Shown: positions 1 through 64,000 of the stretch, piece by piece | Layout: the number at the start of each line of letters is the position of its first letter | Position numbering within the stretch: the stretch's first letter is position 1 | NCBI RefSeq assembly: GCF_002286985.1 | Contig: NZ_NSKC01000001.1 | Location: 62,001-126,000 of the forward strand | DNA length: 64,000 nt | Source: Halorubrum salipaludis | Lineage (GTDB): Archaea > Halobacteriota > Halobacteria > Halobacteriales > Haloferacaceae | Direction: 5' to 3' | The notes under the pieces: model-generated | Databases searched by the model: none | The model's input: only the letters and a program-made list of their open reading frames with translations | What the model was told of the DNA's origin: nothing | Position numbers and translations under genes: made by a program

Positions 1-301
1 TGGCGGCGACCAGCTGGTCGCGCGGGTCCTGGAACACCATGCCGACCGCCGAGCGCGCGGCGACGAGGTCGTCGCTCACGGGGGTTCCATTCACCGAGAC
101 CGTCCCCGCGTCCGGCGTCACGAGCCCGTTGAAGGACCTGACAAGCGTCGTCTTGCCGGAGCCGTTCGCGCCGGCGACGACGAGGAACTCGCCGTCGGCG
201 ACCGAGAGGGTCACGTCGTCGACCGCGACGACGCCGGCGTCGCCCTCCGCGCCTCCCGCGGCGCCGCCGAACCGGCAGGTGACGCCGTCGGCCTCGATCA
301 C
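1..301 (-). CDS. bioM: Biotin ECF transporter ATP-binding protein (partial)
   Basis: N-terminal 100 codons of an ABC ATPase; the 3' part lies outside the window. The visible part has a Walker A motif (GANGSGKTT, about residues 42-50) and a Q-loop (VFQDPRDQL) typical of ECF/CbiO-type ATPases. A GTG start at 301 is chosen because AGGAGG lies seven bases before it. It lies 30 bp downstream of bioY on the same strand, so it probably energises biotin uptake together with BioY. An EcfA-type ATPase shared with other S components is possible, but the bioY linkage favours a dedicated one. Confidence 0.82.
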   Translation of the reverse strand, partial: MIEADGVTCRFGGAAGGAEGDAGVVAVDDVTLSVADGEFLVVAGANGSGKTTLVRSFNGLVTPDAGTVSVNGTPVSDDLVAARSAVGMVFQDPRDQLVAA

Positions 302-331
302 GGGTTCGCCTCCTGAGCGATCACGGCGGCC

Positions 332-913
332 TCACGCGGCCGCGACCGCGTCGGAGCGAACGATGCCGACCGCGGCCGCGACCTTCAGCGCCTCCGCGGG
401 CAGGAACGCGACCGCGCCCACGGTCACCGCCTCGACGGGGCCGAGCGCGAGCACGTACGCGAGCCCGGCGACGCCGAGCGCGTAGATGACGACGGTGCCG
501 AGGACCATCGCGCCCACAAGCGTCGGCAGCCCGACCGTGTCGAGGTCGCGGAGGGTCACGCCGCGGTGAACGACCGCGCCGACGGCGGCGGCGGCCAGCG
601 GGTACGACCAGAGGTAGCCCGCCGACTGGCCGACGAGCGCGCCCACGCCCGCGGAGCCGCCCTCGAACACCGGGGCGCCGACCGCGCCCGCCGCGAGGTA
701 GAGGACGAGGGACGCGGCCCCCCACACCGGACCGAGGTAGATCCCGGCGAGGAACACGCCGAGCACCTGGAGCGTCACCGAGACGGGCGAGACGGGATTC
801 GGGAAGGTCACGTACGCGAACGCGCCGACGAGCGCGGCGAAGAGCGCCGCGCGAGCGAGGTTCGTCGCGGCCTCGTCGCCGACGAGATCCACCGACTCCG
901 TGCTGGTTGCCAT
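332..913 (-). CDS. bioY: BioY, biotin-specific S component of ECF transporter
   Basis: A 193-residue integral membrane protein with about six hydrophobic segments. It has the BioY N-terminal signature region (TFPNPVSPVSVTLQVLGVFL) and the later G-x-x-x-G-rich segment around GQSAGYLWSYP. BioY binds biotin in the membrane and works with an ATPase and a T component. The length is normal for the family. The ATPase gene follows directly. A BirA-like inverted repeat lies 14 bp upstream of the start, suggesting biotin-dependent repression. Confidence 0.93.
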   Translation of the reverse strand: MATSTESVDLVGDEAATNLARAALFAALVGAFAYVTFPNPVSPVSVTLQVLGVFLAGIYLGPVWGAASLVLYLAAGAVGAPVFEGGSAGVGALVGQSAGYLWSYPLAAAAVGAVVHRGVTLRDLDTVGLPTLVGAMVLGTVVIYALGVAGLAYVLALGPVEAVTVGAVAFLPAEALKVAAAVGIVRSDAVAAA

Positions 914-926
914 GTCTCCGAGACCC

Positions 927-958
927 TCGTAAACCGACTTGAAGGTACTGGTTGACGA
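927..958. promoter_or_regulatory. Putative BirA operator upstream of bioY
   Basis: Inverted repeat TCGTAAACC - 14 nt - GGTTGACGA; eight of nine positions pair symmetrically. Half-site sequence and spacing fit the BirA box described for bacteria and archaea (TTGTAAACC-N14/15-GGTTACAA type). It lies immediately before the bioY start. Assignment to BirA is inference from motif and context; no birA gene is in the window. Confidence 0.75.
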
Positions 959-1061
959 CGAGAGAAGGGGGGAGGGCTCCGTCGGTCGTCGATCGTCTCG
1001 CCGAAAGCCGGCTCGGGCCGGACGCGAGGCTTATTTGTCGTCGGCGCGTATCGCCCCGTCC

Positions 1062-1736
1062 ATGGACGAGAAGACCTCCGAGCTCCGCGATCTCTTCGTC
1101 GAGACCACCGGGTCCGAGACGGTGACCGAGCGGCAGGCGGAGTCGCGCGGGACGCTCACCGACCGCGACGAGGCGGCGGTCGACGAGCGGCTCCGCGAGC
1201 TCGTCGCCGCGATGCGCGAGCGCTACGACTTCTCGACCGACCTCGACGACGCGACCTACGTCCGGATCGCTCGCGGGCGCTTCGAGGAGGAGGACGACGA
1301 GGCGATCGCGACCGCGCTCGTCGAGGAGCGCGAGGCCGACGGGGACGGCGATGGGGCGGGAGGCGAGTCGGGCGCCCCGCCCGTCGTCGACCCCGGAACG
1401 GTCCGCGACGCCCGGCTCGACCTCCACCTCGTCCGCGAGGCCGACCGCGAGGTCGGCGACGCCGCGTTCGCGTACGACGACCTGAAGCAGTTGACCGCCG
1501 AGGGTCGCTCGATCCCGGAGTGCGCCGAGGCGCTCGACGCCGACCCCGACGCCGTCGCGAAACACGCCCGCGTCGCCCGCGTGGACCTGACCTCCACCCG
1601 CGCGAACGACCGCTTCCGCGACGAGTTCCGCGACCTCCTCACCGACGCCGAGATCGAGGGCTCACACGCCGAGACCGCCCGCGACGACGGCCTCGAAGAG
1701 GCGACCGAGGACATCGAGACCGACGTTTCCTTATAA
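1062..1736 (+). CDS. Conditioned medium-induced protein 4-like protein
   Basis: A 224-residue acidic soluble protein resembling the haloarchaeal family named conditioned medium-induced protein 4; the assignment is from memory of the family's N-terminus (MDEKTSELRDLF) and C-terminus (DGLEEATEDIETDVS). Residues about 135-185 look like a helix-turn-helix (LTAEGRSIPECAEALDADPDAVAKH), suggesting a DNA-binding role, but the function is unknown. The ATG at 1062 is preferred over upstream in-frame starts because a TATA-like TTATTTG lies about 26 bp upstream, giving a leaderless transcript. The stop codon overlaps the TATA box of the downstream RNA element. Confidence 0.75.
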   Translation: MDEKTSELRDLFVETTGSETVTERQAESRGTLTDRDEAAVDERLRELVAAMRERYDFSTDLDDATYVRIARGRFEEEDDEAIATALVEEREADGDGDGAGGESGAPPVVDPGTVRDARLDLHLVREADREVGDAAFAYDDLKQLTAEGRSIPECAEALDADPDAVAKHARVARVDLTSTRANDRFRDEFRDLLTDAEIEGSHAETARDDGLEEATEDIETDVSL

Positions 1737-1744
1737 ACCGAACT

Positions 1745-2152
1745 GCGGTCGGCGCGTGCCGGCGAGCGGGCCATCGGCCCGCGAGCCGCACGCGCGAGGG
1801 AGTCGCTGGCGCCTTATAAGGCGCCAGCGACAGGGCGAGAGCGAAGCTCTCGCTTGCAACCGGACGTAGTCCGGTGACGAGGCTGGGGAGGCGTGAGGCT
1901 GCTGTGCGGGGTGGGACTCAAAGGGGCAGCCGGGAGGACGGCGCAGGCGACACAAGCACCGCAACGAGGGAGCGATAGCGACCGAGTGAGGAGCGTGGTT
2001 CGAGACGCCTCCGGCGTCTCGTCATCGCCAGAAATCGGAGATTTCTGGCTAGCAGTCAGAACGCTTCGCGTTCTGACGACATCACGAAAGGCGCTTCGCA
2101 CCTTTCGAACGACAGCGAGCGTGCGCCGTCCTCCCGGCTGGGGCTTTGGAGG
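1745..2152 (+). ncRNA. Structured repeat RNA element, copy A (novel family)
   Basis: Intergenic element between convergent genes, with TTATAAA at 1731-1737, which overlaps the preceding stop codon. It opens with the family block GCGGTCGGCGCGTGCC. A perfect 30-nt palindrome follows at 1802-1831, then the shared block GACGAGGCTGGGGAGG. A long closing stem pairs 1927-1945 (CAGCCGGGAGGACGGCGCA) with 2122-2140 at 19 of 19 positions, and the element ends with CGGCTGGGGCTTTGGAGG. Between the stem arms this copy alone carries four extra perfect hairpins with short loops. A TTTATAAG box follows at about 2179. Function is unknown; a stable RNA is inferred. Confidence 0.72.
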
Positions 2153-2271
2153 AGTTCATCGTCGGTCCACGGACAACCATTTATAAGCGAACAGCCGGAG
2201 CTGTCCGATCGGCTATTGCCGATACACACTCAAAAACGCCGCTTCACGAATACTGACCCGCGATCGATTCC

Positions 2272-3666
2272 TTAAAACGGCCCCTTACCGCCGCCCATCA
2301 TGTCGCCGAGGCCGCCGCCGTCGCCGCCGCCCATCTTCTTCATCATGCGCTGCATGTCGCCCTCGCCCATGCCCTGGAACTGACTGATCGTCTGTTCCAT
2401 CATGGAGTGCTGTTCGAGCAGCTGCTGGACCGTCTCCTCGTCGGTGCCGGAGCCGCGCGCGATCCGCTCCGTGCGCGACTGGCCGACGACGCGGGGGTTC
2501 TCCAGCTCCTCCTCGGTCATCGAGTCCATGATGCGCTCGAAGCGGCGCATCCGGTCTTGGGTCACGTCCATCGCGTCGTCCGGGAGCTGGTCCATCATCC
2601 CGCCGCCCATCCCGGGGATCATGTCCATCACCTGGTCTAAGGGCCCCATCCGGTTCATCGCGTCCATCTGCTTTTTCATGTCCTTCAGGGTGAACTCCCC
2701 CTGCAGCATGTCCTCGGGGTCCCAGTCCTCGTCCTCCTCCTGAGCCTCCTGCATGGCGCGCTCGACGCGCTCGGAGAGCTGCTTGAGGTCGCCCATCCCG
2801 AGCAGCCGGGAGATGAACCCGGAGGGCTCGAACCGCTCGATGTCCTGGACCGTCTCGCCGGTCCCGAGGAAGGCGATGGAGGAGTCTGTCTCGTTGACGG
2901 CCGTCAGCGCCCCGCCACCCTTCGCGGTCCCGTCGAGCTTGGTGATCATTACGCCCTCGATGCCGATCGACTCCTCGAACTGGCGGGCCTGCTCCTTCGC
3001 GCCCTGCCCGATCGCGGCGTCCAAGACGAGGAGGGAGCGGTCGGGGTCGACCGCCGACTCGATCTCTTCGATCTCGTCGATCAGGTCGTCTTCGAGCGCG
3101 TGGCGCCCGGCCGTGTCCACGATGTGCACGTCGGCGTCCTCGGTCTCCGCCAGTCCCGTCCGGGCGATGTCGACCGGGTCGTCGTTGTCGGGGTTCCCGT
3201 AGAAGTCGACCTCCGCGCGCTCGCACATCTGCTTGGCCTGGTCGTACGCGCCCGGCCGGAAGGTGTCGGTCTGGATGACTGCGGGGCGGAGCCCCTTCTT
3301 CGAGAACCACCACGCCATCTTGGCGGCGGAGGTGGTCTTCCCGGACCCCTGCAGCCCGGCGAGCAGGATCGTCTGGTTCTCCAGGGGGAGCTCGGTGGAG
3401 TCCCCCACCAGATCGACCATCTCCTCGTAGACGATCTTGAGGACGTGGTCCTTCGCGGTCGTGCCGCCCGGCGGCTCCTCCTCGAGGGCGCGGGACTTGA
3501 TCGAGTCCGACAGCTCCATCACGAGGGAGACGTCGACGTCGGCGGAGAGGAGCGAGCGCTGGATCTCCTTGACGATCTCCTCGACGTCGCTCTCGGAGAG
3601 TCGGGACTTCCCCTGGAGCTTGTCGAGGCTGCTCCGGAGGGACGTACCGAGGTCGTCGAGTACCAT
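2272..3666 (-). CDS. srp54: Signal recognition particle protein SRP54
   Basis: A 464-residue GTPase that binds 7S RNA and the signal sequences of nascent proteins, and docks with FtsY at the membrane. An N-terminal four-helix bundle is followed by the G domain, with P-loop [19 protein letters not shown], and [14 protein letters not shown]. The C-terminal M domain is methionine- and glycine-rich and ends in a GGG-rich tail. Length is normal for the archaeal family. The start at 3666 follows an AAAGCTTTA promoter-like stretch about 30 bp upstream. Gene order next to pantoate kinase carries no obvious functional meaning. Confidence 0.97.
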
Positions 3667-3719
3667 TTGCCGGAGCTAGGCGGCCGACGCGGTAAAGCTT
3701 TGTTCGTCGGCGTCGCCGT

Positions 3720-4592
3720 TCACCCTTGCCCGTCAACCGTCAGCCGCGCGCCTGCGGCGTCGATCCGACAGACCTCGGGGTCGTAGCCCGCATCGGAGAG
3801 CCCGGTGCCGAGCGCGAAGACGGTGCGGCCGAGCATCGCCATCGCCGCCTCGCCGCCCGCCTCGCCGACCGCGTCGATCGCCGCCGCGACCTCGGGCACG
3901 AGGAGGTCCGCCTCGCGGGCGAACGCGCGAGCCGCGTCCATCATCGTCGGGAGCCGCGGGTCCGCCCGGAGCCGGTCGAGCGCGTCCTCGCCGGCCGCCG
4001 AGAGCGCGGTCGTGTCGCCGCCCAACACCTCCTCGGTCGACAGCTCGCCGAACGTGACGTACTCCACGCGCGCGGTCGCGGGAAGCCCGTCGAGCTCCCC
4101 GATCCCGGGCGCGCCGGGTTCGACCCGGATCGGGACGCCGCCGCGCGCCTGCGCGACCACGTCGCCGAGTCCGGTTCCGCGAGCCACCTCCGCCTCGTGG
4201 GCGATTCGGACCAGCTCGTTCTCCGACCGACCGCGGTCGAGGAGGTCGTTCGCGGCGAGCGCGGCGCCGAGCGTCGCGGCGCCCGAGACCCCGAAGCCGG
4301 CGCCGATTGGGAGGTCCGTCTCGACGGCGACGTCGACGCCGGTCGCGCCAAGCTCCGCGAGGGCGTCGTCGACCGCGCCGATGGTCCCCGACTCGCCGTC
4401 GATGGTCCGGGCGCCCGAACCGCCGTCGCCTGCCTCTGTTTCGCCACCGGCCGACACCCGGACCGTGACCCCGTCGGTGAGCGTCACCCCGGCGCCGCGC
4501 GAGCCCGCGGCCGCGGGGCGCGCGGCCGGGTGCGCGCTGAAGAAGGCGGTGACGTGGCCGGGAACGAACGCGGTCGCCCGCTGCCTGCTCAT
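3720..4592 (-). CDS. Pantoate kinase (archaeal GHMP-type)
   Basis: A 290-residue GHMP-superfamily kinase. Archaea make coenzyme A with pantoate kinase (PoK) and phosphopantothenate synthetase instead of bacterial PanC/PanK. Visible motifs are the N-terminal FVPGHVTAFFSAHP and the glycine-rich ATP loop GAGFGVSGAATLGAALA (about residues 88-104). A start at 4649 would add 19 basic residues unlike the family; the ATG at 4592 (MSRQRATAFVPGH) matches the usual N-terminus. The divergent gene upstream is an unrelated zinc-ribbon protein. Confidence 0.88.
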   Translation of the reverse strand: MSRQRATAFVPGHVTAFFSAHPAARPAAAGSRGAGVTLTDGVTVRVSAGGETEAGDGGSGARTIDGESGTIGAVDDALAELGATGVDVAVETDLPIGAGFGVSGAATLGAALAANDLLDRGRSENELVRIAHEAEVARGTGLGDVVAQARGGVPIRVEPGAPGIGELDGLPATARVEYVTFGELSTEEVLGGDTTALSAAGEDALDRLRADPRLPTMMDAARAFAREADLLVPEVAAAIDAVGEAGGEAAMAMLGRTVFALGTGLSDAGYDPEVCRIDAAGARLTVDGQG

Positions 4593-4686
4593 GGCGAGTC
4601 GGAGGTGCGGGCGTCGATTAACGGTTGTTATCCGCGATGCCGGCGACACCGCAGGCCTAAGTATCGTCCGACCGAACCGGCGAGGT

Positions 4687-5214
4687 ATGCGAGACCAGTT
4701 CCGTCCCCTGCTCGCCGCGCTGCTGGCGTTGGCGTTGCCGGGCCTCGGTCACCTCACCCTGCGCCGGTGGGGACGGGCGCTGCTGTGGCACCTGACGATC
4801 GTCGGCGGCGGCGTGGCGCTGTTCGCCCTCTACGACGTGCCCGTCGAATCGACGGTTTCGGTGGCGGAGGCCGCCGAGACGGCGGCCGCGCTCCCGACCG
4901 ACGTGACGCTCCCGATCGCCGTCCTGTACGCCCTCTCCGCGGTCGACGCCTACCTCGTCGGGCGGGCCGACGTCGCCGAACAGCAGCGCGCCGATGCGAC
5001 GGCCGAGGCGATCCGGCGCCGCGCCGCGAGCGACGACGGGGAGGGAGCCGGCGACCTCGGGGGCGCGAACGCACCGGCCTCGGCCGGAGCCGTCGCGGAG
5101 ACCGCCGCGGGACCGGCGGAGGTCGAGTGCCCGCACTGCGGCAAGGAGACGGACGCCGACCTCGACTTCTGTCACTGGTGTACCGAGCCGCTCCCGTGGG
5201 CCGACGGGGAGTAG
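4687..5214 (+). CDS. Membrane protein with C-terminal zinc ribbon
   Basis: A 175-residue protein with three hydrophobic segments in the first 90 residues. An Ala/Glu-rich linker leads to a C-terminal zinc ribbon, CPHCGKETDADLDFCHWC (two C-x2-C pairs). This architecture is common in haloarchaea and has no known biochemical role. A similar CRHCG...CRWC ribbon occurs in the protein at 37250-37651, so the two may be distant relatives. The start follows a TAAGTATC promoter-like sequence about 25 bp upstream. Confidence 0.78.
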   Translation: MRDQFRPLLAALLALALPGLGHLTLRRWGRALLWHLTIVGGGVALFALYDVPVESTVSVAEAAETAAALPTDVTLPIAVLYALSAVDAYLVGRADVAEQQRADATAEAIRRRAASDDGEGAGDLGGANAPASAGAVAETAAGPAEVECPHCGKETDADLDFCHWCTEPLPWADGE

Positions 5215-5336
5215 ACGCGGGGACTCGTCGCGGTCGCCCGCGACCGATGTGGTTTCTCACCGCTGATAACCGCGTGACAACTATCATATAGCCGGCCCGT
5301 GAGTGTCCGGGTACGGACGCGAACGACGGACGGAAC

Positions 5337-5834
5337 ATGAGTCTGAATCCACGGCAATACGACGTACGGGAGCTGCGCCGGATCGCGGACGCACCGCGGG
5401 ACGGCGCCGACGGAGCGCCTCGGGAGCGGTCGCTTCGTCAGCCGAACCGGAACCGAGCGGAGCAGGCGGCCCGCTCGGCCGCGTTCACCGAACTGCTCCA
5501 GCGTCAGCGGGGGCTGCGGCTGTCCGGCGGCGGGGACCGACCCGACGCCGGCGATCGGCCGTACCTGACGGCGATCCCGGCCTCGCCGGAGGCGGAACAC
5601 GAGATCGGCGAGTGGCTCGGCTACCTCGTCGACGTGGGCGGCCACGTGCGGAGCCGGGACGCCCTGGCGTACTACGCCGAGCTCGGCTGGGTCGACGACG
5701 ACGCGGTCGAAGCCCTTCGGCGCCGGTTGGAGGGGTTCGACGCCCCGCGGTACGACCGGCCCTTCACCCCCGCAGACCACCGGATCAGCCTCGTCTCCAT
5801 CGTCCGGATCGCTTCGTGTGCGAGTGAATCATGA
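5337..5834 (+). CDS. FlaD/E (ArlD/E)-domain protein
   Basis: A 165-residue protein. Residues about 75-142 match the archaellar FlaD/FlaE domain: PYLTAIPASPEAEHEIGEWL, then YLVDVGG, YYAELGWVDDDAVEALRRRL. In archaellum clusters, FlaC/D/E link the motor to the chemotaxis machinery through CheF. Here no other archaellum gene is nearby. The N-terminal 70 residues are charged and variable. The stop overlaps the start of the next gene (ATGA), so it is probably co-translated with the actin-like ATPase. A TATA-like CATATAG lies about 50 bp upstream. Confidence 0.75.
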   Translation: MSLNPRQYDVRELRRIADAPRDGADGAPRERSLRQPNRNRAEQAARSAAFTELLQRQRGLRLSGGGDRPDAGDRPYLTAIPASPEAEHEIGEWLGYLVDVGGHVRSRDALAYYAELGWVDDDAVEALRRRLEGFDAPRYDRPFTPADHRISLVSIVRIASCASES

Positions 5835-6886
5835 GCGACGACGACGAATCCACGGACATCAACAGTACAGACGGCCCGGAAGCGGTCGGCGTGAAACTCG
5901 GCAGCACGCGGACGGTGCTCGACCTCCCCGACGGGCGGGGCGGTCGCGAGCGACACTCGACGCTGACGTGTCTGGCTACCTACGAGGACGCCATCACGGG
6001 CGAGGAGAAGGTCCTGTTCGGCCACGAGGCCGCGATCGAGTACCCCGACACGGTGCGCTTCATGCTCCGGTCGGGGCTTCCCGAGGACGACGAGAGCGTC
6101 GCCGACGCGGAGCGCTTCTTCGAGGCGCTCGTGGACGCCCACGACGTGCCCGAGGACAGCGCGGTGGTCTATGCGGTCCCCACCATCGACAACGAGGCGG
6201 GCGTGAACAACCTCAAGTCGGTGATCGAGGGCTCCTCGATCGGACAGGTCGAGACACGGAGCTACCCCGAGTCGCTGTGCGGGGCGATCCCCGCCTACGG
6301 TGACGACCTCTCCGCCATCGACGAGGTGTTCGTCTCCATCAACATGGGGTCGACGACGCTGGAGGCGTGCGCCTACCGGCGCGGCGAGCAGCTCTCGCCG
6401 TTCTCGACCGGCTCGGTGACGGGCAACGAGGTCGACCGCCGGATCGTCGCCGCCGTCGAGGAGGAGAGCCAGGGCCGCGTCCACATCGACCGGACGACCG
6501 CCCGGGAGTACAAGGAGGAGCACGCCGACGTGTACGACTTCGAGCCGTTCACGGACGTGATCCAACAGCCCGGCGGCGGGAGCCACGAGTTCACCGTCGA
6601 CCGCGGCGTGCGGGAGCCGGTCGACCGGTACATCGACGAGGCGGTCGACGTCGTCGCCAACGAGTTCCTCCCGGAGCTGGCGAACGACCACATGAAACCG
6701 TACCAGCTCGCGCTGGGCCGCCCCATCGCCGCAACCGGCGGGATGGCCTGCATCCCCGGTCTCACCGAGGAGTTCGAGAAGCGGCTCTCCGCGGAGCTCG
6801 ACCGCGACGTCGAGGTCGTCTCCCCCGACGACCCCGCGACCGCCGCGGCCGAGGGCGCCGGCCGGATCGCCGAGCGCCTGATCTGA
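5831..6886 (+). CDS. Actin-superfamily ATPase (possibly salactin-like)
   Basis: A 351-residue protein with the three nucleotide-binding motifs of the actin/Hsp70/ParM fold in order: phosphate 1 (VGVKLGSTRTVLDL, about residues 18-31), phosphate 2 (EVFVSINMGSTTLEAC, about 163-178) and adenosine (AATGGMACIPGL, about 299-310). Such proteins polymerise in an ATP-dependent way. Haloarchaeal salactin, known from Halobacterium, forms filaments growing from the cell poles; similarity to it is suspected, not demonstrated. The gene overlaps the FlaD/E-domain gene by four bases, which ties the two functionally. Confidence 0.78.
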   Translation: MSDDDESTDINSTDGPEAVGVKLGSTRTVLDLPDGRGGRERHSTLTCLATYEDAITGEEKVLFGHEAAIEYPDTVRFMLRSGLPEDDESVADAERFFEALVDAHDVPEDSAVVYAVPTIDNEAGVNNLKSVIEGSSIGQVETRSYPESLCGAIPAYGDDLSAIDEVFVSINMGSTTLEACAYRRGEQLSPFSTGSVTGNEVDRRIVAAVEEESQGRVHIDRTTAREYKEEHADVYDFEPFTDVIQQPGGGSHEFTVDRGVREPVDRYIDEAVDVVANEFLPELANDHMKPYQLALGRPIAATGGMACIPGLTEEFEKRLSAELDRDVEVVSPDDPATAAAEGAGRIAERLI

Positions 6887-7064
6887 GCGGTCGTTCCCAT
6901 TTTCGGTATCTCTCCGTTGGCAGTCTCTCGATAGCGTCTGCACTCCCTCCTCACCGAAGACCGTGCCTTGATCGATGGCGGGAGTGAGTGATGTGGATCG
7001 GTGGTGACGGGAGGATATTTAAAAGAACTGTGAGCGACGGCGACGATCGCTTATAAATGACGAC

Positions 7065-7360
7065 GCGGTGGCGCGTGCCGAGGAGCGCCCGGAGGGCGCG
7101 ACTCGCACGCGCGAGGGAGTCGCTGGCGCCTTATAAGGCGCCAGCGACAGGGCGAGAGCGAAGCTCTCGCTTGCAACCGGACGTAGTCCGGTGACGAGGC
7201 TGGGGAGGCGTGAGGTGCGGTGTTGTGCGGGGCGGGGTGGGACTCAAAGGGGCAGTCGCGAAGCGGTCGCAGGCGACGCAAGGACCACAGCGAGGGAGCG
7301 GCAGCGACCGAGCGAGGACCGCAGCGAGCGTGCGACCGCTTCGCGGCTGGGGCTTTGGAG
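7065..7360 (+). ncRNA. Structured repeat RNA element, copy B
   Basis: It begins GCGGTGGCGCGTGCC after TTATAAA at 7051-7057. About 100 nt, including a 30-nt palindrome at 7119-7148, are almost identical to copy A. The closing stem pairs 7253-7271 with 7331-7349: 18 Watson-Crick pairs plus one G-U, with a sequence different from copy A, so pairing is conserved by covariation. It ends CGGCTGGGGCTTTGGAG, followed by TTATAAAC at 7382. The flanks (about 6960-7050 and 7385-7465) resemble those of copy E, including an ATATTTAAAAG box upstream. Confidence 0.72.
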
Positions 7361-7498
7361 ATCTTCACCGCGTCATCGATCGCTTATAAACATCCACCAG
7401 CACCACCACAATCAGACTTATAAACAACACCTCTACCACCGTGCGAGACCCACTTCCGCCATCGCTCATCTGCTGGGGGTCCAATCGCGCCGCCGGGG

Positions 7499-8017
7499 TT
7501 ATACATCGAACAGCCGCTCGGCGTCGTCGGCCTGCCGCCGGTAGATCCCTCTGCCCTTCAGCCGCGGGACCTCGTGGCGGTGGAGCCGCTCCGCCTTGCA
7601 GTCGTACACCAGCGGGAACACGTTGGTCCGGCGGCGGGCGACCGTGAACCCGGACATCGCGTCGAGCAGCGACGCGTCCGGATCGGCGGTCACGTACGTC
7701 ACGTAGCCGATCGGCGTCGGTACTTCCCCGCCGTCGGCGCGCCCCGGCCGGGCGTCGATCCGGTCGGCGAGCACGTCGCGGAACGACTCGGCGGTCTCGA
7801 CGAGCGTCTCGGCGCCGATCCCGGACGCGTCAGTATCACCCGCGTCGACCTCACCCGCGTCGACGAGCGTCGCCAGCACCGCGACCTCGCCGATCGAGTC
7901 GTCGATCTCGCGGGTCCGCCACAGGGGATCGAAGCCGTCCGTCGTCTCGTCGACCACGTCGAACCCGTGTTCGCGTCGGTTCGCGACGACCGCGTCGCGG
8001 TACTGGGTCGGATCCAT
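7499..8017 (-). CDS. Conserved haloarchaeal protein of unknown function
   Basis: A 172-residue acidic soluble protein without recognised catalytic motifs. Its N-terminus (MDPTQYRDAVVANRREHGF) and the basic C-terminal half (VYDCKAERLHRHEVPRLKGRGIYRR) look like a conserved folded protein. The ATG at 8017 is chosen because the 12 residues encoded further upstream (MSFFTMQFVRLS) fit poorly with the rest. It is convergent with RNA element copy B and divergent from the lipoprotein gene. No function can be assigned. Confidence 0.6.
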   Translation of the reverse strand: MDPTQYRDAVVANRREHGFDVVDETTDGFDPLWRTREIDDSIGEVAVLATLVDAGEVDAGDTDASGIGAETLVETAESFRDVLADRIDARPGRADGGEVPTPIGYVTYVTADPDASLLDAMSGFTVARRRTNVFPLVYDCKAERLHRHEVPRLKGRGIYRRQADDAERLFDV

Positions 8018-8169
8018 GGAGAGCCTAACGAATTGCATGGTAAAAAATGACACACATGGATCGCGGCGGAGCGAGCTGACGGAGTCGGGTGGCCGATCGA
8101 GGGGTGGAGACGGAGAACACGGTCCGACCCCGTCAGTAACACTATGCGCCCTCGCCGCCTGGACGACGC

Positions 8170-8835
8170 ATGAACTCGACCCGGCGACGGTACCTTCGCG
8201 GCCTCGGCGGCGCGGGAGCCGGTACGATCGCCTGTCTCGCGGGCTGTACCTCCGGGGCGCCCGGTGACGGCTCCGACGGCGACGATGGCCCCCCGGGATC
8301 GGGCGACGGCGGGAACTGCCAGGATGTCGGCGGCACGCGACCCGAGGGAACGGGCGGTCCGGGCGTGACCCTCACCGCGGTCGACGACGATCCGGACCTG
8401 CCGGTCGAACTCCAAGTCGACGTCGAGGTCGTCCGCGAGGCGGCGACGCCCGAGCATCCGCCCCGACTCCGGACGACGCTCACGAACGCGGGCGACGACC
8501 CGATCCGGGTCGGGGAGGGACGGGCCGTCCACTTCGAGTACGTCGCCGACGACTGCGACGCGCTGACGCTCCTGCCCGGCGACGGCGAGTTCCCGGCCGA
8601 GCCCGACTGCTGGCGGCTCACCGAGCGGATCGCGGTGACCGAGGAGTACCAGACGTTCGAGATCGACGCCGGCGAATCGAGCACTCGCCCGGTCGACTGC
8701 TACGCGACGCCCACCGACGGCGACGCCTGTCTCCCCGTCGGCGAGTACCGGTTCGAGACGACCGTCTCGGTCGTGTCCGAGGACGCCGAACCGCAGTCGT
8801 CGGCGCAGTGGGGGTTCTCCGTCCTGTTGGAGTGA
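8170..8835 (+). CDS. Tat-exported lipoprotein of unknown function
   Basis: A 221-residue protein with a twin-arginine signal (TRRRYLRGLGG, residues 3-13) and a lipobox LAGC with Cys at about residue 19, so it should be exported folded and lipid-anchored. A Gly/Asp-rich linker precedes a beta-rich domain (residues 60-221) containing several cysteines (for example DDCDALTLL, EPDCWRL, VDCYATP, DACLP), which may form disulfides. It has no recognisable binding motif and its neighbours are unrelated. Confidence 0.75.
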   Translation: MNSTRRRYLRGLGGAGAGTIACLAGCTSGAPGDGSDGDDGPPGSGDGGNCQDVGGTRPEGTGGPGVTLTAVDDDPDLPVELQVDVEVVREAATPEHPPRLRTTLTNAGDDPIRVGEGRAVHFEYVADDCDALTLLPGDGEFPAEPDCWRLTERIAVTEEYQTFEIDAGESSTRPVDCYATPTDGDACLPVGEYRFETTVSVVSEDAEPQSSAQWGFSVLLE

Positions 8836-9084
8836 GCGTGGAACTGATCGACAGACGTAGTCTCAGGCGGGGGTGACGTTCCGAGTTTTGTATCTTAGAA
8901 GCAAATCTATCTGGAGTCTGGCCCACTGTTCGTTTGAGTAAGCGGTATCTCAGTCACTAAACTCACATTCTCCTGGTGAGCAAAAATCGAATATCTATCC
9001 TCGACGTGATCCGCGCATTTTGTCTGCTATCCACAATCTGATCAGCACCCGCAATTTAATCAGGGTACTAACACATTTTCGACT

Positions 9085-11763
9085 ATGGCCCTCGACAAGC
9101 CCGAGGAGATAATCCGGGTGTGGGATTCGTATGCTGACGCCGAGTTTCGCTATGCAAGTTCTGATGGAACGGTTCACGACCACGGGGAACAGAATTCGAA
9201 GCGTCGAGAGCAGCTTCCCACGCGAATTGACATTCTTAATCGGTTTCTTGACCGCGAGATAGACCTCAAAACGTTCAGGAGTGAAATGGTGAGCGCGGAG
9301 GCAAGTAACCGGCTCTGGGGGTTCAGCGGTACAAGCGGTGGGATGTTTCTAAATATGCTCATTTCAACAGCAGAACCCGACCACGAGCCGGAACTGCCGG
9401 CACTACTCAGAGAGCTTCTGATCGCACCTGAAAATAAAGACGCTGCCGGTGAGAAAATACGGAGACTAGAGCGACGGGTCGAAGATATTCGCTCTAGGAT
9501 AGACAACGTCCAGAAGGCACCGCATGCTGGCTCTATCCCGTATTTCCTCTCGTACTTTTGGCAACTGCAAGAGCCTGACACGTACCCTATATACTACAAG
9601 TCAATCCGGGATGCGCTTTCAAATCTCGATATCTGGGAGCCAGGTGGTGATTACGCCGAGGACTACATCGAGTTCTGGAAACTGAACGAGGAAATTCGCG
9701 ATGCTATTGAGACTCATACCGGCGACGAGATCCACCTGTGGGATATCGAGCGTCTATGTCTTTACTGGCTGAATAAGGAAATGATAGACGAGCCGGAGAC
9801 AGCGCAGTACTTCTGGATTAACTCCGCCAGTACAGGATGGTATCAAGAAGGCGGCGAGGCGTTTTATAAAACAACCCAGGCCGACGGGACGGAACGGCGC
9901 AATATCGAGGCCTACGAGCAAGCGCGGCCCGGCGATCAGGTCCTCGTGTACCGAAACGCCCCAAGACAAGCAATCGTCGGAAAAGCGCGAGTCACAGAGG
10001 GGCTCCACGAGGAGTATGTCGAATCATACGACGGCCCAGCCGAGGGTATCACGATCACTTGGGATCGATCACTCGAAGGGGTCGAATGGGACGACATTAC
10101 ACGTCTTCCACAACTCGAAGGCAACCCCGTCGTCGAGTCAAACAACCCGTACGTGGTCACCGAGCTTTCCGAGGATGCTTACACTACACTACTACGGCTC
10201 GCTGAGGCGGGAGGGCCGAACCACTACTGGGTGACCTCTAACCACCGACAGTGGGACGTTCAGTCGATGACCGAAGGCGAGGAGATCTTCTACACTGCAT
10301 TCAGCGAAGCGGGGGCCCCTCGAAACCAACAGGAGGCCTTCGAGGCTGCTGGGGCGGGTGACCCCGTGCTGTTCTATGCGTCAGCGCCAACCAGCGCTAT
10401 CGTTGGAGAAGGGACTGTTGTCGAGGGGTTACACACAGAGCAGACTGAAAGCCATGAGGAGCCAGTCGAAGGCGTCACTATTCGCTACGATGGGTCGATT
10501 GAGCCGTTAGACTGGAGCACGGTCGAGTCCATGCCGGAATTGGCCGACACTACGGTTGTCCGAACAAACGGACGGGGAGCGATCTTCTCGCTTTCCGAAG
10601 AGGCATTCAAGGCGCTTCGGCACGAGAACCCGCTCGAGGACCGGATCGAATCCCTCCGTGAACGGTTAGCCCGTCTTTCAGTCTCAGTTGATCTGCCCGA
10701 CGAGCTTTATTACGAGTCCGAAGACGAGCTTCAACGGCAGATACAGGCATCGCTAAACTCTGGAAAGCACATTATCTTCACCGGACCACCCGGAACGGGA
10801 AAGACGAAGTTGGCAAAACACGTCTGCGAGCGAGTTGTGGCTACCCAAGGGGAACTCGTGGACGATTATCGGTTCACCACGGCGACAGCCGAATGGACGA
10901 CCTTCGATACTATTGGTGGATACGTACCGAACCGAACAGCAGAGGGGGATGAGCTGGTGTTCCAGCCGCGAATCTTTCTGGACTGCTTCCGGCGAGATGG
11001 AGAAATCAGGAACGAGTGGCTGGTGATCGACGAGATCAACCGCTCCGACATCGACAAGGCGTTCGGGCAGCTGTTTTCAGTGCTCTCAGGTGACACAGTC
11101 CAACTCCCGTACGAACGTGATAAACCGGTCGAAATCGCGTCACTCGATGAGTCCACCTCGGAAGAACGCCTGGAGTCAATCGTTACAACCCCAGATATCT
11201 TCCCAGTCACGCCGTCGTGGCGTCTCCTGGCTACGATGAACACCTACGACAAAACGTCGCTCTACGAGCTCTCGTACGCGTTTATGCGCCGCTTCAATTT
11301 CGTCCACGTCGGAGTTCCTCCGCTCGAAAAGGACGGACAAGTTCGGACCTCACTGTTGGACCCGAACGAAGACGAGAACTATGCAACAGCGTGGATCGAG
11401 GCTGACGAGTCACTACGAGACGTACTGGAGACGGCACACAAACAGACCGCCGTGGTCTGGCACAAAGTGAACCAGCACCAGACAATCGGCCCGTCCATTG
11501 TTCGTGATATCCTGGGGTACCTCACGGCGGCGGGCCCAGACGTGCCCACTGACCCCGGTCCGGCACTCACTGACGCAGTCGTGGCGCTGGTGTTCCCGCA
11601 GCTCGAAGGAATGGCCCCACAGGCACAGCGCAGCCTCGTCGACTCCCTGACCGCGACCGGCGTTCAGACTGAATCGGGGCCGATTGATCTCACCTTGGAC
11701 GGGGATCGACTCGAGCGAAAAGCCGAAGACTTCTTCGACCTCCCACCGCGCACCGATGAATAA
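9085..11763 (+). CDS. McrB-like AAA+ GTPase with two EVE domains
   Basis: An 892-residue protein. A helical N-terminal region (about 1-235) precedes two consecutive EVE/PUA-like domains (about 240-375, starting QYFWINSASTGWY, and 378-510, starting NHYWVTSNHRQWD); each keeps the pattern GDxVLxYxxxPxxAIVGxxxVxEGLH. EVE domains read modified bases. The C-terminal AAA+ module has Walker A GPPGTGKT (about 567), Walker B WLVIDEINRSD (about 645) and MNTYDKTSLYELSYAFMRRF (about 716), as in McrB. With the next gene it forms a type IV (modification-dependent) restriction system. GC content is lower than in its neighbours, suggesting transfer. A TATA-like AATTTAATC lies about 27 bp upstream. Confidence 0.88.
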   Translation: MALDKPEEIIRVWDSYADAEFRYASSDGTVHDHGEQNSKRREQLPTRIDILNRFLDREIDLKTFRSEMVSAEASNRLWGFSGTSGGMFLNMLISTAEPDHEPELPALLRELLIAPENKDAAGEKIRRLERRVEDIRSRIDNVQKAPHAGSIPYFLSYFWQLQEPDTYPIYYKSIRDALSNLDIWEPGGDYAEDYIEFWKLNEEIRDAIETHTGDEIHLWDIERLCLYWLNKEMIDEPETAQYFWINSASTGWYQEGGEAFYKTTQADGTERRNIEAYEQARPGDQVLVYRNAPRQAIVGKARVTEGLHEEYVESYDGPAEGITITWDRSLEGVEWDDITRLPQLEGNPVVESNNPYVVTELSEDAYTTLLRLAEAGGPNHYWVTSNHRQWDVQSMTEGEEIFYTAFSEAGAPRNQQEAFEAAGAGDPVLFYASAPTSAIVGEGTVVEGLHTEQTESHEEPVEGVTIRYDGSIEPLDWSTVESMPELADTTVVRTNGRGAIFSLSEEAFKALRHENPLEDRIESLRERLARLSVSVDLPDELYYESEDELQRQIQASLNSGKHIIFTGPPGTGKTKLAKHVCERVVATQGELVDDYRFTTATAEWTTFDTIGGYVPNRTAEGDELVFQPRIFLDCFRRDGEIRNEWLVIDEINRSDIDKAFGQLFSVLSGDTVQLPYERDKPVEIASLDESTSEERLESIVTTPDIFPVTPSWRLLATMNTYDKTSLYELSYAFMRRFNFVHVGVPPLEKDGQVRTSLLDPNEDENYATAWIEADESLRDVLETAHKQTAVVWHKVNQHQTIGPSIVRDILGYLTAAGPDVPTDPGPALTDAVVALVFPQLEGMAPQAQRSLVDSLTATGVQTESGPIDLTLDGDRLERKAEDFFDLPPRTDE

Positions 11764-13090
11764 GCTGGGGCGACAAGCGCTGGTCGATGGCGTCCAACAG
11801 GAGCTAGTCACATATCTACGGAACGGGACGGTCAACGATCGGGCCGTCGCGCGGTGGCTCGACATAACCGACCTGAACATTGAAAACCTCGATCGGCTCA
11901 AACGGATCCATTTCTGTCTCAGCGACGACGTCGTCGAGTTCGCAGCGCAGCTTCAGGAACGACTCCGGCGTGTCAAGACCGCAAACCAGCGCGAGCGCGA
12001 GATCACTCGGGGGGAAGTCCGTGGCGCGGTCGACTGGCCGGCGACGACACGGCTCCGATACGCCGATCAATCCGGCGACCGAACAAAATTCGCCTGCAAG
12101 ACGCCGTATACAGAGTATAACATCGACCAGAACCTCGTCCTCAAGAAGCTGCTTTGGACGATCCACTCTACTGTCGACGAGGACATCGCTGCAATCGAGT
12201 ACGACTGGCGAACAGATGCCTGGTCAGACGAACAGATCGCAGCGTTCGACCGGACATACGGCAGGAACGTCCACTTGAGCCGTATCCGTAACGGAGCCGA
12301 CATCCGCGTCACACCACGGATGCTCAACACAGCGCGACGGTCGCGACAGGCGCTGTACACCGATGCGTTCACCCTTTATGATCGGTACCAGCGCTTACTG
12401 ACTGGAGCCTACGAAGACCCAGACATCTCGGAACTGCTATCGGACACGCTCGTGGTCCCCGAACGCCTCCCGCGACTCTTCGAACTCTTCTGTGTATTCC
12501 GGCTGCTGCGCGGGCTTCGATCGCAGGCGTTCCAGCTCCAACCCATTGAGACGGGAAGCAGCCAGTTAGCCGTCCTCCAGGACGAGAATCACACTGTCAA
12601 CGTCTATCACGATCGAAGTGGGAGCCTTTCCTTCCACGTTCCACTATCCGAACTCGACGGGATAGAGGCAGACTACGCCAAACGCGTCAGAAACGCCCAG
12701 AACCAGCACCAGCAGCTGACCAAGGCATTTCTTGACAATAGTACCGAACCCTCGCTGTTCCACGGGCGGCCTGACCTTGTGATCGAGGTCTACGATGGGG
12801 AAGCTAAGGGCACACCTGGAGCGATCGTTCTCGGCGAAATAAAGTACAGTGATAGGCAACAGACGTTCACTCGAGGGCTCGAAGAGCTGCTGAAGTACAT
12901 GGAATTCGTACAGAAAGCCGATTGCGGGTATCTGTCCGAGCGAGACACTGAGATGCTGGGGCTGCTGATAACGGATGCCGTCGAGGTAAACGACGCTTCT
13001 CCAGCCGGTGGCCAGGTTACCCACATTTCTGCGCAGGATCTCCTCACAGGCAACACTCCAACAGGTTGGATTCCGGAGGCGGTACGGTAG
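11756..13090 (+). CDS. McrC-like PD-(D/E)XK nuclease subunit
   Basis: A 444-residue protein starting within the end of the McrB-like gene (8-bp overlap, ATGAATAA), so the two are translationally coupled. About residues 335-362 contain GRPDLVIEV followed by VLGEIKYSD, the D-xn-E-x-K active site of PD-(D/E)XK nucleases, then helices. McrC proteins supply this nuclease to hexameric McrB. The N-terminal half is helical and charged and not recognisably McrC-like, so it may be a divergent or haloarchaeal-specific partner. An in-frame start at 11684 would lie within the upstream gene and is not used. Confidence 0.8.
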   Translation: MNKLGRQALVDGVQQELVTYLRNGTVNDRAVARWLDITDLNIENLDRLKRIHFCLSDDVVEFAAQLQERLRRVKTANQREREITRGEVRGAVDWPATTRLRYADQSGDRTKFACKTPYTEYNIDQNLVLKKLLWTIHSTVDEDIAAIEYDWRTDAWSDEQIAAFDRTYGRNVHLSRIRNGADIRVTPRMLNTARRSRQALYTDAFTLYDRYQRLLTGAYEDPDISELLSDTLVVPERLPRLFELFCVFRLLRGLRSQAFQLQPIETGSSQLAVLQDENHTVNVYHDRSGSLSFHVPLSELDGIEADYAKRVRNAQNQHQQLTKAFLDNSTEPSLFHGRPDLVIEVYDGEAKGTPGAIVLGEIKYSDRQQTFTRGLEELLKYMEFVQKADCGYLSERDTEMLGLLITDAVEVNDASPAGGQVTHISAQDLLTGNTPTGWIPEAVR

Positions 13091-13165
13091 CCCAATAATC
13101 GCCCGAGTTGCCGTGATTGTGACCAACGCGGTGCCATAGCGCGACCGCGAGATGGCGGAGTGAAC

Positions 13166-13300
13166 GCTCCGGAACTACAGGAAGGCGTTCCCGAAGTTCT
13201 TCCGGTACCACGACCGCGAGTGGGTGGAGGGCATCGAGATCGGCTGGATCTCCGACTGGAGAGCGCAGACGCCGGCGTGTGAGGACTCTGGACTCCGAGT
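13166..13300 (+). pseudogene. Possible tyrosine-integrase remnant next to tRNA-Gln
   Basis: A short open stretch after an in-frame TGA encodes TLRNYRKAFPKFFRYHDREW then VEGIEIGWISDW. The pattern resembles the SAM-like core-binding domain of haloarchaeal phage-type integrases (T-[LV]-R-N-Y-R-x-A-x-x-x-F-F). No catalytic domain is present. It abuts the 3' end of the tRNA-Gln gene, a typical integration target, and follows the lower-GC restriction cassette. Identification as an integrase is an inference from a short segment. Confidence 0.4.
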
Positions 13301-13303
13301 ACA

Positions 13304-13454
13304 TAGTCCCGGGCGGATTCGAACCGCCGTCAATGGCTGACTTCGGGCATCCGACGGGCGTCTCCGAAGAGACGAACCGTGATCGCGTCTCGACCGCGAA
13401 CGCGGACGGATTCCCTCCAAAGGCCATTATGATTGGCCACTACACCACGGGACT
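13304..13454 (-). tRNA. tRNA-Gln (TTG anticodon) with intron
   Basis: The acceptor arms AGTCCCG and CGGGACT pair perfectly with discriminator A. The T arm is GGCGGTTCGAATCCGCC. The anticodon loop reads CTTTGGA, giving TTG (Gln). Exon 1 is 13454-13417 and exon 2 is 13338-13304, giving a 73-nt mature tRNA. The 78-nt intron (13416-13339) sits after position 37, the usual site of bulge-helix-bulge introns; intron-containing tRNA-Gln(UUG) is known in Haloferax. Exon junctions were placed by eye. Confidence 0.88.
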
Positions 13455-13581
13455 GCACTCGACGGTTGCCCGCCCGCACTCAAGTAGGTTACTTTCCCGA
13501 CCCTTCGCCGCCGGCCGGTCGCGGCGTCCCCGGCACGCCGGATCGCCGGAGTGACGTGCGACGCTCGCCGACCGCCCTCGT

Positions 13582-14484
13582 ATGGCGACCATCCTCGTCA
13601 CGGGCAGTTGCGGCGGCGTCGGGAGCTGGACCGTCGACCACTTCGCCGACGCCGGCCACGAGGTCGTCGGCGTCGACCGGCGGACGCCGCCGGGGACCCG
13701 CGAGAACGCCGCGTTCAAGGCCGCGGACCTGACCGATTACGGCGAGACGCGACAGCTCGTCGAGGCCGCCGACCCGGACGCCGTGGTCCACCTCGCGGCG
13801 ATCCCGGACCCCGAGAGCCACGCCGGCTCGCGCGTCTTCGAGAACAACGTTGTCAGCACCTACAACGTCCTCGACGCCGCGGGTGCAGTCGGCGCGCGGA
13901 TCGCGTGGGCGTCGAGCGAGAGCCTCTACGGGACCGTCTTCGCCGAGGACGACTGGCTCCCGGACGCTCTCCCGATCGACGAGGCGACCCCGACCCAGCC
14001 GGAGGACCCCTACGGCCTCTCGAAGGTCGTCGGCGAGGAGGTCGCGGCACGGGTCGCCCGCCGGTACGGCGTCTCCGCCGTCTCGCTGCGGGCGTCGTGG
14101 GTGACCTACCCCGGATCCGGTGAGACCCGCACTGCCCGGGAGGCGTTCGATCCGGAGACCGCCGAGCCGAGCGGGAACTGCTGGTCGTACGTCGACGTGC
14201 GCGACCTCGTCGCCGCCGTCGAGGCCGCGATCGCACCGGACGCTCCCGAACCCCCGATCGAGGGCCACGAGGCGGTGCTCGTCGTCGCGGCGGAGAACTT
14301 CCTCGGGCGCGACACGGCCGCCGCGATCGAGGCGGTCCGCGGCGAGCTCCCCGACGACTGCGACCTCGCGGGCGACGAGTCCGTCTTCGACTGCTCGAAG
14401 GCGAAGCGACTGCTCGGCTGGGAGCCCGCGCACTCCTGGCGCGAGGCGGAGGACGCCGACATCCCGGGGCCGTCGTTCCTGTAG
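13582..14484 (+). CDS. NAD-dependent epimerase/dehydratase (extended SDR)
   Basis: A 300-residue extended short-chain dehydrogenase. Its N-terminal NAD(P) loop is TGSCGGVGSWTV (G-x-x-G-x-x-G), with Asp at VDRR suggesting NAD preference. The catalytic Tyr/Lys lie in YGLSK (about residues 143-147), with Ser in WASSESLYG. These enzymes modify nucleotide sugars, sugar acids or related substrates; the substrate cannot be told. The gene stands alone. Confidence 0.85.
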   Translation: MATILVTGSCGGVGSWTVDHFADAGHEVVGVDRRTPPGTRENAAFKAADLTDYGETRQLVEAADPDAVVHLAAIPDPESHAGSRVFENNVVSTYNVLDAAGAVGARIAWASSESLYGTVFAEDDWLPDALPIDEATPTQPEDPYGLSKVVGEEVAARVARRYGVSAVSLRASWVTYPGSGETRTAREAFDPETAEPSGNCWSYVDVRDLVAAVEAAIAPDAPEPPIEGHEAVLVVAAENFLGRDTAAAIEAVRGELPDDCDLAGDESVFDCSKAKRLLGWEPAHSWREAEDADIPGPSFL

Positions 14485-14540
14485 TCGGAACCGGGAAGGC
14501 GGAAAAGCGATCGGGAGAGACGGGCGACGGAAGCGAGGCG

Positions 14541-15983
14541 TCAGTCCGTCTCGTCCGGCGACTCGGACTCGCCCTCGTCGGGAGCGCGACCGTCGGACGA
14601 CAGCGTCGGACTCACGTCGGCGTCGACCCACGCGTCCTCCTCGTCGGGCACCGGGGGCGCGCCGGCCGGCTCCGCGGGGGGCAGCCGGTCTGCGGGGACG
14701 GTCCCCGGGTCGTGGCCGGCCCGCGTCCACTTGCCGGCGCGGGACACGTCGTCGTCGATCGCCGCGGAGCCGCCCGGCACGCCGTCTCCGGCGGTCGCCC
14801 CGTCGCCGGGCGCCCCGTCCTCGGCGGTCTCCTCCTCCCCGACGACTGCGCCCGCGGCGCCCGCGACCGCGTCCCCGCCGGCCGCGTCTCTCTCCGCCTC
14901 GGTCTCGCCGGCGAGCGCCGGGGGCGTGTACGTGAACACGAACTCGTCGGTCACGGCGTGGAACGCCCCCGTCGCCGGATCCTCGACGACCCCGGTGTCG
15001 TTGTCGATCGCGAAGTCGACCAGGTCGCGGAGCGTCGACGCCTCCGCCTCGGGACGCTCGTGGACCGACGCGGGGAGCCGGATCGCCGTGATCCACTCCG
15101 CGAACTCGGCGCGGTCGTCCCGGTACGAGAGGTACTCGCGTTCGGCCGGCGTGAGCGCGAGGTCGACCTCGCGGCGCGCGTACGCCAGTCCGCCGGCCCC
15201 GGCGAGCCCCGCGAGGAACAGCAGCGGCCCGCCCGCGGAGCGGAGGGGCCCGTAGCTCCGCTCGACGGTGACCGGCTCGGTCTGTTCCGTCGTGTCCGAC
15301 TGGACCCCCGGCTCCGAGACAGTGTACGTGTCGCCGCCGTGATCGAGCGTCATGTCGATCGTCCGCGCGTACGAGGTCGGCTCGCCGTTGATCGTCCCCT
15401 CGACGGTCACGGCGGTCGTGACGAACGCCTCCGTCTCGCCGGGCGAGGCGCCGAGATCCGACTCGATCTCGCTCGCCGTCGCGTCGACCTCGGAGCTGTT
15501 GAGCGCGAACGACGCGGTCGCCGTCTCGCCGGGCTCGACGCCCGAGACCGTCTCCGTCGCCAGCGTCTCCCGCTCGTCCCAGTAGACGGTCCCGCCCTCA
15601 CCCCCGACGTTCCGGATGACGAGCACCGACTCGAAGGAGACGTCCACGTCGCTCGCGGCGTCGGCCGCGTAGCTCGTCTGCACGTCGACGTCGAGCACGG
15701 GCGCGACCTGGGTGAAGTAGGTGTTCCGGCCGTCGAGCACCGTTCCGGTGTCGAACACGGGGTTCGGCTCCGTCACCTCGGCGGAGTGGACGTACTCGGT
15801 CTCGACGGTCAGCGACGAGACGGTCCGGGTCTCGGTCTCGGTCCCCGGGTCGACGTGGGTCGTGTAGACGAGTCCGCCGCCGACCGCCGCGGCGACGAGA
15901 CAGACGGCGAGGATCACGGTGAACTGTGCGTTCAGTACCGCCCGAAGGCGGAGCCGGGTTTCGCTGGGGGGAGTCTCGCTCAT
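14541..15983 (-). CDS. DUF5305-type membrane-anchored protein
   Basis: A 480-residue protein with an N-terminal transmembrane segment (about 20-42, ending in GGGLVYTT) and a beta-rich external domain (about 45-245). A second transmembrane segment (about 250-270, AGGPLLFLAGLAGAGGLAYA) leads to a cytoplasmic tail rich in Gly/Asp/Pro. This layout fits the haloarchaeal DUF5305 family, usually found beside signal peptidase I genes. It ends 4 bp downstream of the signal peptidase stop in the same direction, so the two form an operon, probably for processing or delivery of exported proteins. Confidence 0.78.
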   Translation of the reverse strand: MSETPPSETRLRLRAVLNAQFTVILAVCLVAAAVGGGLVYTTHVDPGTETETRTVSSLTVETEYVHSAEVTEPNPVFDTGTVLDGRNTYFTQVAPVLDVDVQTSYAADAASDVDVSFESVLVIRNVGGEGGTVYWDERETLATETVSGVEPGETATASFALNSSEVDATASEIESDLGASPGETEAFVTTAVTVEGTINGEPTSYARTIDMTLDHGGDTYTVSEPGVQSDTTEQTEPVTVERSYGPLRSAGGPLLFLAGLAGAGGLAYARREVDLALTPAEREYLSYRDDRAEFAEWITAIRLPASVHERPEAEASTLRDLVDFAIDNDTGVVEDPATGAFHAVTDEFVFTYTPPALAGETEAERDAAGGDAVAGAAGAVVGEEETAEDGAPGDGATAGDGVPGGSAAIDDDVSRAGKWTRAGHDPGTVPADRLPPAEPAGAPPVPDEEDAWVDADVSPTLSSDGRAPDEGESESPDETD

Positions 15984-15987
15984 TCGG

Positions 15988-17151
15988 TCACCTGTAGATC
16001 TCGCGGAGGACGCGGCGGTACAGCGGCGGTTTGGCGCGCGATTCGCGGGAGCGTATCCGCGCGGGCTCGCCGCGGAGCAGCAGCAGCCCGAGCCCGACGA
16101 TGCCGCCGCCGAGGAGCCCGTTGATCGCGACCAGCGGGGCCCACGGATGGACCCCGTACAGCTCGTCGATCACGCCGGGCGGCAACACGGCGAGGTACCG
16201 GTGTTCGGCGACGAACAACCGGTAGTAGCCGGTCTCGTCGGGCGCGGTGAGCGTCACCGTCGTCGACGCCTCGCTCCGTCCGCCGACGGCGACGCGCTCG
16301 GGGGCGACGTCGACGCCCGGGCTCTGGGGGGTGACGTACGCGTACACCGGCACCAGCCCGGCGTTCGGGACGACGTACTCCAGCTCCTGGCTCGTGCCGC
16401 GCTCGATGACGGTCGGGTTCTCCGACTCGAACTCGGCGCTCACGACGCCGTACTCCTGGGTCCCGCCCGGGACGACCATCGCGGCGGTCGCGGTCGCCAT
16501 CAACACCAGCGCGAGCACGCCGACGATGGCGAACACCGAGGTGCCGTCGTCCCGAGAGCGGTCGCGCTCTCGCGCCTCGCGGCTCCCGCTGTCGAGGTAC
16601 CAGTCGACCGCGTACGCGACTCCGGAGAGCGCGAAGAGGATGTACGCGAGCCCCTGCGTGCCCTGTAGCGACCGGATCCCGAGCGCGACCGCCAGCCGCG
16701 TCTGGACGGCGTCGAGCGCCGACTGGAACCCCATCGCGACGGTCCCCAAGTGGGGGATGACGACGACCTCCCCGCCGACCTGCAGCGCCTTCGCGACCAC
16801 ATCGGCCTCCTGTACGACGGGTTCGCCGCCGTCCTGGTCCGTGAACGGGTTGTTGTCGCCACGTGTGACGTATCCCCGCTCCGTCTCCTCGACGACGCGG
16901 TGGGTCGTCAGCCCGCCGCCCTGTATCTCTTGGGCGTCGAAGGTCACCACGTCGCCGACGCCGATCCCGCCGGCGATCGGTGCGGGGATCGCGACGAACC
17001 CGTCGCCCGGACTGAGGACGGGCTGCATGCTGCCCGTCTCGACGTAGCTCAGGAGCACCGGCTGCCCGAGGTACTGCCCCACGACCAGCGAGGCGACGAC
17101 GAGCACGGCGGCGATCTGCAGCGTTATCGAGAGGGTGCGTTTGAGTGACAT
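15988..17151 (-). CDS. Archaeal signal peptidase I with C-terminal membrane extension
   Basis: A 387-residue protein. Residues 1-165 carry an S26B signal peptidase: an N-terminal TM, catalytic Ser in VETGSMQPVL (about residue 41), His in LTTHRVVEE and Asp in TRGDNNPFTD; archaeal enzymes use Ser-His-Asp instead of Ser-Lys. The rest adds further transmembrane segments and a beta-rich external region, ending in a TM and basic tail (RRVLREIYR). The extension suggests a specialised peptidase like bacterial SipW, consistent with DUF5305 and DUF1102-type genes nearby. A TATA-like ATTTATAAC lies about 105 bp upstream, implying a leader. Confidence 0.88.
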   Translation of the reverse strand: MSLKRTLSITLQIAAVLVVASLVVGQYLGQPVLLSYVETGSMQPVLSPGDGFVAIPAPIAGGIGVGDVVTFDAQEIQGGGLTTHRVVEETERGYVTRGDNNPFTDQDGGEPVVQEADVVAKALQVGGEVVVIPHLGTVAMGFQSALDAVQTRLAVALGIRSLQGTQGLAYILFALSGVAYAVDWYLDSGSREARERDRSRDDGTSVFAIVGVLALVLMATATAAMVVPGGTQEYGVVSAEFESENPTVIERGTSQELEYVVPNAGLVPVYAYVTPQSPGVDVAPERVAVGGRSEASTTVTLTAPDETGYYRLFVAEHRYLAVLPPGVIDELYGVHPWAPLVAINGLLGGGIVGLGLLLLRGEPARIRSRESRAKPPLYRRVLREIYR

Positions 17152-17341
17152 GGGTCGTGTCTCGGCGGTCGAGCGACGCGGTCCGTCGTCGGTCGGCGAC
17201 CCGCGGTCACCGATCGATCCGTCGATCGGTCGTCACCCGAGAATGTCATCGATACGTTATAAATTCGTGGTTCGGCGCAGGCGGCGACGGGCGATGACGG
17301 GGGTGAGGGCGACGACGAGCGGCGGGGGCGCCGAGGGACCG

Positions 17342-18241
17342 TCACTCCTCGAACGCCCCGGCCGCGAGCAGGGCGAACGGTCCGATGAATGCCAGACAGA
17401 AGCCGAGCAGGTGGACGTACAGGTTCACCACGCTGCCCGTCCCCGTCGCGTCGCCCGGGAATCCGACCACCGGGTAGCCGACCGTCAGGGCGACGCCGAC
17501 CGCGAACAGGTCGCCGTATCCCGGGTTCGAGACCGCGGCGCGGACGCCCCCGCGGACCGCGCTCCGGATCCGGATCCCGGTGCTCGACGCGTACAGCAGC
17601 CCGAGCAGGAGCCCGGCGACGGCCGTCGCGAGCCCGGCGAGCCCGGGGCCGTCGAGGCTCCCCGGGGCGACCGGCAGCGCCAGCAGCGCCATCCAGCCGA
17701 CGAGCGGGAAGAAGGCGGCGGGAAGCGCGCGGATCGAGGCGCCCGGGAAGAACCGCTCGCGGGCGTAGACCCCGATCAGGAGCGGGAGCAGTCCCGCGAG
17801 CGCCATGTTGACTCCGGAGAAGCCGAAGCCGATCGCGTTCCGGGGGACGGCGAGGTTCAGCGCCGAGAGCGCGAAGGGGAACGCGAGGAGGAACGTCGCG
17901 AGCGCGACCAGGAAGAACCGCCGGTAGCCGGCCAACACCGCGAGCGCGTAGCCGACCCCGGCGAGGAGGCAGTACCCCGCGACGTTGCCGGCGAGGTGAC
18001 CCGGGTCGAGGTGGACGTAGTGGGCGGTGAAGGCGGTCCGCACCGTCGGGTCGGTGTACGCGAACGCCAGCGACCGGCGCGTCGCCTCGGGGAGCGCGAA
18101 GACGGCGCCGAGGACCGCGGGCACCGACGCGAGCACGAGCAGGTCCGCGAGCCGGACCCGCGCGAGCAGCTCGCGGCGGAACCCGTCGTCGGCGTTCCGG
18201 TCCGCGGTTCCGTCGCTCCGCGCGTTCGAGGGGGCCGTCAC
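17342..18241 (-). CDS. Rhomboid-family intramembrane serine protease-like protein
   Basis: A 299-residue protein with at least seven hydrophobic segments. It retains the rhomboid hallmarks: HYVHLDPGHLAGNVAGY in the second core helix (conserved His/Asn), the nucleophile motif GFGFSGVNMALAG (G-x-S-G, about residues 158-170) and a catalytic His in NLYVHLLGF near the C-terminus. Rhomboids cleave transmembrane helices. It lies among exported-protein genes and may process membrane-anchored surface proteins; the substrate is unknown. Confidence 0.8.
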   Translation of the reverse strand: MTAPSNARSDGTADRNADDGFRRELLARVRLADLLVLASVPAVLGAVFALPEATRRSLAFAYTDPTVRTAFTAHYVHLDPGHLAGNVAGYCLLAGVGYALAVLAGYRRFFLVALATFLLAFPFALSALNLAVPRNAIGFGFSGVNMALAGLLPLLIGVYARERFFPGASIRALPAAFFPLVGWMALLALPVAPGSLDGPGLAGLATAVAGLLLGLLYASSTGIRIRSAVRGGVRAAVSNPGYGDLFAVGVALTVGYPVVGFPGDATGTGSVVNLYVHLLGFCLAFIGPFALLAAGAFEE

Positions 18242-18352
18242 GCTCCGACGGTCGCGGACCAGCGATTAAGACCTGTCGACGAGCTCTGGTCGCGAGGCGA
18301 ACGCCGATCACCGGGCGGTCTCGGGTCACGACCATCGCCCGGCGGTCCCGGA

Positions 18353-19894
18353 TCACGACCGAGGCATCCGACGGACGAGGGCCACCCCGGCGGCGACGAG
18401 CGCGACGAGCGCGAGCAGCCCCCCGAGCTCGACGAGGTCGATGCCACCCGGCTCCTCGACCGGTCCCGCGCCGGACCCGCCAGACCCGCCGGACCCGCCG
18501 GTGTTCTCGCCGGCGGTCGCGTCCTGCGTGTCGTCGTCCCCCTCCCCGTCACCGCCCGCCGGGTCCCCGACGAGCAGGGTCCCCGCGTCCGTCCCGGAGA
18601 CCGCGAGGTCGTACTCGCCCGCGGTCTCGAACGCGGCCGTGAGCGCGACGGTCGCGGTCTCGTTCGGCGCAAGGGCGACCGTCTCGTTCGCGACCGGCTC
18701 GCCGTCGGCCGTCAGCGTCACCGTTCGCTCGCCGCCGGCGCCGCCGCCGTTCGCCACGGTCGCCCGGACGGTCGCCTCCTCGCCGGGGTCGATCGCCTCG
18801 GGCTCGACCGCCGCCTCCGTCACGTCGAGCCGCGGGACGCGCTCCGCGACCGCGAACGTGGAGAACTCCTCCGTGGTCGCCCGGAAGTGCACGCGGTCCT
18901 CGGGGAGCCCCAGAATTCGAACCGCGTCCTCGCCGACGACGCTCGCGTCCTTCTCGGTCCAGTCGCCCGCCTCGCTCCGGCGGTAGAGCGTCACGTTCTC
19001 CGGGTCGATCCCGGCGTCGTCGAGCGCCTCCCGCGAGGCGCTGAACCGGATCGTCATCGCGTCGACCTCGTCCGGGTCGAAGTCGTGTTCCACCGAGAGG
19101 TACGCGATCGATCGGGGCGTCGTCGGCGCGTCGAGCGCGCTCCCGTCCTCGAAGGGTTCGGGACTCCCGGCCGCGCTCAGTTCGACGCTATCGGTCTCGA
19201 CGCCCTCCAGGTCGAGTCGGTCGAGGGTGACGTTCGCTCCGTCGAGGAACATTCCGTCGGCCTCGAAGCGGACCGTGTCGTCGCGGTCGATCTCGCTCGC
19301 GGCGAACTCGCGGCGGTCGTCGCTCGGCGCGGTGACCGTCGTGATCGGGCCGGAGCCTCCGGTCGACGCCGAGGCGGACGGGGCCGCCTCGGGCTCCGCG
19401 AGCTCCGCCCGGATAGAGAACTCGTCGGCGCCGAGCCGGGTCCCGGCGACCTCGCCGCGCGCGTCGATGTCGAGCCCCACCGCGACCGTCTCGTTCGGAC
19501 CGAGGGTGACGTTGTTGGCCCGCCCCTCGATCGGGTCGCCGTCGGCCGTGAACGTCACCGACCCGTCGTCGTGCTCGATCCAGACGCGCGCGTGCTCGTC
19601 GGCCGTGTACGTGACCGTGAACACGCCGTCCGCCGACGCGAGCGAGTCGGCATTGACCCCCTCGAAGTCGGCCGGGAGGTTCGGGTTCGACGCCGACACG
19701 TCGACGACGATCTCGTCGTCGTCGTTCAGGTAGGCGTAGTTCCCGCTCGGGCCGTCGGCCGGTTGGACCGCGAGGCGGTCCTCGGCGATCGTGTCGGCCG
19801 GGCCCCCGATCACCGCCGCACCCGTGGCGAAGGCGAACGACCCCGCGGCGACGAGGACCAGAACGAGGGCCGCGGTGTGGCGGGCGGTGGACAT
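18353..19894 (-). CDS. PGF-pre-PGF domain surface protein
   Basis: A 513-residue secreted protein with a signal peptide (residues 1-27), then beta-rich domains. About residues 235-375 match the PGF-pre-PGF domain, with SIAYLSVEHDF, GIDPENVTLYRR and FSTFAVAERVP. A CARDB-like domain follows (about 380-460). A Gly/Ser/Asp-rich linker leads to a C-terminal TM and RRMPRS tail, which anchor it to the membrane. The ATG at 19894 begins the signal peptide; a TTG start at 20086 would put 64 basic residues before it. Repeated TTCAGG motifs lie upstream. Confidence 0.82.
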   Translation of the reverse strand: MSTARHTAALVLVLVAAGSFAFATGAAVIGGPADTIAEDRLAVQPADGPSGNYAYLNDDDEIVVDVSASNPNLPADFEGVNADSLASADGVFTVTYTADEHARVWIEHDDGSVTFTADGDPIEGRANNVTLGPNETVAVGLDIDARGEVAGTRLGADEFSIRAELAEPEAAPSASASTGGSGPITTVTAPSDDRREFAASEIDRDDTVRFEADGMFLDGANVTLDRLDLEGVETDSVELSAAGSPEPFEDGSALDAPTTPRSIAYLSVEHDFDPDEVDAMTIRFSASREALDDAGIDPENVTLYRRSEAGDWTEKDASVVGEDAVRILGLPEDRVHFRATTEEFSTFAVAERVPRLDVTEAAVEPEAIDPGEEATVRATVANGGGAGGERTVTLTADGEPVANETVALAPNETATVALTAAFETAGEYDLAVSGTDAGTLLVGDPAGGDGEGDDDTQDATAGENTGGSGGSGGSGAGPVEEPGGIDLVELGGLLALVALVAAGVALVRRMPRS

Positions 19895-20075
19895 GGCGTT
19901 ATCTACGCGCAGTTGCGGGCGAAGGGGTTTGGTTATACGGTGCTTGAAACCACGGACCCGACCCGGACCCGACCCGGAGCCGGGACGAACGCGCCCGATC
20001 GACGATCCACCCCATCGAACGTTCGGGTCGAAGACGAGAGCGGGTTTCCAGCCCTGATCCGGGCGCTCACGGTCG

Positions 20076-20104
20076 GCCTGAAGCAACCGATCCGATGCCT
20101 GAAG
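20076..20104 (-). promoter_or_regulatory. Paired TTCAGGC sites, 21-bp spacing
   Basis: Two copies of CTTCAGGC (minus strand; GCCTGAAG at 20076-20083 and 20097-20104) are exactly 21 bp apart, two helical turns. A related GGTTTCAAGCAC lies at 19940-19953. The same motif with 21-22 bp spacing precedes the DUF1102 gene. They are candidate binding sites of a local regulator, possibly the DUF7344-type protein encoded at 20321; this is inference. Confidence 0.45.
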
Positions 20105-20320
20105 ACATACGAAACGTGATGGGTATTCACCGGGGACCGACAGTAGGTCTCAATATCGGTACCGAGAACAACGAGGTGATACAGTCGAATTACCCGTCAA
20201 AAGCCGGTTATACGGCCAATTTTGGCGACACGGAGGTCCGATTTTTGAACGGCGATAAACGGTAACCACTCATCACAACCATGGGATTTATGTTGGACTG
20301 TTCATATGTGTCAGACAGAA

Positions 20321-20908
20321 ATGGCGTCGGTACAACAGGTTGACGGGGGAGGGGCCGAACCGGCGACAGATATCTCTGAGGACGAGCTCTTCGACGTACT
20401 GGCGAACCAGCGGCGGCGGTTCGCGGTGCATCTGCTGAAGCGGGAGACGGACGACTCGGTCGCCATCGGCGACATGGCGGAACAGATCGCGGCGTGGGAA
20501 AACGGGATCGACACCGCGGAGATCACCGGCAACGAGCGCAAGCGCGTGTACACCGCGCTCCAGCAGTCCCACCTGCCGAAGATGGACGACGCGGGGGTCG
20601 TCGAGTTCAACAAGGACCGCGGCGTCGTCGAGCCGACGCCCGCCCTGACCGACGTGGACGTGTACATGGACGTGGTCGAGGGGAGGGAGATCCCGTGGAG
20701 CGACTACTACCTCGGGCTCTCCGGGGTCGCCGTCGCGCTCGTCGGCGCGGTGTGGCTCGGCGCGTGGCCGTTCGTCCTCCTGCCCGAGATGGCGTGGACG
20801 CTGGCGATCGTCGTCGCGTTCGCGTTCTCCGCGATGGCGCACAAGTACTACACCGCCGAGATGAAGGTCGGACGGGGAGCGGAGCCGCCGGAAGTGGGCG
20901 GCGAGTGA
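20321..20908 (+). CDS. DUF7344-type HTH regulator with membrane segments
   Basis: A 195-residue protein. About residues 20-110 form a winged helix-turn-helix of the DUF7344 type (DELFDVLANQRRRFAVHLLK... ERKRVYTALQQSHLPKMDDAGVV). Two transmembrane helices follow (about 130-175, ending HKYYTAEMKVG). The ATG at 20321 is preferred over 20306 because the TATA-like ATTTATG at 20285 is too close to the earlier one. These regulators are common beside haloarchaeal surface and exported-protein genes. Membrane tethering suggests control by an envelope signal; the target is not known. Confidence 0.8.
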   Translation: MASVQQVDGGGAEPATDISEDELFDVLANQRRRFAVHLLKRETDDSVAIGDMAEQIAAWENGIDTAEITGNERKRVYTALQQSHLPKMDDAGVVEFNKDRGVVEPTPALTDVDVYMDVVEGREIPWSDYYLGLSGVAVALVGAVWLGAWPFVLLPEMAWTLAIVVAFAFSAMAHKYYTAEMKVGRGAEPPEVGGE

Positions 20909-20955
20909 CGCCGCCGGTCGCGGTCCGCGACGGCCGGAGTGCCGACGAAACGCGG

Positions 20956-21003
20956 CTCAGGGTATCGACCGGGGAGGTTCAGACCGATGACACGGGGTTT
21001 CAG
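20956..21003 (+). promoter_or_regulatory. Three TTCAG-type sites upstream of the DUF1102 gene
   Basis: CTCAGGGTATCG (20956), TTCAGACCGATG (20978) and TTCAGGCATCG (20999) are direct repeats spaced 22 and 21 bp. They end about 90 bp before the start of the DUF1102 gene. The layout mirrors, on the other strand, the pair upstream of the PGF-pre-PGF gene. The binding protein is unknown. Confidence 0.45.
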
Positions 21004-21093
21004 GCATCGCCATACCCGCTTCCGACGCCGAATAACCTTAAGTACACGACACGTGGTCTCCGGCAGTAAGCGATAGTCGGTCCCACTCACCAC

Positions 21094-21870
21094 ATGAAAC
21101 GACGCACCCTCATCCTCCTGCTCGGCGGCGGCGGATCGGCGGCGCTGAGCACCGGGACCGGCGCCTTCTCGAGCGCGACCGCGGAGCGCGGGGTTTCGAT
21201 GGATGTGGTGGAGGATAAAAACGCGTTTGTGGGGTACCGGTCGGAAGATCGGACACTCCCAGACGATCTGAACGGTGATGGCACAGTCGATCTGGTAACC
21301 GTGACGAACCAGTTCACTCAAAAGATAGAGTTCGTCGACGCTGTCATCGATGAGGGTGCGGATTACTTCGCCGAGCCAAACGTGCCGGAGGAGAATTTCG
21401 AGCCGGGGGATTCCGCGACGGTCACTGCAGAACCGACGGAATATCCCGACGACGGGATCAAAGTCGCCGTCACAGTCAAAATCAAGGGAACCGGTGTGGC
21501 CGCGGAGGTCTTCGGCGACACAGCGACTCGTCGTTTCCAAATCACGAAGACGTCCACCGTCGTTCATTACAACGGTAAGGGGACCATCAACGTCGAGGGA
21601 CAGCCCGAGAACAGTGACACCATCGAGGTCGACGTGTATTCGATTCCGAACGGAAGCCCGACGAAACAAGAAAAACAGGATTCGCTTGCGTCGGCGGAGA
21701 CCGTTAAGGTAGAGCCGAACAGCAACGAGAACCTCTCCGGTTGGGTCGTCGCCGTCGAGGTGGGCGGCGATATCTATCAGCATCCCGGGTGGAACGAGAG
21801 CACGTGTTCTTTCCACGCGCCCAAGCAAGGTCCCGGTGTGCCCGTAGACAGTCCGCCAGACTGTGAATAG
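21094..21870 (+). CDS. DUF1102-type exported protein
   Basis: A 258-residue protein with an N-terminal signal (MKRRTLILLLGGGGSAALST) running into TGAFSSATAERGVSMDVVED, the signature of haloarchaeal DUF1102/SipW-substrate-like proteins. The rest is beta-rich with a C-terminal Cys pair (STCSFH, PPDCE). Bacterial analogues (TasA/CalY) are cut by a special signal peptidase and form fibres; the enlarged signal peptidase I and DUF5305 genes 4 kb away suggest a similar system. Residues 35-250 use more A/T than neighbouring genes. Confidence 0.72.
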   Translation: MKRRTLILLLGGGGSAALSTGTGAFSSATAERGVSMDVVEDKNAFVGYRSEDRTLPDDLNGDGTVDLVTVTNQFTQKIEFVDAVIDEGADYFAEPNVPEENFEPGDSATVTAEPTEYPDDGIKVAVTVKIKGTGVAAEVFGDTATRRFQITKTSTVVHYNGKGTINVEGQPENSDTIEVDVYSIPNGSPTKQEKQDSLASAETVKVEPNSNENLSGWVVAVEVGGDIYQHPGWNESTCSFHAPKQGPGVPVDSPPDCE

Positions 21871-22130
21871 TCGGTTGTAGTGGGGAGGTTCGGTGGGATC
21901 GGTGTCGGAGTGACTTCCCGGTAGCCGTGCCGTCGATCGCTATTTTGAACCGAGTCCGCGACTTGGATCCGAAGCCCTGTCACCGATGAGTGCGATTTGT
22001 CGCCGAAGGAGTCAATTGAAGCTTGTAAGGGGAGCCTAAATTAATGAAGGGTTGTCCCAGACAGATTTCAGTTCTCTCCAGAAGTGCGTATGCCGACTCA
22101 TAACAATATGGGATACGTCCCATAGAGCGA

Positions 22131-22812
22131 TGTTAAGTTAAGAACGAGGCGGTCGGTGTTTCGAATGCTCTATGTCCGAATCCAACCGCCTCGGCGGCTC
22201 TACTGATTGGATCGACTTGGAGTTTGTGGAGCGTGAGCGGACACCCCACGAGATCATTGAAACCGGTATTCAACTCCACCTTGCTGGACTATCACTTTCG
22301 AATACCAAACAATATCTTGAAAGGTTGGGTGTCGAGCGGAGTCGAACAGCAATTCACAACTGGATTCAAAAGGCCGATTTACAGCCAGTTGACGGTACGA
22401 GCCCGAATCGCGTTGCGGTTGATGAGACTGCGATTCAGATCGATTCGGACAGATACTGGCTGTATGCCGCCGTCGATCCTCAGACAAACGAATTCCTTCA
22501 CGTTGACGTATTCCCCGTCCAAAATCAACAATTTACGCTGGTGTTTCTCCGCGATCTCAGAGAGAAACACCACGTTGAGGACGCGCTATTTCTCGTTGAT
22601 GCTGGCGGACACCTCACAGCAGCACTCTCACGAACCTCACTTCGATTTCAAATCACTCGCCATGGAAATCGGAATGCCGTCGAACGTGTCTTTCGAGAAA
22701 TAAAACGACGAACTTCTTCATTTTCAAATACGTTTAGAAATGCGGAGCCGACGGCGGCAGAATCATGGCTCCGAGCCTTCGCCGTCTGCTGGAACCGATG
22801 CTTAAGTTAACA
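22131..22812 (+). mobile_element. IS6-family (ISH-type) insertion sequence
   Basis: A 682-bp element bounded by inverted ends TGTTAAGTTAAG (left) and TGTTAACTTAAG (right, read inward), 11 of 12 identical. It carries one transposase gene filling most of its length, and the transposase stop lies inside the right end. No matching 8-bp target duplication flanks it, so one side was probably lost through deletion or recombination. It replaces the 5' part of the downstream DUF1102-type gene. Confidence 0.85.
22172..22810 (+). CDS. IS6-family transposase
   Basis: A 212-residue DDE transposase. A short HTH region (about 35-60) precedes the catalytic core, with Asp in VAVDETAIQ, Asp in LFLVDAGGHL and Glu in NAVERVFREIKRR. 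The C-terminus WNRCLS is characteristic of haloarchaeal IS6 enzymes. The frame is intact and the length normal, so it may be active. IS6 elements move by replicative transposition, which can delete adjacent DNA. Confidence 0.9.
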   Translation: MSESNRLGGSTDWIDLEFVERERTPHEIIETGIQLHLAGLSLSNTKQYLERLGVERSRTAIHNWIQKADLQPVDGTSPNRVAVDETAIQIDSDRYWLYAAVDPQTNEFLHVDVFPVQNQQFTLVFLRDLREKHHVEDALFLVDAGGHLTAALSRTSLRFQITRHGNRNAVERVFREIKRRTSSFSNTFRNAEPTAAESWLRAFAVCWNRCLS

Positions 22813-23347
22813 CGACCGTCTCGTCTCACTTGAATCTGGGAACCAAGGTGGTGTCGTAAGCGAGAACAACGGTCAACTGTCCATCGATTTCTCAGGCGGA
22901 GACGGGAACGGAGTTAATGTCAATTCTCAGTATGTAGTTGGATCTTTCCACCATACTCATCTCGGTGATAATGATGGTCAGGTGGATTCTGAGGCTGTTT
23001 TTGATTCTAACTCGGGAGGTAATGGTGGTACGATCCACAGTACTACGATGAGTTCGTGGGGGTACGCATTCGCCATAACCAACCAGTCCACTGAGAATCG
23101 TGATATCTCTGTGTCGTTCGACGCGTCAAGCGAAGAAGTCGCAGGATATCTCGGATTTGGATTAGAGTTTGGTTGGGGTCCCAGAGACGCGATCGAGATT
23201 GAGGGAACCCAGACGGAAGATAGCGCAGAATTCACAGACGTAGCACCTGGTGACACACTATACGTGAGTTTTGTTGTGTCGACCCTTGGCGTGGAAGACT
23301 ATGCTGCTGAGGACATGTCGGGAACACTCACAGTCAGTTCAAACTGA
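22813..23347 (+). pseudogene. 5'-truncated DUF1102-type exported protein
   Basis: From the IS end an open frame reads HDRLVSLESGN..., NGQLSIDFSGG, NGVNVNSQYVV and onward to a stop at 23347. It has the DUF1102 pattern (D-R-L-V-x-L, GQLSIDFS, GVNxxSxYV) but no signal peptide or start codon; the frame closes with a TAA inside the IS right end. About 177 C-terminal residues remain. An internal GTG at 22982 could start a fragment of 121 residues, but it would not be exported. It is a paralogue of the intact gene at 21094. Confidence 0.75.
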
Positions 23348-23591
23348 AAGCGGCGTAAGCCAGGGTTCGAATATTCCAAACACTGACATATTTTATCAGT
23401 CGGTTTACTATCGGAGTCTATCTTTTGTTTGAATTAAGGAATTTAATTACCAGTATGATATTTACTGGTTCTCTGAAGACTTCCTAGTCGTGATCGCAGA
23501 GTATCTCGAGAAGCGCACCTGAGCACTCGGCGGTCGATCGTCGTCCACCGGCTAGGGATCGACGGCGTCGTCTCACACCGCCGAAACTCTT

Positions 23592-23606
23592 GTATAGAAT
23601 ATATAC
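23592..23606. promoter_or_regulatory. Palindromic TATA/operator of the antitoxin-toxin pair
   Basis: GTATA-GAATA-TATAC, a perfect 5+5 inverted repeat containing a TATA-like core, lies 12 bp before the start at 23619. Position and symmetry fit an autoregulated antitoxin operator; this is inference. Confidence 0.45.
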
Positions 23607-23618
23607 ATAGCAAACAAC

Positions 23619-23909
23619 ATGGGCACGATCTCCACTCGGGTCCCCGAAGACCTCGAAGCCGAGCTCGAGGCGTACCTCGACGAGGAACGCCTCGACCGGA
23701 GTACGGCGGTCCGCAAGCTCCTCGCGGAGGGACTCGAAGCGTGGCGACGGGAGCGGGCGCTCGACCGGTTCGTCGACGGTGGCCTGTCGCTTTCGGCGGC
23801 CGCCGAGTTCGCGGACTGCTCCGTCTGGGAGTTCGCCGACCTCGTTGAGGACACCGACGCCGCGTGGGTCGCCGCCGACCATCTCGAAGCCGACCTCGAC
23901 GAACTGTGA
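23619..23909 (+). CDS. UPF0175-like antitoxin-type protein
   Basis: A 96-residue protein. The N-terminal part has the ribbon-helix-helix pattern (MGTISTRVPEDLEAELEAYL... STAVRKLLAEGL). A second helical part resembles the UPF0175/HTH antitoxin tail (GGLSLSAAAEFADCSVWEFADLV). It overlaps the PIN-like gene (GTGA), the classic antitoxin-toxin order. It probably represses its own promoter and neutralises the partner. Confidence 0.8.
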   Translation: MGTISTRVPEDLEAELEAYLDEERLDRSTAVRKLLAEGLEAWRRERALDRFVDGGLSLSAAAEFADCSVWEFADLVEDTDAAWVAADHLEADLDEL

Positions 23910-24427
23910 GCTGGGTGTTCGACGCGACCCCGCTGATCTACCTCGCGAAAGCGGACCGGCTCGACGTGATCGAGGCGCTGGACGAGCCGCGACTCGTCCC
24001 GGAAGCCGTCCACCGCGAGGTCGTGACGACGGGCGTCGAGCAGGGGTACGACGACGCGCGTCGGATCGAGCGCGCCGTGGAGGGCGGCCTCCTTGAGGTC
24101 GTCGCTGTCGACACCGACGACTCCCCCGTTGCGACACGGCTCGCGCGGCATCCGGGGTTGAGCGACGCCAACGTGGCGGTCCTCGCCTGTGCGGCCGCGC
24201 GCGACGCCGTCGCCGTGATGGACGAATCGGCGGGTCGCTCCGCGGCCGAGGTCGAGGGCGTCGAGACCCGGGGAACCGCGTATTTCGTCCTCGCCGCCGT
24301 GAGGGACGGGGCGCTGTCGACGGCCGAGGGTCGAAAGACGATCGACGCGATGATCGATCACGGCTGGTACGTGGCGCCCGACGTGTACACGAAGATCGTC
24401 GGCAAGCTGGAATCGCTCGGAGACTGA
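23906..24427 (+). CDS. PIN-like (DUF3368-type) putative toxin nuclease
   Basis: A 173-residue protein beginning with a PIN-fold Asp motif (SWVFDATPLIYLAKADRLDVI) and carrying LVPEAVHREVV, LSDANVAVLACA and DAVAVMDESAGR, the acidic positions expected of a metal-dependent ribonuclease. DUF3368 proteins pair with UPF0175 antitoxins. The GTG start at 23906 overlaps the antitoxin stop; a longer in-frame start at 23864 would add a basic stretch inside the antitoxin gene. The C-terminal helices (TIDAMIDHGWYVAPDVYTKIV) are typical of the family. Confidence 0.8.
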   Translation: MSWVFDATPLIYLAKADRLDVIEALDEPRLVPEAVHREVVTTGVEQGYDDARRIERAVEGGLLEVVAVDTDDSPVATRLARHPGLSDANVAVLACAAARDAVAVMDESAGRSAAEVEGVETRGTAYFVLAAVRDGALSTAEGRKTIDAMIDHGWYVAPDVYTKIVGKLESLGD

Positions 24428-24461
24428 GACCGAGTACGCCGTCAACTCCGTGCCAGCCGTC

Positions 24462-24680
24462 CCGTTCAGATGCCCTTATGTATCACCCGGCCACACGTCC
24501 GGACATGGACGACCACTCCCACGAGCCCGATCCGGACAAGCGCGTGACCGCTCCCATGCAGTCGTTCGGCAGCCGCGAGGTCGGCATCGGCGCGGCCGTC
24601 ACGCTCGTCGGCCTGCTCGTCGCGTACGTCATCCCGTTCCTGTTCACGTTCTGAGCGATGCCGACGCTCGCGGGTGCGGT
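24462..24680. repeat. Duplicated segment, copy 1 (partner at about 25628-25845)
   Basis: A segment of roughly 215 bp starting CCGTTCAGATGCCCTT, containing a small membrane protein gene and its stop-proximal sequence, recurs near-identically at 25628-25845. The two direct copies bracket a three-gene toxin-antitoxin-like locus. Boundaries are approximate. Confidence 0.75.
24505..24654 (+). CDS. Small membrane protein, duplicate 1 (DUF7550-like)
   Basis: A 49-residue protein with a His/Asp-rich N-terminus (MDDHSHEPDPDKRVTAP) and one transmembrane helix (about 28-49, GAAVTLVGLLVAYVIPFLF). It differs from the copy at 25669 by one residue (Ser20 in place of Ala). The conserved sequence suggests selection, but the function is unknown. 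DUF7550 is suggested from memory. Confidence 0.72.
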   Translation: MDDHSHEPDPDKRVTAPMQSFGSREVGIGAAVTLVGLLVAYVIPFLFTF

Positions 24681-24700
24681 CCCGCTCGAAGCGACTTGAA

Positions 24701-24961
24701 TCAGCCGTCGTTCTCGTCCGACTCCCGGAGCTCCGCGTCCGCGAACGCCCGGATACGCTTCCGGTCTTCGGCCGACACGTCGACAGCGCGCGCGCTGTCG
24801 ACCTGGCCGTTCACGACCGCGTTCTGCTGCGGTCCCCACACTTCGGGCGGCTGATTCGTTATATACTCGGCCCACCGGATCACCTGATCGTAGCGCGGCG
24901 GTCGCTCGGGGTCGTCGTCGGCTTTGGTCGCGTTTTCCTCAGCGGTTCCGGAGTTGCTCAT
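24701..24961 (-). CDS. Third gene of a RelE-type TA locus, unknown function
   Basis: An 86-residue acidic protein with a disordered start and a conserved-looking core YITNQPPEVWGPQQNAVVNG followed by QVDSARAVDVSAEDRKRIR. It follows the RelE-like toxin gene by 17 bp on the same strand. Similar short proteins accompany haloarchaeal toxin genes. It may be an accessory or alternative antitoxin, but nothing in the sequence proves this. Confidence 0.6.
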   Translation of the reverse strand: MSNSGTAEENATKADDDPERPPRYDQVIRWAEYITNQPPEVWGPQQNAVVNGQVDSARAVDVSAEDRKRIRAFADAELRESDENDG

Positions 24962-24978
24962 CGCGTTCGAGTTGGCGT

Positions 24979-25266
24979 TCAATCGTCGCCCGGTCGGTAC
25001 GCACCCGACCGGTGTTCGATATCGTAGATAACCACGACTCCCCGGTTGCGGTCGGCTGCGGCCCCCAACCGAAAGTCGCCGATACGGATCTTGCCGTGCG
25101 GAACGCCGGAGAGTGGTTCGATATATTCGGGCGGAGTTCGCCACTCGTCGGTCACGATGTCGTCGAGCTTCGAGACGATGCGCCGCTGTATCGTACCGTC
25201 GAGGTCCTCGAACGCCCGAGCGGCAGGCGGCCGGAGCTCCCACGTCCAGTCGTCACTCCTCGTCAT
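24979..25266 (-). CDS. RelE/ParE-family toxin
   Basis: A 95-residue protein with the RelE/ParE pattern: WTWELRPPAARAFEDLDGTIQ at the N-terminus, a helical pair, then the strands GKIRIGDFRLGAAAD and GVVVIYDIEHR. RelE proteins cleave mRNA on the ribosome, while ParE relatives poison gyrase; which applies here is not clear. It overlaps the end of the upstream antitoxin gene by 14 bp, a typical TA arrangement. Confidence 0.85.
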   Translation of the reverse strand: MTRSDDWTWELRPPAARAFEDLDGTIQRRIVSKLDDIVTDEWRTPPEYIEPLSGVPHGKIRIGDFRLGAAADRNRGVVVIYDIEHRSGAYRPGDD

Positions 25267-25543
25267 CGATCATCTCGATGACTTCCTCGCGGGAGACGGC
25301 ATCGTGCTCGCCCTTCCGCATCGCGTGCTCCTCGGCCGCGATGCTCGCGAGCATGTCGCGTGACGCACCGGGGTGAGCCGTCGCGTCGCGGATCGCGTGT
25401 CGAAGGAACTCGCTCCGAGACGTGTAGCCCTCCTCCTTCCAGACCGCGTCGATCTCCGCCAACTGTCGTTCGGTGACCCGGATGTTGATCGTCGTCGTCT
25501 CCGGATCGTCGATGCCGTTGTCGTTTACACCCGTTTCAGACAT
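25253..25543 (-). CDS. Ribbon-helix-helix antitoxin
   Basis: A 96-residue protein with a CopG/RHH fold (about residues 18-52: TTINIRVTERQLAEIDAVW ... SRSEFLRHAIRDA) and an acidic C-terminal tail (SREEVIEMIDDEE) that would wrap the toxin. A TATA-like ATTTATGTAA lies about 25 bp upstream and the inverted repeat CAGAC-N4-GTCTG overlaps the start codon, which suits autoregulation. It is the first gene of a three-gene operon. Confidence 0.85.
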   Translation of the reverse strand: MSETGVNDNGIDDPETTTINIRVTERQLAEIDAVWKEEGYTSRSEFLRHAIRDATAHPGASRDMLASIAAEEHAMRKGEHDAVSREEVIEMIDDEE

Positions 25544-25550
25544 ACGTCTG
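25537..25550. promoter_or_regulatory. Inverted repeat at the antitoxin start (operator candidate)
   Basis: CAGAC-ATAC-GTCTG overlaps the ATG of the RHH antitoxin (start at 25543), downstream of its TATA-like box at about 25567-25575. Symmetric 5-bp arms are a common RHH dimer target. The role is inferred from position. Confidence 0.5.
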
Positions 25551-25668
25551 TATTACGTGCGCGGTTACATAAATGTGCATTCGAGCGGAGGCCGGACGTG
25601 TTCTCGCTCCCGAACCCGCCGATCGCTCCGTTCAGATGCCCTTCTGTGCCTCCGCACAACCCTCGAGC

Positions 25669-25818
25669 ATGGACGACCACTCTCACGAACCCGACCCGGA
25701 CAAGCGCGTGACCGCTCCCATGCAGGCGTTCGGCAGTCGCGAGGTCGGCATCGGCGCGGCCGTCACGCTCGTCGGCCTGCTCGTCGCGTACGTCATCCCG
25801 TTCCTCTTCACGTTCTGA
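25669..25818 (+). CDS. Small membrane protein, duplicate 2 (DUF7550-like)
   Basis: A 49-residue near-copy of the protein at 24505, with the same His/Asp-rich head and single C-terminal membrane helix. The upstream 16 bp (CCGTTCAGATGCCCTT) and the sequence after the stop are also shared, so the repeat is a DNA duplication, not only a gene family. Function is unknown. Confidence 0.72.
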   Translation: MDDHSHEPDPDKRVTAPMQAFGSREVGIGAAVTLVGLLVAYVIPFLFTF

Positions 25819-25869
25819 GCGACGCCGACGCTCGCTGTTTAAAAGACCCGACCGCACGCAGCGACTCGC

Positions 25870-27039
25870 TTACCGCGGGTACCAGGCCAGCGGGTGCGCG
25901 GCGGTGAGCTCGAGGCGCACCGCCTCGTCGAGGTCGAACTCCTCGACGTGGTTGTGGAGGCAGTGGACGACCTCTCCGGAGTCGAGCTCGACCCGGTAGA
26001 TGAAGGAGGGGCCCACGTACTGCCGCGAGACGATGGTCCCGTCGGCCTGCTCGGCGCTCGCGGGGCTGGCCCGGAGGTCGTCGGGCCGCACCAGGACATC
26101 GACGGGCGCGCCGTCGTAGACGGTGTCGTACCCCTCCAGCGTGACGGCGTCGAACCGGCCGATCCCGGTCTCGACCTTTCCGTCGCGGAGGTGCCCTTCG
26201 AGGAACGACGCCCGTCCGAGGAAGGAAGCGACGAACTTCGACTCGGGGCGCTCGAAGACGGACTCGGGGCGACCGACCTGCTCGATCGTCCCGTCGTTCA
26301 TCACGGCGACGCGGTCGGAGATGGAGAGCGCCTCCTCCTGGTCGTGGGTGACGGAGACGGCGGTGACGCCGGCCTCCTTCAGGATCCGACGGACCTCCTC
26401 GCGCATCTCGACGCGGAGCCGCACGTCGAGGTTCGAGAACGGCTCGTCTAAGAGGAGCACCTCGGGCTCCGGCGCGAGCGACCGCGCGAGCGCGACGCGC
26501 TGTTTCTGCCCGCCGGAGAGCTGGTCCGGCGTCTTCCCGCCGTGTTCGGGCAGGTCGACGAGGTCGAGCAGCTCGTCGACGCGGGCGGCGTTCGCGTCCG
26601 CGTCGCCGTCGAGCCCGAACGCGATGTTCTCCCGGACGGTGAGGTGGGGGAACAGCGCGAAGTTCTGGAAGACGATCCCCACGTCGCGCCCCTCGGGCGG
26701 GACGAACGCGCCGCCGCCGGCGACGGTCTCGCCGCCGAGCGCGATCTCGCCCTCGGTCGGCTCCTCCAGCCCGGCGATCGTCCGGAGCGTCGTCGTCTTC
26801 CCGCAGCCGGACGGGCCGAGGAAGGTGAGAAGCTCTCCGGGTTTGACGTCGAGAGAGACGCCGTCGACGGCGGTCTCCGGGCCGAACTCCTTCGTCACGT
26901 CCGACAGCGACAACACGGGGTCCGCCGACGTGTCGGCGGGCGACTCGGCCGCGTCGGCGGGAGATTCGTTCGCCTCTGCGGGCGACTCGCTCGCGTCTCG
27001 GGCCGACTGCGTCCGTTCGACTGGTTGCGTGTGAGCCAT
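25870..27039 (-). CDS. Iron(III)-type ABC transporter ATP-binding protein
   Basis: A 389-residue ABC ATPase with an unusual N-terminal Ser/Pro/Ala/Asp-rich extension of about 40 residues. The core has Walker A GPSGCGKTT, Q-loop VFQNFALFPHL, signature LSGGQKQR, Walker B LLLDEPFSNLD and H-loop VTHDQ. A C-terminal TOBE-like domain runs from about 280. Sequence style fits the FbpC/AfuC (ferric iron) or PotA-like group. No permease or binding protein gene is adjacent. A DtxR-type palindrome 51 bp upstream supports iron regulation. Confidence 0.82.
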   Translation of the reverse strand: MAHTQPVERTQSARDASESPAEANESPADAAESPADTSADPVLSLSDVTKEFGPETAVDGVSLDVKPGELLTFLGPSGCGKTTTLRTIAGLEEPTEGEIALGGETVAGGGAFVPPEGRDVGIVFQNFALFPHLTVRENIAFGLDGDADANAARVDELLDLVDLPEHGGKTPDQLSGGQKQRVALARSLAPEPEVLLLDEPFSNLDVRLRVEMREEVRRILKEAGVTAVSVTHDQEEALSISDRVAVMNDGTIEQVGRPESVFERPESKFVASFLGRASFLEGHLRDGKVETGIGRFDAVTLEGYDTVYDGAPVDVLVRPDDLRASPASAEQADGTIVSRQYVGPSFIYRVELDSGEVVHCLHNHVEEFDLDEAVRLELTAAHPLAWYPR

Positions 27040-27089
27040 CGGTGTGTCGGGCGCCGGTCCGGCCGGCGTCCCGTAACTGAGGCTACCTA

Positions 27090-27107
27090 TTTTAGGAAAA
27101 CCTAAAA
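27090..27107. promoter_or_regulatory. DtxR/SirR-type iron-responsive operator candidate
   Basis: TTTTAGG-AAAA-CCTAAAA, a perfect 7+7 inverted repeat between the end of purL and the start of the ABC ATPase gene. Core TTAGG-N4-CCTAA resembles DtxR-family operators; haloarchaea have SirR/Idr regulators of that family. The regulator is not in the window. Confidence 0.6.
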
Positions 27108-27162
27108 GCGTATCGCTCGCTCTCGCGCGGCTGAAATACGGACGAGGGGTCCTCGGCGAGCG

Positions 27163-29442
27163 TCAGGCGAGCTCGCGCTCGATGACGCCCCGGAGCTCCC
27201 GGATGGCGTCGGCGTCGAGCGCGACCGCATCGTCGCCGACCGCGAGCGAGAGCGTCCCGTCGGTCGTCACGTCGCCGAGCCGGAGGACGGGCAGATCGCC
27301 AGCGGCCTCGGCGACCGCCTCGGGATCGGTCGTCTGGACGACGAGCCGGCCGGGCGTCTCCTCGAAGGCGGCGACGCGATCGGGGAGGGTCACGTCGGCG
27401 CCGGCCTCGTCGGTCACCAGCTCCGCGAGCGCGACCGCGAGCCCGCCGTCGCTCACGTCGTGGGTCGCGAGCGTCGACTCGTGGCGCGCGACCGCCGCGA
27501 GCGACGCGACGCGGTCGGCGAGGCTCCCGGCGTCGCCGGACTCGCTGGCCGCGCCGGCCGCGACGGGCAGGCTCGGGAAGCGGTCGCTCCCGCCCGCCTG
27601 TGCAAGGTACTCGGAGCCGCCGAGCGCGCCGCCGTCGGCCCCGCCGGCGCCGACCAGCAGGAGTTCCGAGTCCTCGGCGCGGTCGGCGTCGAGGGCGGCG
27701 GGCGGCGCGTCGTATCCCTTCCGGGTGCCGATCAGCGCGAGCGTCGGCGTCGGCGGGATCGGCCCCTCGACGCTGTCGTTGTACAGCGAGACGTTGCCGC
27801 CGACGACCGGCGCGTCGAGGTCGGCGCAGGCGTCGGCGAGCCCGTCGACGATCCCCTTGAAGCCGCCGTACACGTCGGGCTTCTCCGGGTTCCCGCCGTT
27901 GAGGCAGTCGACCGCCGCGAGGGGGATCGCGCCCTTCGCGGCGAGGTTGGTCGCGTTCTCGAGGGCGACGGCGCGGGCGCCCTCGTAGGGGGCGGTCTCG
28001 GTCCAGTTCGGGTTCGCCCCGGAGGAGAGCGCGAGGCCGACGCCGTCGGATTCGGAGGCGGACTCGGACTCCGCTTCGGTCTCCCGGATCGCCATGATCG
28101 CGGCGTCGTCGCCGGGCTTCATCGCGGTGCGGACGCCGACCTCGTGGTCGTACTGGCGGTACACCCAGCGCTTGCTCGCGGTCGAGGGCGCGGAGACGAC
28201 CGCCTCGACCGCCTCGTCGAGGGACGGCTCGGGGTCCGGGAGGTCCCGGTCGGGCTGCGTCGGCGGTTCGCTCGGGAGGTCGTTCATCGGGGCGCCGTCT
28301 GCGAGGAACTCGGCGGGCGCGTCGACGACGACCTCGGACTCGGAGTCCTCGCCGTCCCCGTCGCCAGCGAACTCGCAGACGTAGTTCCCGTCGGTCACCT
28401 CGCCGATGACGGAGCAGCCGAGGTCGAACCGCTCGGCCAGTTCCGCGACGCGGTCGACGTCTTCGGGCGCGACCTCGTAGCACATCCGCTCCTGACTCTC
28501 CGCCAGCAGGATCTCCATCGCGTTCATGTTCGGCTCGCGCTGGTGGACCCGATCGAGCTCGATCCGGGCACCGAGCCCGCCCTTCGCGACCAGTTCGGAG
28601 GAGGCGCCGCCGAGGCCCGCCGCGCCCAGGTCGCGGGCCGACAGGACCAGGTCCTCGTCCACGAGGGCCTCGTTGCACTCGATCAGCCGCTTTTCGGCGT
28701 AGGGGTCGCCCACCTGCACCGCGGGGCGGTCCTCGGTCTCGGCGTCCTCGCCGAGGTCCTCGCTCGCGAAGGAGGCGCCGCCGAGCCCGTCGCGGCCGGT
28801 GCCGTTGCCGACCAAGACGAGCTTGTTCCCGGGCTCTTGGGCCGTGGCCGTGACGAGCCGGTCCTCGTTCGTCAGGCCGACGCAGGCGACGTTGACGAGG
28901 GGGTTCCCCTCGTAGCCGCCGTGGAAGGCGACGCTGCCGCCGACCGTGGGGACCCCGATGCAGTTGCCGTAGTGGGAGATCCCCTCGACGACGCCCTCGA
29001 AGAGGTACCGCGAGCGCTCGCGGTCGAAGCCGCCGAAGTACAGCGAGTCGAGGAGGGCGATGGGGTACGCGCCCATCGACATGGTGTCCCGGACGATGCC
29101 GCCGACGCCGGTCGCGGCCCCGTCGAACGGGTCGACGAAGGAGGGGTGGTTGTGGCTCTCGACCCCGAACGTGACGTACTGGTCGCCGTAGTCGTCGGCG
29201 TCGCGCTCGGCGGCCGGAACGTCCGCGGCGTCCGGCTCGGGCAGCGCGAGGACCGCGGCGTCGTCACCGGGGCCGACGACGACCTGATCGCCCTCGCTCT
29301 CGAACGCCGACAGCAGGGGCCGCGAGGAGCGGTACGCGCAGTGCTCGCTCCAGAGGTTCTCGAACAGCGCGGCCTCGGCCGCCGTCGGGTCCCGGCCGAG
29401 CTCCGCGACGACGAGCTCGTGGTCCGGCTCGGACAGACTCAT
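27163..29442 (-). CDS. purL: Phosphoribosylformylglycinamidine synthase II
   Basis: A 759-residue enzyme of de novo purine synthesis that converts FGAR and glutamine to FGAM with ATP; in archaea it works with separate PurQ and PurS subunits, neither of which is here. Visible features are the N-terminal [43 protein letters not shown] (pairs of metal and substrate residues, split here for length) and the C-terminal [15 protein letters not shown]. Length is normal for the small PurL type. The ATG at 29442 is the natural start. Confidence 0.96.
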
Positions 29443-29538
29443 TCACTTACGTGGTTATCGAGCCCGTTCTAATGCTTTTCTATGTGCACGTTCGTGTGGT
29501 CACTACGGCTCCCACGATGCCGCGGCGGGTCGTGTCGT

Positions 29539-29696
29539 GCGGTCGGCGCGTGCCGTCGAACGCCCTGATAAGGGCGGGGTGGGAACTCAACGGGGCAGCT
29601 GCGAGGCGGGCGCACGCTGCCGCAAGCACCGCAGGGAACGAAGTGAGCGAGGAGCGCAGCAACGCGTTCGAGCCGTCGCGACGAGGGCTTTGGCGG
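29539..29696 (+). ncRNA. Structured repeat RNA element, copy C (degenerate)
   Basis: A short copy beginning GCGGTCGGCGCGTGCC, then a shortened GGGTGGGAACTCAACGGGGC block and a tail GACGAGGGCTTTGGCGG. The second hairpin and the CGAGGCTGGGGAGG block are missing, and the closing stem (CAGCTGCGAGGCGGGC against AGCCGTCGCGACG) no longer pairs well. There is no clear TATA box in front. It lies between divergent purL and gatB. It is probably a decayed copy. Confidence 0.5.
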
Positions 29697-29835
29697 CCTT
29701 CACCGTCGCTCCGCAGTCAGCGACGTGTCGTCGAGAACCGCGAAAGCGAACCGCCGAATCCGCGCCGACGCGACCTGAGTGATCCCCGTATCGGTCCCGA
29801 CACGATTTAGGCGGCCCGCCCGAAACGGACCGGTA

Positions 29836-31320
29836 ATGAGCACTCAGGCCGCGACGGAGGAGCGGACGGTCGTGATCGGGCTGGAGGTCCACGTCCAGCT
29901 CGAGACCGACACGAAGATCTTCTGCGGCTGCTCGACGGAGCCCGCCGAGGACGAGGAGCCGAACACGCGCACGTGCCCGACCTGCCTCGGGCTGCCGGGC
30001 GCGCTGCCGGTCCTCAACGAGGGCGCCGTCGAGGCCGCCGTGAAGATCGGCAAGGCGATCGACGCCGACATCCCCGAGACGACGACGTTCCACCGGAAGA
30101 ACTACTACTACCCCGACCTGCCGAAGAACTTCCAGCTCACCCAGTACGACGCCCCGATCTGCCAGTCCGGCGAGCTGGAGGTCCGCGTCGACGACGAGAA
30201 CCGCACCATCGGGATCACCCGGGCGCACCTCGAGGAGGACCCCGGGAGCCTCCAGCACGCCGGCGGCTCCATCGAGTCGGCGACGCACACGCTCGTGAAC
30301 TACAACCGCGCCGGGACGCCCCTGATGGAGATCGTCACCGAACCGGACTTCCGGTCCCCCGCCGAGACGCGGGCGTTCCTCGCGAAGCTGGAGGAGGTCC
30401 TCGAGTACCTCGGCGTCTTCGACCCGACCCGCGACGGGAGCCTGCGCGTCGACGCCAACGTCTCTCTGGTCCCCGAAAGCGAGGTCGACGACGGGGCGAT
30501 CACGGACGACGCCCTCGCGGACGTGAACCGCGCCGAGGTGAAGAACATCTCCAGTCACAAGGGCGCGGAGCAGGCGCTCGCGTACGAGGTCACCCGACAG
30601 GAGAACGTGCTCCGGCGCGGCCGCGAGATCGAACAGGAGACCCGCCACTGGGACGAGGCGCGCGGCGTCACCGTCTCGATGCGCTCGAAGGAGGCCGAGA
30701 AGGACTACCGCTACTTCCGGGAGGCCGATCTCCCGGCGCTTGAGGTGTCGGACTGGAAGGAGTCGATTCCGATCCCGGAGCTGCCCGACGCCCGCCGCGA
30801 GCGCTTCCGCGAGGAGTACGGGCTCGACCGCGAGTCCGCCTCGAAGCTCACCTCGACGAAGGCGGTCGCCGACTTCTTCGAGGACGTGGCCGAGTCGTTC
30901 GACCCCGACCTCGCCGCGACGTGGGTCGCCGACAACCTGCTCGGCGAGCTCAACTACCGCGAGATGCAGATTACGGACGTGGAGGACCGGCTCGACGAGT
31001 TCACGCGCCTGATCGAGCTGGTCGCCGCCGAGGAGCTCACCGTCAAGAACGCCGAGGAGGTCGTCCTCCGCGAGATGCTCGACGAGGGCGACGACCCCGA
31101 CGCCGTCATCGACCGCGAGGGGCTCGGTGTCGCCGACTCCGGCGAGGTCGAGGCCGCCGTCGCGGCCGCCATCGACGACAACCCCGACGCCGTGAGCGAC
31201 TACCACGACGGCGACGAGGGCGCGATCAACTTCCTCGTCGGGCAGGTGATGCAGGCGACGGGCGGCAGCGCCGACCCGGGCGAGGTGAACGGGCTGCTCC
31301 GCGAGGAGCTGGACGGGTAG
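29836..31320 (+). CDS. gatB: Asp/Glu-tRNA amidotransferase subunit B
   Basis: A 494-residue GatB: it phosphorylates the Glu or Asp on mischarged tRNA and, with GatA and GatC, makes Gln-tRNA or Asn-tRNA. Motifs are GLEVHVQLET at the N-terminus, CPTCLGLPGALPVLN and the HRKNYYYPDLPKNFQLTQYD region, with zinc ligands CGCS and CPTC. The C-terminal YqeY-like tail (about 350-494) is present. The ATG at 29836 is the conserved start; gatA and gatC are not adjacent. Confidence 0.95.
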   Translation: MSTQAATEERTVVIGLEVHVQLETDTKIFCGCSTEPAEDEEPNTRTCPTCLGLPGALPVLNEGAVEAAVKIGKAIDADIPETTTFHRKNYYYPDLPKNFQLTQYDAPICQSGELEVRVDDENRTIGITRAHLEEDPGSLQHAGGSIESATHTLVNYNRAGTPLMEIVTEPDFRSPAETRAFLAKLEEVLEYLGVFDPTRDGSLRVDANVSLVPESEVDDGAITDDALADVNRAEVKNISSHKGAEQALAYEVTRQENVLRRGREIEQETRHWDEARGVTVSMRSKEAEKDYRYFREADLPALEVSDWKESIPIPELPDARRERFREEYGLDRESASKLTSTKAVADFFEDVAESFDPDLAATWVADNLLGELNYREMQITDVEDRLDEFTRLIELVAAEELTVKNAEEVVLREMLDEGDDPDAVIDREGLGVADSGEVEAAVAAAIDDNPDAVSDYHDGDEGAINFLVGQVMQATGGSADPGEVNGLLREELDG

Positions 31321-31356
31321 GCTCGCCATGAACGTCACCGTCGCCGAGGGGCGCCC

Positions 31357-31620
31357 GTGAACGTTACCGTCGAGATCGTCGGCGAGGGGACCGCCGAGTA
31401 CGACCTCCCCGACGACGCCACCTACGCCGACCTCATCCGCGAGGCCGGCTACCACCCGCAGGAGGCGTCGGCGCTGGTCGACGGCTCGCCGGTCCCCGGC
31501 GACCGCGTCGTCGACGCCGACGAGGTCCGGCTCCTCCGGCTGATCAAGGGCGGGTCGACGGACGGCGGGTCGGCTAACGGCGAGTCGGTCGACGGTACAT
31601 CGGCCGAAAGCAACGCGTGA
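31357..31620 (+). CDS. samp2: SAMP2-like ubiquitin-fold modifier with C-terminal tail
   Basis: An 87-residue protein. Residues 1-66 form a beta-grasp modifier (MNVTVEIVGEG..., VDGSPVPGDR, VRLLRLIKGG) matching haloarchaeal SAMP2, which is adenylated by UbaA, conjugated to lysines and used for tRNA thiolation. SAMP2 normally ends in the diglycine; here 21 residues rich in Ser/Gly/Asn follow (STDGGSANGESVDG...). The GTG start at 31357 overlaps the stop of a ten-codon ORF beginning ATGAACGTCACCG at 31328, a partial duplication of the same start. The ubaA gene lies 5 kb downstream. Confidence 0.82.
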   Translation: MNVTVEIVGEGTAEYDLPDDATYADLIREAGYHPQEASALVDGSPVPGDRVVDADEVRLLRLIKGGSTDGGSANGESVDGTSAESNA

Positions 31621-32102
31621 GCGACTGGGAGTCGTCCGTGACCGCTCCAGAGGGGTTCGCGATCGAGCCCGCCGCCCCCACCGACCGCCTCGATATCCTC
31701 CGCGTGCTCGACGCCGCGATGTTGGAGACCGACGCCGAGACCGTCGACACCGCGATCGACGCCGACAGCGCGTCCGACGCCGGCGACGCTCTAGTCGCCC
31801 GATTTAAACGGATGGACGCCGTCGTCGGCGCGCTGGTCGCGACGCGCCCGGAGCCGGAGCGACTCCACGTCGACGCCGTCGCCGTCAGGCGGGCGCGTCG
31901 CGGGCGGGGGATCGGGTCGGCGCTCGTCGCCGCGGCGGTCCGGCGCGCCGAGCGCGACGCCGCGATCGAGTCCGTCACCGCCGCGTTCGACGCCGACCTG
32001 GAGTTCTTCTACGCCGATCTGGGGTTCGAAGTCACCGACCGAAATAGCGACGGCGACGACCGCTTGCGAGGACGCAGGCGCGTCGACGGCGGTCGGCACT
32101 GA
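31617..32102 (+). CDS. GNAT-family N-acetyltransferase
   Basis: A 161-residue protein with a GNAT fold: VVGALVATR, the core strand LHVDAVAVRRARRGRGIGSALVAAAV containing the acetyl-CoA loop R-G-R-G-I-G-S-A (about residues 95-102), and a C-terminal FYADLGFEV. Substrate is unknown. The GTG start overlaps the end of the SAMP2 gene (GTGA), so it is in the gatB-samp2 transcription unit. RimI-type protein acetylation is possible but unproven. Confidence 0.82.
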   Translation: MSDWESSVTAPEGFAIEPAAPTDRLDILRVLDAAMLETDAETVDTAIDADSASDAGDALVARFKRMDAVVGALVATRPEPERLHVDAVAVRRARRGRGIGSALVAAAVRRAERDAAIESVTAAFDADLEFFYADLGFEVTDRNSDGDDRLRGRRRVDGGRH

Positions 32103-32151
32103 GCGACGCCCTCCCCGACCGAGCGGCCGGGATCCGACGGAGCCTCCGCGG

Positions 32152-32748
32152 TCACGCCGCGGCCGGTCGCGTCGCGGGCGGGGAGAACCGAAGCAGCGCG
32201 ACCAGGAACGCGCCGGCGAGGAAGGCCGCGCCGACCGACTCGCCCCACGTGTGGGCCCCCGCGAGCGGTCGGACCGCGATCATCCCCAGCCCCGCGGCGA
32301 ACAGCGGAGCGAATCGCCGGTCGACCGCGAAGAGGTAGCCCGCGGGCGCCAGCGCGTAGAGGACGTGGCTCGACACGGCCCAGAACGGGGTGATCAGGAG
32401 GTGCGGCACCGTGACGGCCACGAGCAGGGCGGCGAACCCCTCGACGAGAGCGCCCCAGCCGCCGAGCCGCCACCCGAGCCAGATGATCCCGAGACCGACG
32501 CCCAACCCGACGCTTCCCGTGAGATCGGAACCCCACGCGGGCAGGTCGACGAGCAGGGGCACGCCCTCGTAGACGGCGAACGCGAGTGCCCACCCGATCC
32601 CGACGACCCCGACTCGCGGCGCGAGGTCGCTCGGGGATCGGTCGGGATCGCCGCGCCACTCGTAGCCGACGAGCAGCAGCGCACAGAGCAGGACGAACAG
32701 TTCCGGAGCGAAGACCGCCGAGTAGGTGCGGGCCGCCGCAGCGAGCAT
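32152..32748 (-). CDS. Multi-pass membrane protein of unknown function
   Basis: A 198-residue, very hydrophobic protein with about six membrane helices. Polar motifs are SSHVLYALAPAGYLFAVDRR and GAHTWGESVGAAFLAG near the C-terminus, where His/Glu might be functional. No family is confidently recognised. The start at 32748 (MLAAAARTYSAVF) is chosen because residues encoded further upstream are low-complexity. It is divergent from rlmE. Confidence 0.65.
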   Translation of the reverse strand: MLAAAARTYSAVFAPELFVLLCALLLVGYEWRGDPDRSPSDLAPRVGVVGIGWALAFAVYEGVPLLVDLPAWGSDLTGSVGLGVGLGIIWLGWRLGGWGALVEGFAALLVAVTVPHLLITPFWAVSSHVLYALAPAGYLFAVDRRFAPLFAAGLGMIAVRPLAGAHTWGESVGAAFLAGAFLVALLRFSPPATRPAAA

Positions 32749-32919
32749 GAGTGACGTGCCCTCGCACGCCGCCCTGTCGGTTACGGTTCCGGCCGGCGAT
32801 GCCGAGTTCACGCCGGGATCCGGCACGTCTTTCCGGGTCGCCCCCCTTCGATCAGGTATGAACGCGATCTCGCCCGCGGTCGGCCGAACGGAAGCGCCAC
32901 GCGGCGCGGTGGTTCCCGC

Positions 32920-33747
32920 ATGAGCGGTAAAGACGAGTACTACAACAAGTCGAAACAGCAGGGGTACCGCGCCCGGTCGGCCTACAAGCTGAAGCAGATC
33001 GACGAGGAGTCGGACCTGTTCGACCGCGGCGACACCGTCGTCGACCTCGGCGCCGCCCCCGGCGGTTGGCTGCAGGTCGCCGCCGAGGAGGTCGGCGAGT
33101 CGGGGACCGTCGTCGGCGTGGACCTCCAGCGCATCGACGACCTCGAGGAGCACGACGTGGAGACGATCCGCGGCGACATGACCGAGGAGCGCACCCGCCA
33201 CTACCTGCGCGAGGCGGTCGGCGAGCGCGGCGCTGACGCGGTGATCTCGGACATGGCGCCGAACATGACCGGCGAGTACGCCCTCGATCACGCCCGGTCG
33301 GTCCACCTCGCGCGGCAGGCGTTCGACGTGGCCGAGGAGCTGCTCGCGCCCGGCGGCGACTTCGTGGTGAAGGTGTTCCAGGGCGAGGACTTAGACGCCT
33401 TCCGCGAGGACGTGCGCGAGGAGTTCCAGTACATCCGGACCGTCTCGCCGCCCGCCTCGCGCGACTCCTCCTCGGAGGTGTACCTCGTCGCCAGGGGGCT
33501 GAACACGGCCCCCGTCGAAGCCGGCGACCGGATCGAGGTGACGGTCAAAGAGCGCGGCGACGAGGGCGACGGGATCGCGTACGTCGAGGGGTACTCGCTG
33601 TTCGTCTCCGACGCCGACGTGGGCGAGACCGTAACCGTCGAGGTCGACGACGCCAAGCCGCGGTTCGGGTTCGCGACGCGCGTCGATACAGACGGAACCG
33701 GCCACGACGCGGCCGGTGTCAACTCCGGCGACGGCAACGGGGAGTGA
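32920..33747 (+). CDS. rlmE: 23S rRNA 2'-O-ribose methyltransferase RlmE with TRAM domain
   Basis: A 275-residue RrmJ/FtsJ-type methyltransferase. The catalytic K-D-K-E tetrad is visible: K in SAYKLKQID, D in ISDMAPN, K in FVVKVFQG, E in SSEVYLVAR. SAM motif I is VDLGAAPGGWLQVA. A TRAM domain (about 200-250: PVEAGDRIEVTVKERGDEGD..) is appended, as in haloarchaeal members, and should bind RNA. The ATG overlaps the stop of a 21-codon ORF (32858-32923), which may provide coupled translation. Confidence 0.93.
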   Translation: MSGKDEYYNKSKQQGYRARSAYKLKQIDEESDLFDRGDTVVDLGAAPGGWLQVAAEEVGESGTVVGVDLQRIDDLEEHDVETIRGDMTEERTRHYLREAVGERGADAVISDMAPNMTGEYALDHARSVHLARQAFDVAEELLAPGGDFVVKVFQGEDLDAFREDVREEFQYIRTVSPPASRDSSSEVYLVARGLNTAPVEAGDRIEVTVKERGDEGDGIAYVEGYSLFVSDADVGETVTVEVDDAKPRFGFATRVDTDGTGHDAAGVNSGDGNGE

Positions 33748-33753
33748 TGCGCC

Positions 33754-34047
33754 GTGAGCGGCGACGGAATCGTCGAATCGCTGTCGCTCGTCGGGCTGCT
33801 CAGCCTCTGTTGTATCGGGCTCGGCGGGATCGCCGGCGGCGCCGCGCTCGCGGGCGGCGGCGCCTCGGCGACCACGGTGGCGACGGGGACGACGAGCCCG
33901 CGCGGCGCGCTCGTCTCCGGGCTCGTGACCGCCGCGACCGTGCTGGTCGTCGGACTGGTCGTGAGGCGGCGGCTGCGCCGGGGCGGTGGGGCCGGCGACG
34001 AGGGCGACGCCGACGAGGGCCACACCGACGCAGACGGCGACGCCTGA
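33754..34047 (+). CDS. Small membrane protein of unknown function
   Basis: A 97-residue protein with a GTG start 6 bp after rlmE. Two membrane helices (about 9-35, LVGLLSLCCIGLGGIAGGAAL, and 47-70) are followed by an Arg-rich, then Asp/Glu-rich tail. It is probably co-transcribed with rlmE. No family was recognised. Confidence 0.55.
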   Translation: MSGDGIVESLSLVGLLSLCCIGLGGIAGGAALAGGGASATTVATGTTSPRGALVSGLVTAATVLVVGLVVRRRLRRGGGAGDEGDADEGHTDADGDA

Positions 34048-34053
34048 CCGCGG

Positions 34054-34563
34054 TCAGGCCGCGTCGCCGCGCCGGACCCACTCGCGGAGCGTGAACCGGT
34101 CGAACTCTGTCTCGTCGGCGACGGCCCACTCCTCCAGATCCCACGCCGGGTAGAAGGTGTCGCCCTCGTAGCTCCCCGCCACGTGGCTGAGCACCATCCG
34201 GTCGAGGTGGGGCTGGAACAGCTCGTAGATGGCTCCGCCGCCGAGGACGTAGACGGGGGTGTCGCCGTCGCCGTGGTCGTCTCCGACGATCTCCTCGGCG
34301 CGTTCGATCGCCGAGTCGACGCCGTCGACGACGACCGCAGTCGGGACGTCGACGGCGTCGACGCTCCGGCTCACGACGATCTGCCGGGAGCCGGGAAGGT
34401 CGTCGCGCATCGAGTCGAAGGTGCGGCGGCCGAGGACGACGGGCGAGCCCGCGACGCGCTCGCGGTACTGTCGGACGTCGGCCTCGATGTGCGGCCACGG
34501 CACCTCGCCGTCCCTTCCGATCGCCCGGTTCTCCGCGATCGCCGCGACGCTGACGAGTTGCAC
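34054..34563 (-). CDS. folA: Dihydrofolate reductase
   Basis: A 169-residue DHFR that reduces dihydrofolate with NADPH for thymidylate and purine synthesis. It has [20 protein letters not shown] (substrate and Met20-type loop), [11 protein letters not shown] (cofactor) and [13 protein letters not shown]. Length and motifs match haloarchaeal DHFR (hdrA/hdrB type), including the acidic C-terminal region. It is convergent with the small membrane protein gene, with a 6-bp gap. Confidence 0.94.
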
Positions 34564-34606
34564 GGGCCGAGTAGGAGTGCCGCGGTGAAAAATCCGCGCG
34601 TCGGGC

Positions 34607-35650
34607 TCAGCCGTCGAGCCCGAGGAGGTCGAACGGATAGCCGTTGTCGTTGTCGTCGGCCTGCTCGTAGACGACGCGGGCGGCGGCCACGTCCTGGATC
34701 GCGAGGCCGGTGGAGTCGAAGACGGTGACGCCGTCGACGCCCTCGCCGTCCGCGGTGCCGACGGTCCCCGCGCGTCCCGGCCGGCGGCCGACGACGATCT
34801 CGCCGATCTCGCCGTAGATGTCGTCGTCGGTCAGGTCGCCCGCGGCGTAGGGGACGTTGATCTCGCCGGAGTGGGTGCACTGCTCGTGGTCGTCGATGAC
34901 GATCGTCGCGTCGAGGAGGAGGTCGTCCGCGAGCTCGTGTTTGCCGGCCGCGTCCGCGCCCATCGCGTTGACGTGGGTGTGTTCGCCCACGTCGTCGGGG
35001 CCGACGATGGGGTCCTCCACGGGGGTCACCGTCGAGAGTACGTCGCAGTGGCCGGCCTCCGCGATCGAGCCCGCTCGCACGTCGAACCGGTCCTCGAAGG
35101 CGTCGATGAAGTTCGCGACGCGCTCCTCGTCGAGGTCGCTCACGACGACCTCTTCGATGTCGCGCACCGCGGCGATTGCTTCGAGCTGGGTGTACGACTG
35201 GACGCCGGCGCCGACGATCCCGAGCGAGCTCGCGTCCGGGACCGCCAGCTCGTCGGTGGCGACCGCGGCCGCCGCGCCCGTGCGCTTCATCGTGAGCGTC
35301 GTGCCGTCGAGGACCGCCAGCGGGAACGCGGTCTCGGGGTCCGAGTAGATCATCGTCCCCATCACGGTCGGGAGGTCGTGGTCGGCGGGGTTGTCCGTGT
35401 GGACGTTCACCCACTTGATCCCGGCCGCGTCCCAGCCGGTGTCCTCGTCGGTGTCTTCGGTCCGTACGTCGAGGTAGGCCGGCATCGACCGGAAGTCGCC
35501 GTTGTACTCGGGGAGGTCGATGTACGACTTCGCCGGCATCTTGGCGTTGCCGCGCTCGTAGGCCGTGAACGCGCCCCGCACCGCGTCGATGACGCGGTCC
35601 ATGCGTGCGTTCTCGTCGACGTCGTCCGCGTTCAAAAGCAGCGTCTGCAT
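34607..35650 (-). CDS. Ornithine cyclodeaminase / alanine dehydrogenase family protein
   Basis: A 347-residue member of the OCD/mu-crystallin family. The N-terminal [13 protein letters not shown] and [12 protein letters not shown] form the substrate side. The NAD loop is [15 protein letters not shown] (about residues 143-157), with [13 protein letters not shown] just before. Members catalyse ornithine to proline, alanine dehydrogenation or imine reduction; motifs alone do not separate these. It is followed downstream by DHFR on the same strand with a 43-bp gap. Confidence 0.85.
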
Positions 35651-35730
35651 GTCGCAAGCTTTGCCGGAGGGGTACTTGAAGGCTATTGAATCGGCGTCGG
35701 ACCACGAGGCGATCGGTACGGCTGATGACT

Positions 35731-35994
35731 GCGGTGGCGCGCGCCTCCGAGCGGCCGCTTCAAAGCGGCCGCGAGGAGCGCGTGCGAGGGACGCGGTGAG
35801 CGCTCGGAGAGCGCGAACCGCGAGGCTGGGGAGGAGTGAGGTGCGGTGCTGTGTGGGGCGGGGTGGGACTCAAAGGGGCAGCCGCGAGGCGGGCAGAGGC
35901 GACGTAAGCACCGCAACGAGGGAGCGAACGGAGTGAGCGACCGAGTGAGGAGCGCAGCGAGCGTCTGCCCGCCTCGCGGCTGGGGCTTTGGAGG
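35731..35994 (+). ncRNA. Structured repeat RNA element, copy D
   Basis: It begins GCGGTGGCGCGCGCC. Hairpin 1 is GCGGCCGCTT-CA-AAGCGGCCGC and the second stem is replaced by ACGCGGT...ACCGCG, both different from other copies but still paired. The shared block CGAGGCTGGGGAGGAGTG follows. The closing stem pairs 35879-35897 (CAGCCGCGAGGCGGGCAGA) with 35964-35982 at 19 of 19 positions. The inner part is the purine-rich AAGCACCGCAACGAGGGAGC block. No clear TATA box precedes it, unlike copies A, B, E and F. Its 3' block begins a 72-bp tandem array. Confidence 0.72.
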
Positions 35995-36209
35995 TCTCGT
36001 CCGCGTCGATCAGCGATTTATAAGCGAGCACGTCGTCGTATGGCCGAGCGGCTGGGGCTTTGGAGGTCTCGTCTGCGTCGATCAGCGGTTTATAAGCGAG
36101 CACGTCGTCGTATGGCCGAGCGGCTGGGGCTTAGGAGGTCTCGTCTGCGTCGATCAGCGGTTTATAAGCGAGCACGTCGTCGTATGGCCGAGCGGCTGGG
36201 CTTCAGGGA
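35977..36209 (+). repeat. 72-bp tandem array extending RNA copy D
   Basis: CGGCTGGGGC recurs at 35977, 36049 and 36121, and a diverged CGGCTGGGCTTC at 36193, each exactly 72 bp apart. Each unit contains CTTTGGAGGTCTCGT (CTTAGG in unit 3), GTCGATCAGCG, the TATA-like TTTATAAGCGAGC and TCGTCGTATGGCCGAG. There are no unique spacers, so this is not a CRISPR array. The unit has the same plan as the 57-bp array after copy F. Confidence 0.9.
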
Positions 36210-36305
36210 AGGCGTTCGCCGCGGCAGTAGGGCCTGATGAGTAATAGTCCGAGCTCGCGTCCAGTCGGGAACACGATTATACCGACTCCCTGCCCAGATC
36301 GACCC

Positions 36306-37118
36306 ATGAGTCTCTCGCTCGACGCCGACCAGCTCGACCGGTACTCCAGGCACGTGATCATGGACGAGGTCGGGCCGGAGGGGCAGAAGCGGCTGCTCGA
36401 CGCCCGCGCGCTCGTGGTCGGCGCCGGCGGGCTCGGGGCGCCGGTCATCCAGTACCTCGCGGCCGCGGGCGTCGGCACGCTCGGGATCGTCGACGACGAC
36501 GTGGTCGAGCGCTCGAACCTCCAGCGACAGGTGATCCACGGTGACAGCGACGTGGGGGAGCCGAAGGTCGAGTCGGCGGCGCGGTACGTCGACCGACTCA
36601 ACCCCGACATCGACGTGGAGACCCACGAGACCCGGCTCGACGAGGGGAACGTCCGCGATCTGCTCGCCGGCTACGACCTCGTCGTCGACTGCGCCGACAA
36701 CTTCCGGACCCGGTACGTCGTCAACGACGCGGCGCGGATCGAGGGGCTTCCGGTCGTTCACGGCGCCATCTACAAGTTCGAGGGGCAGGCGACGACGCTC
36801 GTCCCCGAGGGGCCCTGCTACCGGTGTCTGTTCCCGGAGGCGCCGGAGCCGGGGACGGTGCCCGACTGCGCGGCGACCGGGGTGCTCGGCGTGCTCCCCG
36901 GGACGGTCGGATGCATTCAGGCGACCGAGGCGATCAAGCTCCTGCTCGATGCCGGCGACCCGCTGGAGGGACGGGTGCTCTTCTACGACGCGATGGACAT
37001 GAGCTTCGAGTCCGTGCCCTATCGGCGGAACCCCGACTGCCCGGTCTGTGGCGAGGGCGGCATCGAGACGATCGAGGGGATCGACTACTCGGGCGGCTGC
37101 CGGGTCGACGCGGACTGA
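36306..37118 (+). CDS. ubaA: SAMP-activating E1-like enzyme UbaA
   Basis: A 270-residue MoeB/ThiF/E1-like adenylyltransferase. It has the ATP loop VVGAGGLGAPVIQYLAAAGVG (residues about 37-57, shown in part), DDDVVERSNLQRQ, the adenylation and catalytic Cys region PDCAATGVLGVLPG, and zinc pairs CYRC and CPVC. UbaA activates SAMP1/2 for protein conjugation, tRNA thiolation and molybdopterin synthesis. The ATG at 36306 has ATTATACC about 28 bp upstream, giving a leaderless transcript. It is 5 kb from the samp2 gene. Confidence 0.9.
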   Translation: MSLSLDADQLDRYSRHVIMDEVGPEGQKRLLDARALVVGAGGLGAPVIQYLAAAGVGTLGIVDDDVVERSNLQRQVIHGDSDVGEPKVESAARYVDRLNPDIDVETHETRLDEGNVRDLLAGYDLVVDCADNFRTRYVVNDAARIEGLPVVHGAIYKFEGQATTLVPEGPCYRCLFPEAPEPGTVPDCAATGVLGVLPGTVGCIQATEAIKLLLDAGDPLEGRVLFYDAMDMSFESVPYRRNPDCPVCGEGGIETIEGIDYSGGCRVDAD

Positions 37119-37140
37119 CCGCACCGCAAGGGGTTCGCGA

Positions 37141-37235
37141 CGAACCCGCGACGAACCCGCGACGAACCCGCGACGAACCCGCGACGAACCCGCGACGAAC
37201 CCGCGACGAACCCGCGACGAACCCGCGACGAACCG
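37141..37235. repeat. 11-bp tandem repeat (8.5 copies)
   Basis: CGAACCCGCGA is repeated eight times without a mismatch, then a partial ninth (CGAACCG). It lies between the stop of ubaA and the convergent zinc-ribbon gene. Since 11 is not a multiple of 3, it is not a protein repeat. It is a likely variable-number tandem repeat; a role in termination is possible but not shown. Confidence 0.92.
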
Positions 37236-37249
37236 CCGGCGCGGCGGCC

Positions 37250-37651
37250 TCACAGCGACCGATTCGTCATCGCCGCCCCCGCGGTGCCGCCCGCTCCGTC
37301 GTCGACGAAGCCGGAGCGAACGCACCACCGGCAGTAGTGGTAGCCGGTCCGGTTCTCCGCGCCGCAGTGCCGGCAGACGACCGTCTCGCCGTTGGCGTCG
37401 AGCGGCGGCGGGTCGCCGGCCGGCCCCTCCTCTCCCGCGGTCACCGCGAGTCCCGTCGCCCCGTCGCCGGGCGGGTCCGGATCGGCTTTCGGGTCCGGAT
37501 CGGCCTTCGCCTCCTCGGGTACCTCCCGCGCCGATCCGAGGAAGTCGGCGGGATCGCGGTCCCCGCGCGTGAACAGCCACGCGAACGCGAGGTTGATCAG
37601 GGCCACCGCGCCGAGGATCGCGACGACCGGGACGATTTCTGCGCCCGTCAT
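37250..37651 (-). CDS. Membrane-anchored zinc-ribbon protein
   Basis: A 133-residue protein with an N-terminal TM (about 5-27, IVPVVAILGAVALINLAFAW), a repetitive acidic linker (KADPDPKADPDPPG) and a zinc ribbon CRHCGAENRTGYHYCRWC near residues 90-107. It resembles the protein encoded at 4687 in plan. The ATG at 37651 is chosen because the 12 residues before it are basic and outside the fold. Function is unknown. Confidence 0.72.
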   Translation of the reverse strand: MTGAEIVPVVAILGAVALINLAFAWLFTRGDRDPADFLGSAREVPEEAKADPDPKADPDPPGDGATGLAVTAGEEGPAGDPPPLDANGETVVCRHCGAENRTGYHYCRWCVRSGFVDDGAGGTAGAAMTNRSL

Positions 37652-37748
37652 GTGTCGTGTGTTAGCACGCAAAGGATATAGGCGCAACGGTGGCGCGGAG
37701 GGCGCGTTCCCCGGTCACTTTATGCTCCCCCGTCGAAGGCGGACGCGC

Positions 37749-38129
37749 ATGAAGGAGACAGTCCACACCGACGCGGCCCCCGCGGCGGTCGGCGCGTACA
37801 GTCAGGCGACGACGGACGGCGACCTCGTGTTCACGGCCGGGCAGATCGCGTTGACGCCGGACGGGGACCTCCGCGACGACGCGTCGGTCGCGGAACAGAC
37901 TGAACAGGTCCTCAACAACCTCGTGGCGGTGCTCGACGAGGCGGGCGCGGCGCCGGAGGACGTGCTCAAAACGACCGTCTTCCTCGCCGACATCGACGAC
38001 TTCGACGAGATGAACGAGACGTATGCGGACTACTTCGACGAGTCGCCGCCCGCCCGGTCGGCCGTGGAGGTCGGGGCGCTCCCGAAGGGCGCCGACGTGG
38101 AGATCGAGGCCGTCGCCGTCGTCGAGTAG
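37749..38129 (+). CDS. ridA: RidA/YjgF family enamine/imine deaminase
   Basis: A 126-residue RidA protein: it hydrolyses reactive enamines and imines formed by PLP enzymes. The family pattern is intact: AVGAYSQAT, LVFTAGQIAL, VLNNLVAVLDEAG, VLKTTVFLADIDDFDEMN, YFDESPPARSAVEVGALPK and the C-terminal VEIEAVAVVE. The Arg in PARSAVEV is the substrate carboxylate ligand. A hydrophobic protein gene begins immediately after its stop. Confidence 0.93.
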   Translation: MKETVHTDAAPAAVGAYSQATTDGDLVFTAGQIALTPDGDLRDDASVAEQTEQVLNNLVAVLDEAGAAPEDVLKTTVFLADIDDFDEMNETYADYFDESPPARSAVEVGALPKGADVEIEAVAVVE

Positions 38130-38435
38130 ATGGCGGACGGCTCCGTCGAGAGGGCCGGAAGCGGCGAGGCCGAAAGCGGCGAGGCCGAAAGCGGCGGATC
38201 CGGCGATCCGCCCGGCGTCCCGGCAACCCCTCGGGCGAGGGCCCGGTCCGCCGCCCTGTGGGGCCTCGTCGGCGGGTTCGCGTTCCTCGTGCTCGCACAG
38301 GGGTACCTGCTCCTCGACGGCGACCTCCCGTTCGGATACGCCGAGCTGTTCGCGATCGCGGGGGCGATCGCCGTCGCGTCCGGCGGGATCGCGTACGCGA
38401 CCGAGCACCGACTCCACGCGAAAAGAAGGACTTAA
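38130..38435 (+). CDS. Small two-helix membrane protein
   Basis: A 101-residue protein that starts right after the RidA stop, so it is probably co-transcribed. A low-complexity N-terminus (GSGEAESGEAESGGSG) precedes two transmembrane helices (about 43-62 and 70-90). It belongs to the many short membrane proteins of haloarchaea with no assigned role. Confidence 0.65.
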   Translation: MADGSVERAGSGEAESGEAESGGSGDPPGVPATPRARARSAALWGLVGGFAFLVLAQGYLLLDGDLPFGYAELFAIAGAIAVASGGIAYATEHRLHAKRRT

Positions 38436-38463
38436 CAGTCCCACCGGATTACCTCAATCCGGA

Positions 38464-38545
38464 GCCAGGATGGCCGAGTGGTAAGGCGCACGCCTGGAAA
38501 GCGTGTTCCCTTCCGGGATCGGGGGTTCAAATCCCTCTCCTGGCG
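38464..38545 (+). tRNA. tRNA-Ser (GGA anticodon)
   Basis: The acceptor GCCAGGA pairs with TCCTGGC. The D arm is GGCCGAGTGGTAAGGC. The anticodon stem-loop CGCCTGGAAAGCG gives GGA. The long variable arm (TGTTCCCTTCCGGGATC region) is diagnostic of tRNA-Ser, and the T arm is GGGGGTTCAAATCCCTC. There is no intron. The final 22 bases are repeated 140 bp downstream. Confidence 0.93.
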
Positions 38546-38700
38546 TTTCTTGTCGACGCCGACTACGAGCGAGGAGCGGAGCGACGAGCGAGTCCGGCGT
38601 CGACGAACCCGGACGTGGATTTGAACCAGGGAGTGGAGCGAGCGAAGCGAGCGGAACAACTGTGGTTCAAATCCCTCTCCTGGCGTTTGTTGTCGACGCC
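38524..38700. repeat. Duplicated tRNA-Ser 3' end with inverted repeats
   Basis: A 37-bp direct repeat at 38524-38560 and 38664-38700, with one mismatch, begins with the T arm and acceptor of the tRNA (GGTTCAAATCCCTCTCC...) and runs 15 bp past it. Between the copies, GGATTTGAACCA (38617-38628) is an exact inverse of TGGTTCAAATCC (38663-38674), and GTCGACGCCG has an inverse partner CGGCGTCGAC. It looks like an integration scar or a hairpin-forming duplication. Confidence 0.85.
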
Positions 38701-38804
38701 TTCGAACTCCCAGCGTCGCGTATCGACGCTGATCGGTCGTGTGTAGACGTTCTCGCACACCGACACAAGACTCATATGTATGGGTAATGTTGACACAGGT
38801 GACG

Positions 38805-38972
38805 ATGCCAGACACGAAATCAGGTCGCGAGCGGAAAGGGAGGAACAAGCGCCGGCAGTTGGAGAGTCGCCTCAACCGACGCGAGCTCGACGCCGCCGAC
38901 GAACCGCCGGAACCGACGATCGACGAGGTCGACTCGGAGTACCTCACCGAGACCGACGAGCTCGATCGGTGA
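38805..38972 (+). CDS. Short basic/acidic haloarchaeal protein
   Basis: A 55-residue protein with a basic first half (MPDTKSGRERKGRNKRRQLE) and acidic second half (DEPPEPTIDEVDSEYLTE). The start is at 38805 because CATATGTAT at 38773-38781 lies about 27 bp upstream, as in leaderless genes. The charged two-part pattern appears conserved in character, but no family or function was recognised. Confidence 0.6.
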   Translation: MPDTKSGRERKGRNKRRQLESRLNRRELDAADEPPEPTIDEVDSEYLTETDELDR

Positions 38973-39304
38973 CCGATCGCGGCCGACCCCGCTTTTCCGT
39001 TTTCGTTCGATAGTTCACAGCGGCGTCCCTGAAGCGACCGACAGCGAACCGCGACAACGGCGTTCCAGCAGCGGTGCTCCCGCCGGGAGCGTTCCTCGAT
39101 CCGACGACCGCGTGGATCCGTATATAAATCGGTTAGATACGGGCGTTCGATCGCACCGAAGTCCCGTGCTAACGATACACACAAATGTCGGTCGAAGGCC
39201 GTGGAGTACTGCGGTTTCTCCGGCAGCTAATCGGGCCGTGACGGCGTCGGGCGAACGCCGATCAACGACATATTTATATAGAATCACAATCAATCAAGCG
39301 GTGT
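38973..39304 (+). promoter_or_regulatory. Upstream region of the thermosome gene
   Basis: A 332-bp region without a gene. A strong TATA box TATTTATATA at 39271-39280 lies 24 bp before the ATG and would give a nearly leaderless thermosome mRNA. The rest of the stretch shows no feature I can identify. Confidence 0.6.
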
Positions 39305-40963
39305 ATGAGTCAGCGAATGCAGCAGGGTCAGCCGATGATCATCATGGGCGACGACGCCCAGCGCGTCAAGGACAAGGACGCACAGGAGTACAACATCTCC
39401 GCGGCGCGCGGCGTCGCCGAGTCCGTACGCTCGACGCTCGGGCCGAAAGGGATGGACAAGATGCTCGTCGACTCGATGGGCGACGTCACCATCACGAACG
39501 ACGGCGTCACCATCCTGCAGACGATGGACATCGACAACCCGACCGCCGAGATGATCGTCGAGGTCGCCGAGACCCAGGAGGACGAGGCCGGCGACGGCAC
39601 GACGAGCGCGGTCGCAATCGCGGGCGAGCTCCTCAAGAACGCCGAGGACCTCCTCGAGCAGGACATCCACCCGACGGCCGTCATCAAGGGCTTCAACCTC
39701 GCGAGCGAGTACGCCCGCGAACAGGTCGACGAGGTCGCCACCGCGGTCGACCCCGACGACACAGAGACCCTGAAGAGCGTCGCCGAGACGTCGATGACCG
39801 GCAAGGGCGCGGAGCTCGACAAGGACGTGCTCGCCGACCTCGTCGTCCGCGCGATCCAGGGCGTCACGGTCGAGGCCGACGACAGCTCCCACGTCGTCGA
39901 TCTGGCGAACCTCAACATCGAGACGCGCACCGGCCGCGCGGCCGGCGAGTCCCGGCTCCTCTCCGGTGCCGTCGTCGACAAGGACCCGGTCCACGAGGAC
40001 ATGCCGACCGACTTCGAGGCGGCCGACGTCCTCCTGCTCAACGACCCGATCGAGGTCGAGGAGGCCGACGTCGACACCGCCGTCAACGTCGAGTCCCCCG
40101 ACCAGCTCCAGCGCTTCCTCGATAAAGAGGAGGAGGAGCTCCGCGAGAAGGTCGACAAGATCGTCGAGTCGGGCGCCGACGTGGTCTTCTGTCAGAAGGG
40201 GATCGACGACCTCGCCCAGCACTACCTCGCGAAGGAGGGTATCCTCGCGGTCCGCCGGACGAAGAAGTCCGACCTGACCTTCCTCAAGAACGTGCTCGGC
40301 GCGCCGATCGTCAGCGACCTCGACTCGCTCACGGCCGACGACCTCGCGGTCGGCTCGGTCACCCGCGACACTGAGGAGGAGCTGTTCTACGTCGAGGGCG
40401 AGGACGCCCACGGCGTCACGCTCCTCCTGTACGGTACCACCGAGCACGTCGTCGACGAGCTCGAACGCGGCATTCAGGACGCGATCGACGTGGTCTCGAC
40501 GACCGTCTCCGACGGGCGCACCCTGCCCGGCGGCGGCGCCATCGAGGTCGAGCTCGCCCGCCGGCTGCGCGACTACGCGGACTCCGTCTCCGGCCGCGAG
40601 CAGCTCGCCGTCGAGGCGTTCGCCGACTCGCTCGAGCTGATCCCGCGCGTGCTCGCCGAGAACGCCGGGCTCGACGCCATCGACCTGCTCGTCGACCTGC
40701 GCGCGGCCCACGAGGCCGGCGACACCGACGCCGGGCTGAACGTCTTCTCCGGCGAGGTCGAGAACACGACCGAGGCCGGCGTCGTCGAGACGGCCCACGC
40801 GAAGGAGCAGGCGATTGCCTCCGCCGCCGAGGCCGCGAACCTCGTGCTGAAAATCGACGACATCATCTCCGCGGGCGACCTCTCGACCGGCGGCGACGAC
40901 GACGAGGGCGGCGCCCCCGCCGGCGGCATGGGCGGTATGGGCGGCATGGGCGGTGCGATGTGA
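39305..40963 (+). CDS. thsA: Thermosome subunit (group II chaperonin)
   Basis: A 552-residue group II chaperonin subunit that folds proteins in a cytoplasmic double-ring. Hallmarks: SVRSTLGPKGMDKMLVDSMG, the phosphate loop NDGVTILQTM, the nucleotide motif DEAGDGTTSAVAIAGELL, and a C-terminal GGM repeat tail (GGMGGMGGMGGAM). Length is normal. Haloarchaea usually have two or three paralogues, so the subunit letter is provisional. The strong TATA box suits heat-inducible expression. Confidence 0.95.
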   Translation: MSQRMQQGQPMIIMGDDAQRVKDKDAQEYNISAARGVAESVRSTLGPKGMDKMLVDSMGDVTITNDGVTILQTMDIDNPTAEMIVEVAETQEDEAGDGTTSAVAIAGELLKNAEDLLEQDIHPTAVIKGFNLASEYAREQVDEVATAVDPDDTETLKSVAETSMTGKGAELDKDVLADLVVRAIQGVTVEADDSSHVVDLANLNIETRTGRAAGESRLLSGAVVDKDPVHEDMPTDFEAADVLLLNDPIEVEEADVDTAVNVESPDQLQRFLDKEEEELREKVDKIVESGADVVFCQKGIDDLAQHYLAKEGILAVRRTKKSDLTFLKNVLGAPIVSDLDSLTADDLAVGSVTRDTEEELFYVEGEDAHGVTLLLYGTTEHVVDELERGIQDAIDVVSTTVSDGRTLPGGGAIEVELARRLRDYADSVSGREQLAVEAFADSLELIPRVLAENAGLDAIDLLVDLRAAHEAGDTDAGLNVFSGEVENTTEAGVVETAHAKEQAIASAAEAANLVLKIDDIISAGDLSTGGDDDEGGAPAGGMGGMGGMGGAM

Positions 40964-41205
40964 GCTTCGGATAGGACACAGCACACACTCAGCCGTTCCG
41001 GCCGCGTACCGCCGTTCGAACACGCACGCTCGCGTTCCCCTGGTTTCGTTTTTTGGCTCTGTCGAATCCCTAGCGATTGATGTACTCTAGCAGTCGATTA
41101 GACATGGCGGCGATCGATAACGGGAGTAGGTAATGCAGATCAGTGGCGATGAGAGCATATTTAAAAGGAGTATGAGCGGGGACAACGATTGATTATAAAT
41201 GATCT

Positions 41206-41451
41206 GCGGTGGCGCGTGCCTGCGAGCGTGCCGCCGAAGGCGGCCGCGAGCAGCACCGCGCGAGGGAGTCGCTGGCGGCGACAGCCGCCAGCGACGAGGC
41301 TGGGGAGGCGTGAGGCGCGGTTGCGGAGCGGTCGGGAGGATCCAAAGGGGCAGCCGCGAGGACGAAGCTCGGCGTAGTAAGGACCGCAGCGAGCACCGCG
41401 AGCGAGGAGCGCAGCAAGCCGCGCGAGTCGTCGCGGCTGGAGCTTTGCAGG
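41206..41451 (+). ncRNA. Structured repeat RNA element, copy E
   Basis: It begins GCGGTGGCGCGTGCC after TTATAAA at 41194-41200. Hairpin 2 is GTCGCTGGCGGC-GACA-GCCGCCAGCGAC: stem length as in copies A and B but with a changed inner pair set and loop. The shared block GACGAGGCTGGGGAGG follows. The closing stem starts at 41351 (CAGCCGCGA against TCGCGGCTG) but is interrupted further in. The 3' block is CGGCTGGAGCTTTGCAGG. Flanks resemble those of copy B over about 90 bp upstream and 70 bp downstream. Confidence 0.68.
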
Positions 41452-41652
41452 TCTTCACCACAGTGCCGTCGCTCACGTAGATCCAGCCGACAGCAACACC
41501 ACTCTCTCACTAATAAACAATCACACCACAAACGTGCGAAGACCTACTCCCGATCTCGATCAAACGCATCGTTCGCCGATCAACTGCGCTACGACGGCGC
41601 CGCCGCTCGCGATTGATAAACGGAAGAAGTCGATCGGAGATCGCGGTCGGGC

Positions 41653-42243
41653 TTACTTGCCCTGACGGTCGTTGCCGGTGACGCTCGGGCGGGTCTTCTC
41701 GGTACCCTTCCCGCGCGTGCGCTGACCGCGGCCCTTGGTGCCGGCGGAGGTGAGCCCGCGGTACGCGCGCCCCTTGTGGTCGTCCGAGGCGATCCATCCG
41801 AGATCGTCGTCGTTCTCGATCGCGGGGTGGTTCGGGTCCACCAGAATCACTTCGTGCCACTTCTGGGAGCCGTCCTCGCCGACCCAGTAGGAGTTGAGCA
41901 CGCGGAGGTTCCGGTACTTGCGCGAGGCGCGCTCCTCCGAGATGCGCTGGATCGACTTGCGCCGCGAGAGGCGGTTGACGCCCTGACGCTTCGAGCGACG
42001 ACCGGCCTTGTGGCGCTGTTTGCGCGAGCCGCCCTTGCGGACGCTCACGCGGGCGACGATGACGCCCTGCTTGGCCTTGTAGCCGAGCTCACGGGCCTTG
42101 TCGAGGCGCGTGGGGCGCTCGATGCGCTCGATGGCGCCCTCGTCGCGCCACTCCTGTTTGCGCTGCCACTGCAGCTCTGCGAGTTTCCCCTCCTTGGGGG
42201 ACCGCCACGCCTCCTTGATGTGCGAGTAGAAGCTTCGTGCCAT
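41653..42243 (-). CDS. rpl15e: 50S ribosomal protein L15e
   Basis: A 196-residue basic ribosomal protein with the characteristic start MARSFYSHIKEAWRSPKEGK, the GVIVARVSVRKGGSRKQRHK core and the RSKRQGVNRLSRRKSIQRI stretch. It belongs to the large subunit of archaea and eukaryotes. Convergent with the thermosome gene, with RNA element E in between. Length is normal. Confidence 0.97.
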   Translation of the reverse strand: MARSFYSHIKEAWRSPKEGKLAELQWQRKQEWRDEGAIERIERPTRLDKARELGYKAKQGVIVARVSVRKGGSRKQRHKAGRRSKRQGVNRLSRRKSIQRISEERASRKYRNLRVLNSYWVGEDGSQKWHEVILVDPNHPAIENDDDLGWIASDDHKGRAYRGLTSAGTKGRGQRTRGKGTEKTRPSVTGNDRQGK

Positions 42244-42762
42244 ATGTTGTCCGCGGACGGTTGCGATTCAGCCGCGAAGCGGCCACATGTCGTCTCGTCC
42301 CGGAGCGCGGCGTCGACGACTATTGCGTCGAGGCCGACCCCGGCGGCGAGTGCCCGCTGTGTCCGCACCAGCGAGTTGCCCGTATTTCCCGCGGTTCGCC
42401 CTTAACCGCTTCGCTACGGCGGTCGCGTGGGGGAGGGTGACAAGAAGTGCGTGGCCCGTGGGTGAGAAGTTCGAGGCGTCGGATCAGCGCGTCTGCGCTC
42501 GGGGCGCCACCGAAACCGTTAGCACTCCCGCGCGTGTGGATCCGAGCGGGCATTGCGCCCCCGCTGGCGACCGGGCATGGTAGGGTATTTCGCCAGGTCG
42601 TCCGCGGTCGGTCTTCGGCGTCGACGCCCGCGCTCGCGGAGGAACCGTGCTCTCGAGCGACGGCGCACGACGGACGTCCGATCTGGAGACGTTCAGGATC
42701 GGTGCTCTTCGAGGAATACTCGGATAATAACACTCATACGCCAGCGTCGTCTCCGCCGCGGT
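42244..42762. other. Intergenic stretch without identified features
   Basis: About 520 bp between divergent rpl15e and the RHH gene. No tRNA, repeat element or convincing coding frame was found. The last 40 bp contain a promoter-like GGATAATAAC about 32 bp before the RHH start. The high GC content produces long open frames here, but they lack codon bias and family features. Confidence 0.5.
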
Positions 42763-42972
42763 ATGCCTAAGATAAGCGTCGAGATCCCGGGCGAGCTGCT
42801 CGACGACCTCGACGAGCACGTCGGCGATGACGGGAAATTCGTGAACCGCAGCGACGCCGTCCGCGCGTCTATCCGCAAGACCCTCGACGTGCTCGACGAG
42901 ATCGACGCCCGTCACGACCGGCTGGAGGACGGAGACGAAACCGCTCGCGGCGACGGGGGAGACGATGAGTAG
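42763..42972 (+). CDS. Ribbon-helix-helix (CopG-type) DNA-binding protein
   Basis: A 69-residue protein with a canonical RHH fold: PKISVEIPGELLDDLDEHVG, FVNRSDAVRASIRKTLDVL, then a short acidic tail. It overlaps the transporter gene by 8 bp, so they share a transcript. It may regulate the transporter or be a general RHH regulator. It lacks a toxin partner, so an antitoxin role is unlikely. Confidence 0.85.
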   Translation: MPKISVEIPGELLDDLDEHVGDDGKFVNRSDAVRASIRKTLDVLDEIDARHDRLEDGDETARGDGGDDE

Positions 42973-43690
42973 TCGGACGAGCGGGGCGGCGGGCAGTGAG
43001 GGACCGTTCGCGGTCGACCCCCTCGATCGCTCCGCGGTGGCCGCGGTCGGGCTGATCACGCTGTTCGTCGTCGCGCTGGCGACCGCACAGCTCACCGCCG
43101 CGAAGGTGATCGCCTTACCCCTCCCGTTCGCGCTCCCGGTCGTCGGCGCCGAGATCACGCTGCCGGGCGCCGCGCTCGCGTACGCGCTGACGTTCCTCGC
43201 GTCCGACGCCTACGCCGAGCTGTACGGGCGCCGCGCGACGCAGGTGGTCGTCAACGTCGCCTTCCTCGCGAACTTCCTCGTGCTCGCTCTCGTCTGGTCC
43301 ACCCTCGTGGCGCCGGGCGTCAATCCCGAGGTCGCCGCCGCCTTCGACACCGCGCTCGGCCCCGCGGCCAACGTCGTCGCGGGCAGCCTGCTCGCGTACG
43401 TCGTGAGCCAGAACTGGGACGTGTTCGTCTTCCACGCGATCCGCGACCGCACCGGTGAGGGGCTGCTGTGGCTGCGAAACATCGCGTCGACCGCCAGCAG
43501 TCAGGCGATCGACACCGCGATCTTCGTCGGCGTCGCGTTCTACGCCGCGCCGCTCCTGCTGGGGTCCGGGGATCCGCTCCCGGGGAGCGTCCTCGTCGCG
43601 CTCGGCCTCGGCCAGTACCTCCTCAAGCTCGCGATCGCCGTCCTCGACACGCCGATCGTCTACCTCGTCGTCGGCCTCGTTCGGGACTGA
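42965..43690 (+). CDS. VUT-family queuosine/archaeosine precursor transporter
   Basis: A 241-residue membrane protein with about six helices, of the YhhQ/VUT (COG1738) family: AQLTAAKVIALPLPFALP, LPGAALAYALTFLASDAYAELYG, SQNWDVFVFHAIRDRT, NIASTASSQAIDTAIFVGVAF. Family members import queuine or preQ0; in archaea preQ0 feeds archaeosine synthesis. It overlaps the upstream RHH gene, which might regulate it. Confidence 0.88.
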   Translation: MSSRTSGAAGSEGPFAVDPLDRSAVAAVGLITLFVVALATAQLTAAKVIALPLPFALPVVGAEITLPGAALAYALTFLASDAYAELYGRRATQVVVNVAFLANFLVLALVWSTLVAPGVNPEVAAAFDTALGPAANVVAGSLLAYVVSQNWDVFVFHAIRDRTGEGLLWLRNIASTASSQAIDTAIFVGVAFYAAPLLLGSGDPLPGSVLVALGLGQYLLKLAIAVLDTPIVYLVVGLVRD

Positions 43691-43714
43691 TCACCAGATC
43701 GACTGATCACCGGA

Positions 43715-44770
43715 TCACCTGACGGCGAGCGCCCGCGCGGGCGACGCCGGCAGATCCGCGGGGACGCGCTCGAACGACTCGCCGGCGTCGCGGGTCCGGT
43801 AGAGCCCCTCATTGTGTATCACCCAGACGCCCCCCGACTCCCCGCCGCTCGCGAGGACCGCCCGGTAGGTCCCCTCGCCGGTCGGAATCCCCCGGTCGTC
43901 GAGGCGCTCGAACCGCGGCGACGCGTCCGATCCGTCCCCCGTCGTCCGCCGGTAGAGGTACGCCTCGCCGCGGCGGTGCGCCGCCGTCGCCCCCGAGGCC
44001 GCGCTCACGATCGCCGTCTCGGGGTCGCCGGGGTCGACCGCCAGCCCCCAGACGTATCCGTGGTCGAGCCCGCGGTCGACGACGCGCCACGACTCGCCGC
44101 GGTCCTCGCTCTCCGCGAACCCGTCGCCCGCGGCGGCGTACACCCAGTCCGGGGCGGCCGGGTGCGTCGCGAGCGCGTGGTTGTCGCGCCGGGACCCCTC
44201 GGGCCGGTCCAGCCACGTCTCGCCGCCGTCCGGAGTCACGACCAGCGCGCCGGCCTCGACGCCCACGAACCACCGGTCCGAGTCCGCCGGAGACGGCTCG
44301 ATCCACCGGACGTGGTGGGTGTCGGGTCGGGGCGGGAACGACCACTCGGACGCGGACGGGACCGCGGTCAGCCCGCCGACGCGCTCGGCGGTCCGCCCGC
44401 CGTCGACGGACCGGAAGACCCGCGAGGGCTCAGTCCCGATCCAGACGACGGCCGGGTCGTGCGGGCTCGTCGCGACCGCGGTGACCGCGTCGGGGCCCGT
44501 CCCGCCGGGGGCGAGGCTCTCGCTCGCGACGCGCTCGAAGGTCTCTCCCCCGTCGGTCGAGCGGAACAGCCCCGCGTCGGAGGTTCCGGCGAGCACTCGG
44601 GTGCCGTCGGAGCCGGCGCTCCCATCCCCGTCGGCTCCCGGGCCGACCGAGAGGCACTCGACTGAGAGGCACTCGACCGGGCGGTCCGCCAGTCGGAGCG
44701 AGACCGATCCCGTTTCCGGGTCGATGACCCGGAGCCCGTCATCGTACGCCGCGTAGACGCGCGTGACCAT
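43715..44770 (-). CDS. Sialidase/BNR-repeat beta-propeller protein
   Basis: A 351-residue protein built of repeated S-x-D-x-G-x-x-W/F motifs: FRSTDGGETFERV, FRSVDGGRTAERV, VTPDGGETW, SEDRGESWRVV, RTRDAGESFERVP. This is the BNR/VPS10-like propeller fold, used in sialidases and photosystem assembly factor-like proteins. The catalytic Arg triad of sialidases is not evident, so it may bind rather than hydrolyse. The ATG at 44770 is chosen because the first nine residues from 44797 lie outside the fold. No signal peptide was seen. Confidence 0.8.
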   Translation of the reverse strand: MVTRVYAAYDDGLRVIDPETGSVSLRLADRPVECLSVECLSVGPGADGDGSAGSDGTRVLAGTSDAGLFRSTDGGETFERVASESLAPGGTGPDAVTAVATSPHDPAVVWIGTEPSRVFRSVDGGRTAERVGGLTAVPSASEWSFPPRPDTHHVRWIEPSPADSDRWFVGVEAGALVVTPDGGETWLDRPEGSRRDNHALATHPAAPDWVYAAAGDGFAESEDRGESWRVVDRGLDHGYVWGLAVDPGDPETAIVSAASGATAAHRRGEAYLYRRTTGDGSDASPRFERLDDRGIPTGEGTYRAVLASGGESGGVWVIHNEGLYRTRDAGESFERVPADLPASPARALAVR

Positions 44771-44851
44771 GGCGCGACGTTCGACGTGTGGCGGCAAAAG
44801 GGTTCGACGGGCGCAAGAGACTTACCCGACCCACCCGTGTGAACTGTACGC

Positions 44852-45583
44852 ATGGATCTCCGCGTACAGGGGGATGTCCCCCCCGACCCGTTTCTCGGCG
44901 CCGCCGACCTGTTCGAGACCGAGTGGTCCCTTGACGACCCGGTCCGCGTGAAGGTGCGCGAGGACCCCGACGAGCGGACGTGGGCCGGCCACTACGACGG
45001 CTACCACGTCCTGAACGTCTCGAAGCGCGCCGCCACCAGCGCGATGGCCCGCGAGCTCGCCGTTCACGAGCTCTCACACATGGCCCGCTACGAAGAGGGG
45101 CACGCCTCCCACGTCCAGTCGACGGAAGAGGCGTTATACCTCGGGCTCTCCGGCGAGCAGGTGGAGCGCCGCAAACTCGCGCACTGCTACCAGATCGCGA
45201 ACCACATGAAGGACATCTACGCCGACGACATCACGCTCTCGGTCGCGCCCGCGGACAAGCTCCTCGGCTTCCTCGAGTCGACCCTCGCGGCCGCGGTCGC
45301 GGACCGTCCCAGGGTCTCCCGGGACGGCGGTCAGCCGGTCACGGGCGGCGCGGACCCGGAGATCACCGCTGTCAACGCCGCGTTCGCGCTCGCCTTAGTC
45401 GAGCGCCACGACATCGCTGGCACGGACCACCGCATCTACGACCTCGCGCGCGCGGCCGCCAGCGACACCGACGCCGTCGACGTCGACGCGTTCAAACAGC
45501 GGTTCCTCGACCTCGGCCCCGACCCCTCCGAGAGCGACTATCGGAAGGCGCTGGTCGCGGCCGCCCGGGCGTACGCGGTGTAA
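44852..45583 (+). CDS. DUF5781 family protein with HExxH-like motif
   Basis: A 243-residue soluble protein of the haloarchaeal DUF5781 family. The segment ARELAVHELSHMARYEEGH (about residues 65-83) carries H-E-L-S-H, a zinc-metallopeptidase-like H-E-x-x-H, followed by a potential third ligand in YEEGHASH. The C-terminal half is helical. Peptidase activity is a suggestion from the motif only. RNA element F lies just downstream. Confidence 0.8.
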   Translation: MDLRVQGDVPPDPFLGAADLFETEWSLDDPVRVKVREDPDERTWAGHYDGYHVLNVSKRAATSAMARELAVHELSHMARYEEGHASHVQSTEEALYLGLSGEQVERRKLAHCYQIANHMKDIYADDITLSVAPADKLLGFLESTLAAAVADRPRVSRDGGQPVTGGADPEITAVNAAFALALVERHDIAGTDHRIYDLARAAASDTDAVDVDAFKQRFLDLGPDPSESDYRKALVAAARAYAV

Positions 45584-45666
45584 CTGGAGATTGACTGGAG
45601 ACCGGCTTTTGAAACGAACTCGATAAGACGGCGACCCGACAACGACCATCGTTTATAAGTAACTGT

Positions 45667-45928
45667 GCGGTGGCGCGTGCCTGCGAGGCCGCCCCGCGGC
45701 CGAGTAGCACGCGCGAGGGAGTCGGTCGCCGGAGCAAAGCGGAGGCGACCGACGAGGCTGGGGAGGTGTGAGGATGCGGTTGCGGTTGTTGTCGGGTGGG
45801 ACTCAAAGGGGCAGCCGCGAGGGCGGCGCAGGCGACGTAAGCACCGCAACGAGGGAGCGAACGGAGTGAGCGACCGAGTGAGGGGCGCAGCGAGCGTGCG
45901 CCGCCCTCGCGGCTGGGGCTTTGGCGGT
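45667..45928 (+). ncRNA. Structured repeat RNA element, copy F
   Basis: TATA box TTTATAA at 45652-45658 precedes GCGGTGGCGCGTGCC. Hairpin 1 arms are GGCCGC and GCGGCC; hairpin 2 is GTCGGTCGCC...GGCGACCGAC, again different in sequence but paired. The shared block GACGAGGCTGGGGAGG follows. The closing stem pairs 45812-45830 (CAGCCGCGAGGGCGGCGCA) with 45897-45915 at 19 of 19. The 3' block CGGCTGGGGCTTTGGCGG opens a 57-bp tandem array. Confidence 0.74.
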
Positions 45929-46194
45929 GTTCACCGTCGATCTGACAGCAACCATTTATAACCGAGCGGCTGGGGCTTTGGCGGTGTTCACCGTCGATCT
46001 GACAGCAACCATTTATAACCGAGCGGCTGGGGCTTTGGCGGTGTTCACCGTCGATCTGACAGCAACCATTTATAACCGAGCGGCTGGGGCTTTGGTGGTG
46101 TTCACCGTCGATCCGCCGTGAACCACTTATAACCTAGCGGCTGGGCCTTCGGAACTGGTCACCAGCGACCCGGTATCAGCTATTTATAAGCGAT
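45910..46194 (+). repeat. 57-bp tandem array extending RNA copy F
   Basis: CGGCTGGGGC recurs at 45910, 45967, 46024 and 46081, with a diverged CGGCTGGGCC at 46138, exactly 57 bp apart. Each unit contains CTTTGGCGGTGTTCACCG (TGGTGG in unit 4), GTCGATCTGACAGC or a variant, and the TATA-like ATTTATAACCGAG (ACTTATAACC in unit 4). The last unit again has TATTTATAAGCGA. It is built on the same plan as the 72-bp array after copy D, but the sequences between are different. Confidence 0.92.
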
Positions 46195-46246
46195 CGACCG
46201 GATCAGCGGAACTCCGCCTCGCCCGGCCACGGGTCACGTCTGCGTG

Positions 46247-47647
46247 CTACTCCGCGTCGTTCGGGGCGGCTTCGGGCTCCCCGACGGATTCCGTCGCGTC
46301 GCCGTCCGCCGTCGACTCGACCGAGTCGGCCGCGTCGTCGAGCACCGTCACGCGCGCGGACATGATCCGAGTGTTGTCCACGCGCTCGATCCGGATCCGG
46401 ACCCCGTCGAACTCGATCTCCTCGCCTTCCTCGACGAGGCGCCCCGCGCGATTGAACACGAAGCCGGCGAGCGTCTCGAACTCCTCGCCCTCGGGGAGGT
46501 CGATCCCGAGCATCTCGTTGACCTCGTCGATGTTCACCTCCCCCTGTACGACGGCGACGTTGTCCGCTAAGAACTCCACCGGAGCCTCCTCGTCGCCCTC
46601 CAGGATCTCGCCGACGATCTCCTCGACCATGTCTTCGAGGGTGATGATCCCCTCCGTGGTGCCGAACTCGTCGATGACCGTGACCATCTGGAGGCGGTTG
46701 TCCTGCATCTCCGCGAGCAGCTCGTCGGCGTTCTTCGACTCGGGGACGTGCAGCGTCGGCTTCACGACGCGCTCCAGCGACGGCTCGCCCTCGGAGTAGC
46801 GCAGCTCGCGGACCAGGTCGCGGACGGTCACGACGCCGATGATGTTGTCGAGGTTCCCCTCGTAGACGGGGACGCGCTCGTGGTCGGCCTGGATGCACTT
46901 CTCGATCGCCTCCTCGACGGAGGACTCCTTCGCGACCGCGGTGACGTCGAGACGGGGCGTCATCACCTCCTTGGCGATGGTGTTGTTGAACCGGAAGATG
47001 CGGTCGAGCATCTCGCGTTCCTCCTCCTCGATGACGCCCTCGCGCTCGCCGGTCTCGATGATGTTCTGGATCTCCTCGCGGGTGACGTACGTGGACTCGA
47101 TCGCCGCCCGCCCCCCGGTCACCTTGTTGACCGCGCGGGTGAGGTAATCGAAGACGACGACGAGGGGGTACAACACGCCCTCGGAGAGCTTCAGCGGGCG
47201 GGCGATCCGCAGCGCCCACGACTCGGTGTTCTCGACGGCGTACGACTTCGGCGCGGTCTCGGCGAACAGCAGCACGATCGCCGTGATCCCGAAGGTGGTG
47301 AGCAGGATGGTGACCACCGCGCTCTCGACGTACACGCCGATGAGCGTCGTCGCGATTGCCGTGATCCCGATGTTCACGAGGTTGTTGCCGACGAGGATCG
47401 TGACCAGCAGCCGGTGCGGGTTCTGCTTCAGGCCGTCGATCGTCTCCGCGCTGTCGACGCCCTCCTCGACGAGGCTCTCGATGCGGTGTTTCGGCAGGGA
47501 GAACATGGCGATCTCCGACGAGGAGAAGAACGCCGACATCGCGAGCAACACGATTATCGTGAGGATACCGAGGACCGTCACGATCGGGTCGTCCATGGCT
47601 GGCAGCTGCGGAACGCCGGTCATCAACGTGGTCGACCACAAGCCCAT
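46247..47647 (-). CDS. CBS-domain membrane protein (CorC/HlyC, DUF21 type)
   Basis: A 466-residue protein: N-terminal DUF21/CNNM membrane domain with three to four helices (FFSSSEIAMFSLPKHRIESLVEEG), two CBS domains (about 200-320, MTPRLDVTAV, VTVRDLVREL), then a CorC_HlyC transporter-associated domain (about 345-430: FLADNVAVVQGEVNIDEVNE). Such proteins are linked to Mg/Co efflux or Na/Mg exchange. ATG at 47647, or in-frame ATGs 8 or 17 codons later. Divergent from the glutaredoxin-like gene. Confidence 0.88.
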   Translation of the reverse strand: MGLWSTTLMTGVPQLPAMDDPIVTVLGILTIIVLLAMSAFFSSSEIAMFSLPKHRIESLVEEGVDSAETIDGLKQNPHRLLVTILVGNNLVNIGITAIATTLIGVYVESAVVTILLTTFGITAIVLLFAETAPKSYAVENTESWALRIARPLKLSEGVLYPLVVVFDYLTRAVNKVTGGRAAIESTYVTREEIQNIIETGEREGVIEEEEREMLDRIFRFNNTIAKEVMTPRLDVTAVAKESSVEEAIEKCIQADHERVPVYEGNLDNIIGVVTVRDLVRELRYSEGEPSLERVVKPTLHVPESKNADELLAEMQDNRLQMVTVIDEFGTTEGIITLEDMVEEIVGEILEGDEEAPVEFLADNVAVVQGEVNIDEVNEMLGIDLPEGEEFETLAGFVFNRAGRLVEEGEEIEFDGVRIRIERVDNTRIMSARVTVLDDAADSVESTADGDATESVGEPEAAPNDAE

Positions 47648-47829
47648 ACTCCCTGACTCTCCGTCCGGTGACCGTTAAAGAGTTACCCTCCGAAGCGGTC
47701 CGACGAACGCGAACGCGGGCCGACGGGATCTCGCGGACGGTCGCGAGCCCGAACCCGCTCGGCGGTCCGGCCGCGGCGGCGACCGCCGCCGCCGACACGG
47801 TTAGGGGGCAGGCGCCCGACCGATCGGAC

Positions 47830-48159
47830 ATGAGCGAGCCACCGATCACCCTGTACCGGCTGCAGGCGTGTCCGTACTGCGAGCGCGTCGTCCGCACCCT
47901 CAACGAGCTGGGACTGGCGTACCGGTCCCGGTACGTCGAGCCGATGCACTCCGAGCGTAACGTCGTCAAGCGCGTCTCCGGCGCCCGGAGCGTGCCCGCC
48001 ATCGTCGACCGCGAGACCGGGGTGACGATGTCCGAGAGCGCGAACATCGTGGAGTACCTGCGGGGAACGTACGGCGACGCGGCGACCGACGGGGGCCGCG
48101 CAGTCGACGACGCGGCGACCGATGGGGGCCGCGCAGCCGACGCCGAGGGAGGTGCCTGA
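47830..48159 (+). CDS. Glutaredoxin/GST-N-like thioredoxin-fold protein
   Basis: A 109-residue thioredoxin-fold protein with redox motif CPYC (about residues 14-17), cis-Pro in SVPAIVD and MSESANIVEYLRG, the GST N-terminal type. The C-terminal tail contains a repeated DDAATDGGRA segment. The next gene starts right after its stop, encoding a peroxiredoxin-like protein, so they likely work together in thiol redox. Confidence 0.86.
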   Translation: MSEPPITLYRLQACPYCERVVRTLNELGLAYRSRYVEPMHSERNVVKRVSGARSVPAIVDRETGVTMSESANIVEYLRGTYGDAATDGGRAVDDAATDGGRAADAEGGA

Positions 48160-48160
48160 G

Positions 48161-48670
48161 ATGCCCGACTTCGACGTCGTCTCCCTCCCCGAGGCGGATC
48201 ACGTCGCCGAGGGCGACACCGCGCCCGATTTCACGCGACCGCTCGTCGACGAGGAGTACTGGGAGGACCGCGCGCTCGACGAGGTCGTCGACGGGCCGAC
48301 CCTCCTGCTGTTCCATCCGATGGACGGCGCCTTCCAGGCGACGTACCTCTACAACACGGTCGACGACCACGGCTGGGCCGACGACCTGGACGTGCTCGGC
48401 GTCTCGATCTCCTCGCCGTACGCCCACAAGCGCCTGCTCGCCGAGCGCGGCGACGGCGCCCGGATCTTCTCCGACCCGGGTGCGGGCGTGATCGAGGAGT
48501 ACGGCCTCGCGCACGACATCGACGGCATGACCGGAATAACCGAGACGCGCCCGGCCGTCTTCCTCCTCGACGCCGACCGCACCGTCGCGTTCGCGTGGGT
48601 CGCGAGCGAACACCCCGAGTTCCCCGACGCCGAGGCGATCGACGACGCGGTCGAGCGGCTGGTCGACTGA
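48161..48670 (+). CDS. Peroxiredoxin-like (redoxin) protein
   Basis: A 169-residue thioredoxin-fold protein: GDTAPDFTRPLVDEEYW at the N-terminus, FHPMDGAFQATYLYN where peroxiredoxins have the active Cys (here PMDGAFQ, no Cys), then VLGVSISSPYAHKRLL, and TRPAVFLLDADRTVAFAWVA. The absence of a peroxidatic Cys implies it is not a classical peroxidase. It begins one base after the stop of the glutaredoxin-like gene. Confidence 0.82.
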   Translation: MPDFDVVSLPEADHVAEGDTAPDFTRPLVDEEYWEDRALDEVVDGPTLLLFHPMDGAFQATYLYNTVDDHGWADDLDVLGVSISSPYAHKRLLAERGDGARIFSDPGAGVIEEYGLAHDIDGMTGITETRPAVFLLDADRTVAFAWVASEHPEFPDAEAIDDAVERLVD

Positions 48671-48758
48671 CTGAGAGCGGAGGCGGCGACCGCCGCGCCC
48701 GCCGACCGCGACGGTCCCACTCGTCACCCTTTTTCGCGACCGCGTCGAACGTGCTCTC

Positions 48759-49364
48759 GTGACAACGGACAGCGACGTCCTCCGACGCGCGGCCGAGGCG
48801 ACCGCCGACGGCGACCTCGTGGTCTACCCCACCGAGACGGTGTACGGGCTCGGCGGCGACGCGCTCGACCCCGCGGCCGTCGAGCGGGTGTTCGAGCTGA
48901 AGGGCCGAGACCGCTCGAACCCGCTCTCGCTCGGCGTCCCCAGCGTCGACGCCGCGCTCCGCTACACCGAGCCGAGCGAGCTCGCGGTCGCGTTCGCCCG
49001 GGCGTTCCTCCCCGGGCCCGTGACCGTGGTCGTCGAGCGCGGCGACGCGGTCCCGGACGCGCTCACCGCCGGGCGCGACCGGGTCGGGATCCGCGTGCCG
49101 GACCACGACCTCGCGCGCGACCTGCTCCGTGAGGCCGGGCCGCTCACCGCGACGAGCGCGAACGTCTCCGGCCGCGGGAGCGTCACGCACCCGGGCGACC
49201 TCGACGACCGGATCCGCGACGGCGTCGCGCTCGTCGTCGACGGCGGCGAGACGCCCGGGACGGAGAGCACCGTGGTCGACCCGGAGGCGAGAACGATCCA
49301 CCGCCGCGGCGCGATGGCCGGCGCGATCGAGGCGTGGCTGGACGACCCGCCGGTGGAAGAGTAG
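48759..49364 (+). CDS. tsaC: Threonylcarbamoyl-AMP synthase (Sua5/YrdC/TsaC)
   Basis: A 201-residue protein that makes threonylcarbamoyl-AMP from threonine, bicarbonate and ATP, the first step of tRNA t6A37 synthesis. Motifs are YPTETVYGLGGDAL, KGRDRSNPLSLGV, PGPVTVVVE, RVGIRVPDH, TATSANVSG and TESTVVDPEA. It is the short YrdC type with no Sua5 C-terminal domain. GTG start at 48759. Upstream thiol-redox genes are on the same strand but 88 bp away. Confidence 0.93.
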   Translation: MTTDSDVLRRAAEATADGDLVVYPTETVYGLGGDALDPAAVERVFELKGRDRSNPLSLGVPSVDAALRYTEPSELAVAFARAFLPGPVTVVVERGDAVPDALTAGRDRVGIRVPDHDLARDLLREAGPLTATSANVSGRGSVTHPGDLDDRIRDGVALVVDGGETPGTESTVVDPEARTIHRRGAMAGAIEAWLDDPPVEE

Positions 49365-49395
49365 AAGAGACGACGACCGGAAATGGACAGCGGCG

Positions 49396-49662
49396 TTAGA
49401 CCGACAGCTCGCCCTTCGCTTTGATCACGTCGAGCTCCTCGGCGTCGATCGTGTCGACGTCGAGCCAGTGAGGGACGTACTCGCGCTTGTCGTAGGCCTC
49501 GCGCTCGTCCTCGGTGCCGACGGTACACCAGAGCTGCGGCTCGTCCGGGCCGTGCCAGCCGCCCTGGACGTTGATGCCGAAACACACCAGCTCCTCGCCC
49601 TCGTACTCGATCACCGCGTCCCGCCGGATCCCGGGGTCGCCGCGAATGATGAGGTGTTGCAT
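49396..49662 (-). CDS. HAH_0734 family protein
   Basis: An 88-residue protein fitting the haloarchaeal HAH_0734 family (MQHLIIRGDPGIRRDAVIEY... WHGPDEPQLWCTVG ... DKREYVPHWLDVDTI). The pattern is conserved and compact but the function is unknown. Convergent with tsaC. Confidence 0.82.
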   Translation of the reverse strand: MQHLIIRGDPGIRRDAVIEYEGEELVCFGINVQGGWHGPDEPQLWCTVGTEDEREAYDKREYVPHWLDVDTIDAEELDVIKAKGELSV

Positions 49663-49776
49663 GTTCCGTCGTTCGCGGCTTCCCCGCTTAATCGCTTCGA
49701 TACCGCCGATTGGGTGGTTGGAAATCGGACGGTGAGACAGGAGGGCGAGGCGAGAAGAACGAGAGAGCGGACGGCG

Positions 49777-51597
49777 TTAGGTCGAGTAGTAGTACTCGCC
49801 GTCGCGCTTCTGCTGGCTGTCGAGCTGCGAGCCCGGCTTGTTGATTCGGGGGCGACCCGTCCGCTCGTCGCGGCGGAAGGTGATGTCGAGGTCGGCGAGG
49901 AACTCGTTCATCCCCTCGCGCATCTCCTGGGGCGGGGTCGCGTGCCCGCGCTCGGCCGGCTCGCCGTCGAACACCATCAGGCGGTCGGCGAGGAGGTCGA
50001 TCATGTAGATGTCGTGGTCGATCACCATCACGGTCGCGTCGTGGTTCTCCGCGTACCGCCGGATGGCGGTCGTCGCGCGCACCCGCTGTTCAACGTCGAG
50101 GTGCGCGGACGGCTCGTCGAGGAGGTACAGGTCGGCGTCCTCGGAGAGACACGCCGCGATGGCGACGCGCTGGCGCTCCCCGCCCGAGAGGTCCGAGAGG
50201 TTCTGCTCCATCACGCGGTCGAGCTGGAGCGGCTGGGCGATCTCCGTGTTCCAGTAGGAGGAGCCGAACTGGTCGGTGATCGACGAGAGGAACGCGTCGA
50301 CGCGCATCGGCTGGTCGATCTCGATGTACTGCGGCTTGTACGCGATGTCGAGCGCGAAGTCGAGCGCGCCCTCGTCCGGCTCCAGCGAGCCAGCGAACAG
50401 CTTCGCGAGGGTGGACTTCCCGATCCCGTTCGGCCCGACCACGCCGAGCACCTCGGAGCGGTTGATCTCCCCGCCCTCGACGTGCAGCTCGAACTCGCCC
50501 TCGCCGTACGACTTCGAGAGGTCGGGGTACTCGATCAGCGTCTCGCTGCGCGAGGAGACCCGCGGCGCGTGCTCCTCGAAGGTGATCGCGGACGGTCGGA
50601 TCCGCATGTTCTCGTTGTCGAGGTACCCCTTCAGGTACTCGTTGATCCCGTTGCGGACCGACTTGGGGTCGGTGATGACCCCGTACGCCCCCGGCTCCCC
50701 GTACGCGACGTGGAGGGTGTCGGCGAGGAGATCGAGGATCGCGAGGTCGTGCTCGACGACGAGCATCGAGCGCTCGGCCGCGTCGTCGTCAGCGAGCTCG
50801 CGGATGAGCCGCGCGACGACCATCCGCTGGCCGATGTCGAGGTACGGCGTGATCTCGTCGAGGAAGTAGAAGTCGGCGTCGCGGGCGAGACACGCCGCGA
50901 TGGCGACGCGCTGGAGCTCCCCGCCGGAGATGGAGTCGATCGGCTGGTCCATCACCGGCCCGATGTTGAGCCGGTCGATGAGAGAGTCGAGCGCGCCCCG
51001 CTCGTCGGTGCGCTCCAACAGCTCGCGGGTGTTGCCGTCGAACTGGTTGGGGATCTGGTCGACGTACTGCGGCTTGCGCGCGACGGTCACGTCGCCCTCC
51101 TTCAGCGATCCGAGGTAGTTCTGCAGTCCGGTGCCGCGGAACCGGTCGAGCACGCGTTCCCAGTCGCCCTCCGACTCGTGGTCGCCCAGATTCGGGACCA
51201 TCTCGCCGGCGAGCGCGTGGACCGCCGTCGACTTCCCGATCCCGTTCGGCCCGAGGATGCCGGTGACGTTGCCCGGCTCCGGGGTCGGCAGCCCGTACAG
51301 CGAGAAGGCGTTGTCGCCGTAGCGGTGGACCGGCTCCTCGTCGAGCTCGGAGGGGAGGTTGATGATCTCGATCGCGTCGAACGGACACTTCTCGACGCAG
51401 ATTCCGCAGGTCTCGCCGAGGCAGATCTCCTCGGAGATGTGGATCTGGTCAGGGTCGCCCTCGACCGCGTCCTCGCCGCGCTTCGTGATGCACTCCTTGC
51501 CCGTCCGGTTGGGCGGGCAGTAGTTCATACACTCGTAGTTACACCGGTCGGGCTGACACCGGTCGAGGTCGACGACGGCGATGCTGTCGTCCGCCAT
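49777..51597 (-). CDS. ABCE1/RLI ribosome recycling ATPase
   Basis: A 606-residue ABCE1 protein that splits ribosomes after termination and links to initiation. Two N-terminal 4Fe-4S modules are visible: CQPDRCNYECMNYCPPNR and CLGETCGICVEKCPFDA. Then two ABC domains, each with GPNGIGKST, signatures ISGGELQRVAIA and LSGGERQRVAIA, Walker B FYFLDEITPYLD and LYLLDEPSAHLD. Length is normal. The EMC6-like gene ends one base before its start, so they share an operon. Confidence 0.97.
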   Translation of the reverse strand: MADDSIAVVDLDRCQPDRCNYECMNYCPPNRTGKECITKRGEDAVEGDPDQIHISEEICLGETCGICVEKCPFDAIEIINLPSELDEEPVHRYGDNAFSLYGLPTPEPGNVTGILGPNGIGKSTAVHALAGEMVPNLGDHESEGDWERVLDRFRGTGLQNYLGSLKEGDVTVARKPQYVDQIPNQFDGNTRELLERTDERGALDSLIDRLNIGPVMDQPIDSISGGELQRVAIAACLARDADFYFLDEITPYLDIGQRMVVARLIRELADDDAAERSMLVVEHDLAILDLLADTLHVAYGEPGAYGVITDPKSVRNGINEYLKGYLDNENMRIRPSAITFEEHAPRVSSRSETLIEYPDLSKSYGEGEFELHVEGGEINRSEVLGVVGPNGIGKSTLAKLFAGSLEPDEGALDFALDIAYKPQYIEIDQPMRVDAFLSSITDQFGSSYWNTEIAQPLQLDRVMEQNLSDLSGGERQRVAIAACLSEDADLYLLDEPSAHLDVEQRVRATTAIRRYAENHDATVMVIDHDIYMIDLLADRLMVFDGEPAERGHATPPQEMREGMNEFLADLDITFRRDERTGRPRINKPGSQLDSQQKRDGEYYYST

Positions 51598-51598
51598 C

Positions 51599-51907
51599 TC
51601 AGATCACCAGCTGGACGCCGGACGTCGCGAGCACGGTGTAGCTGATGAACCACAGCGTGAACGTCAGAAACGCCACGTAGAGGTTGTCCTTGACTCCGAA
51701 GTCGCCGACGCCGATCGCCTTGTACAGCGGGAACTGGGCGACCACGAACGCGCCGAGCACCAGTACGACGGTGGTGCTCTGGGCCGCGGCCACGGTCGTG
51801 CCCACGTAGGCGGCCGAGACGACGCCCGCGACGATCCCCGCGAGACAGCAGATCGTCGTGACGACCACGCTTCGGGTGTGGCCCGATATCCCCGAGTCGT
51901 CGCTCAT
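51599..51907 (-). CDS. EMC6-like membrane protein
   Basis: A 102-residue protein with three transmembrane helices (about 12-35, 43-62, 75-98), of the archaeal EMC6-like family, which resembles a subunit of the eukaryotic ER membrane-protein insertion complex. Its stop lies one base before the ABCE1 start, so translation is coupled. The link between membrane-protein insertion and ribosome recycling is suggestive only. Confidence 0.75.
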   Translation of the reverse strand: MSDDSGISGHTRSVVVTTICCLAGIVAGVVSAAYVGTTVAAAQSTTVVLVLGAFVVAQFPLYKAIGVGDFGVKDNLYVAFLTFTLWFISYTVLATSGVQLVI

Positions 51908-52024
51908 ACCACTGGATCCGCGAGCGCAGGTGAAAAGCCGTTCGTTCCGCCGAGCGCCCGATCACCGAGGGGCCGATCGCCGAGACGAGGGACCGCCGGC
52001 GGAGCGCGCGCGAGCGCTATCGCT

Positions 52025-52100
52025 GACTGACTGGTCAGTCTGCAGGCGGGTTATAGGATTATATTGCCGCATATCGTGCGGATAACCAGCAATATGATCC
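52025..52100. promoter_or_regulatory. Nested palindromes upstream of the HTH gene
   Basis: GACTGAC-TG-GTCAGTC (52025-52040) is a perfect inverted repeat. GGATTATATTGC (52056-52067) and GCAATATGATCC (52089-52100) are inverse partners with one mismatch, enclosing the hairpin CCGCA-TATCG-TGCGG (52067-52081). They lie between divergent EMC6/ABCE1 and HTH genes. They may be operators or RNA hairpins. Confidence 0.5.
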
Positions 52101-52178
52101 GCTATCAGGAGAGAAACGCCGGATCGAGCGCGGTGACGCATCAACATTTATGCCGGTGTGCGGTTTCGATTCGTAACG

Positions 52179-52460
52179 ATGGAAGGAACCCAAACGGAGG
52201 GGCTCGACGACCTCCCGCCGAGCGCCAAGCTCGTCTTCAAGGTGCTCGAGTACAACGGGCCGCTGACCCAGAAGGGGATCGTCCAGGAGTCGATGCTGTC
52301 GGCTCGGACCGTCCGCTACGCGCTCGAACGGCTGGAGGGGATCGGCGTCGTCGACGAGGACGTCTACTTCGCGGACGCACGGCAGAACCTCTACAAGCTC
52401 ACCGAGCCCGCACAGGAGTTCACCGGCGACGAGAGCGACGCCTCCTGTACCGCCGACTGA
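52179..52460 (+). CDS. Winged-helix (MarR-type) transcriptional regulator
   Basis: A 93-residue protein with a single wHTH (about residues 10-75): LPPSAKLVFKVLEYNGPLTQ, GIVQESMLSARTVRYALERL and GIGVVDEDVYFADARQNLYKL. It is a common haloarchaeal MarR-type regulator. A TATA-like ACATTTATG 30 bp upstream of the ATG at 52179 indicates a leaderless mRNA. In-frame codons from 52158 are not used. Palindromes upstream may be its operators. Confidence 0.82.
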   Translation: MEGTQTEGLDDLPPSAKLVFKVLEYNGPLTQKGIVQESMLSARTVRYALERLEGIGVVDEDVYFADARQNLYKLTEPAQEFTGDESDASCTAD

Positions 52461-52481
52461 CCACCCCGTCTCTCGGCCCCT

Positions 52482-52817
52482 CTACTCGCGGATCTTCCCG
52501 GACGCGTCCCGCGCACCCCGCACAGCCTCGGCGACGGTGAGCGCGACCGCGACGAGCAGCGCGAACGTCGCCGCCAACACGAACGCCAGCAGCAGGAACC
52601 ACACGTCCGGCCCGAACAGCGGGTAGTCCCGGGTGTCGATCACCGGGCCGAGCAGCTCCAGCGTCCGGACCGCGTACAGGGAGACCGCGACGATCGCGCC
52701 GGCGACGAGCCCGACGCGGACGTTCCGATAGAACGCCAGCGATTCCAAGAGCACGAGCATCGGCGGCTTGCTCGACCCCTCGACCGAACCGTCGTCGCTC
52801 ACGGTATCGTCGCTCAC
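52482..52817 (-). CDS. Two/three-helix membrane protein (DUF7536-like)
   Basis: A 111-residue protein with an acidic N-terminus, then RNVRVGLVAGAIVAVSLYAV, a polar TRDYPLFGPDVWF segment and a long hydrophobic helix (about 70-95). It ends in a basic/acidic helix. It fits a haloarchaeal small membrane family I recall as DUF7536. Function is unknown. Confidence 0.65.
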   Translation of the reverse strand: MSDDTVSDDGSVEGSSKPPMLVLLESLAFYRNVRVGLVAGAIVAVSLYAVRTLELLGPVIDTRDYPLFGPDVWFLLLAFVLAATFALLVAVALTVAEAVRGARDASGKIRE

Positions 52818-52986
52818 GAGTCGTCCTTGCGGGCGCGCGCGAAAAGAGTCGTCGAAACTCGAGCGCCGGACGGAGCGAACGCGGAGGGGTGCGCAACCGG
52901 ACCGAGACCATCACGATCGAAAATTCTTGTCTCAGAAGCCGAGAACGCGTGACAGCCGTCAAGTGGGACGAGCCGAACGGTCGCGT

Positions 52987-53961
52987 ATGCCCAGAGTCGT
53001 GCTGTCGGCGTTCCCGATGATCGATCCGGAGACGTACCGCGAGGTCCTCGACGCCGCGGTCGACGAGCCCGTCGAGGTGGAGGTCGCCGAGCTGGGGTCG
53101 ACCGAGGGCCTCGTCGCGGCGGCCGAGGGGGCCGACGCGGTGGTGACCGACATCGACACGCCGGTCACCGCCGAGGCGCTCGACGAACTGGACCTCCGAG
53201 TCGTCGTCCGGTCGGCGGTCGGCGTGGACAACGTCGACGTGGAGGCCGCCGCCGAGCGCGGCGTCACCGTCACTCGCGTCCCGGACTACTGCACCGAGGA
53301 GGTAGCGGCCCACTCCGTCTCGCTGCTCTTGGCCTGCCTCCGGTCGCTGAAGTCGTACGACGACGACGTCGCCGCCGGCGGGTGGAGCTGGGAGGTCGGG
53401 CGGCCGGTCCGCCGCGTGAGCGCGTCGACGATCGGGTTCGTCTCGTTCGGCCCGATCGCTCGGCGCGCGGCCGAACAGCTCGGCGGGTTCGACGCCGATC
53501 TCGTCGCCTACGACCCGTTCGTCGAGGCCGCGGAGATGACCGAGTACGGCGCAGAGAAGGTTTCGTTCGACGAGCTGTTCGACCGCGCCGACCACGTCGG
53601 CGTCTACGCCCCGCTGACCGACGCGACCCGGGGCATTGTCGACGCCGACGCACTCGCTCGCCTCGGCGAGGACTCGGTGGTCGTCAACGTGGGGCGCGGG
53701 CCGGTCGTCGACGCCGACGCGCTGCTCGACGCGCTGGAGTCGGGCGCGATCAAGGGCGCCGGCCTCGACGTGCTCGCCGAGGAGCCGCCCGAAGACGACC
53801 CGCTCGTCGGGCGCGACGACACGATCGTCACGCCGCACGCGGCGTGGTACAGCGAGGAGGCCCGCGACGACTTGAACCGGAGCGGCGCCGCCGACGTGGC
53901 CGCCGTGCTCAACGGCGAGACGCCGGACGGACGGGTGGACCCGAACGCCGACTGGTTGTAG
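52987..53961 (+). CDS. D-isomer-specific 2-hydroxyacid dehydrogenase
   Basis: A 324-residue enzyme with an N-terminal catalytic domain and a Rossmann NAD domain (TIGFVSFGPIARRAAEQLGG, about residues 137-156). The catalytic set includes Arg in VVRSAVGVDN (about 75), Glu in AEEPPEDDPL and His in VTPHAAWYS. The family reduces 2-keto acids or oxidises D-2-hydroxyacids, and CtBP-type regulators belong here too. The nucleotide loop lacks the first Gly pair spacing of formate dehydrogenases. The start is at ATG 52987. Confidence 0.88.
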   Translation: MPRVVLSAFPMIDPETYREVLDAAVDEPVEVEVAELGSTEGLVAAAEGADAVVTDIDTPVTAEALDELDLRVVVRSAVGVDNVDVEAAAERGVTVTRVPDYCTEEVAAHSVSLLLACLRSLKSYDDDVAAGGWSWEVGRPVRRVSASTIGFVSFGPIARRAAEQLGGFDADLVAYDPFVEAAEMTEYGAEKVSFDELFDRADHVGVYAPLTDATRGIVDADALARLGEDSVVVNVGRGPVVDADALLDALESGAIKGAGLDVLAEEPPEDDPLVGRDDTIVTPHAAWYSEEARDDLNRSGAADVAAVLNGETPDGRVDPNADWL

Positions 53962-54033
53962 GCGGGCCGGGAGTAGACTAGTCAAAACGGGAGTTGCGAG
54001 CCATTTTCGACTTCGATATCGATTCTACCGGAA

Positions 54034-54288
54034 TCAGAGGCTGGCGAGTCCGATTAAAAAAAGGAAGTATCCGGAAACACCGAACAGTACGCCGATGACA
54101 ACCGACAAAAGTGCAGCCCATACGATGCTCAAGTCCAAAAGAAGGGTGGCGACACCAAAGGTAGCAGCGAAGCCGAAAATGAAAAACAAGAGTACAACAA
54201 GGTAATGGATGATAACTAGTGCTCCGAATCCGGTAGTGGCGACGACTGTCGTGTATCTGGAGAGAATGTTCGGAGATGCTGGAATCAT
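54034..54288 (-). CDS. Small AT-rich membrane protein of unknown function
   Basis: An 84-residue protein with two or three hydrophobic helices (FGALVIIHYLVVLLFFIFGF, LLLDLSIVWAALLSVVIGVL, and a short third). Base composition is much lower in GC than the rest of the window, as in the first part of the next gene. Start at 54288 (MIPASPNILSR), where the encoded 13 residues before it appear non-conserved. No family was recognised. Confidence 0.5.
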   Translation of the reverse strand: MIPASPNILSRYTTVVATTGFGALVIIHYLVVLLFFIFGFAATFGVATLLLDLSIVWAALLSVVIGVLFGVSGYFLFLIGLASL

Positions 54289-54370
54289 GGACTTGTAGAC
54301 TGTTGGGTAACAAAAAAGCGTTTTCACGGTCGTAAAGTAGCTCCATAATCGGCAAGCATGCTAAATGATA

Positions 54371-54386
54371 GTATCACACTTGATAC
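54371..54386. promoter_or_regulatory. Inverted repeat upstream of the VWA surface protein
   Basis: GTATCA-CACT-TGATAC, a perfect 6+6 palindrome directly before the AT-rich TATA region (AAATTTATATATTTTTAAAT, 54391-54410) of the large gene starting at 54473. It is a candidate operator; the regulator is unknown. Confidence 0.45.
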
Positions 54387-54472
54387 AACATCGAAATTTA
54401 TATATTTTTAAATATTTACTGGCTAGATCTGAAAAGTACGTTTATTATGAATGTTTTATTATCATTGTCTTG

Positions 54473-57400
54473 ATGACAGCTGAAAAACCTGTTCAGTCAA
54501 TATTAATTATACTTGTGGGTGTGAGTATACTCACGATAGGGGCGGTAGGAGTCGGAACTGGTACCGATACGTCCGAAACGGGTGTAGCCGCAGTTGAGAC
54601 CGATCCGGACACGGTGCACACTGAGGGGATATCTCCGCAAACAGTAGGCCCCGGTAGTGACGCAACCGATGGCGATATAGCTGCTATCGGGACAGATACT
54701 GACATCGCGCGCGACCTCGCCGAAGATCAGTATATTTCGACAGATGAATCGCTTTACGTGCCGCGTGACTATTTTGAACCGATATACGTGGGTGAGAGCG
54801 TTGCGATAGGGTTTCTGGAGGACCACGGCGGAGACACGTACGAGTGGGAGGTCGTGAACGGAGACGACGATCAGTTGTTACACACGAGCACGGCCGAACT
54901 CAGTGACGCGGCACCGGATAGCCTCCCACACGACGCCCGTGCGACGAGCTTCCGACCGACGGAGCCCGGCGTATACGAGATCAGGGCTGTCGTCGACGGA
55001 TCGGACACGTACACCGCTCACATCAGGGTCGATCGAGAAGAAACGCCGGTCGCCGGACAGAACGCACAGGAACTCGTTCAGCAGCATGCTCCGGTGCTGA
55101 ACTTCCACCCGAACGAGCGGTATTACCCGACCCGGTACGAGGCGTACGTCGAGAACTCGGACCTGCGAACTGACGTTAAACGGCCTGATTTTACGCTGAT
55201 CGAGGGAGTCACGCTCACTGATATCGGGGTCGATTACGCACCGAACAGGGGGTCGATTATCAGAGATCCTCGCCGAGCGACTGACCGCACAACAACTCAT
55301 GAGGAGAATTATCTGAGTCCCCAGACGCGAGGGGACGATGAACACGAAACGTATCAACAGACCGTCGTAGCGGATTATTATCCTGAGACGGTGTACGCCA
55401 GCGTCCACGAAAACGTATTCTTCGATGGCGAAGAGTACACCGCAATTGGGTACTGGATGGTGTACATCCACGATCCGAAGCCGGAGGGCGAGGCATCTTC
55501 CGCGGTAGCTGCTCATACAGGCGATCAGGAGCCGGTGTTCGTACTCGTTGACGACGACGGGGATCCACAGTGGATAGCGGCCCAGCAGCACAAGGGCGGC
55601 GAGCTGCGAAGCTGGGAGCGAGTCGAAACGGTCGAAGACCGGCCGGTATTGTACGTCGCGGAGGGCGCCCACTCCAACTTCCTTGGCCCAAAAGGAGCCG
55701 ACGGCGACGAGCCGGTGAGTGAACCGGACCCGCCCGATGTCGAATACCTGTATCAGGATCAATTCCTCTGTGACGGCGATAGGTCACGGCTACGAGGTTG
55801 TGACGGCGCCGGTGACGCCGGTGAACTACCGGACCGGCGCGCTGCAGCATTGTACGCTGATCCGACCGCTGACGGATTTTCGGCGAGTGGAGACAGATGG
55901 GTCCCAGAGGTTGCGACGAACGGCGGCGGAGACGAAACGTACGAAATCACCCGTCTGACGGGCAACGAATCGTGGAGCGAATACGAGGGTGCGATATATC
56001 GGTTCCCCGGCCGTGACGCGCCGTTACTACCGAGTCCGCAGGGCAAGATCCCGATGCAGCAGGACCGCTGGGAGACGGACTCCGAGGCGGATATATCGCT
56101 AACGAGATACATTGACAGCAGAGCTGATCCCGAAGAACAGATCGAGATCCATCCGGACCGAGACCAGATCGACGGCGAAATCGCAGACATCGGCGAAACA
56201 TCGTACGCGCTGAACGGAACGCCGAACGCACAGGAGATCACCATCGAAAATACCGGGTTTAAACCACAAAATTACGCGATCACGACGAGATCGGACAAAC
56301 GTAGCGGTGGTGAAACGGTCCAGCGACACACCGCGTTCGTCGGAACCGGTGAGCCGGACGTTGTGGGTGTTTCAGCCGGTGTCGACCCGAACGAACGTGA
56401 TATCGAAGTCCCGCTGGCGCTCTCCGGGGACGGAACGTGGGACGTCGTCGTCGAACTCTCCGTCTACCCGGAGGATGCCGGGAACCACGAACTGGAGCAG
56501 CGATACGAGCTCTATTCGGAGCTATTCGAGGTGAGCAGCGTCGATTCCGGTGACCTCACGATCACCGACGTTCCCGACGGGACGGCCGGCGGTACGGATA
56601 CGCCCCGGCCAGTCAAGGTCGTCGTCGATATGGAAGAACCGGACGGAGATCCCTTCGTCGACCCCATCGAGCAGGACCGTCTCGACATCACCGTCGGCGA
56701 CCGCACCGTCGACAACCGGGCCTTAGTGACGCGAAAAGCCGTGGGGTTGTACGAGATTCAGTTCGTGCCCCCCACGCAGCCGGAGGGGGGAGAGTACAAC
56801 GTCACCGTCTCGTACGACGACGTGACCGACGAGGAACCGGACGCGATCAACTACGCCGAGGGAGAGACGACGCAGCTCGCGACCTCGTTGCAGATCGACC
56901 GCTCCGGAAGCATGAGCGGAATCATGTCCGAAGCGCGGCAGGGCGGCGTGACGTTCGTCGAGCAGGCGACCGACGAGGATTACGTCTCGGTCGTCAGCTA
57001 CTCGGGCTACTCCCGCGTCGACCAAGACCTCACGAGGCTCGGCGACGGGCGACAGGATGTCATCAATTCCATCGAGGGCTTGAGCGCCAGTGGATCCACA
57101 AATGTCGGTGATGCGATGATCGACGGCCTCGATACCCTCGATGACGCGCCCGAGGGAGCGAGCAAGGCGGGAATCCACATGACTGACGGAGTCCGCAACA
57201 GCGGACCGGGTGAGGGAGAGATCCTGAACGAGATCGTCCCCGATTACAACGAGCAGGACGTCTGCCTGTACACGATCGGGTTCACGAGCGGCGCCGACGA
57301 GCAGTTCATGCAGGACGTGGCCGAGGCGTCCGACTGCGGCGACTACCGATTCGCCGGAGAGTCGGGAGAAGTCGACAGCATCCAAGACACGCTGCAGGCG

Positions 57401-59767
57401 GTGTTCGCGGACCTCAGCGGCGACGTCGCCGACGCCGATCAGTTGACGAGCGACGAGGGCGTCCTCGGCGAAGACGAGTCGCAGTCGGCCGACTTCGGGG
57501 TCGACGAGAGCGTCTCGCAGCTCACGACGAACCTCCGACTCGAGAACGCCGAATTCGACGACATCGAGGCGTCGGCCGCCGACGTGCAGGGAGCGAGCGA
57601 CGAGGACGCTCCGGGAGCGGCGATCCGGACGCAGAACGTGAACGACACCGGGCCGGTGACGCTCATTCGGCCGGACGGGTCGGTTGTCGACACGAACGAC
57701 TCCGACGTCGAGGTGTCGATCGTCGGTGATTCGGTGATCTACCGGATCGAGGACCCGGCGGCCGGAACGTGGAGCTATGAACTCCGCAACGAACAGCCCG
57801 ACGCGTCAGAGTTCGCCGTCGACATCACCGGCGACGCACAGATAGGCGCCGACGTCTCGACCGCGGGTGAGACGTACTACGTCGGAGAGGAGATCGACAT
57901 CACGGCGACCCTCGTCGGAGCTGACGGCGGCGTGCCCGGAGCGGACATCGACGCCGTCGTCGAACGACCCGACGGGACGAACGTGTCGGTCTCGCTTGCG
58001 GAAGGACAGTCCGGCGTGTACGCCGGAACGCTCACCGCCACCGCAGCCGGGGAGTACAACGTCACCGTAACCGCTGAGAGAGAGACGCTCTCCCGGATCG
58101 AAACGACCTCGTGGGTCGTGAAAGAGGACCCGCCGATCTCGATCGCACAGCGGGACACGGCGAAGGCGGTCCCCGGTGAGTCGACGGAGTTCACTGTCAC
58201 CGTCGACCAGACCGGAACGGACACCGAGGACTCGGTGACTGTCGACATCTCCGATCTCTCTGCGGTCGACGGAAACGACACGGTTGCGGACGAGCGGGTG
58301 GGCGTCGAACCGCGAACCGTGACGCTCAACGAAGGCGAAGAGAACGTGACGGCGACGGTGGACCTTCCGGACGGAACGACGCCCGGCGAGTACCGCGGGA
58401 CTGCCCGGGTGTTCGCCTCCGACGGTGGCGTCGTCACAGCACCGATAACGGTGACAGTACTTGCGCCCGGCGAAATCAGCGTAGAGTTCGTCGAAACGAC
58501 CGAAACCGTCGAGACTGGTGAGAACGTCGAGGCAACCGTCAACGTGAGCAACGTCGGCGAGGTCACCGAGGAGGGGAGCGTGATATTCAGCATCCCCGAA
58601 TCCGGACAGCAGTCCGAGACGGTCGCGCTCGACGGCGGAGAATCGGTGAGTCAGAACTTCACCGTGTCTGCCGACGAACCGGGAGAGTACACGGTGCAAG
58701 TTATCAGCCGAGCCGGCGACGACACCACAACGCTAGACGTACTGGGGCCGGCGGAGTTCGGAACGTCGATAGTGGGCACCCTGAGTGAAACGGACGTCGA
58801 ACCGGGCGACGATGTCACGGTTAACGCCACAGTGGGGAACCTCGGAGATGAGCCGGATACACAGACGGTTTCCTTTAGTGTTGACAACGAAACCGTCGCC
58901 GAGCGGACGGTTGAGCTGGATCCCGACCAGCTGGAGACGTTCGAATTCACTTACGGGACCGATCGTGGAGACGACGGAGCGGTGGCAGCCGTCACGACCG
59001 AAGACGATCGAAGCGAAACGACGCTGACGGTCCGAGAGGACCGTTCGGATTTGGGGGTCGGCACCGGAAGCGGAATTCTGGTGGTACAGACGTCTGTGAT
59101 CCCCGATGCCGACGGTGCAATCGTGGAATTCAGAGGAATTAACGAATCACAGACGCTTACCGCCGATCTCGCTGAGGAACTCGATCGGGCACCCAGCGAC
59201 GAACACATTCGGGTTCGGTCGATAACACTTGATGCCGCGACCAGCATCGACGTGGTCAAGTACGACCTCTTCGAGCCGTCGGCAGAGCCGAGGACTGCAC
59301 CGGCGCTCGACGACGAAACGGTGATCGGATACGTTCCGATAGAGCGAGAGAGACCGGCGGCAGATCCGGCGCTTGAGACCGCCTCGATAACGTTTGAGCT
59401 CGAAGCTTCTGGCCTTCCGGAATCCGCCGATTTCGAGGATGTAACCGTCTATCACGCCGGGGATCAGACGTGGAGTCAGGTCGAAACGTCACACAGAGGA
59501 TCCGGCATCTTCCGGGTGAATGCGTCGAATCCCGCTACGCTGGCAGTAACCGTCGATCCTGATCCGGGAGCTGAGGGAGAGGAGCCGAACTCAGAGGAGG
59601 AGATGTCGGACTCGGAGGATGAGTCGCCGGAGAGACCGACGCAGCCCGAGAGCGAAGCGCCCGACGAAGAGGTGTTTGCCGTGCCTGGATTCGGCGCGGT
59701 TATTACGGTGTTGAGCCTCCTCATCGCGAGTTTGGTAGCCCGGAGGGTCGGGATTCGGACGGAGTGA
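54473..59767 (+). CDS. Giant VWA-domain surface protein with PGF-CTERM anchor
   Basis: A 1,764-residue secreted protein. A signal segment (about 8-30) precedes a Thr/Asp-rich stalk. Residues about 203-410 resemble a VPS62-like domain (HAPVLNFHPNERYYPTRYEA ... VLYVAEGAHSNF). A VWA domain follows (about 800-985) with MIDAS DRSGSMSG, VSVVSYSGYS and a Thr/Asp pair (SGSTNVGDAM). Several CARDB/Ig-like domains come next, then an acidic Ser/Pro linker and VPGFGAVITVLSLLIASLVA with a terminal Arg, a PGF-CTERM sorting signal for archaeosortase A. The start is at 54473; upstream codons are AT-rich non-signal sequence. GC rises sharply along the gene, suggesting a mosaic. Confidence 0.85.
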   Translation: MTAEKPVQSILIILVGVSILTIGAVGVGTGTDTSETGVAAVETDPDTVHTEGISPQTVGPGSDATDGDIAAIGTDTDIARDLAEDQYISTDESLYVPRDYFEPIYVGESVAIGFLEDHGGDTYEWEVVNGDDDQLLHTSTAELSDAAPDSLPHDARATSFRPTEPGVYEIRAVVDGSDTYTAHIRVDREETPVAGQNAQELVQQHAPVLNFHPNERYYPTRYEAYVENSDLRTDVKRPDFTLIEGVTLTDIGVDYAPNRGSIIRDPRRATDRTTTHEENYLSPQTRGDDEHETYQQTVVADYYPETVYASVHENVFFDGEEYTAIGYWMVYIHDPKPEGEASSAVAAHTGDQEPVFVLVDDDGDPQWIAAQQHKGGELRSWERVETVEDRPVLYVAEGAHSNFLGPKGADGDEPVSEPDPPDVEYLYQDQFLCDGDRSRLRGCDGAGDAGELPDRRAAALYADPTADGFSASGDRWVPEVATNGGGDETYEITRLTGNESWSEYEGAIYRFPGRDAPLLPSPQGKIPMQQDRWETDSEADISLTRYIDSRADPEEQIEIHPDRDQIDGEIADIGETSYALNGTPNAQEITIENTGFKPQNYAITTRSDKRSGGETVQRHTAFVGTGEPDVVGVSAGVDPNERDIEVPLALSGDGTWDVVVELSVYPEDAGNHELEQRYELYSELFEVSSVDSGDLTITDVPDGTAGGTDTPRPVKVVVDMEEPDGDPFVDPIEQDRLDITVGDRTVDNRALVTRKAVGLYEIQFVPPTQPEGGEYNVTVSYDDVTDEEPDAINYAEGETTQLATSLQIDRSGSMSGIMSEARQGGVTFVEQATDEDYVSVVSYSGYSRVDQDLTRLGDGRQDVINSIEGLSASGSTNVGDAMIDGLDTLDDAPEGASKAGIHMTDGVRNSGPGEGEILNEIVPDYNEQDVCLYTIGFTSGADEQFMQDVAEASDCGDYRFAGESGEVDSIQDTLQAVFADLSGDVADADQLTSDEGVLGEDESQSADFGVDESVSQLTTNLRLENAEFDDIEASAADVQGASDEDAPGAAIRTQNVNDTGPVTLIRPDGSVVDTNDSDVEVSIVGDSVIYRIEDPAAGTWSYELRNEQPDASEFAVDITGDAQIGADVSTAGETYYVGEEIDITATLVGADGGVPGADIDAVVERPDGTNVSVSLAEGQSGVYAGTLTATAAGEYNVTVTAERETLSRIETTSWVVKEDPPISIAQRDTAKAVPGESTEFTVTVDQTGTDTEDSVTVDISDLSAVDGNDTVADERVGVEPRTVTLNEGEENVTATVDLPDGTTPGEYRGTARVFASDGGVVTAPITVTVLAPGEISVEFVETTETVETGENVEATVNVSNVGEVTEEGSVIFSIPESGQQSETVALDGGESVSQNFTVSADEPGEYTVQVISRAGDDTTTLDVLGPAEFGTSIVGTLSETDVEPGDDVTVNATVGNLGDEPDTQTVSFSVDNETVAERTVELDPDQLETFEFTYGTDRGDDGAVAAVTTEDDRSETTLTVREDRSDLGVGTGSGILVVQTSVIPDADGAIVEFRGINESQTLTADLAEELDRAPSDEHIRVRSITLDAATSIDVVKYDLFEPSAEPRTAPALDDETVIGYVPIERERPAADPALETASITFELEASGLPESADFEDVTVYHAGDQTWSQVETSHRGSGIFRVNASNPATLAVTVDPDPGAEGEEPNSEEEMSDSEDESPERPTQPESEAPDEEVFAVPGFGAVITVLSLLIASLVARRVGIRTE

Positions 59768-59773
59768 GGGGGG

Positions 59774-60577
59774 TCAGAGTCCGTCGGTGATATCGAAGTC
59801 GCCTTTTTGATCAGGATCGTCGTCAGAACTGTTTTGTTCGTCGGTTTCGGGCGAGTTCCCGGCTCGTTGGTCGGCGTCCCCAACGACATCGAGGCCCCCC
59901 GCGAGCCCGGGGCCGAGGTCGTAGGTGTCGCGCACCGTCTGGGCCAACACGCCCTCGCGGTCGAAGACGACGTAGACGGCGACGAAGTCGTGCGCGGCGG
60001 GGCGGAGGACGAACACCTCGCGGGGCTCGTCGTCCCCCCGCGACTCGTTGACGCGCGCGACGAGCGGTTCGATCGGGAGCCGCCCCGCCCGGAGGTCGGC
60101 GAACGCGTCGCTTCCCGGCGCGTCGGCGAACAGGTACAGCGCGCCGTTCGGGTCCCCGTCGTTCGAGCGCGTCGTGACCGAGCCGACCGCCTCGCCCGCG
60201 GACCGGATCTGGTCCCACGCGTCGACGGCCGCCTCGAACATCCCCTCCACGTCGTCCGCGAAGCGGAACCGGCTCTCGCGGACGACCTCGAGGTCGGCGA
60301 AGCGGGCCGACCCGTCGGTCCACGCCAGCGTCGCGTCGACGACGAAGCCCGGCTCCAGCGACGTCACGCGGTCGGCGAGATCGCCCTCGTACCCCTCGGC
60401 GGCGGCGTACAGCGGGTCGAACCGGTCCTCGGCGTCGGGGTCGCTCGGGTCCACCGGTCCCTCCGGGTGCTCGACGAGGACGAACTCCTCGAGGGGGTCG
60501 GACGGGCCGGTCCCGTCGATGTCGGGACGCGGGCGGCGGTCGTGGACGCGGAAGCGGCCGCTCGTCGTCGGTTCCAT
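59774..60577 (-). CDS. DUF6663-like haloarchaeal protein
   Basis: A 267-residue acidic soluble protein. It begins MEPTTSGRFRVHDRRPRPD and has conserved-looking blocks LEEFVLVEHPEG, FDPLYAAAEGYEGDLADRV and LEPGFVVDATLAWTDG, with a low-complexity acidic tail. The layout fits the haloarchaeal DUF6663 family as I recall it; function is unknown. Start at ATG 60577, since 34 upstream codons are basic and outside the fold. Convergent with the VWA gene. Confidence 0.68.
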   Translation of the reverse strand: MEPTTSGRFRVHDRRPRPDIDGTGPSDPLEEFVLVEHPEGPVDPSDPDAEDRFDPLYAAAEGYEGDLADRVTSLEPGFVVDATLAWTDGSARFADLEVVRESRFRFADDVEGMFEAAVDAWDQIRSAGEAVGSVTTRSNDGDPNGALYLFADAPGSDAFADLRAGRLPIEPLVARVNESRGDDEPREVFVLRPAAHDFVAVYVVFDREGVLAQTVRDTYDLGPGLAGGLDVVGDADQRAGNSPETDEQNSSDDDPDQKGDFDITDGL

Positions 60578-60690
60578 ACCGCACGGTCGGACGGGCAAGC
60601 GGAAAAGCCGGTCGGAACGCGGGAGCTGCCGAGGCGCCGACCGCACCGGATCCGTGTCGTTATGGGGCGGGCGACCCAACCGATCGGTAA

Positions 60691-61314
60691 ATGGGGATCC
60701 TCGAGGACAAGTCGAACGCCAGGGTGTTCTACAAGTACCTCTCGAAGGTGTACGACAAGATCAACTGGTTCAACTGGAACGAGGAGATGCGCGCGGAGGC
60801 GCTCTCGTGGCTGGAGTTCGGCGACGATCCGAAGGTGCTCGACGTGGGGTGTGGCACCGGGTTCGGGACCGAGGGGCTCCTCGAACACGCCGACGACGTC
60901 CACGGGCTCGATCAGAGCGTCCACCAGATGGAGAAGGCGTTCGAGAAGTTCGGGAAACACGACCGCGTGAACTTCTACCGCGGCGACGCCGAGCGGCTCC
61001 CGTTCCGCGACGACACGTTCGACGTGGTCTGGTCCTCGGGATCGATCGAGTACTGGCCGAACCCGATCGAGGGACTCCGGGAGCTCCGACGCGTCGCGAA
61101 GCCGGGCGGACAAGTGCTCGTCGTCGGCCCCGACTACCCGCACAACCGCGTGTTCCAGCGGATCGCCGACGCGATCATGCTGTTCTACGACGAGGACGAG
61201 GCCGACCGGATGTTCGAAGCCGCCGGCTACGAGACGTACGAACACCACATCCAGCAGTCGACGCCCCGGAGCCCGCGCGCGATCACGACGGTCGCACGGG
61301 TCCCCGACGAGTAG
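60691..61314 (+). CDS. SAM-dependent methyltransferase (quinone-type)
   Basis: A 207-residue class I methyltransferase. Motif I VLDVGCGTGFGTEGLL (about 48-63), acidic loop HGLDQSVHQMEKA, then GDAERLPFRDDTFDVVWSSG and a PNPIEGLRELRRVAKPGG helix-strand. The N-terminal YKYLSKVYDKINWFNW and C-terminal RIADAIMLFYDEDEADRMF resemble MPBQ/MSBQ-type and UbiE-like menaquinone methyltransferases of haloarchaea. A role in respiratory quinone methylation is plausible, not proven. Start ATG 60691. Confidence 0.8.
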   Translation: MGILEDKSNARVFYKYLSKVYDKINWFNWNEEMRAEALSWLEFGDDPKVLDVGCGTGFGTEGLLEHADDVHGLDQSVHQMEKAFEKFGKHDRVNFYRGDAERLPFRDDTFDVVWSSGSIEYWPNPIEGLRELRRVAKPGGQVLVVGPDYPHNRVFQRIADAIMLFYDEDEADRMFEAAGYETYEHHIQQSTPRSPRAITTVARVPDE

Positions 61315-61345
61315 CGACGCGGCACTTGGGCGGCTCCCGTTCCCC

Positions 61346-61951
61346 TTATTCCGACTCGACGACCGTCTCCAGCGTCGCGACCGGCCGGCCGTCGACCGAG
61401 ACCTCGACGGTAACCGTTCGGCCGGGTTCGAGGACCGGGTCGTTCGTCCCCGCGACCCGGAACGACGCCGTTCCGCCGACGCGCAGGTCGCCGTCCGTCG
61501 CCGCGTTGAACGCGCCCGTCGGTCCCGGACGGAACCCCGCCGCGGAGAAGAACGGGACCGGCGGCTGTCGGGCGAGCGGCTCGCCGTCGACGCGCACCCG
61601 GACATCCAGTTCGCTCGCGTTCAGGGCGTCCCCGCCGCGGTGCGTGACCGCGATCCGGTCGTCGGTCGCCGACAGCGACAGGGACGCCGTCGGCGCCGGC
61701 TCCGGCGGGGCGCCGATCGCCGCGGTCACGACGCCGCCGGCGAGCACGACCGTGACGGCGAGCAGCAGGACGCCGGCGACGGGCGCGAGCCCGCGGGCGG
61801 ACCGGGCGGAACGGGAGGCCGTCGGTGTCGCCTCGATCGGCGCACTCGTCTCAGTCGGCGCACTCGTCTCAGTCGGCGTGCTCGTCTCAGTCGGCGTGCT
61901 CGCCGTCGTCGACACGCTCGTCTCGTCCGGGGGATCGGTGTCAGTGGCCAC
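61346..61951 (-). CDS. Type IV pilin-like protein with Thr/Glu-rich leader
   Basis: A 201-residue protein whose residues about 52-75 read ARGLAPVAGVLLLAVTVVLAG, the archaeal pilin-N signature (R-G-x-x-P-V-x-G then a hydrophobic stretch) cut by PibD. Unusually, about 50 residues precede it, including four near-copies of PTETSA encoded by 18-bp DNA repeats. The C-terminal beta-rich domain contains GEPLARQPP and a V-E-V-S-V-D-G-R tail. It may be a pilin or pseudopilin; the long leader is atypical. Confidence 0.72.
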   Translation of the reverse strand: MATDTDPPDETSVSTTASTPTETSTPTETSAPTETSAPIEATPTASRSARSARGLAPVAGVLLLAVTVVLAGGVVTAAIGAPPEPAPTASLSLSATDDRIAVTHRGGDALNASELDVRVRVDGEPLARQPPVPFFSAAGFRPGPTGAFNAATDGDLRVGGTASFRVAGTNDPVLEPGRTVTVEVSVDGRPVATLETVVESE

Positions 61952-61999
61952 GGGGAGACTGCCGCGGTATCCGGGAAAAGCGTCGGGGCGGCGCGAGCC

Positions 62000-63298
62000 C
62001 TACTCGCCGTCGTCGCTCTCGACCGGGTGCGGCGTCGCGATGGGTTCGAGGTCGTCGACGAACACCGCGCGGGGCTCGTCGACGACGGTGACCCGGTAGG
62101 ATTCCGCGGGGGAGAGCGTCCGGACCGTGCCGTCCGCGTCGGTGGTGCCGATCGCTCGGCTGTCGCCGTCGCCGACGCTCTTCGTGACGGTGACGTCGGG
62201 GACGGGCTCGCCGGTCTCGTCGTCGCGGACGGTCACCGTCACCAGGCCGCCGGCGTAGCTGCGGTCGACGGTGACGTTAAAGCCGTCGCCGGACTCGGAG
62301 ACGGACTCGGTGTCGGGGAACGCGTCGAGCGCGATCCGCTGGTGCTCGACGAACACCCGCTCCGTGCCGCCGCTGACGAAGGTGCGCAGGAGCCCGTACT
62401 CGTGGGGGATGGTGATCCGCTGGACCGAGCCGGCGCCGAAGGCGTCGGGCTCGCGGAGCGACGCCGTCTCGGGATAGGCGGCGGACGTGACCTCGATCGC
62501 CTCGTCGTTGCCGATCGTGCCGCCGCCGCGGTCCCAGCGGTCGATCCGGAAGACCTCGCGGACGTACTCCCCGTCGACGATCGTCGCTAACACGATCGAC
62601 CGGTCGCTCGACTCCACGTACACCTCGCTGGCCGACACCTCGCCGCGCGCCGCCGAGAGCGCGATCTCACGGACGGGCCCCTCGTACACCTGCAGCGCGA
62701 CCTGGAGCTCGTCGAGCCGGGTCGGTGAGCTGAACCCGTCCGTCTCCTCGGCGAGCGCGTCGAGCTCGTCGAGCCGCTCGTCGTACTCGCGGGCGGTCGC
62801 GGCGATGCGGACGAGCTCGTCGAGGAGCTCCCGGTCTGATAGCTCGCCGGCGGCGTGCGCGCTGAACGCCTCCGCCTGTCGGCTGTTGAGCGTCACCTCG
62901 TCGCGTTCGACCTGGTTGATCGCCGCGAGGATGCGGCGCTGCCGTTCCGTGCTCGTCTCGGCGGCCTCGATCCGCTGGACGACCGCCGCGGTCTCCATGG
63001 CGGCGTCGGTCTCGTCGACGGCGAAGCCGACCGACGATCCGAGGTCCGCGCCGCGGGCGGCGGCGCCGACGCGCGTGTCCGCGTCGGTCGGCGCGGACAG
63101 CGTCCGGAACGTGAGGTTCGCCGCGTCGACCTGCGATCGGTCGGGGTCGACGCCGTCGAACGCGCCGACGCGATCGGACGCGACCGGATCGGACGCGACC
63201 GGATCGGCGACCGCCCCCGCAACCGCCGCCGGCGACACCGCGCCGGCGATCGGCGCGAGCAGAAGCAGGACCGCGAGGGAGATCGGGAGGGCTCTCAT
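62000..63298 (-). CDS. Secreted protein of unknown function (DUF7094/7096-like)
   Basis: A 432-residue protein with a signal peptide (residues 1-29, PISLAVLLLLAPIAGAVS) and no C-terminal anchor. A central helical region (about 100-210: VVQRIEAAETSTERQRRILA, AAINQVERDEVTLNSRQAEA) is followed by beta-rich domains including a carboxypeptidase-regulatory-like repeat (VTVRDDETGEPVPDVTVTKS). It resembles haloarchaeal surface proteins I recall as DUF7094/7096. A TATA-like TTTTTTATATCC about 25 bp upstream of the start gives a leaderless mRNA. Divergent from the next gene. Confidence 0.72.
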   Translation of the reverse strand: MRALPISLAVLLLLAPIAGAVSPAAVAGAVADPVASDPVASDRVGAFDGVDPDRSQVDAANLTFRTLSAPTDADTRVGAAARGADLGSSVGFAVDETDAAMETAAVVQRIEAAETSTERQRRILAAINQVERDEVTLNSRQAEAFSAHAAGELSDRELLDELVRIAATAREYDERLDELDALAEETDGFSSPTRLDELQVALQVYEGPVREIALSAARGEVSASEVYVESSDRSIVLATIVDGEYVREVFRIDRWDRGGGTIGNDEAIEVTSAAYPETASLREPDAFGAGSVQRITIPHEYGLLRTFVSGGTERVFVEHQRIALDAFPDTESVSESGDGFNVTVDRSYAGGLVTVTVRDDETGEPVPDVTVTKSVGDGDSRAIGTTDADGTVRTLSPAESYRVTVVDEPRAVFVDDLEPIATPHPVESDDGE

Positions 63299-63450
63299 AC
63301 GTCTCGGTTCGCGCCAGGATATAAAAAATCCACCTCAACGAGCCGACGGAACCGATCGGGAGCGCGGCCGATCCGCCCGTCGCGACCTCGTTCGAAGGCA
63401 AAACGAACGATGGAAAGCGTTTTGCCCGGCGCCTGAGTGCCCTGATCTGT

Positions 63451-64000
63451 ATGCGGAACGCCCCGCCTCGCGCTCTCCTCGTCGGGCTGATCGCCGTCGC
63501 GCTCGTCGCGAGCGGCGTCGCCCCCGTCGCGGGAGACGCGCCCTCGCCTTCGCCCTCCATCGACGCCGACGCGGCGGCCGCCGGTTCGTCGACCGCCGGT
63601 CCCCCGGGAATCGGCTCAGCGACCGTCGGTCCGGCAACTGTCGATCCGGCGACGGTCGAACAGATCGACGAACCGTTCGACCCGGATACGGCGACGCAAA
63701 TCCGGATCGAGCCGACGCCCGACAGGGACGCCCGGTGGACCGTGTCGGTGAGGTACGCGCTCGCCGACGAGACCGACCGCGCCGCGTTCGACGCGACCGG
63801 CGACCGGTTCCGCGACGGGGAGATCGGCCCCGACGCCGCCCTGTTCGAGGGATTCGCCCGCGAGGCGAGCCGGAACGTCGACCGGACGATGCGGATCGAA
63901 GACGTCGAGCGCGAGGTCGTCGTCCACGACGACCCCTCGTCGTTCGACGTGGCGGGCGACCAGACGACGGCGGTCGGCGAACTCCGACTGACGTTCGTCT
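63451..64000 (+). CDS. Secreted/membrane protein, partial (DUF7345-like)
   Basis: First 183 codons; the rest is outside the window. A signal peptide (about 1-28, RALLVGLIAVALVASGVAPV) is followed by a Ser/Ala/Pro-rich stalk with repeats (GPATVDPATVEQ) and a beta-rich domain starting IRIEPTPDRDARWTVSVRYA. The latter pattern occurs in haloarchaeal proteins that pair a DUF7345-like domain with a membrane HTH. Function is unknown. It faces the secreted protein gene on the other strand, so they may share a regulatory region. Confidence 0.65.
   Translation, partial: MRNAPPRALLVGLIAVALVASGVAPVAGDAPSPSPSIDADAAAAGSSTAGPPGIGSATVGPATVDPATVEQIDEPFDPDTATQIRIEPTPDRDARWTVSVRYALADETDRAAFDATGDRFRDGEIGPDAALFEGFAREASRNVDRTMRIEDVEREVVVHDDPSSFDVAGDQTTAVGELRLTFV

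Follow-up and report, generated by a model that had tools for sequence, protein, structure and literature searches.

The SAMP2 gene of Halorubrum salipaludis does not end at the diglycine that closes the modifier but runs on for another 21 codons, and a comparison across the haloarchaea reveals that such extensions, some as long as a whole downstream protein, occur among genomes that encode a desampylase-type JAMM protease and in none of those scored that lack one. Maturation of SAMP2 through cleavage by the desampylase in vivo is the most likely reading of these observations. Taken jointly, the arrangement of the locus is in our judgement probably best explained by a linear SAMP2 precursor that is matured by the desampylase, so that tails are tolerated, while a stop/start overlap at one end of the gene and a ten-codon mini-ORF at the other keep its translation coupled to that of its neighbors. 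The anatomy of the locus, its distribution, the association with the protease and the seemingly obligate fusion in some species are observed here, and the cleavage, the enzyme that performs it in vivo and the coupling are inferred from them.

The SAMP2 locus and its tail in Halorubrum

The window, by which we mean the entire stretch of 64,000 nucleotides analyzed (contig NZ_NSKC01000001.1, positions 62,001 to 126,000), contains the features collected in Table 1. The upstream gene is one that we take, from its sequence, to encode subunit B of the Asp/Glu-tRNA amidotransferase.

Table 1. Features of the SAMP2 locus, in positions of the window
Feature	Position	Strand	Basis or description
gatB-type gene, upstream	29779-31320	+	ORF; TAG stop 31318-31320, 7 nt before mini-ORF
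Mini-ORF, ten codons, near copy of SAMP2 start	31328-31360	+	frame reading; MNVTVAEGRP-stop
SAMP2 precursor gene	31357-31620	+	GTG start, TGA stop, 87 aa; MNVTVE...LLRLIKGG then STDGGSANGESVDGTSAESNA
Diglycine codons GGCGGG (residues 65-66), putative cut point after	31549-31554	+	end of SAMP2 model, 66/66 positions
21-codon tail STDGGSANGESVDGTSAESNA after GG	31555-31617	+	four degenerate 15-bp units + GCG
GNAT-family acetyltransferase gene, downstream	31617-32102	+	ORF and domain matches; GTG start overlaps SAMP2 stop (GTGA)

The protein matches the NCBIfam SAMP2 equivalog NF041919 over residues 1-66 (103 bits, cut-off 70) as well as Pfam PF21965 (99 bits, cut-off 27), and its PDB matches are SAMP2 entries 2l32 and 4hrs. 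The diglycine at residues 65-66 occupies the last positions of the model and closes the beta-grasp domain, but 21 residues come after it and the gene product does not terminate there; the window SAMP2 thereby has the residues C-terminal to GG that mark a JAMM-processed Ubl precursor. An earlier sequence-only reading of this DNA had described RLIKGG followed by 21 further residues, which our reading of the frame bears out, and had called the extension a Ser/Gly/Asn tail; a tail it certainly is, but its make-up is more aptly given as four degenerate 15-bp (5-codon) units followed by GCG-TGA. The possibility of a second, untailed SAMP2 was dropped, since the genome yields a single SAMP2 match. 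An AlphaFold model obtained with 16 close sequences was poor (mean pLDDT 59.5), and the tail is without predicted structure in it.

A comparison of the Halorubrum orthologues, which the same reading had suggested for the tail, shows that it is a genus-wide trait: SAMP2 was matched in 49 of the 52 Halorubrum genomes searched (all but G034, G040 and G044), and each of the 49 genes read carries residues after GG. In 47 of them the tail measures 2-25 residues, with lengths that cluster at 5-7, 9, 11 and 16 and one gene each with 21 (the window) and 25; H. kocurii has 25 residues, H. amylolyticum 16, and H. saccharovorum and H. sodomense 11 each. In two genomes (G029 and G033) the frame continues into the GNAT gene, leaving 155 or 170 residues after GG. 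The identity of the 13 Halorubrum tails of 10-99 residues with themselves is 0.66 at a lag of 15 nt and 0.73 at a lag of 30 nt, as opposed to just 0.21-0.41 at lags of 6-14 and 16-29 nt, and long Halorubrum tails therefore grow in 15-bp units.

The core of the protein up to GG is strongly conserved in Halorubrum, whereas the tail is not, and 16 aligned proteins from the genus show no variation in GG or in the residues before it but do vary in what follows. The sole conserved part of the tail is the very end of the gene, which reads GCGTGA in 32 of 49 loci and GTGA in 47, the GTG of the latter being the start codon of the next gene in most of them. The length of the Halorubrum tail drifts freely, as does its sequence, and a conserved functional tail peptide was rejected on the grounds that neither property is conserved. 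The tail is real, genus-wide and apparently a disposable extension of the SAMP2 precursor.

Tails, fusions and the desampylase across haloarchaea

We read the ends of SAMP2 in 256 haloarchaeal genomes, namely those of family f1 with a SAMP2 match minus G063 (a partial hit with a stop) and G158, all 27 of family f12 and part of families f3, f6, f4, f10 and f11, whose loci were taken from best matches and in some cases from matches to a fusion query. A stop immediately after GG is the commonest state and the one in which most genera end; it is probably ancestral, judging from its being common in the sampled families. Outside Halorubrum, short tails are found in genera g3, g10, g11, g24 and g26, in part of g9, g19 and g20, in one member of g38 and in a few members of f3, f6 and f10, and many haloarchaeal tails amount to 1-3 residues only. 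Tailed SAMP2 occurs in 19 genus-level units, parsimony on the SAMP2 tree yields 19 changes in tail presence, and tails appear to have been gained repeatedly in haloarchaea.

In 34 of the 256 genomes the extension is an in-frame fusion to the downstream protein, which is GNAT in 13 cases (11/11 genomes of g18 plus the two Halorubrum) and a peroxiredoxin-like protein in 21 (16/17 in g38, 3/3 in g17, 1/1 in g15 and 1/1 in g27); the redox partner domain is of the AhpC/TSA type and SelL-related, as found by a domain search with one g17 protein, and no fusion genome has more than a single SAMP2 match. When fusion proteins were used as queries in 392 and 293 order-level genomes, the two genes elsewhere adjoined in one frame, separated by a stop, and the fusions therefore probably arose by losing that stop. 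Of the 21 redox fusions, 11 lack any in-frame ATG or GTG (TTG being left out of the count) over the 60 codons that follow GG; in these the enzyme would accordingly seem to be produced solely as a fusion, which is apparently obligate in some species. All 13 GNAT fusions do have an in-frame ATG or GTG within 60 codons after GG; internal starts are thus possible, and the partner need not derive from the fusion alone.

The genome of the window encodes two classes of JAMM protein by sequence. JAMM-A, of about 142 aa and with the motif HSHPTGPTHPSETD (HSHP...PSETD), matches the PDB JAMM1 of 5lda/5ld9 and, in a comparison made on this gene alone, the NCBIfam model of haloarchaeal desampylase NF041370 (155 bits, cut-off 130), so that a SAMP-specific JAMM protease is encoded in the same genome as the tailed modifier; JAMM-B, with the motif HSHPNGALRPSDAD, has no match among the NCBIfam models. 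A JAB-domain match is found in every one of the 159 family genomes, low-scoring JAMM matches being near universal, and desampylase presence was defined by a gap in PF14464 bit scores (at least 57 bits versus about 50 or fewer), JAMM being scored in the 159 genomes by the best E-value per genome. The 16 high-scoring and 11 low-scoring genes that we read split into two sequence classes, and in seven of the genomes lacking JAMM-A the remaining JAMM gene was JAMM-B in every case.

Of the 250 genomes scored for both traits, 201 have JAMM-A, 117 of them with a tail, and 49 lack it, none of them with a tail, the untailed genomes numbering 84 and 49, respectively (Fisher 2.3e-16). The difference holds when the genus Halorubrum is left out (69/153 versus 0/49; Fisher 3.6e-11) and when genus-by-state units are counted (19, 37, 0 and 17; p = 0.0037), the latter test taking G277, G300 and G303 as desampylase-positive, counts that should hold because searched members of the same genus were positive. 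Simulations of independent tail evolution on the SAMP2 tree, of which 585 out of 4000 passed the tail-number filter, gave zero co-occurrence in 0/585, with a median of 16. The association could also reflect shared ancestry, which is poorly resolved by the 198-nt SAMP2 tree. Since 84 untailed genomes have the desampylase, its presence permits tails rather than predicts them. One genome of g9 (G083; G083:C8:21700-21894) has only a partial match to the desampylase (profile positions 45-103) and a SAMP2 that stops at GG; it was counted as desampylase-negative in spite of this partial high-class match, which may stem from decay of the gene or from a contig effect.

The distribution is consistent with a mechanism whereby the gene product would be SAMP2 in the form of a linear precursor, a JAMM metalloprotease of the HvJAMM1 type encoded elsewhere in the genome would cut it after Gly66, and the cut would expose the C-terminal glycine needed for activation by an E1-like enzyme. 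Residues after GG would then cost little because the desampylase would remove anything beyond it. In desampylase lineages the stop after GG would have been lost many times and the frame extended toward the next gene, ending either in a tail with its stop over the next start or in complete fusion with the protein encoded next; in Halorubrum the sequence of the tail would be disposable and change by 15-bp repeat steps, the GTGA overlap being the part that is kept. A linear SAMP1-MoaE fusion is reported to be cleaved by HvJAMM1 in vivo, and in vitro the cut was located by mass precisely after the terminal Gly (PMC4443979), and the SAMP2 of H. volcanii is described with a KGG C-terminal end (PMC10470531). 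The processed precursor that the sequence-only reading had put forward as one of two alternatives gains support from the genus-wide tails, from tails and full fusions gained repeatedly in other genera and from the strict link of tails to the desampylase JAMM.

Two other interpretations need to be weighed at this point. SAMP2 might keep its tail, for instance as a non-conjugated binding domain, with another Ubl protein having taken over thiolation and conjugation; the genome of the window does have other Ubl genes, and a fused SAMP2 could be a domain of the enzyme, but the invariance of GG and the residues before it in the aligned Halorubrum proteins would be hard to explain if the GG end were unused, and the absence of tails from all 49 genomes lacking the desampylase likewise renders this scenario unlikely. 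It is also improbable that SAMP2 is matured by another protease or by a JAMM2-type enzyme, the link with the desampylase being indirect or phylogenetic. Such a view can invoke the JAMM-B gene, the near universality of its low-scoring class and the fact that both traits are common to related genomes; it is at odds with the lack of tails in genomes that have the low-scoring type only and with a report that HvJAMM2 is inactive on its own whereas HvJAMM1 is active (PMC4895103).

In haloarchaea that have the desampylase, a chain consisting of Ubl, GG and partner may be a working 1:1 precursor format, akin to the ubiquitin fusions of eukaryotes, in which a single cut would activate the modifier and free the enzyme, although we hold this generalization only tentatively; the SAMP2-peroxiredoxin-like, SAMP2-GNAT and second Ubl fusions would be independent uses of it. 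If it were true, loss of the protease would make all tails costly or lethal, and that cost would explain the zero tails in desampylase-lacking genomes.

The second Ubl fusion just mentioned joins a SAMP1/MoaD-type Ubl (FPPVAGG) in frame to a domain of ~100 aa ending in KAMRAGG, hence two GG-ending modules per chain, in L362 (G012), L366 (G033), L368 (G005), L370 (G029) and L367 (G115). The KAMRAGG domain has no Pfam or NCBIfam match and a 60-residue linker piece no Pfam match; by description only, the domain recalls the TBP-like GG family arCOG06308 (PMC2948915). Short tails after GG are also seen on other Ubl genes (L358 and L384 of G000, as well as L359, L369, L376 and L380), examples from the window genome being CET and AGGAGAER, and a third Ubl gene (L385, L386 and L387), which ends in AASGG plus R or Q, lies no more than a few kb from the desampylase gene in G000, G016 and G139.

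Overlapping ends, the duplicated start and probable translational coupling

Both ends of the window SAMP2 display the stop/start overlap expected of a coupled operon, given that the TGA of the mini-ORF (31358-31360) overlaps the GTG of SAMP2 (31357-31359) in a 4-nt GTGA (31357-31360) and that another 4-nt GTGA overlap joins SAMP2 to the GNAT gene (31617-31620). At the 3' end, the stop of SAMP2 overlaps the start of the next gene in 42 of the 47 unfused Halorubrum loci (40 with GNAT and 2 with the peroxiredoxin-like gene), the 4-nt overlap being missing in the other 5. The notion that the tail is required for coupling was ruled out, as untailed SAMP2 genes overlap the next gene in g6, where GG is exact (10/10), and likewise in g45 and g21.

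At the 5' end, gatB terminates at most 61 nt from SAMP2 in 28 of 49 Halorubrum loci. The gap is only 4-7 nt in seven of these; in 14, including the window, it measures 19-61 nt and is occupied by a mini-ORF, 5-10 codons long, whose start lies at most 7 nt after the gatB stop and whose own stop overlaps the SAMP2 start (the one in L019 was read by eye). Seven more loci, with gatB 28-60 nt upstream, have no bridging mini-ORF, which is therefore a clade feature and not a rule. In H. yunnanense (L010), 75 nt before SAMP2, the gap from gatB is bridged jointly by a tandem pair of mini-ORFs of ten codons each, arranged so that every stop overlaps the start that follows. Tails in all 49 genes and mini-ORFs of like build in 14 loci exceed what chance would give; when each gap was shuffled, 4-9% of runs produced a mini-ORF with its start no further than 7 nt from the gatB stop, figures that are not to be multiplied because the loci are related.

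The sequence-only reading had noted that the start of the gene is duplicated at 31328, in a ten-codon ORF whose TGA lies over the GTG, and this stands, ATGAACGTCACCGTCG and GTGAACGTTACCGTCG agreeing at 14/16 bases. The mini-ORF starts exactly at -29 in 12 of the 14 loci, and in most loci its first 18 nt best resemble the SAMP2 start at this same offset, the likeness reaching 14/18 in the window and 18/18 in L010 but being weak in L025, L049 and others. Offset and likeness fit the duplication, in tandem, of 29 bp at the start of SAMP2; because this length is not divisible by three, the copy upstream is read out of frame until it meets the TGA that the SAMP2 start itself supplies. The corruption of the gene that had been suspected is thus better read as a duplication making a bridging mini-ORF, which would lead from the gatB stop to the SAMP2 start, keep termination-reinitiation going and restore a coupling otherwise lost to the longer gap.

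Another clade of Halorubrum has gatB at a distance of hundreds of nt; there a conserved block near GAACCGTGCGATTGACGCCCG, possibly SAMP2's own promoter, is found ~40 nt before SAMP2 (e.g., L013, L015, L018, L021-L023, L026-L029, L046-L051 and L053).

The 42 of 47 stop overlaps, together with the mini-ORF between gatB and SAMP2, suggest that both features probably serve to keep the translation of SAMP2 coupled to that of its neighbors, although not universally so because of the 5 unfused loci without overlap and the 7 gapped loci without a mini-ORF. In H. volcanii the 4-nt overlap is reported to be the commonest arrangement and, for one gene pair, a 13-nt gap to cut reinitiation by 60% and a 22-nt gap to abolish coupling (PMC10666635).

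It might be argued that tail and duplicated start are neutral debris of stop-codon loss and slippage, with no bearing on processing or coupling: the tail varies freely in length and sequence, in 15-bp repeats, and a small C-terminal extension may be tolerable by chance. Debris would hardly be expected to spare every genome lacking the desampylase, nor the GTGA overlap to outlast changes in the tail in 42/47 loci, even with a different next gene, nor the offset of the mini-ORF to be exactly 29 in 12/14, and we deem this explanation quite unlikely. Error in sequencing or assembly at one or both gene ends has next to no chance of being correct, as tails and mini-ORFs recur in independent assemblies of many species, and tails in 49/49 Halorubrum genes rule out an assembly artifact. 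The altered gene, the other alternative of the earlier reading, finds no support as damage or sequencing error, both end arrangements being common to many species.

Related systems and biological significance

Eukaryotic ubiquitin precursors and ribosomal-protein fusions carry an extension or a whole protein after GG that is removed to activate the modifier. SAMP2 differs from them in being ThiS/Urm1-like, in that the presumed protease is a JAMM metalloprotease and in that the partners are GNAT and AhpC/TSA-like proteins. In Caldiarchaeum subterraneum, SAMP precursors are reported to be cut by CsJAMM and the CsUb precursor by CsRpn11, and here too archaeal Ubl proteins have residues after GG; that case concerns a single uncultured thermophile and other Ubl proteins, and the portion of the source available to us describes neither GNAT or peroxiredoxin-like fusions nor a comparison of tails with protease loss (PMC6043591). 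Ubl-MoaE fusions, from which HvJAMM1 or DRJAMM release a Ubl with exposed Gly-Gly, resemble what we propose for SAMP2, but they involve a MoaD/SAMP1-type Ubl and its own enzyme, MoaE, rather than SAMP2 with unrelated partners in haloarchaea, and the natural archaeal cases are said to be restricted to Crenarchaeota (PMC4443979, PMC8832034). As for the overlaps, termination-reinitiation in Haloferax volcanii also works with 4-nt GTGA/ATGA overlaps and very short gaps (PMC10666635, PMC6728339), whereas a ten-codon bridge made by duplicating the downstream start is not among the arrangements described in the accessible text on coupling in that species (PMC10666635). For Halobacteria, the position of this Ubl family next to a GNAT gene appears in a table published in 2010, and a link with peroxiredoxin was noted in Thermococcales (PMC2948915); in the open-access literature that we searched, we came across neither haloarchaeal SAMP2 tails nor these GNAT and peroxiredoxin-like fusions.

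If the proposed maturation is correct, haloarchaea would have evolved the processing of precursors of Urm1/ThiS-type modifiers repeatedly, wherever an appropriate JAMM protease was available, and these organisms would offer natural, culturable test cases for the origin of ubiquitin-style precursors. The desampylase would gain a second likely job, maturation, and is predicted to be needed, not dispensable, in tailed species. The mini-ORF, for its part, suggests how a coupled operon can outlive the frame-breaking duplication of a start codon.

Follow-up and report, generated by a model that had tools for sequence, protein, structure and literature searches.

The 57-bp tandem array at positions 45910-46194 of the window (the whole 64,000-nucleotide stretch analysed, from the 3.5-Mb genome of a Halorubrum-type haloarchaeon) was confirmed, and it is a satellite tail that occurs throughout the genus on a structured element found across the class. 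Our main reading, to which we give a probability of about 0.7, is that a folded, noncoding element present in many copies gave rise at its 3' end to this small satellite, by slippage or recombination, and that the blocks are weakly selected. The array ties a satellite to one strand of the closing helix in a folded repeat, and because one and the same body can be followed by anything from 0 to 6 extra strands, it offers a natural series for work on whether such repeats are transcribed, how their 3' ends are set, and how prokaryotic satellites are born.

The array and its host element

The array adjoins the 3' end of copy F, an approximately 258-nt copy of the element (Table 1). Blocks spaced by 57 bp start at 45910, 45967, 46024, 46081, and 46138, and TRF called positions 45909-46149 with period 57, 4.2 copies, and 95% matches. 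The four units plus a diverged last one that the first-pass annotation had placed behind copy F were confirmed by these block positions and the TRF call. When up to 3 mismatches were allowed, CGGCTGGGGCTTTGG matched the window 14 times versus 2.1 expected. Each unit combines the P3 closing helix's 3' strand with GGTGTTC, a spacer of variable sequence and, usually, a TATA-like box; after the block, the variable middle is followed by either the TATA-like box or GTAYRGCCGAG and then by GCGAGC. The first-pass annotation had regarded both the block and TTTATAA as shared parts. The block was indeed shared, but TTTATAA is not a fixed part, as many units have GTAYRGCCGAG in its place. A search for a hairpin within the unit gave partial GGNGGT/ACCGYC pairing, with positions 15-26 paired in only 30% and no covariation signal. 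Element and array sit in a convergent gap between two genes that, from sequence reading alone, we take to be SprT-like (plus strand) and CorC/CBS-type (minus strand).

Table 1. Positions of the array, its host element copy, and the 72-bp array in the window
Feature	Position	Strand	Description
TATA-like box TTTATAA	45652..45658	+	15 nt upstream of element start; read in sequence
Structured multicopy element, copy F	45667..45924	+	hairpin P1, hairpin P2, GAGGCTGGGGAGG linker, long hairpin P3
P3 closing helix, 5' strand	45804..45822	+	CAAAG GGG CAGCCGCGAGG
P3 closing helix, 3' strand (block 1)	45910..45924	+	CGGCTGGGGCTTTGG; segment repeated in array
Array unit 1, 57 bp	45910..45966	+	TTTATAA at 45955-45961; sequence and TRF
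Array unit 2	45967..46023	+	no difference from unit 1
Array unit 3	46024..46080	+	no difference from units 1 and 2
Array unit 4	46081..46137	+	substitutions mainly in second half; lower identity
Array unit 5 (last, diverged)	46138..46194	+	CGGCTGGGCCTTCGG ... TTTATAA
72-bp array behind copy D	35977..36210	+	three units and diverged block CGGCTGGGCTTCAGG

Copy F was characterised by an alignment of 29 own-genome copies and RNAalifold covariation on 26 of these; the fold of the 26 copies has three structured parts with strong covariation. A covariance model of the long 3' hairpin P3 (model R1) matched copy F at C1:107796-107924, which is window 45796-45924. In the P3 closing helix, CAAAG-GGG-CAGCCGCGAGG is paired with CCTCGCGGCTG-GGG-CTTTG, forming CAAAG/CUUUG and CAGCC(G)/(C)GGCUG pairs around a GGG/GGG internal loop, and the P3 tip is a run of 2-bp helices with GA/GA steps between them. 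All 10 scored closing pairs were formed in 97 of 98 elements.

A first search of the host genome for the element returned 42 matches. Model R1 returned 128 match rows, which come to about 120 distinct places once rows for the opposite strand of one place and rows at contig ends are allowed for. Six copies lie in the window, with P3 starts at 1911, 7237, 29580, 35863, 41335, and 45796. Of 116 genomes sampled across the class, 84 had R1 matches, as did 34 of the 45 genera. The class-wide P3 has 37 pairs, with 92% of cells paired and two-sided changes in 30 pairs, and column-shuffled alignments folded to -26 kcal/mol versus -84 kcal/mol for the real ones. Compensatory base changes in a conserved fold are those of a structured RNA, and single-stranded DNA could give the same covariation. 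A known Rfam family was rejected, as none scored above its gathering cut-off, and text searches of the literature for the element or array sequences or for a described family returned nothing relevant. The element family, class-wide in Halobacteria, present at about 120 places, and absent from Rfam, looks like a larger finding than the array and, with its strong class-wide covariation, merits attention itself.

Of 39 elements, 29 had a TATA-like box within 30 nt upstream, usually at a distance of 13-16 nt from the start. It is not claimed here as the promoter of an intact RNA, because archaeal spacing from this distance would put the transcription start inside P1. GGTGTT often follows the closing helix on its 3' side in other genera, even where no array is present. 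The linker within the element varies in length from 16 to 31 nt, whereas the length of the array unit is steadier. Perfect short hairpins (e.g., CAGAACGCTTCGCGTTCTG) are inserted in P1, P2, or P3 at 1990-2115 and at loci L192, L195, and L199, and the same modules recur across copies and genera. Another genus (G094) has pairs of P3 hairpins lying close together in head-to-head inverted orientation (C1:795543-795806 and C3:300609-300873; L236 and its neighbours).

Distribution and types of tails

A search for the tandem pattern in other haloarchaeal genomes had been proposed in the first-pass annotation, and it showed that the array is not unique to this genome. A two-unit query matched 49 of 52 genomes of the genus Halorubrum, and the exact tandem pattern was present at no fewer than 113 loci in named genomes, with array periods of 57 (190 of about 255), 54 (46), and a few others. 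Among the matches listed for this pattern, the titles were Halorubrum except for one uncultured archaeon assembly. The element precedes the array at 142 of 152 array loci, and most exceptions are at contig ends. The exact pattern favours conserved blocks, and the census was redone on elements picked by their body or P3 only. In this unbiased set, 63 of 98 Halorubrum elements had at least one extra block, with a first step of 57 in 43, and none of 98 shuffled flanks scored 10/14 or better. Over all steps, the period was 57 in 84 of 115.

In the host genome, where scoring was slightly looser than in the 98-element census, an extra block was found at 49 of 90 copies examined (shuffled flanks, 2.6%). 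The tail is dispensable for the element, because the other 41 of the 90 copies had no extra block. Outside Halorubrum, matches of 11/14 or better followed 7 of 81 elements compared to 0 of 162 control windows. Tails were present at 4 of 4 elements of genus G064, with a period of about 74-80 bp and without TTTATAA, and at 3 of 14 elements of genus G072. The tail block resembles the element's own 3' strand even where that strand deviates (L219, GCGTGGGCTTTC; L274).

At the orthologous locus, between the same two genes in other species of the genus, the number of extra blocks behind the element ranged from 0 to 4; some species had only a partial or body-deleted remnant, and others no element at all. 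The element is therefore old at the SprT-like/CorC-like locus and frequently lost, and the array length is labile. The units are head-to-tail, near-identical, and noncoding (TRF; negative coding test), and their number differs among relatives by 0 to 4 extra at this locus, as in a satellite.

The 72-bp array with which the first-pass annotation had compared the 57-bp one lies behind copy D and is real (TRF, 35977-36200), and the two arrays do share, as it had proposed, one repeated 3' block from one structured family. Its view that the two arose separately is not supported by the distribution. The two window arrays are not independent, because both tail types are common to many dispersed copies and mixed-period arrays ([72,72,57] and [69,57,57]) exist; the 72-bp tail is a dispersed subfamily. 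In the host genome, the 57-type stands behind 33 copies and the 72-type with its shortened relatives behind 16. A third class of 22 host-genome copies has a different 3' flank and weak terminal inverted repeats. Some tails end in this third-class flank, so that the array lies between the element body and that end. As regards the marks of a MITE, inverted flanks scored 17.3 versus 12.0 in one subclass and were weak in the 57- and 72-types, and no transposon was identified. In a comparison for exact empty sites with target duplication, the element was absent from the orthologous locus in several species, but the edges of the gap were not crisp. A subclass of copies (7000-7470 and 41100-41600; L007, L023, and L027) has the outer flank TATTTAAA / CTTATAAA with imperfect terminal inverted repeats GATCGATAGCGGGAGTGAGT / ACTCCCGCTATCGATC; these are possible end points of a mobile unit.

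Origin of the tail and probable constraint on its block

Slippage or recombination accounts for the form of the tail. Internal neighbour units are 95% identical, whereas the unit body after the last block is only 55% identical to its neighbour. The divergence of the last unit is as predicted for the edge of an array under slippage or unequal recombination, with a real but partial tendency to CTTC in addition. In the unbiased set of 63, T12>C (CTTT>CTTC) was carried by 21 last blocks versus 4 first blocks, and G2>A by 20 last versus 13 first blocks. The identical last-unit change reported in the first-pass annotation is present, in that the last block of both window arrays reads CGGCTGGGC followed by CTTC or TTC. 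The CTTC part is frequent in last blocks and so partly general, but the GGGG>GGGC change is found only in these two arrays when compared with the unbiased set. The earlier preference for function over slippage posed a false choice, since a run of identical units ending in a diverged one is just the pattern that slippage or unequal recombination produces; that the block decays more slowly than the spacer hints at constraint in addition.

In single-tail elements, identity across copies fell from 0.97 in block 1 to 0.80-0.83 in block 2, 0.49 in the spacer middle, and 0.28 in the sequence after it. For the TATA-like box between blocks 1 and 2, identity was 0.75-0.79. Within elements, the last and first blocks were 0.87 identical and the spacers 0.49. 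Tail detection uses the block itself and favours conserved blocks. When tails were detected by the GGTGTTCACCG motif in its place, 45 of 53 second blocks still reached 10/14 or better. Judged from these comparisons, weak selection on the block is likely, because tail blocks stay similar while spacers drift and the unit length is steadier than the linker; renewal by recombination and detection effects are the alternatives.

Those alternatives are the substance of a neutral satellite, in which slippage at the element's 3' end produced units that have no role, and block conservation reflects frequent renewal and detection bias. We regard this as quite possible, although short of even odds. Edge divergence with internal homogeneity is the classic slippage pattern, and the many tail-less copies in the host genome are in keeping with it. 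Renewal is not visible in single-tail elements, yet their second blocks are far better kept than the spacer middle and the sequence beyond; by our estimate, the block distance is about 6 times smaller than the spacer distance, compared to an expected factor of about 2 with a frozen block 1. Under the selected-satellite reading, the block would first have been duplicated downstream to give a second direct repeat. Units would then be added, removed, and homogenised at each locus as the 14-22-bp blocks slip during replication or recombine unequally, with the outermost unit left to decay. Less certainly, the blocks may be under weak purifying selection as part of a functional 3' module for RNA 3'-end formation or factor binding, and extra block copies might act as spare 3' modules. 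The first extra block may itself be an element copy with a deleted body, as a stretch with a TATA sequence is common to leader and unit and copies lacking the body occur at the orthologous locus (L177 and L184); this is put as a possibility because the own-leader signal was modest (24.2 versus 22.5).

It is unlikely that the element is a class-wide family of large structured haloarchaeal RNAs, absent from Rfam and with more than a hundred copies in some genomes, whose tandem 3' strands are functional spare or competing 3' ends, with array length tuning 3'-end formation or folding for each copy. Distinctly unlikely is an exchange of strands in the closing helix, whereby each unit's CGGCUGGGGCUUUG in a read-through RNA would pair with the single 5' strand. 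Of 63 second blocks, 34 are able to form the full set of 10 scored closing pairs with the 5' strand of their own element, and permuting the 5' strands made the pairing slightly worse (P about 0.01), but local duplication also predicts such own-strand tracking. Moreover, the commonest tail changes (T12>C and G2>A) often give A-C and C-A mismatches with the own 5' strand, which counts against selection for this pairing. Tandem promoters, with each TTTATAA as a TATA box and the array multiplying the promoter, are very unlikely. The box is kept between blocks 1 and 2, and the 56-58-bp class I intergenic repeats of halovirus HF2 are proven promoters (PMC8707807), but GTAYRGCCGAG replaces the box in many units and the tailed genus G064 lacks it. 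A promoter array for the next gene was rejected, as only 47 of 146 downstream genes run in the same direction and a convergent arrangement is the commonest, as at 45910-46194. That the array encodes a repeated peptide is extremely improbable. Its periods (54, 57, 60, 63, and 72) are multiples of three in 246 of 255 cases and two frames are open in most units, but the multiple-of-three bias stems from two dominant lengths. In no frame did conservation depend on codon position (0.64-0.75 bits), and stops interrupt either of the two largely open frames in about 15-19% of the 57-bp units; a coding array was rejected on these grounds. A CRISPR was also rejected, since the spacers are identical within the array and neighbours are 95% identical.

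Comparison with known repeats and other features of the window

Haloquadratum has mobile repeats without a transposase, namely MITEs, PATEs, and SMRs (PMC3119063). Like these, the element is short, noncoding, palindrome-rich, multicopy, intergenic, and haloarchaeal, and core deletions are possible (PMC3119063). Going by the descriptions of those repeats, the element differs in being one large folded body with class-wide covariation and a tandem 3' strand, in having no demonstrated insertion, and in having terminal inverted repeats in a subset only. Bacterial REP/BIME-type stem-loop families (PMC2267715) are similarly dispersed, intergenic, folding, and often at gene 3' ends. In contrast, the element is archaeal, longer, and multi-hairpin, and its tandem part is one helix strand rather than whole palindromes.

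In a survey of prokaryotic satellites, noncoding dispersed ones were rare, and only Leptospira interrogans and Methanocella conradii were named (PMC6749651). The satellites of these two species resemble the arrays in being dispersed families of short noncoding tandem repeats, but those described here belong to the 3' end of a single structured element. The HF2 class I repeats are like the array units in length, haloarchaeal setting, and TATA-like box; they differ in having an unrelated motif (TCTTTAAGTC) and in being viral, dispersed single copies (PMC8707807). The array had no match in phage records, and an HF2-type viral repeat was rejected on this ground and because the downstream gene is usually not codirectional.

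Three further features were observed in the window. An 11-bp unit, CGCGACGAACC, is repeated in nine perfect copies at 37136-37234, and a 168-nt direct repeat with 96% identity is present at 24504-24671 and 25668-25835, 1164 bp apart. A tRNA match on the minus strand at 13304-13454 spans 151 nt, and the tRNA gene is therefore probably intron-bearing.
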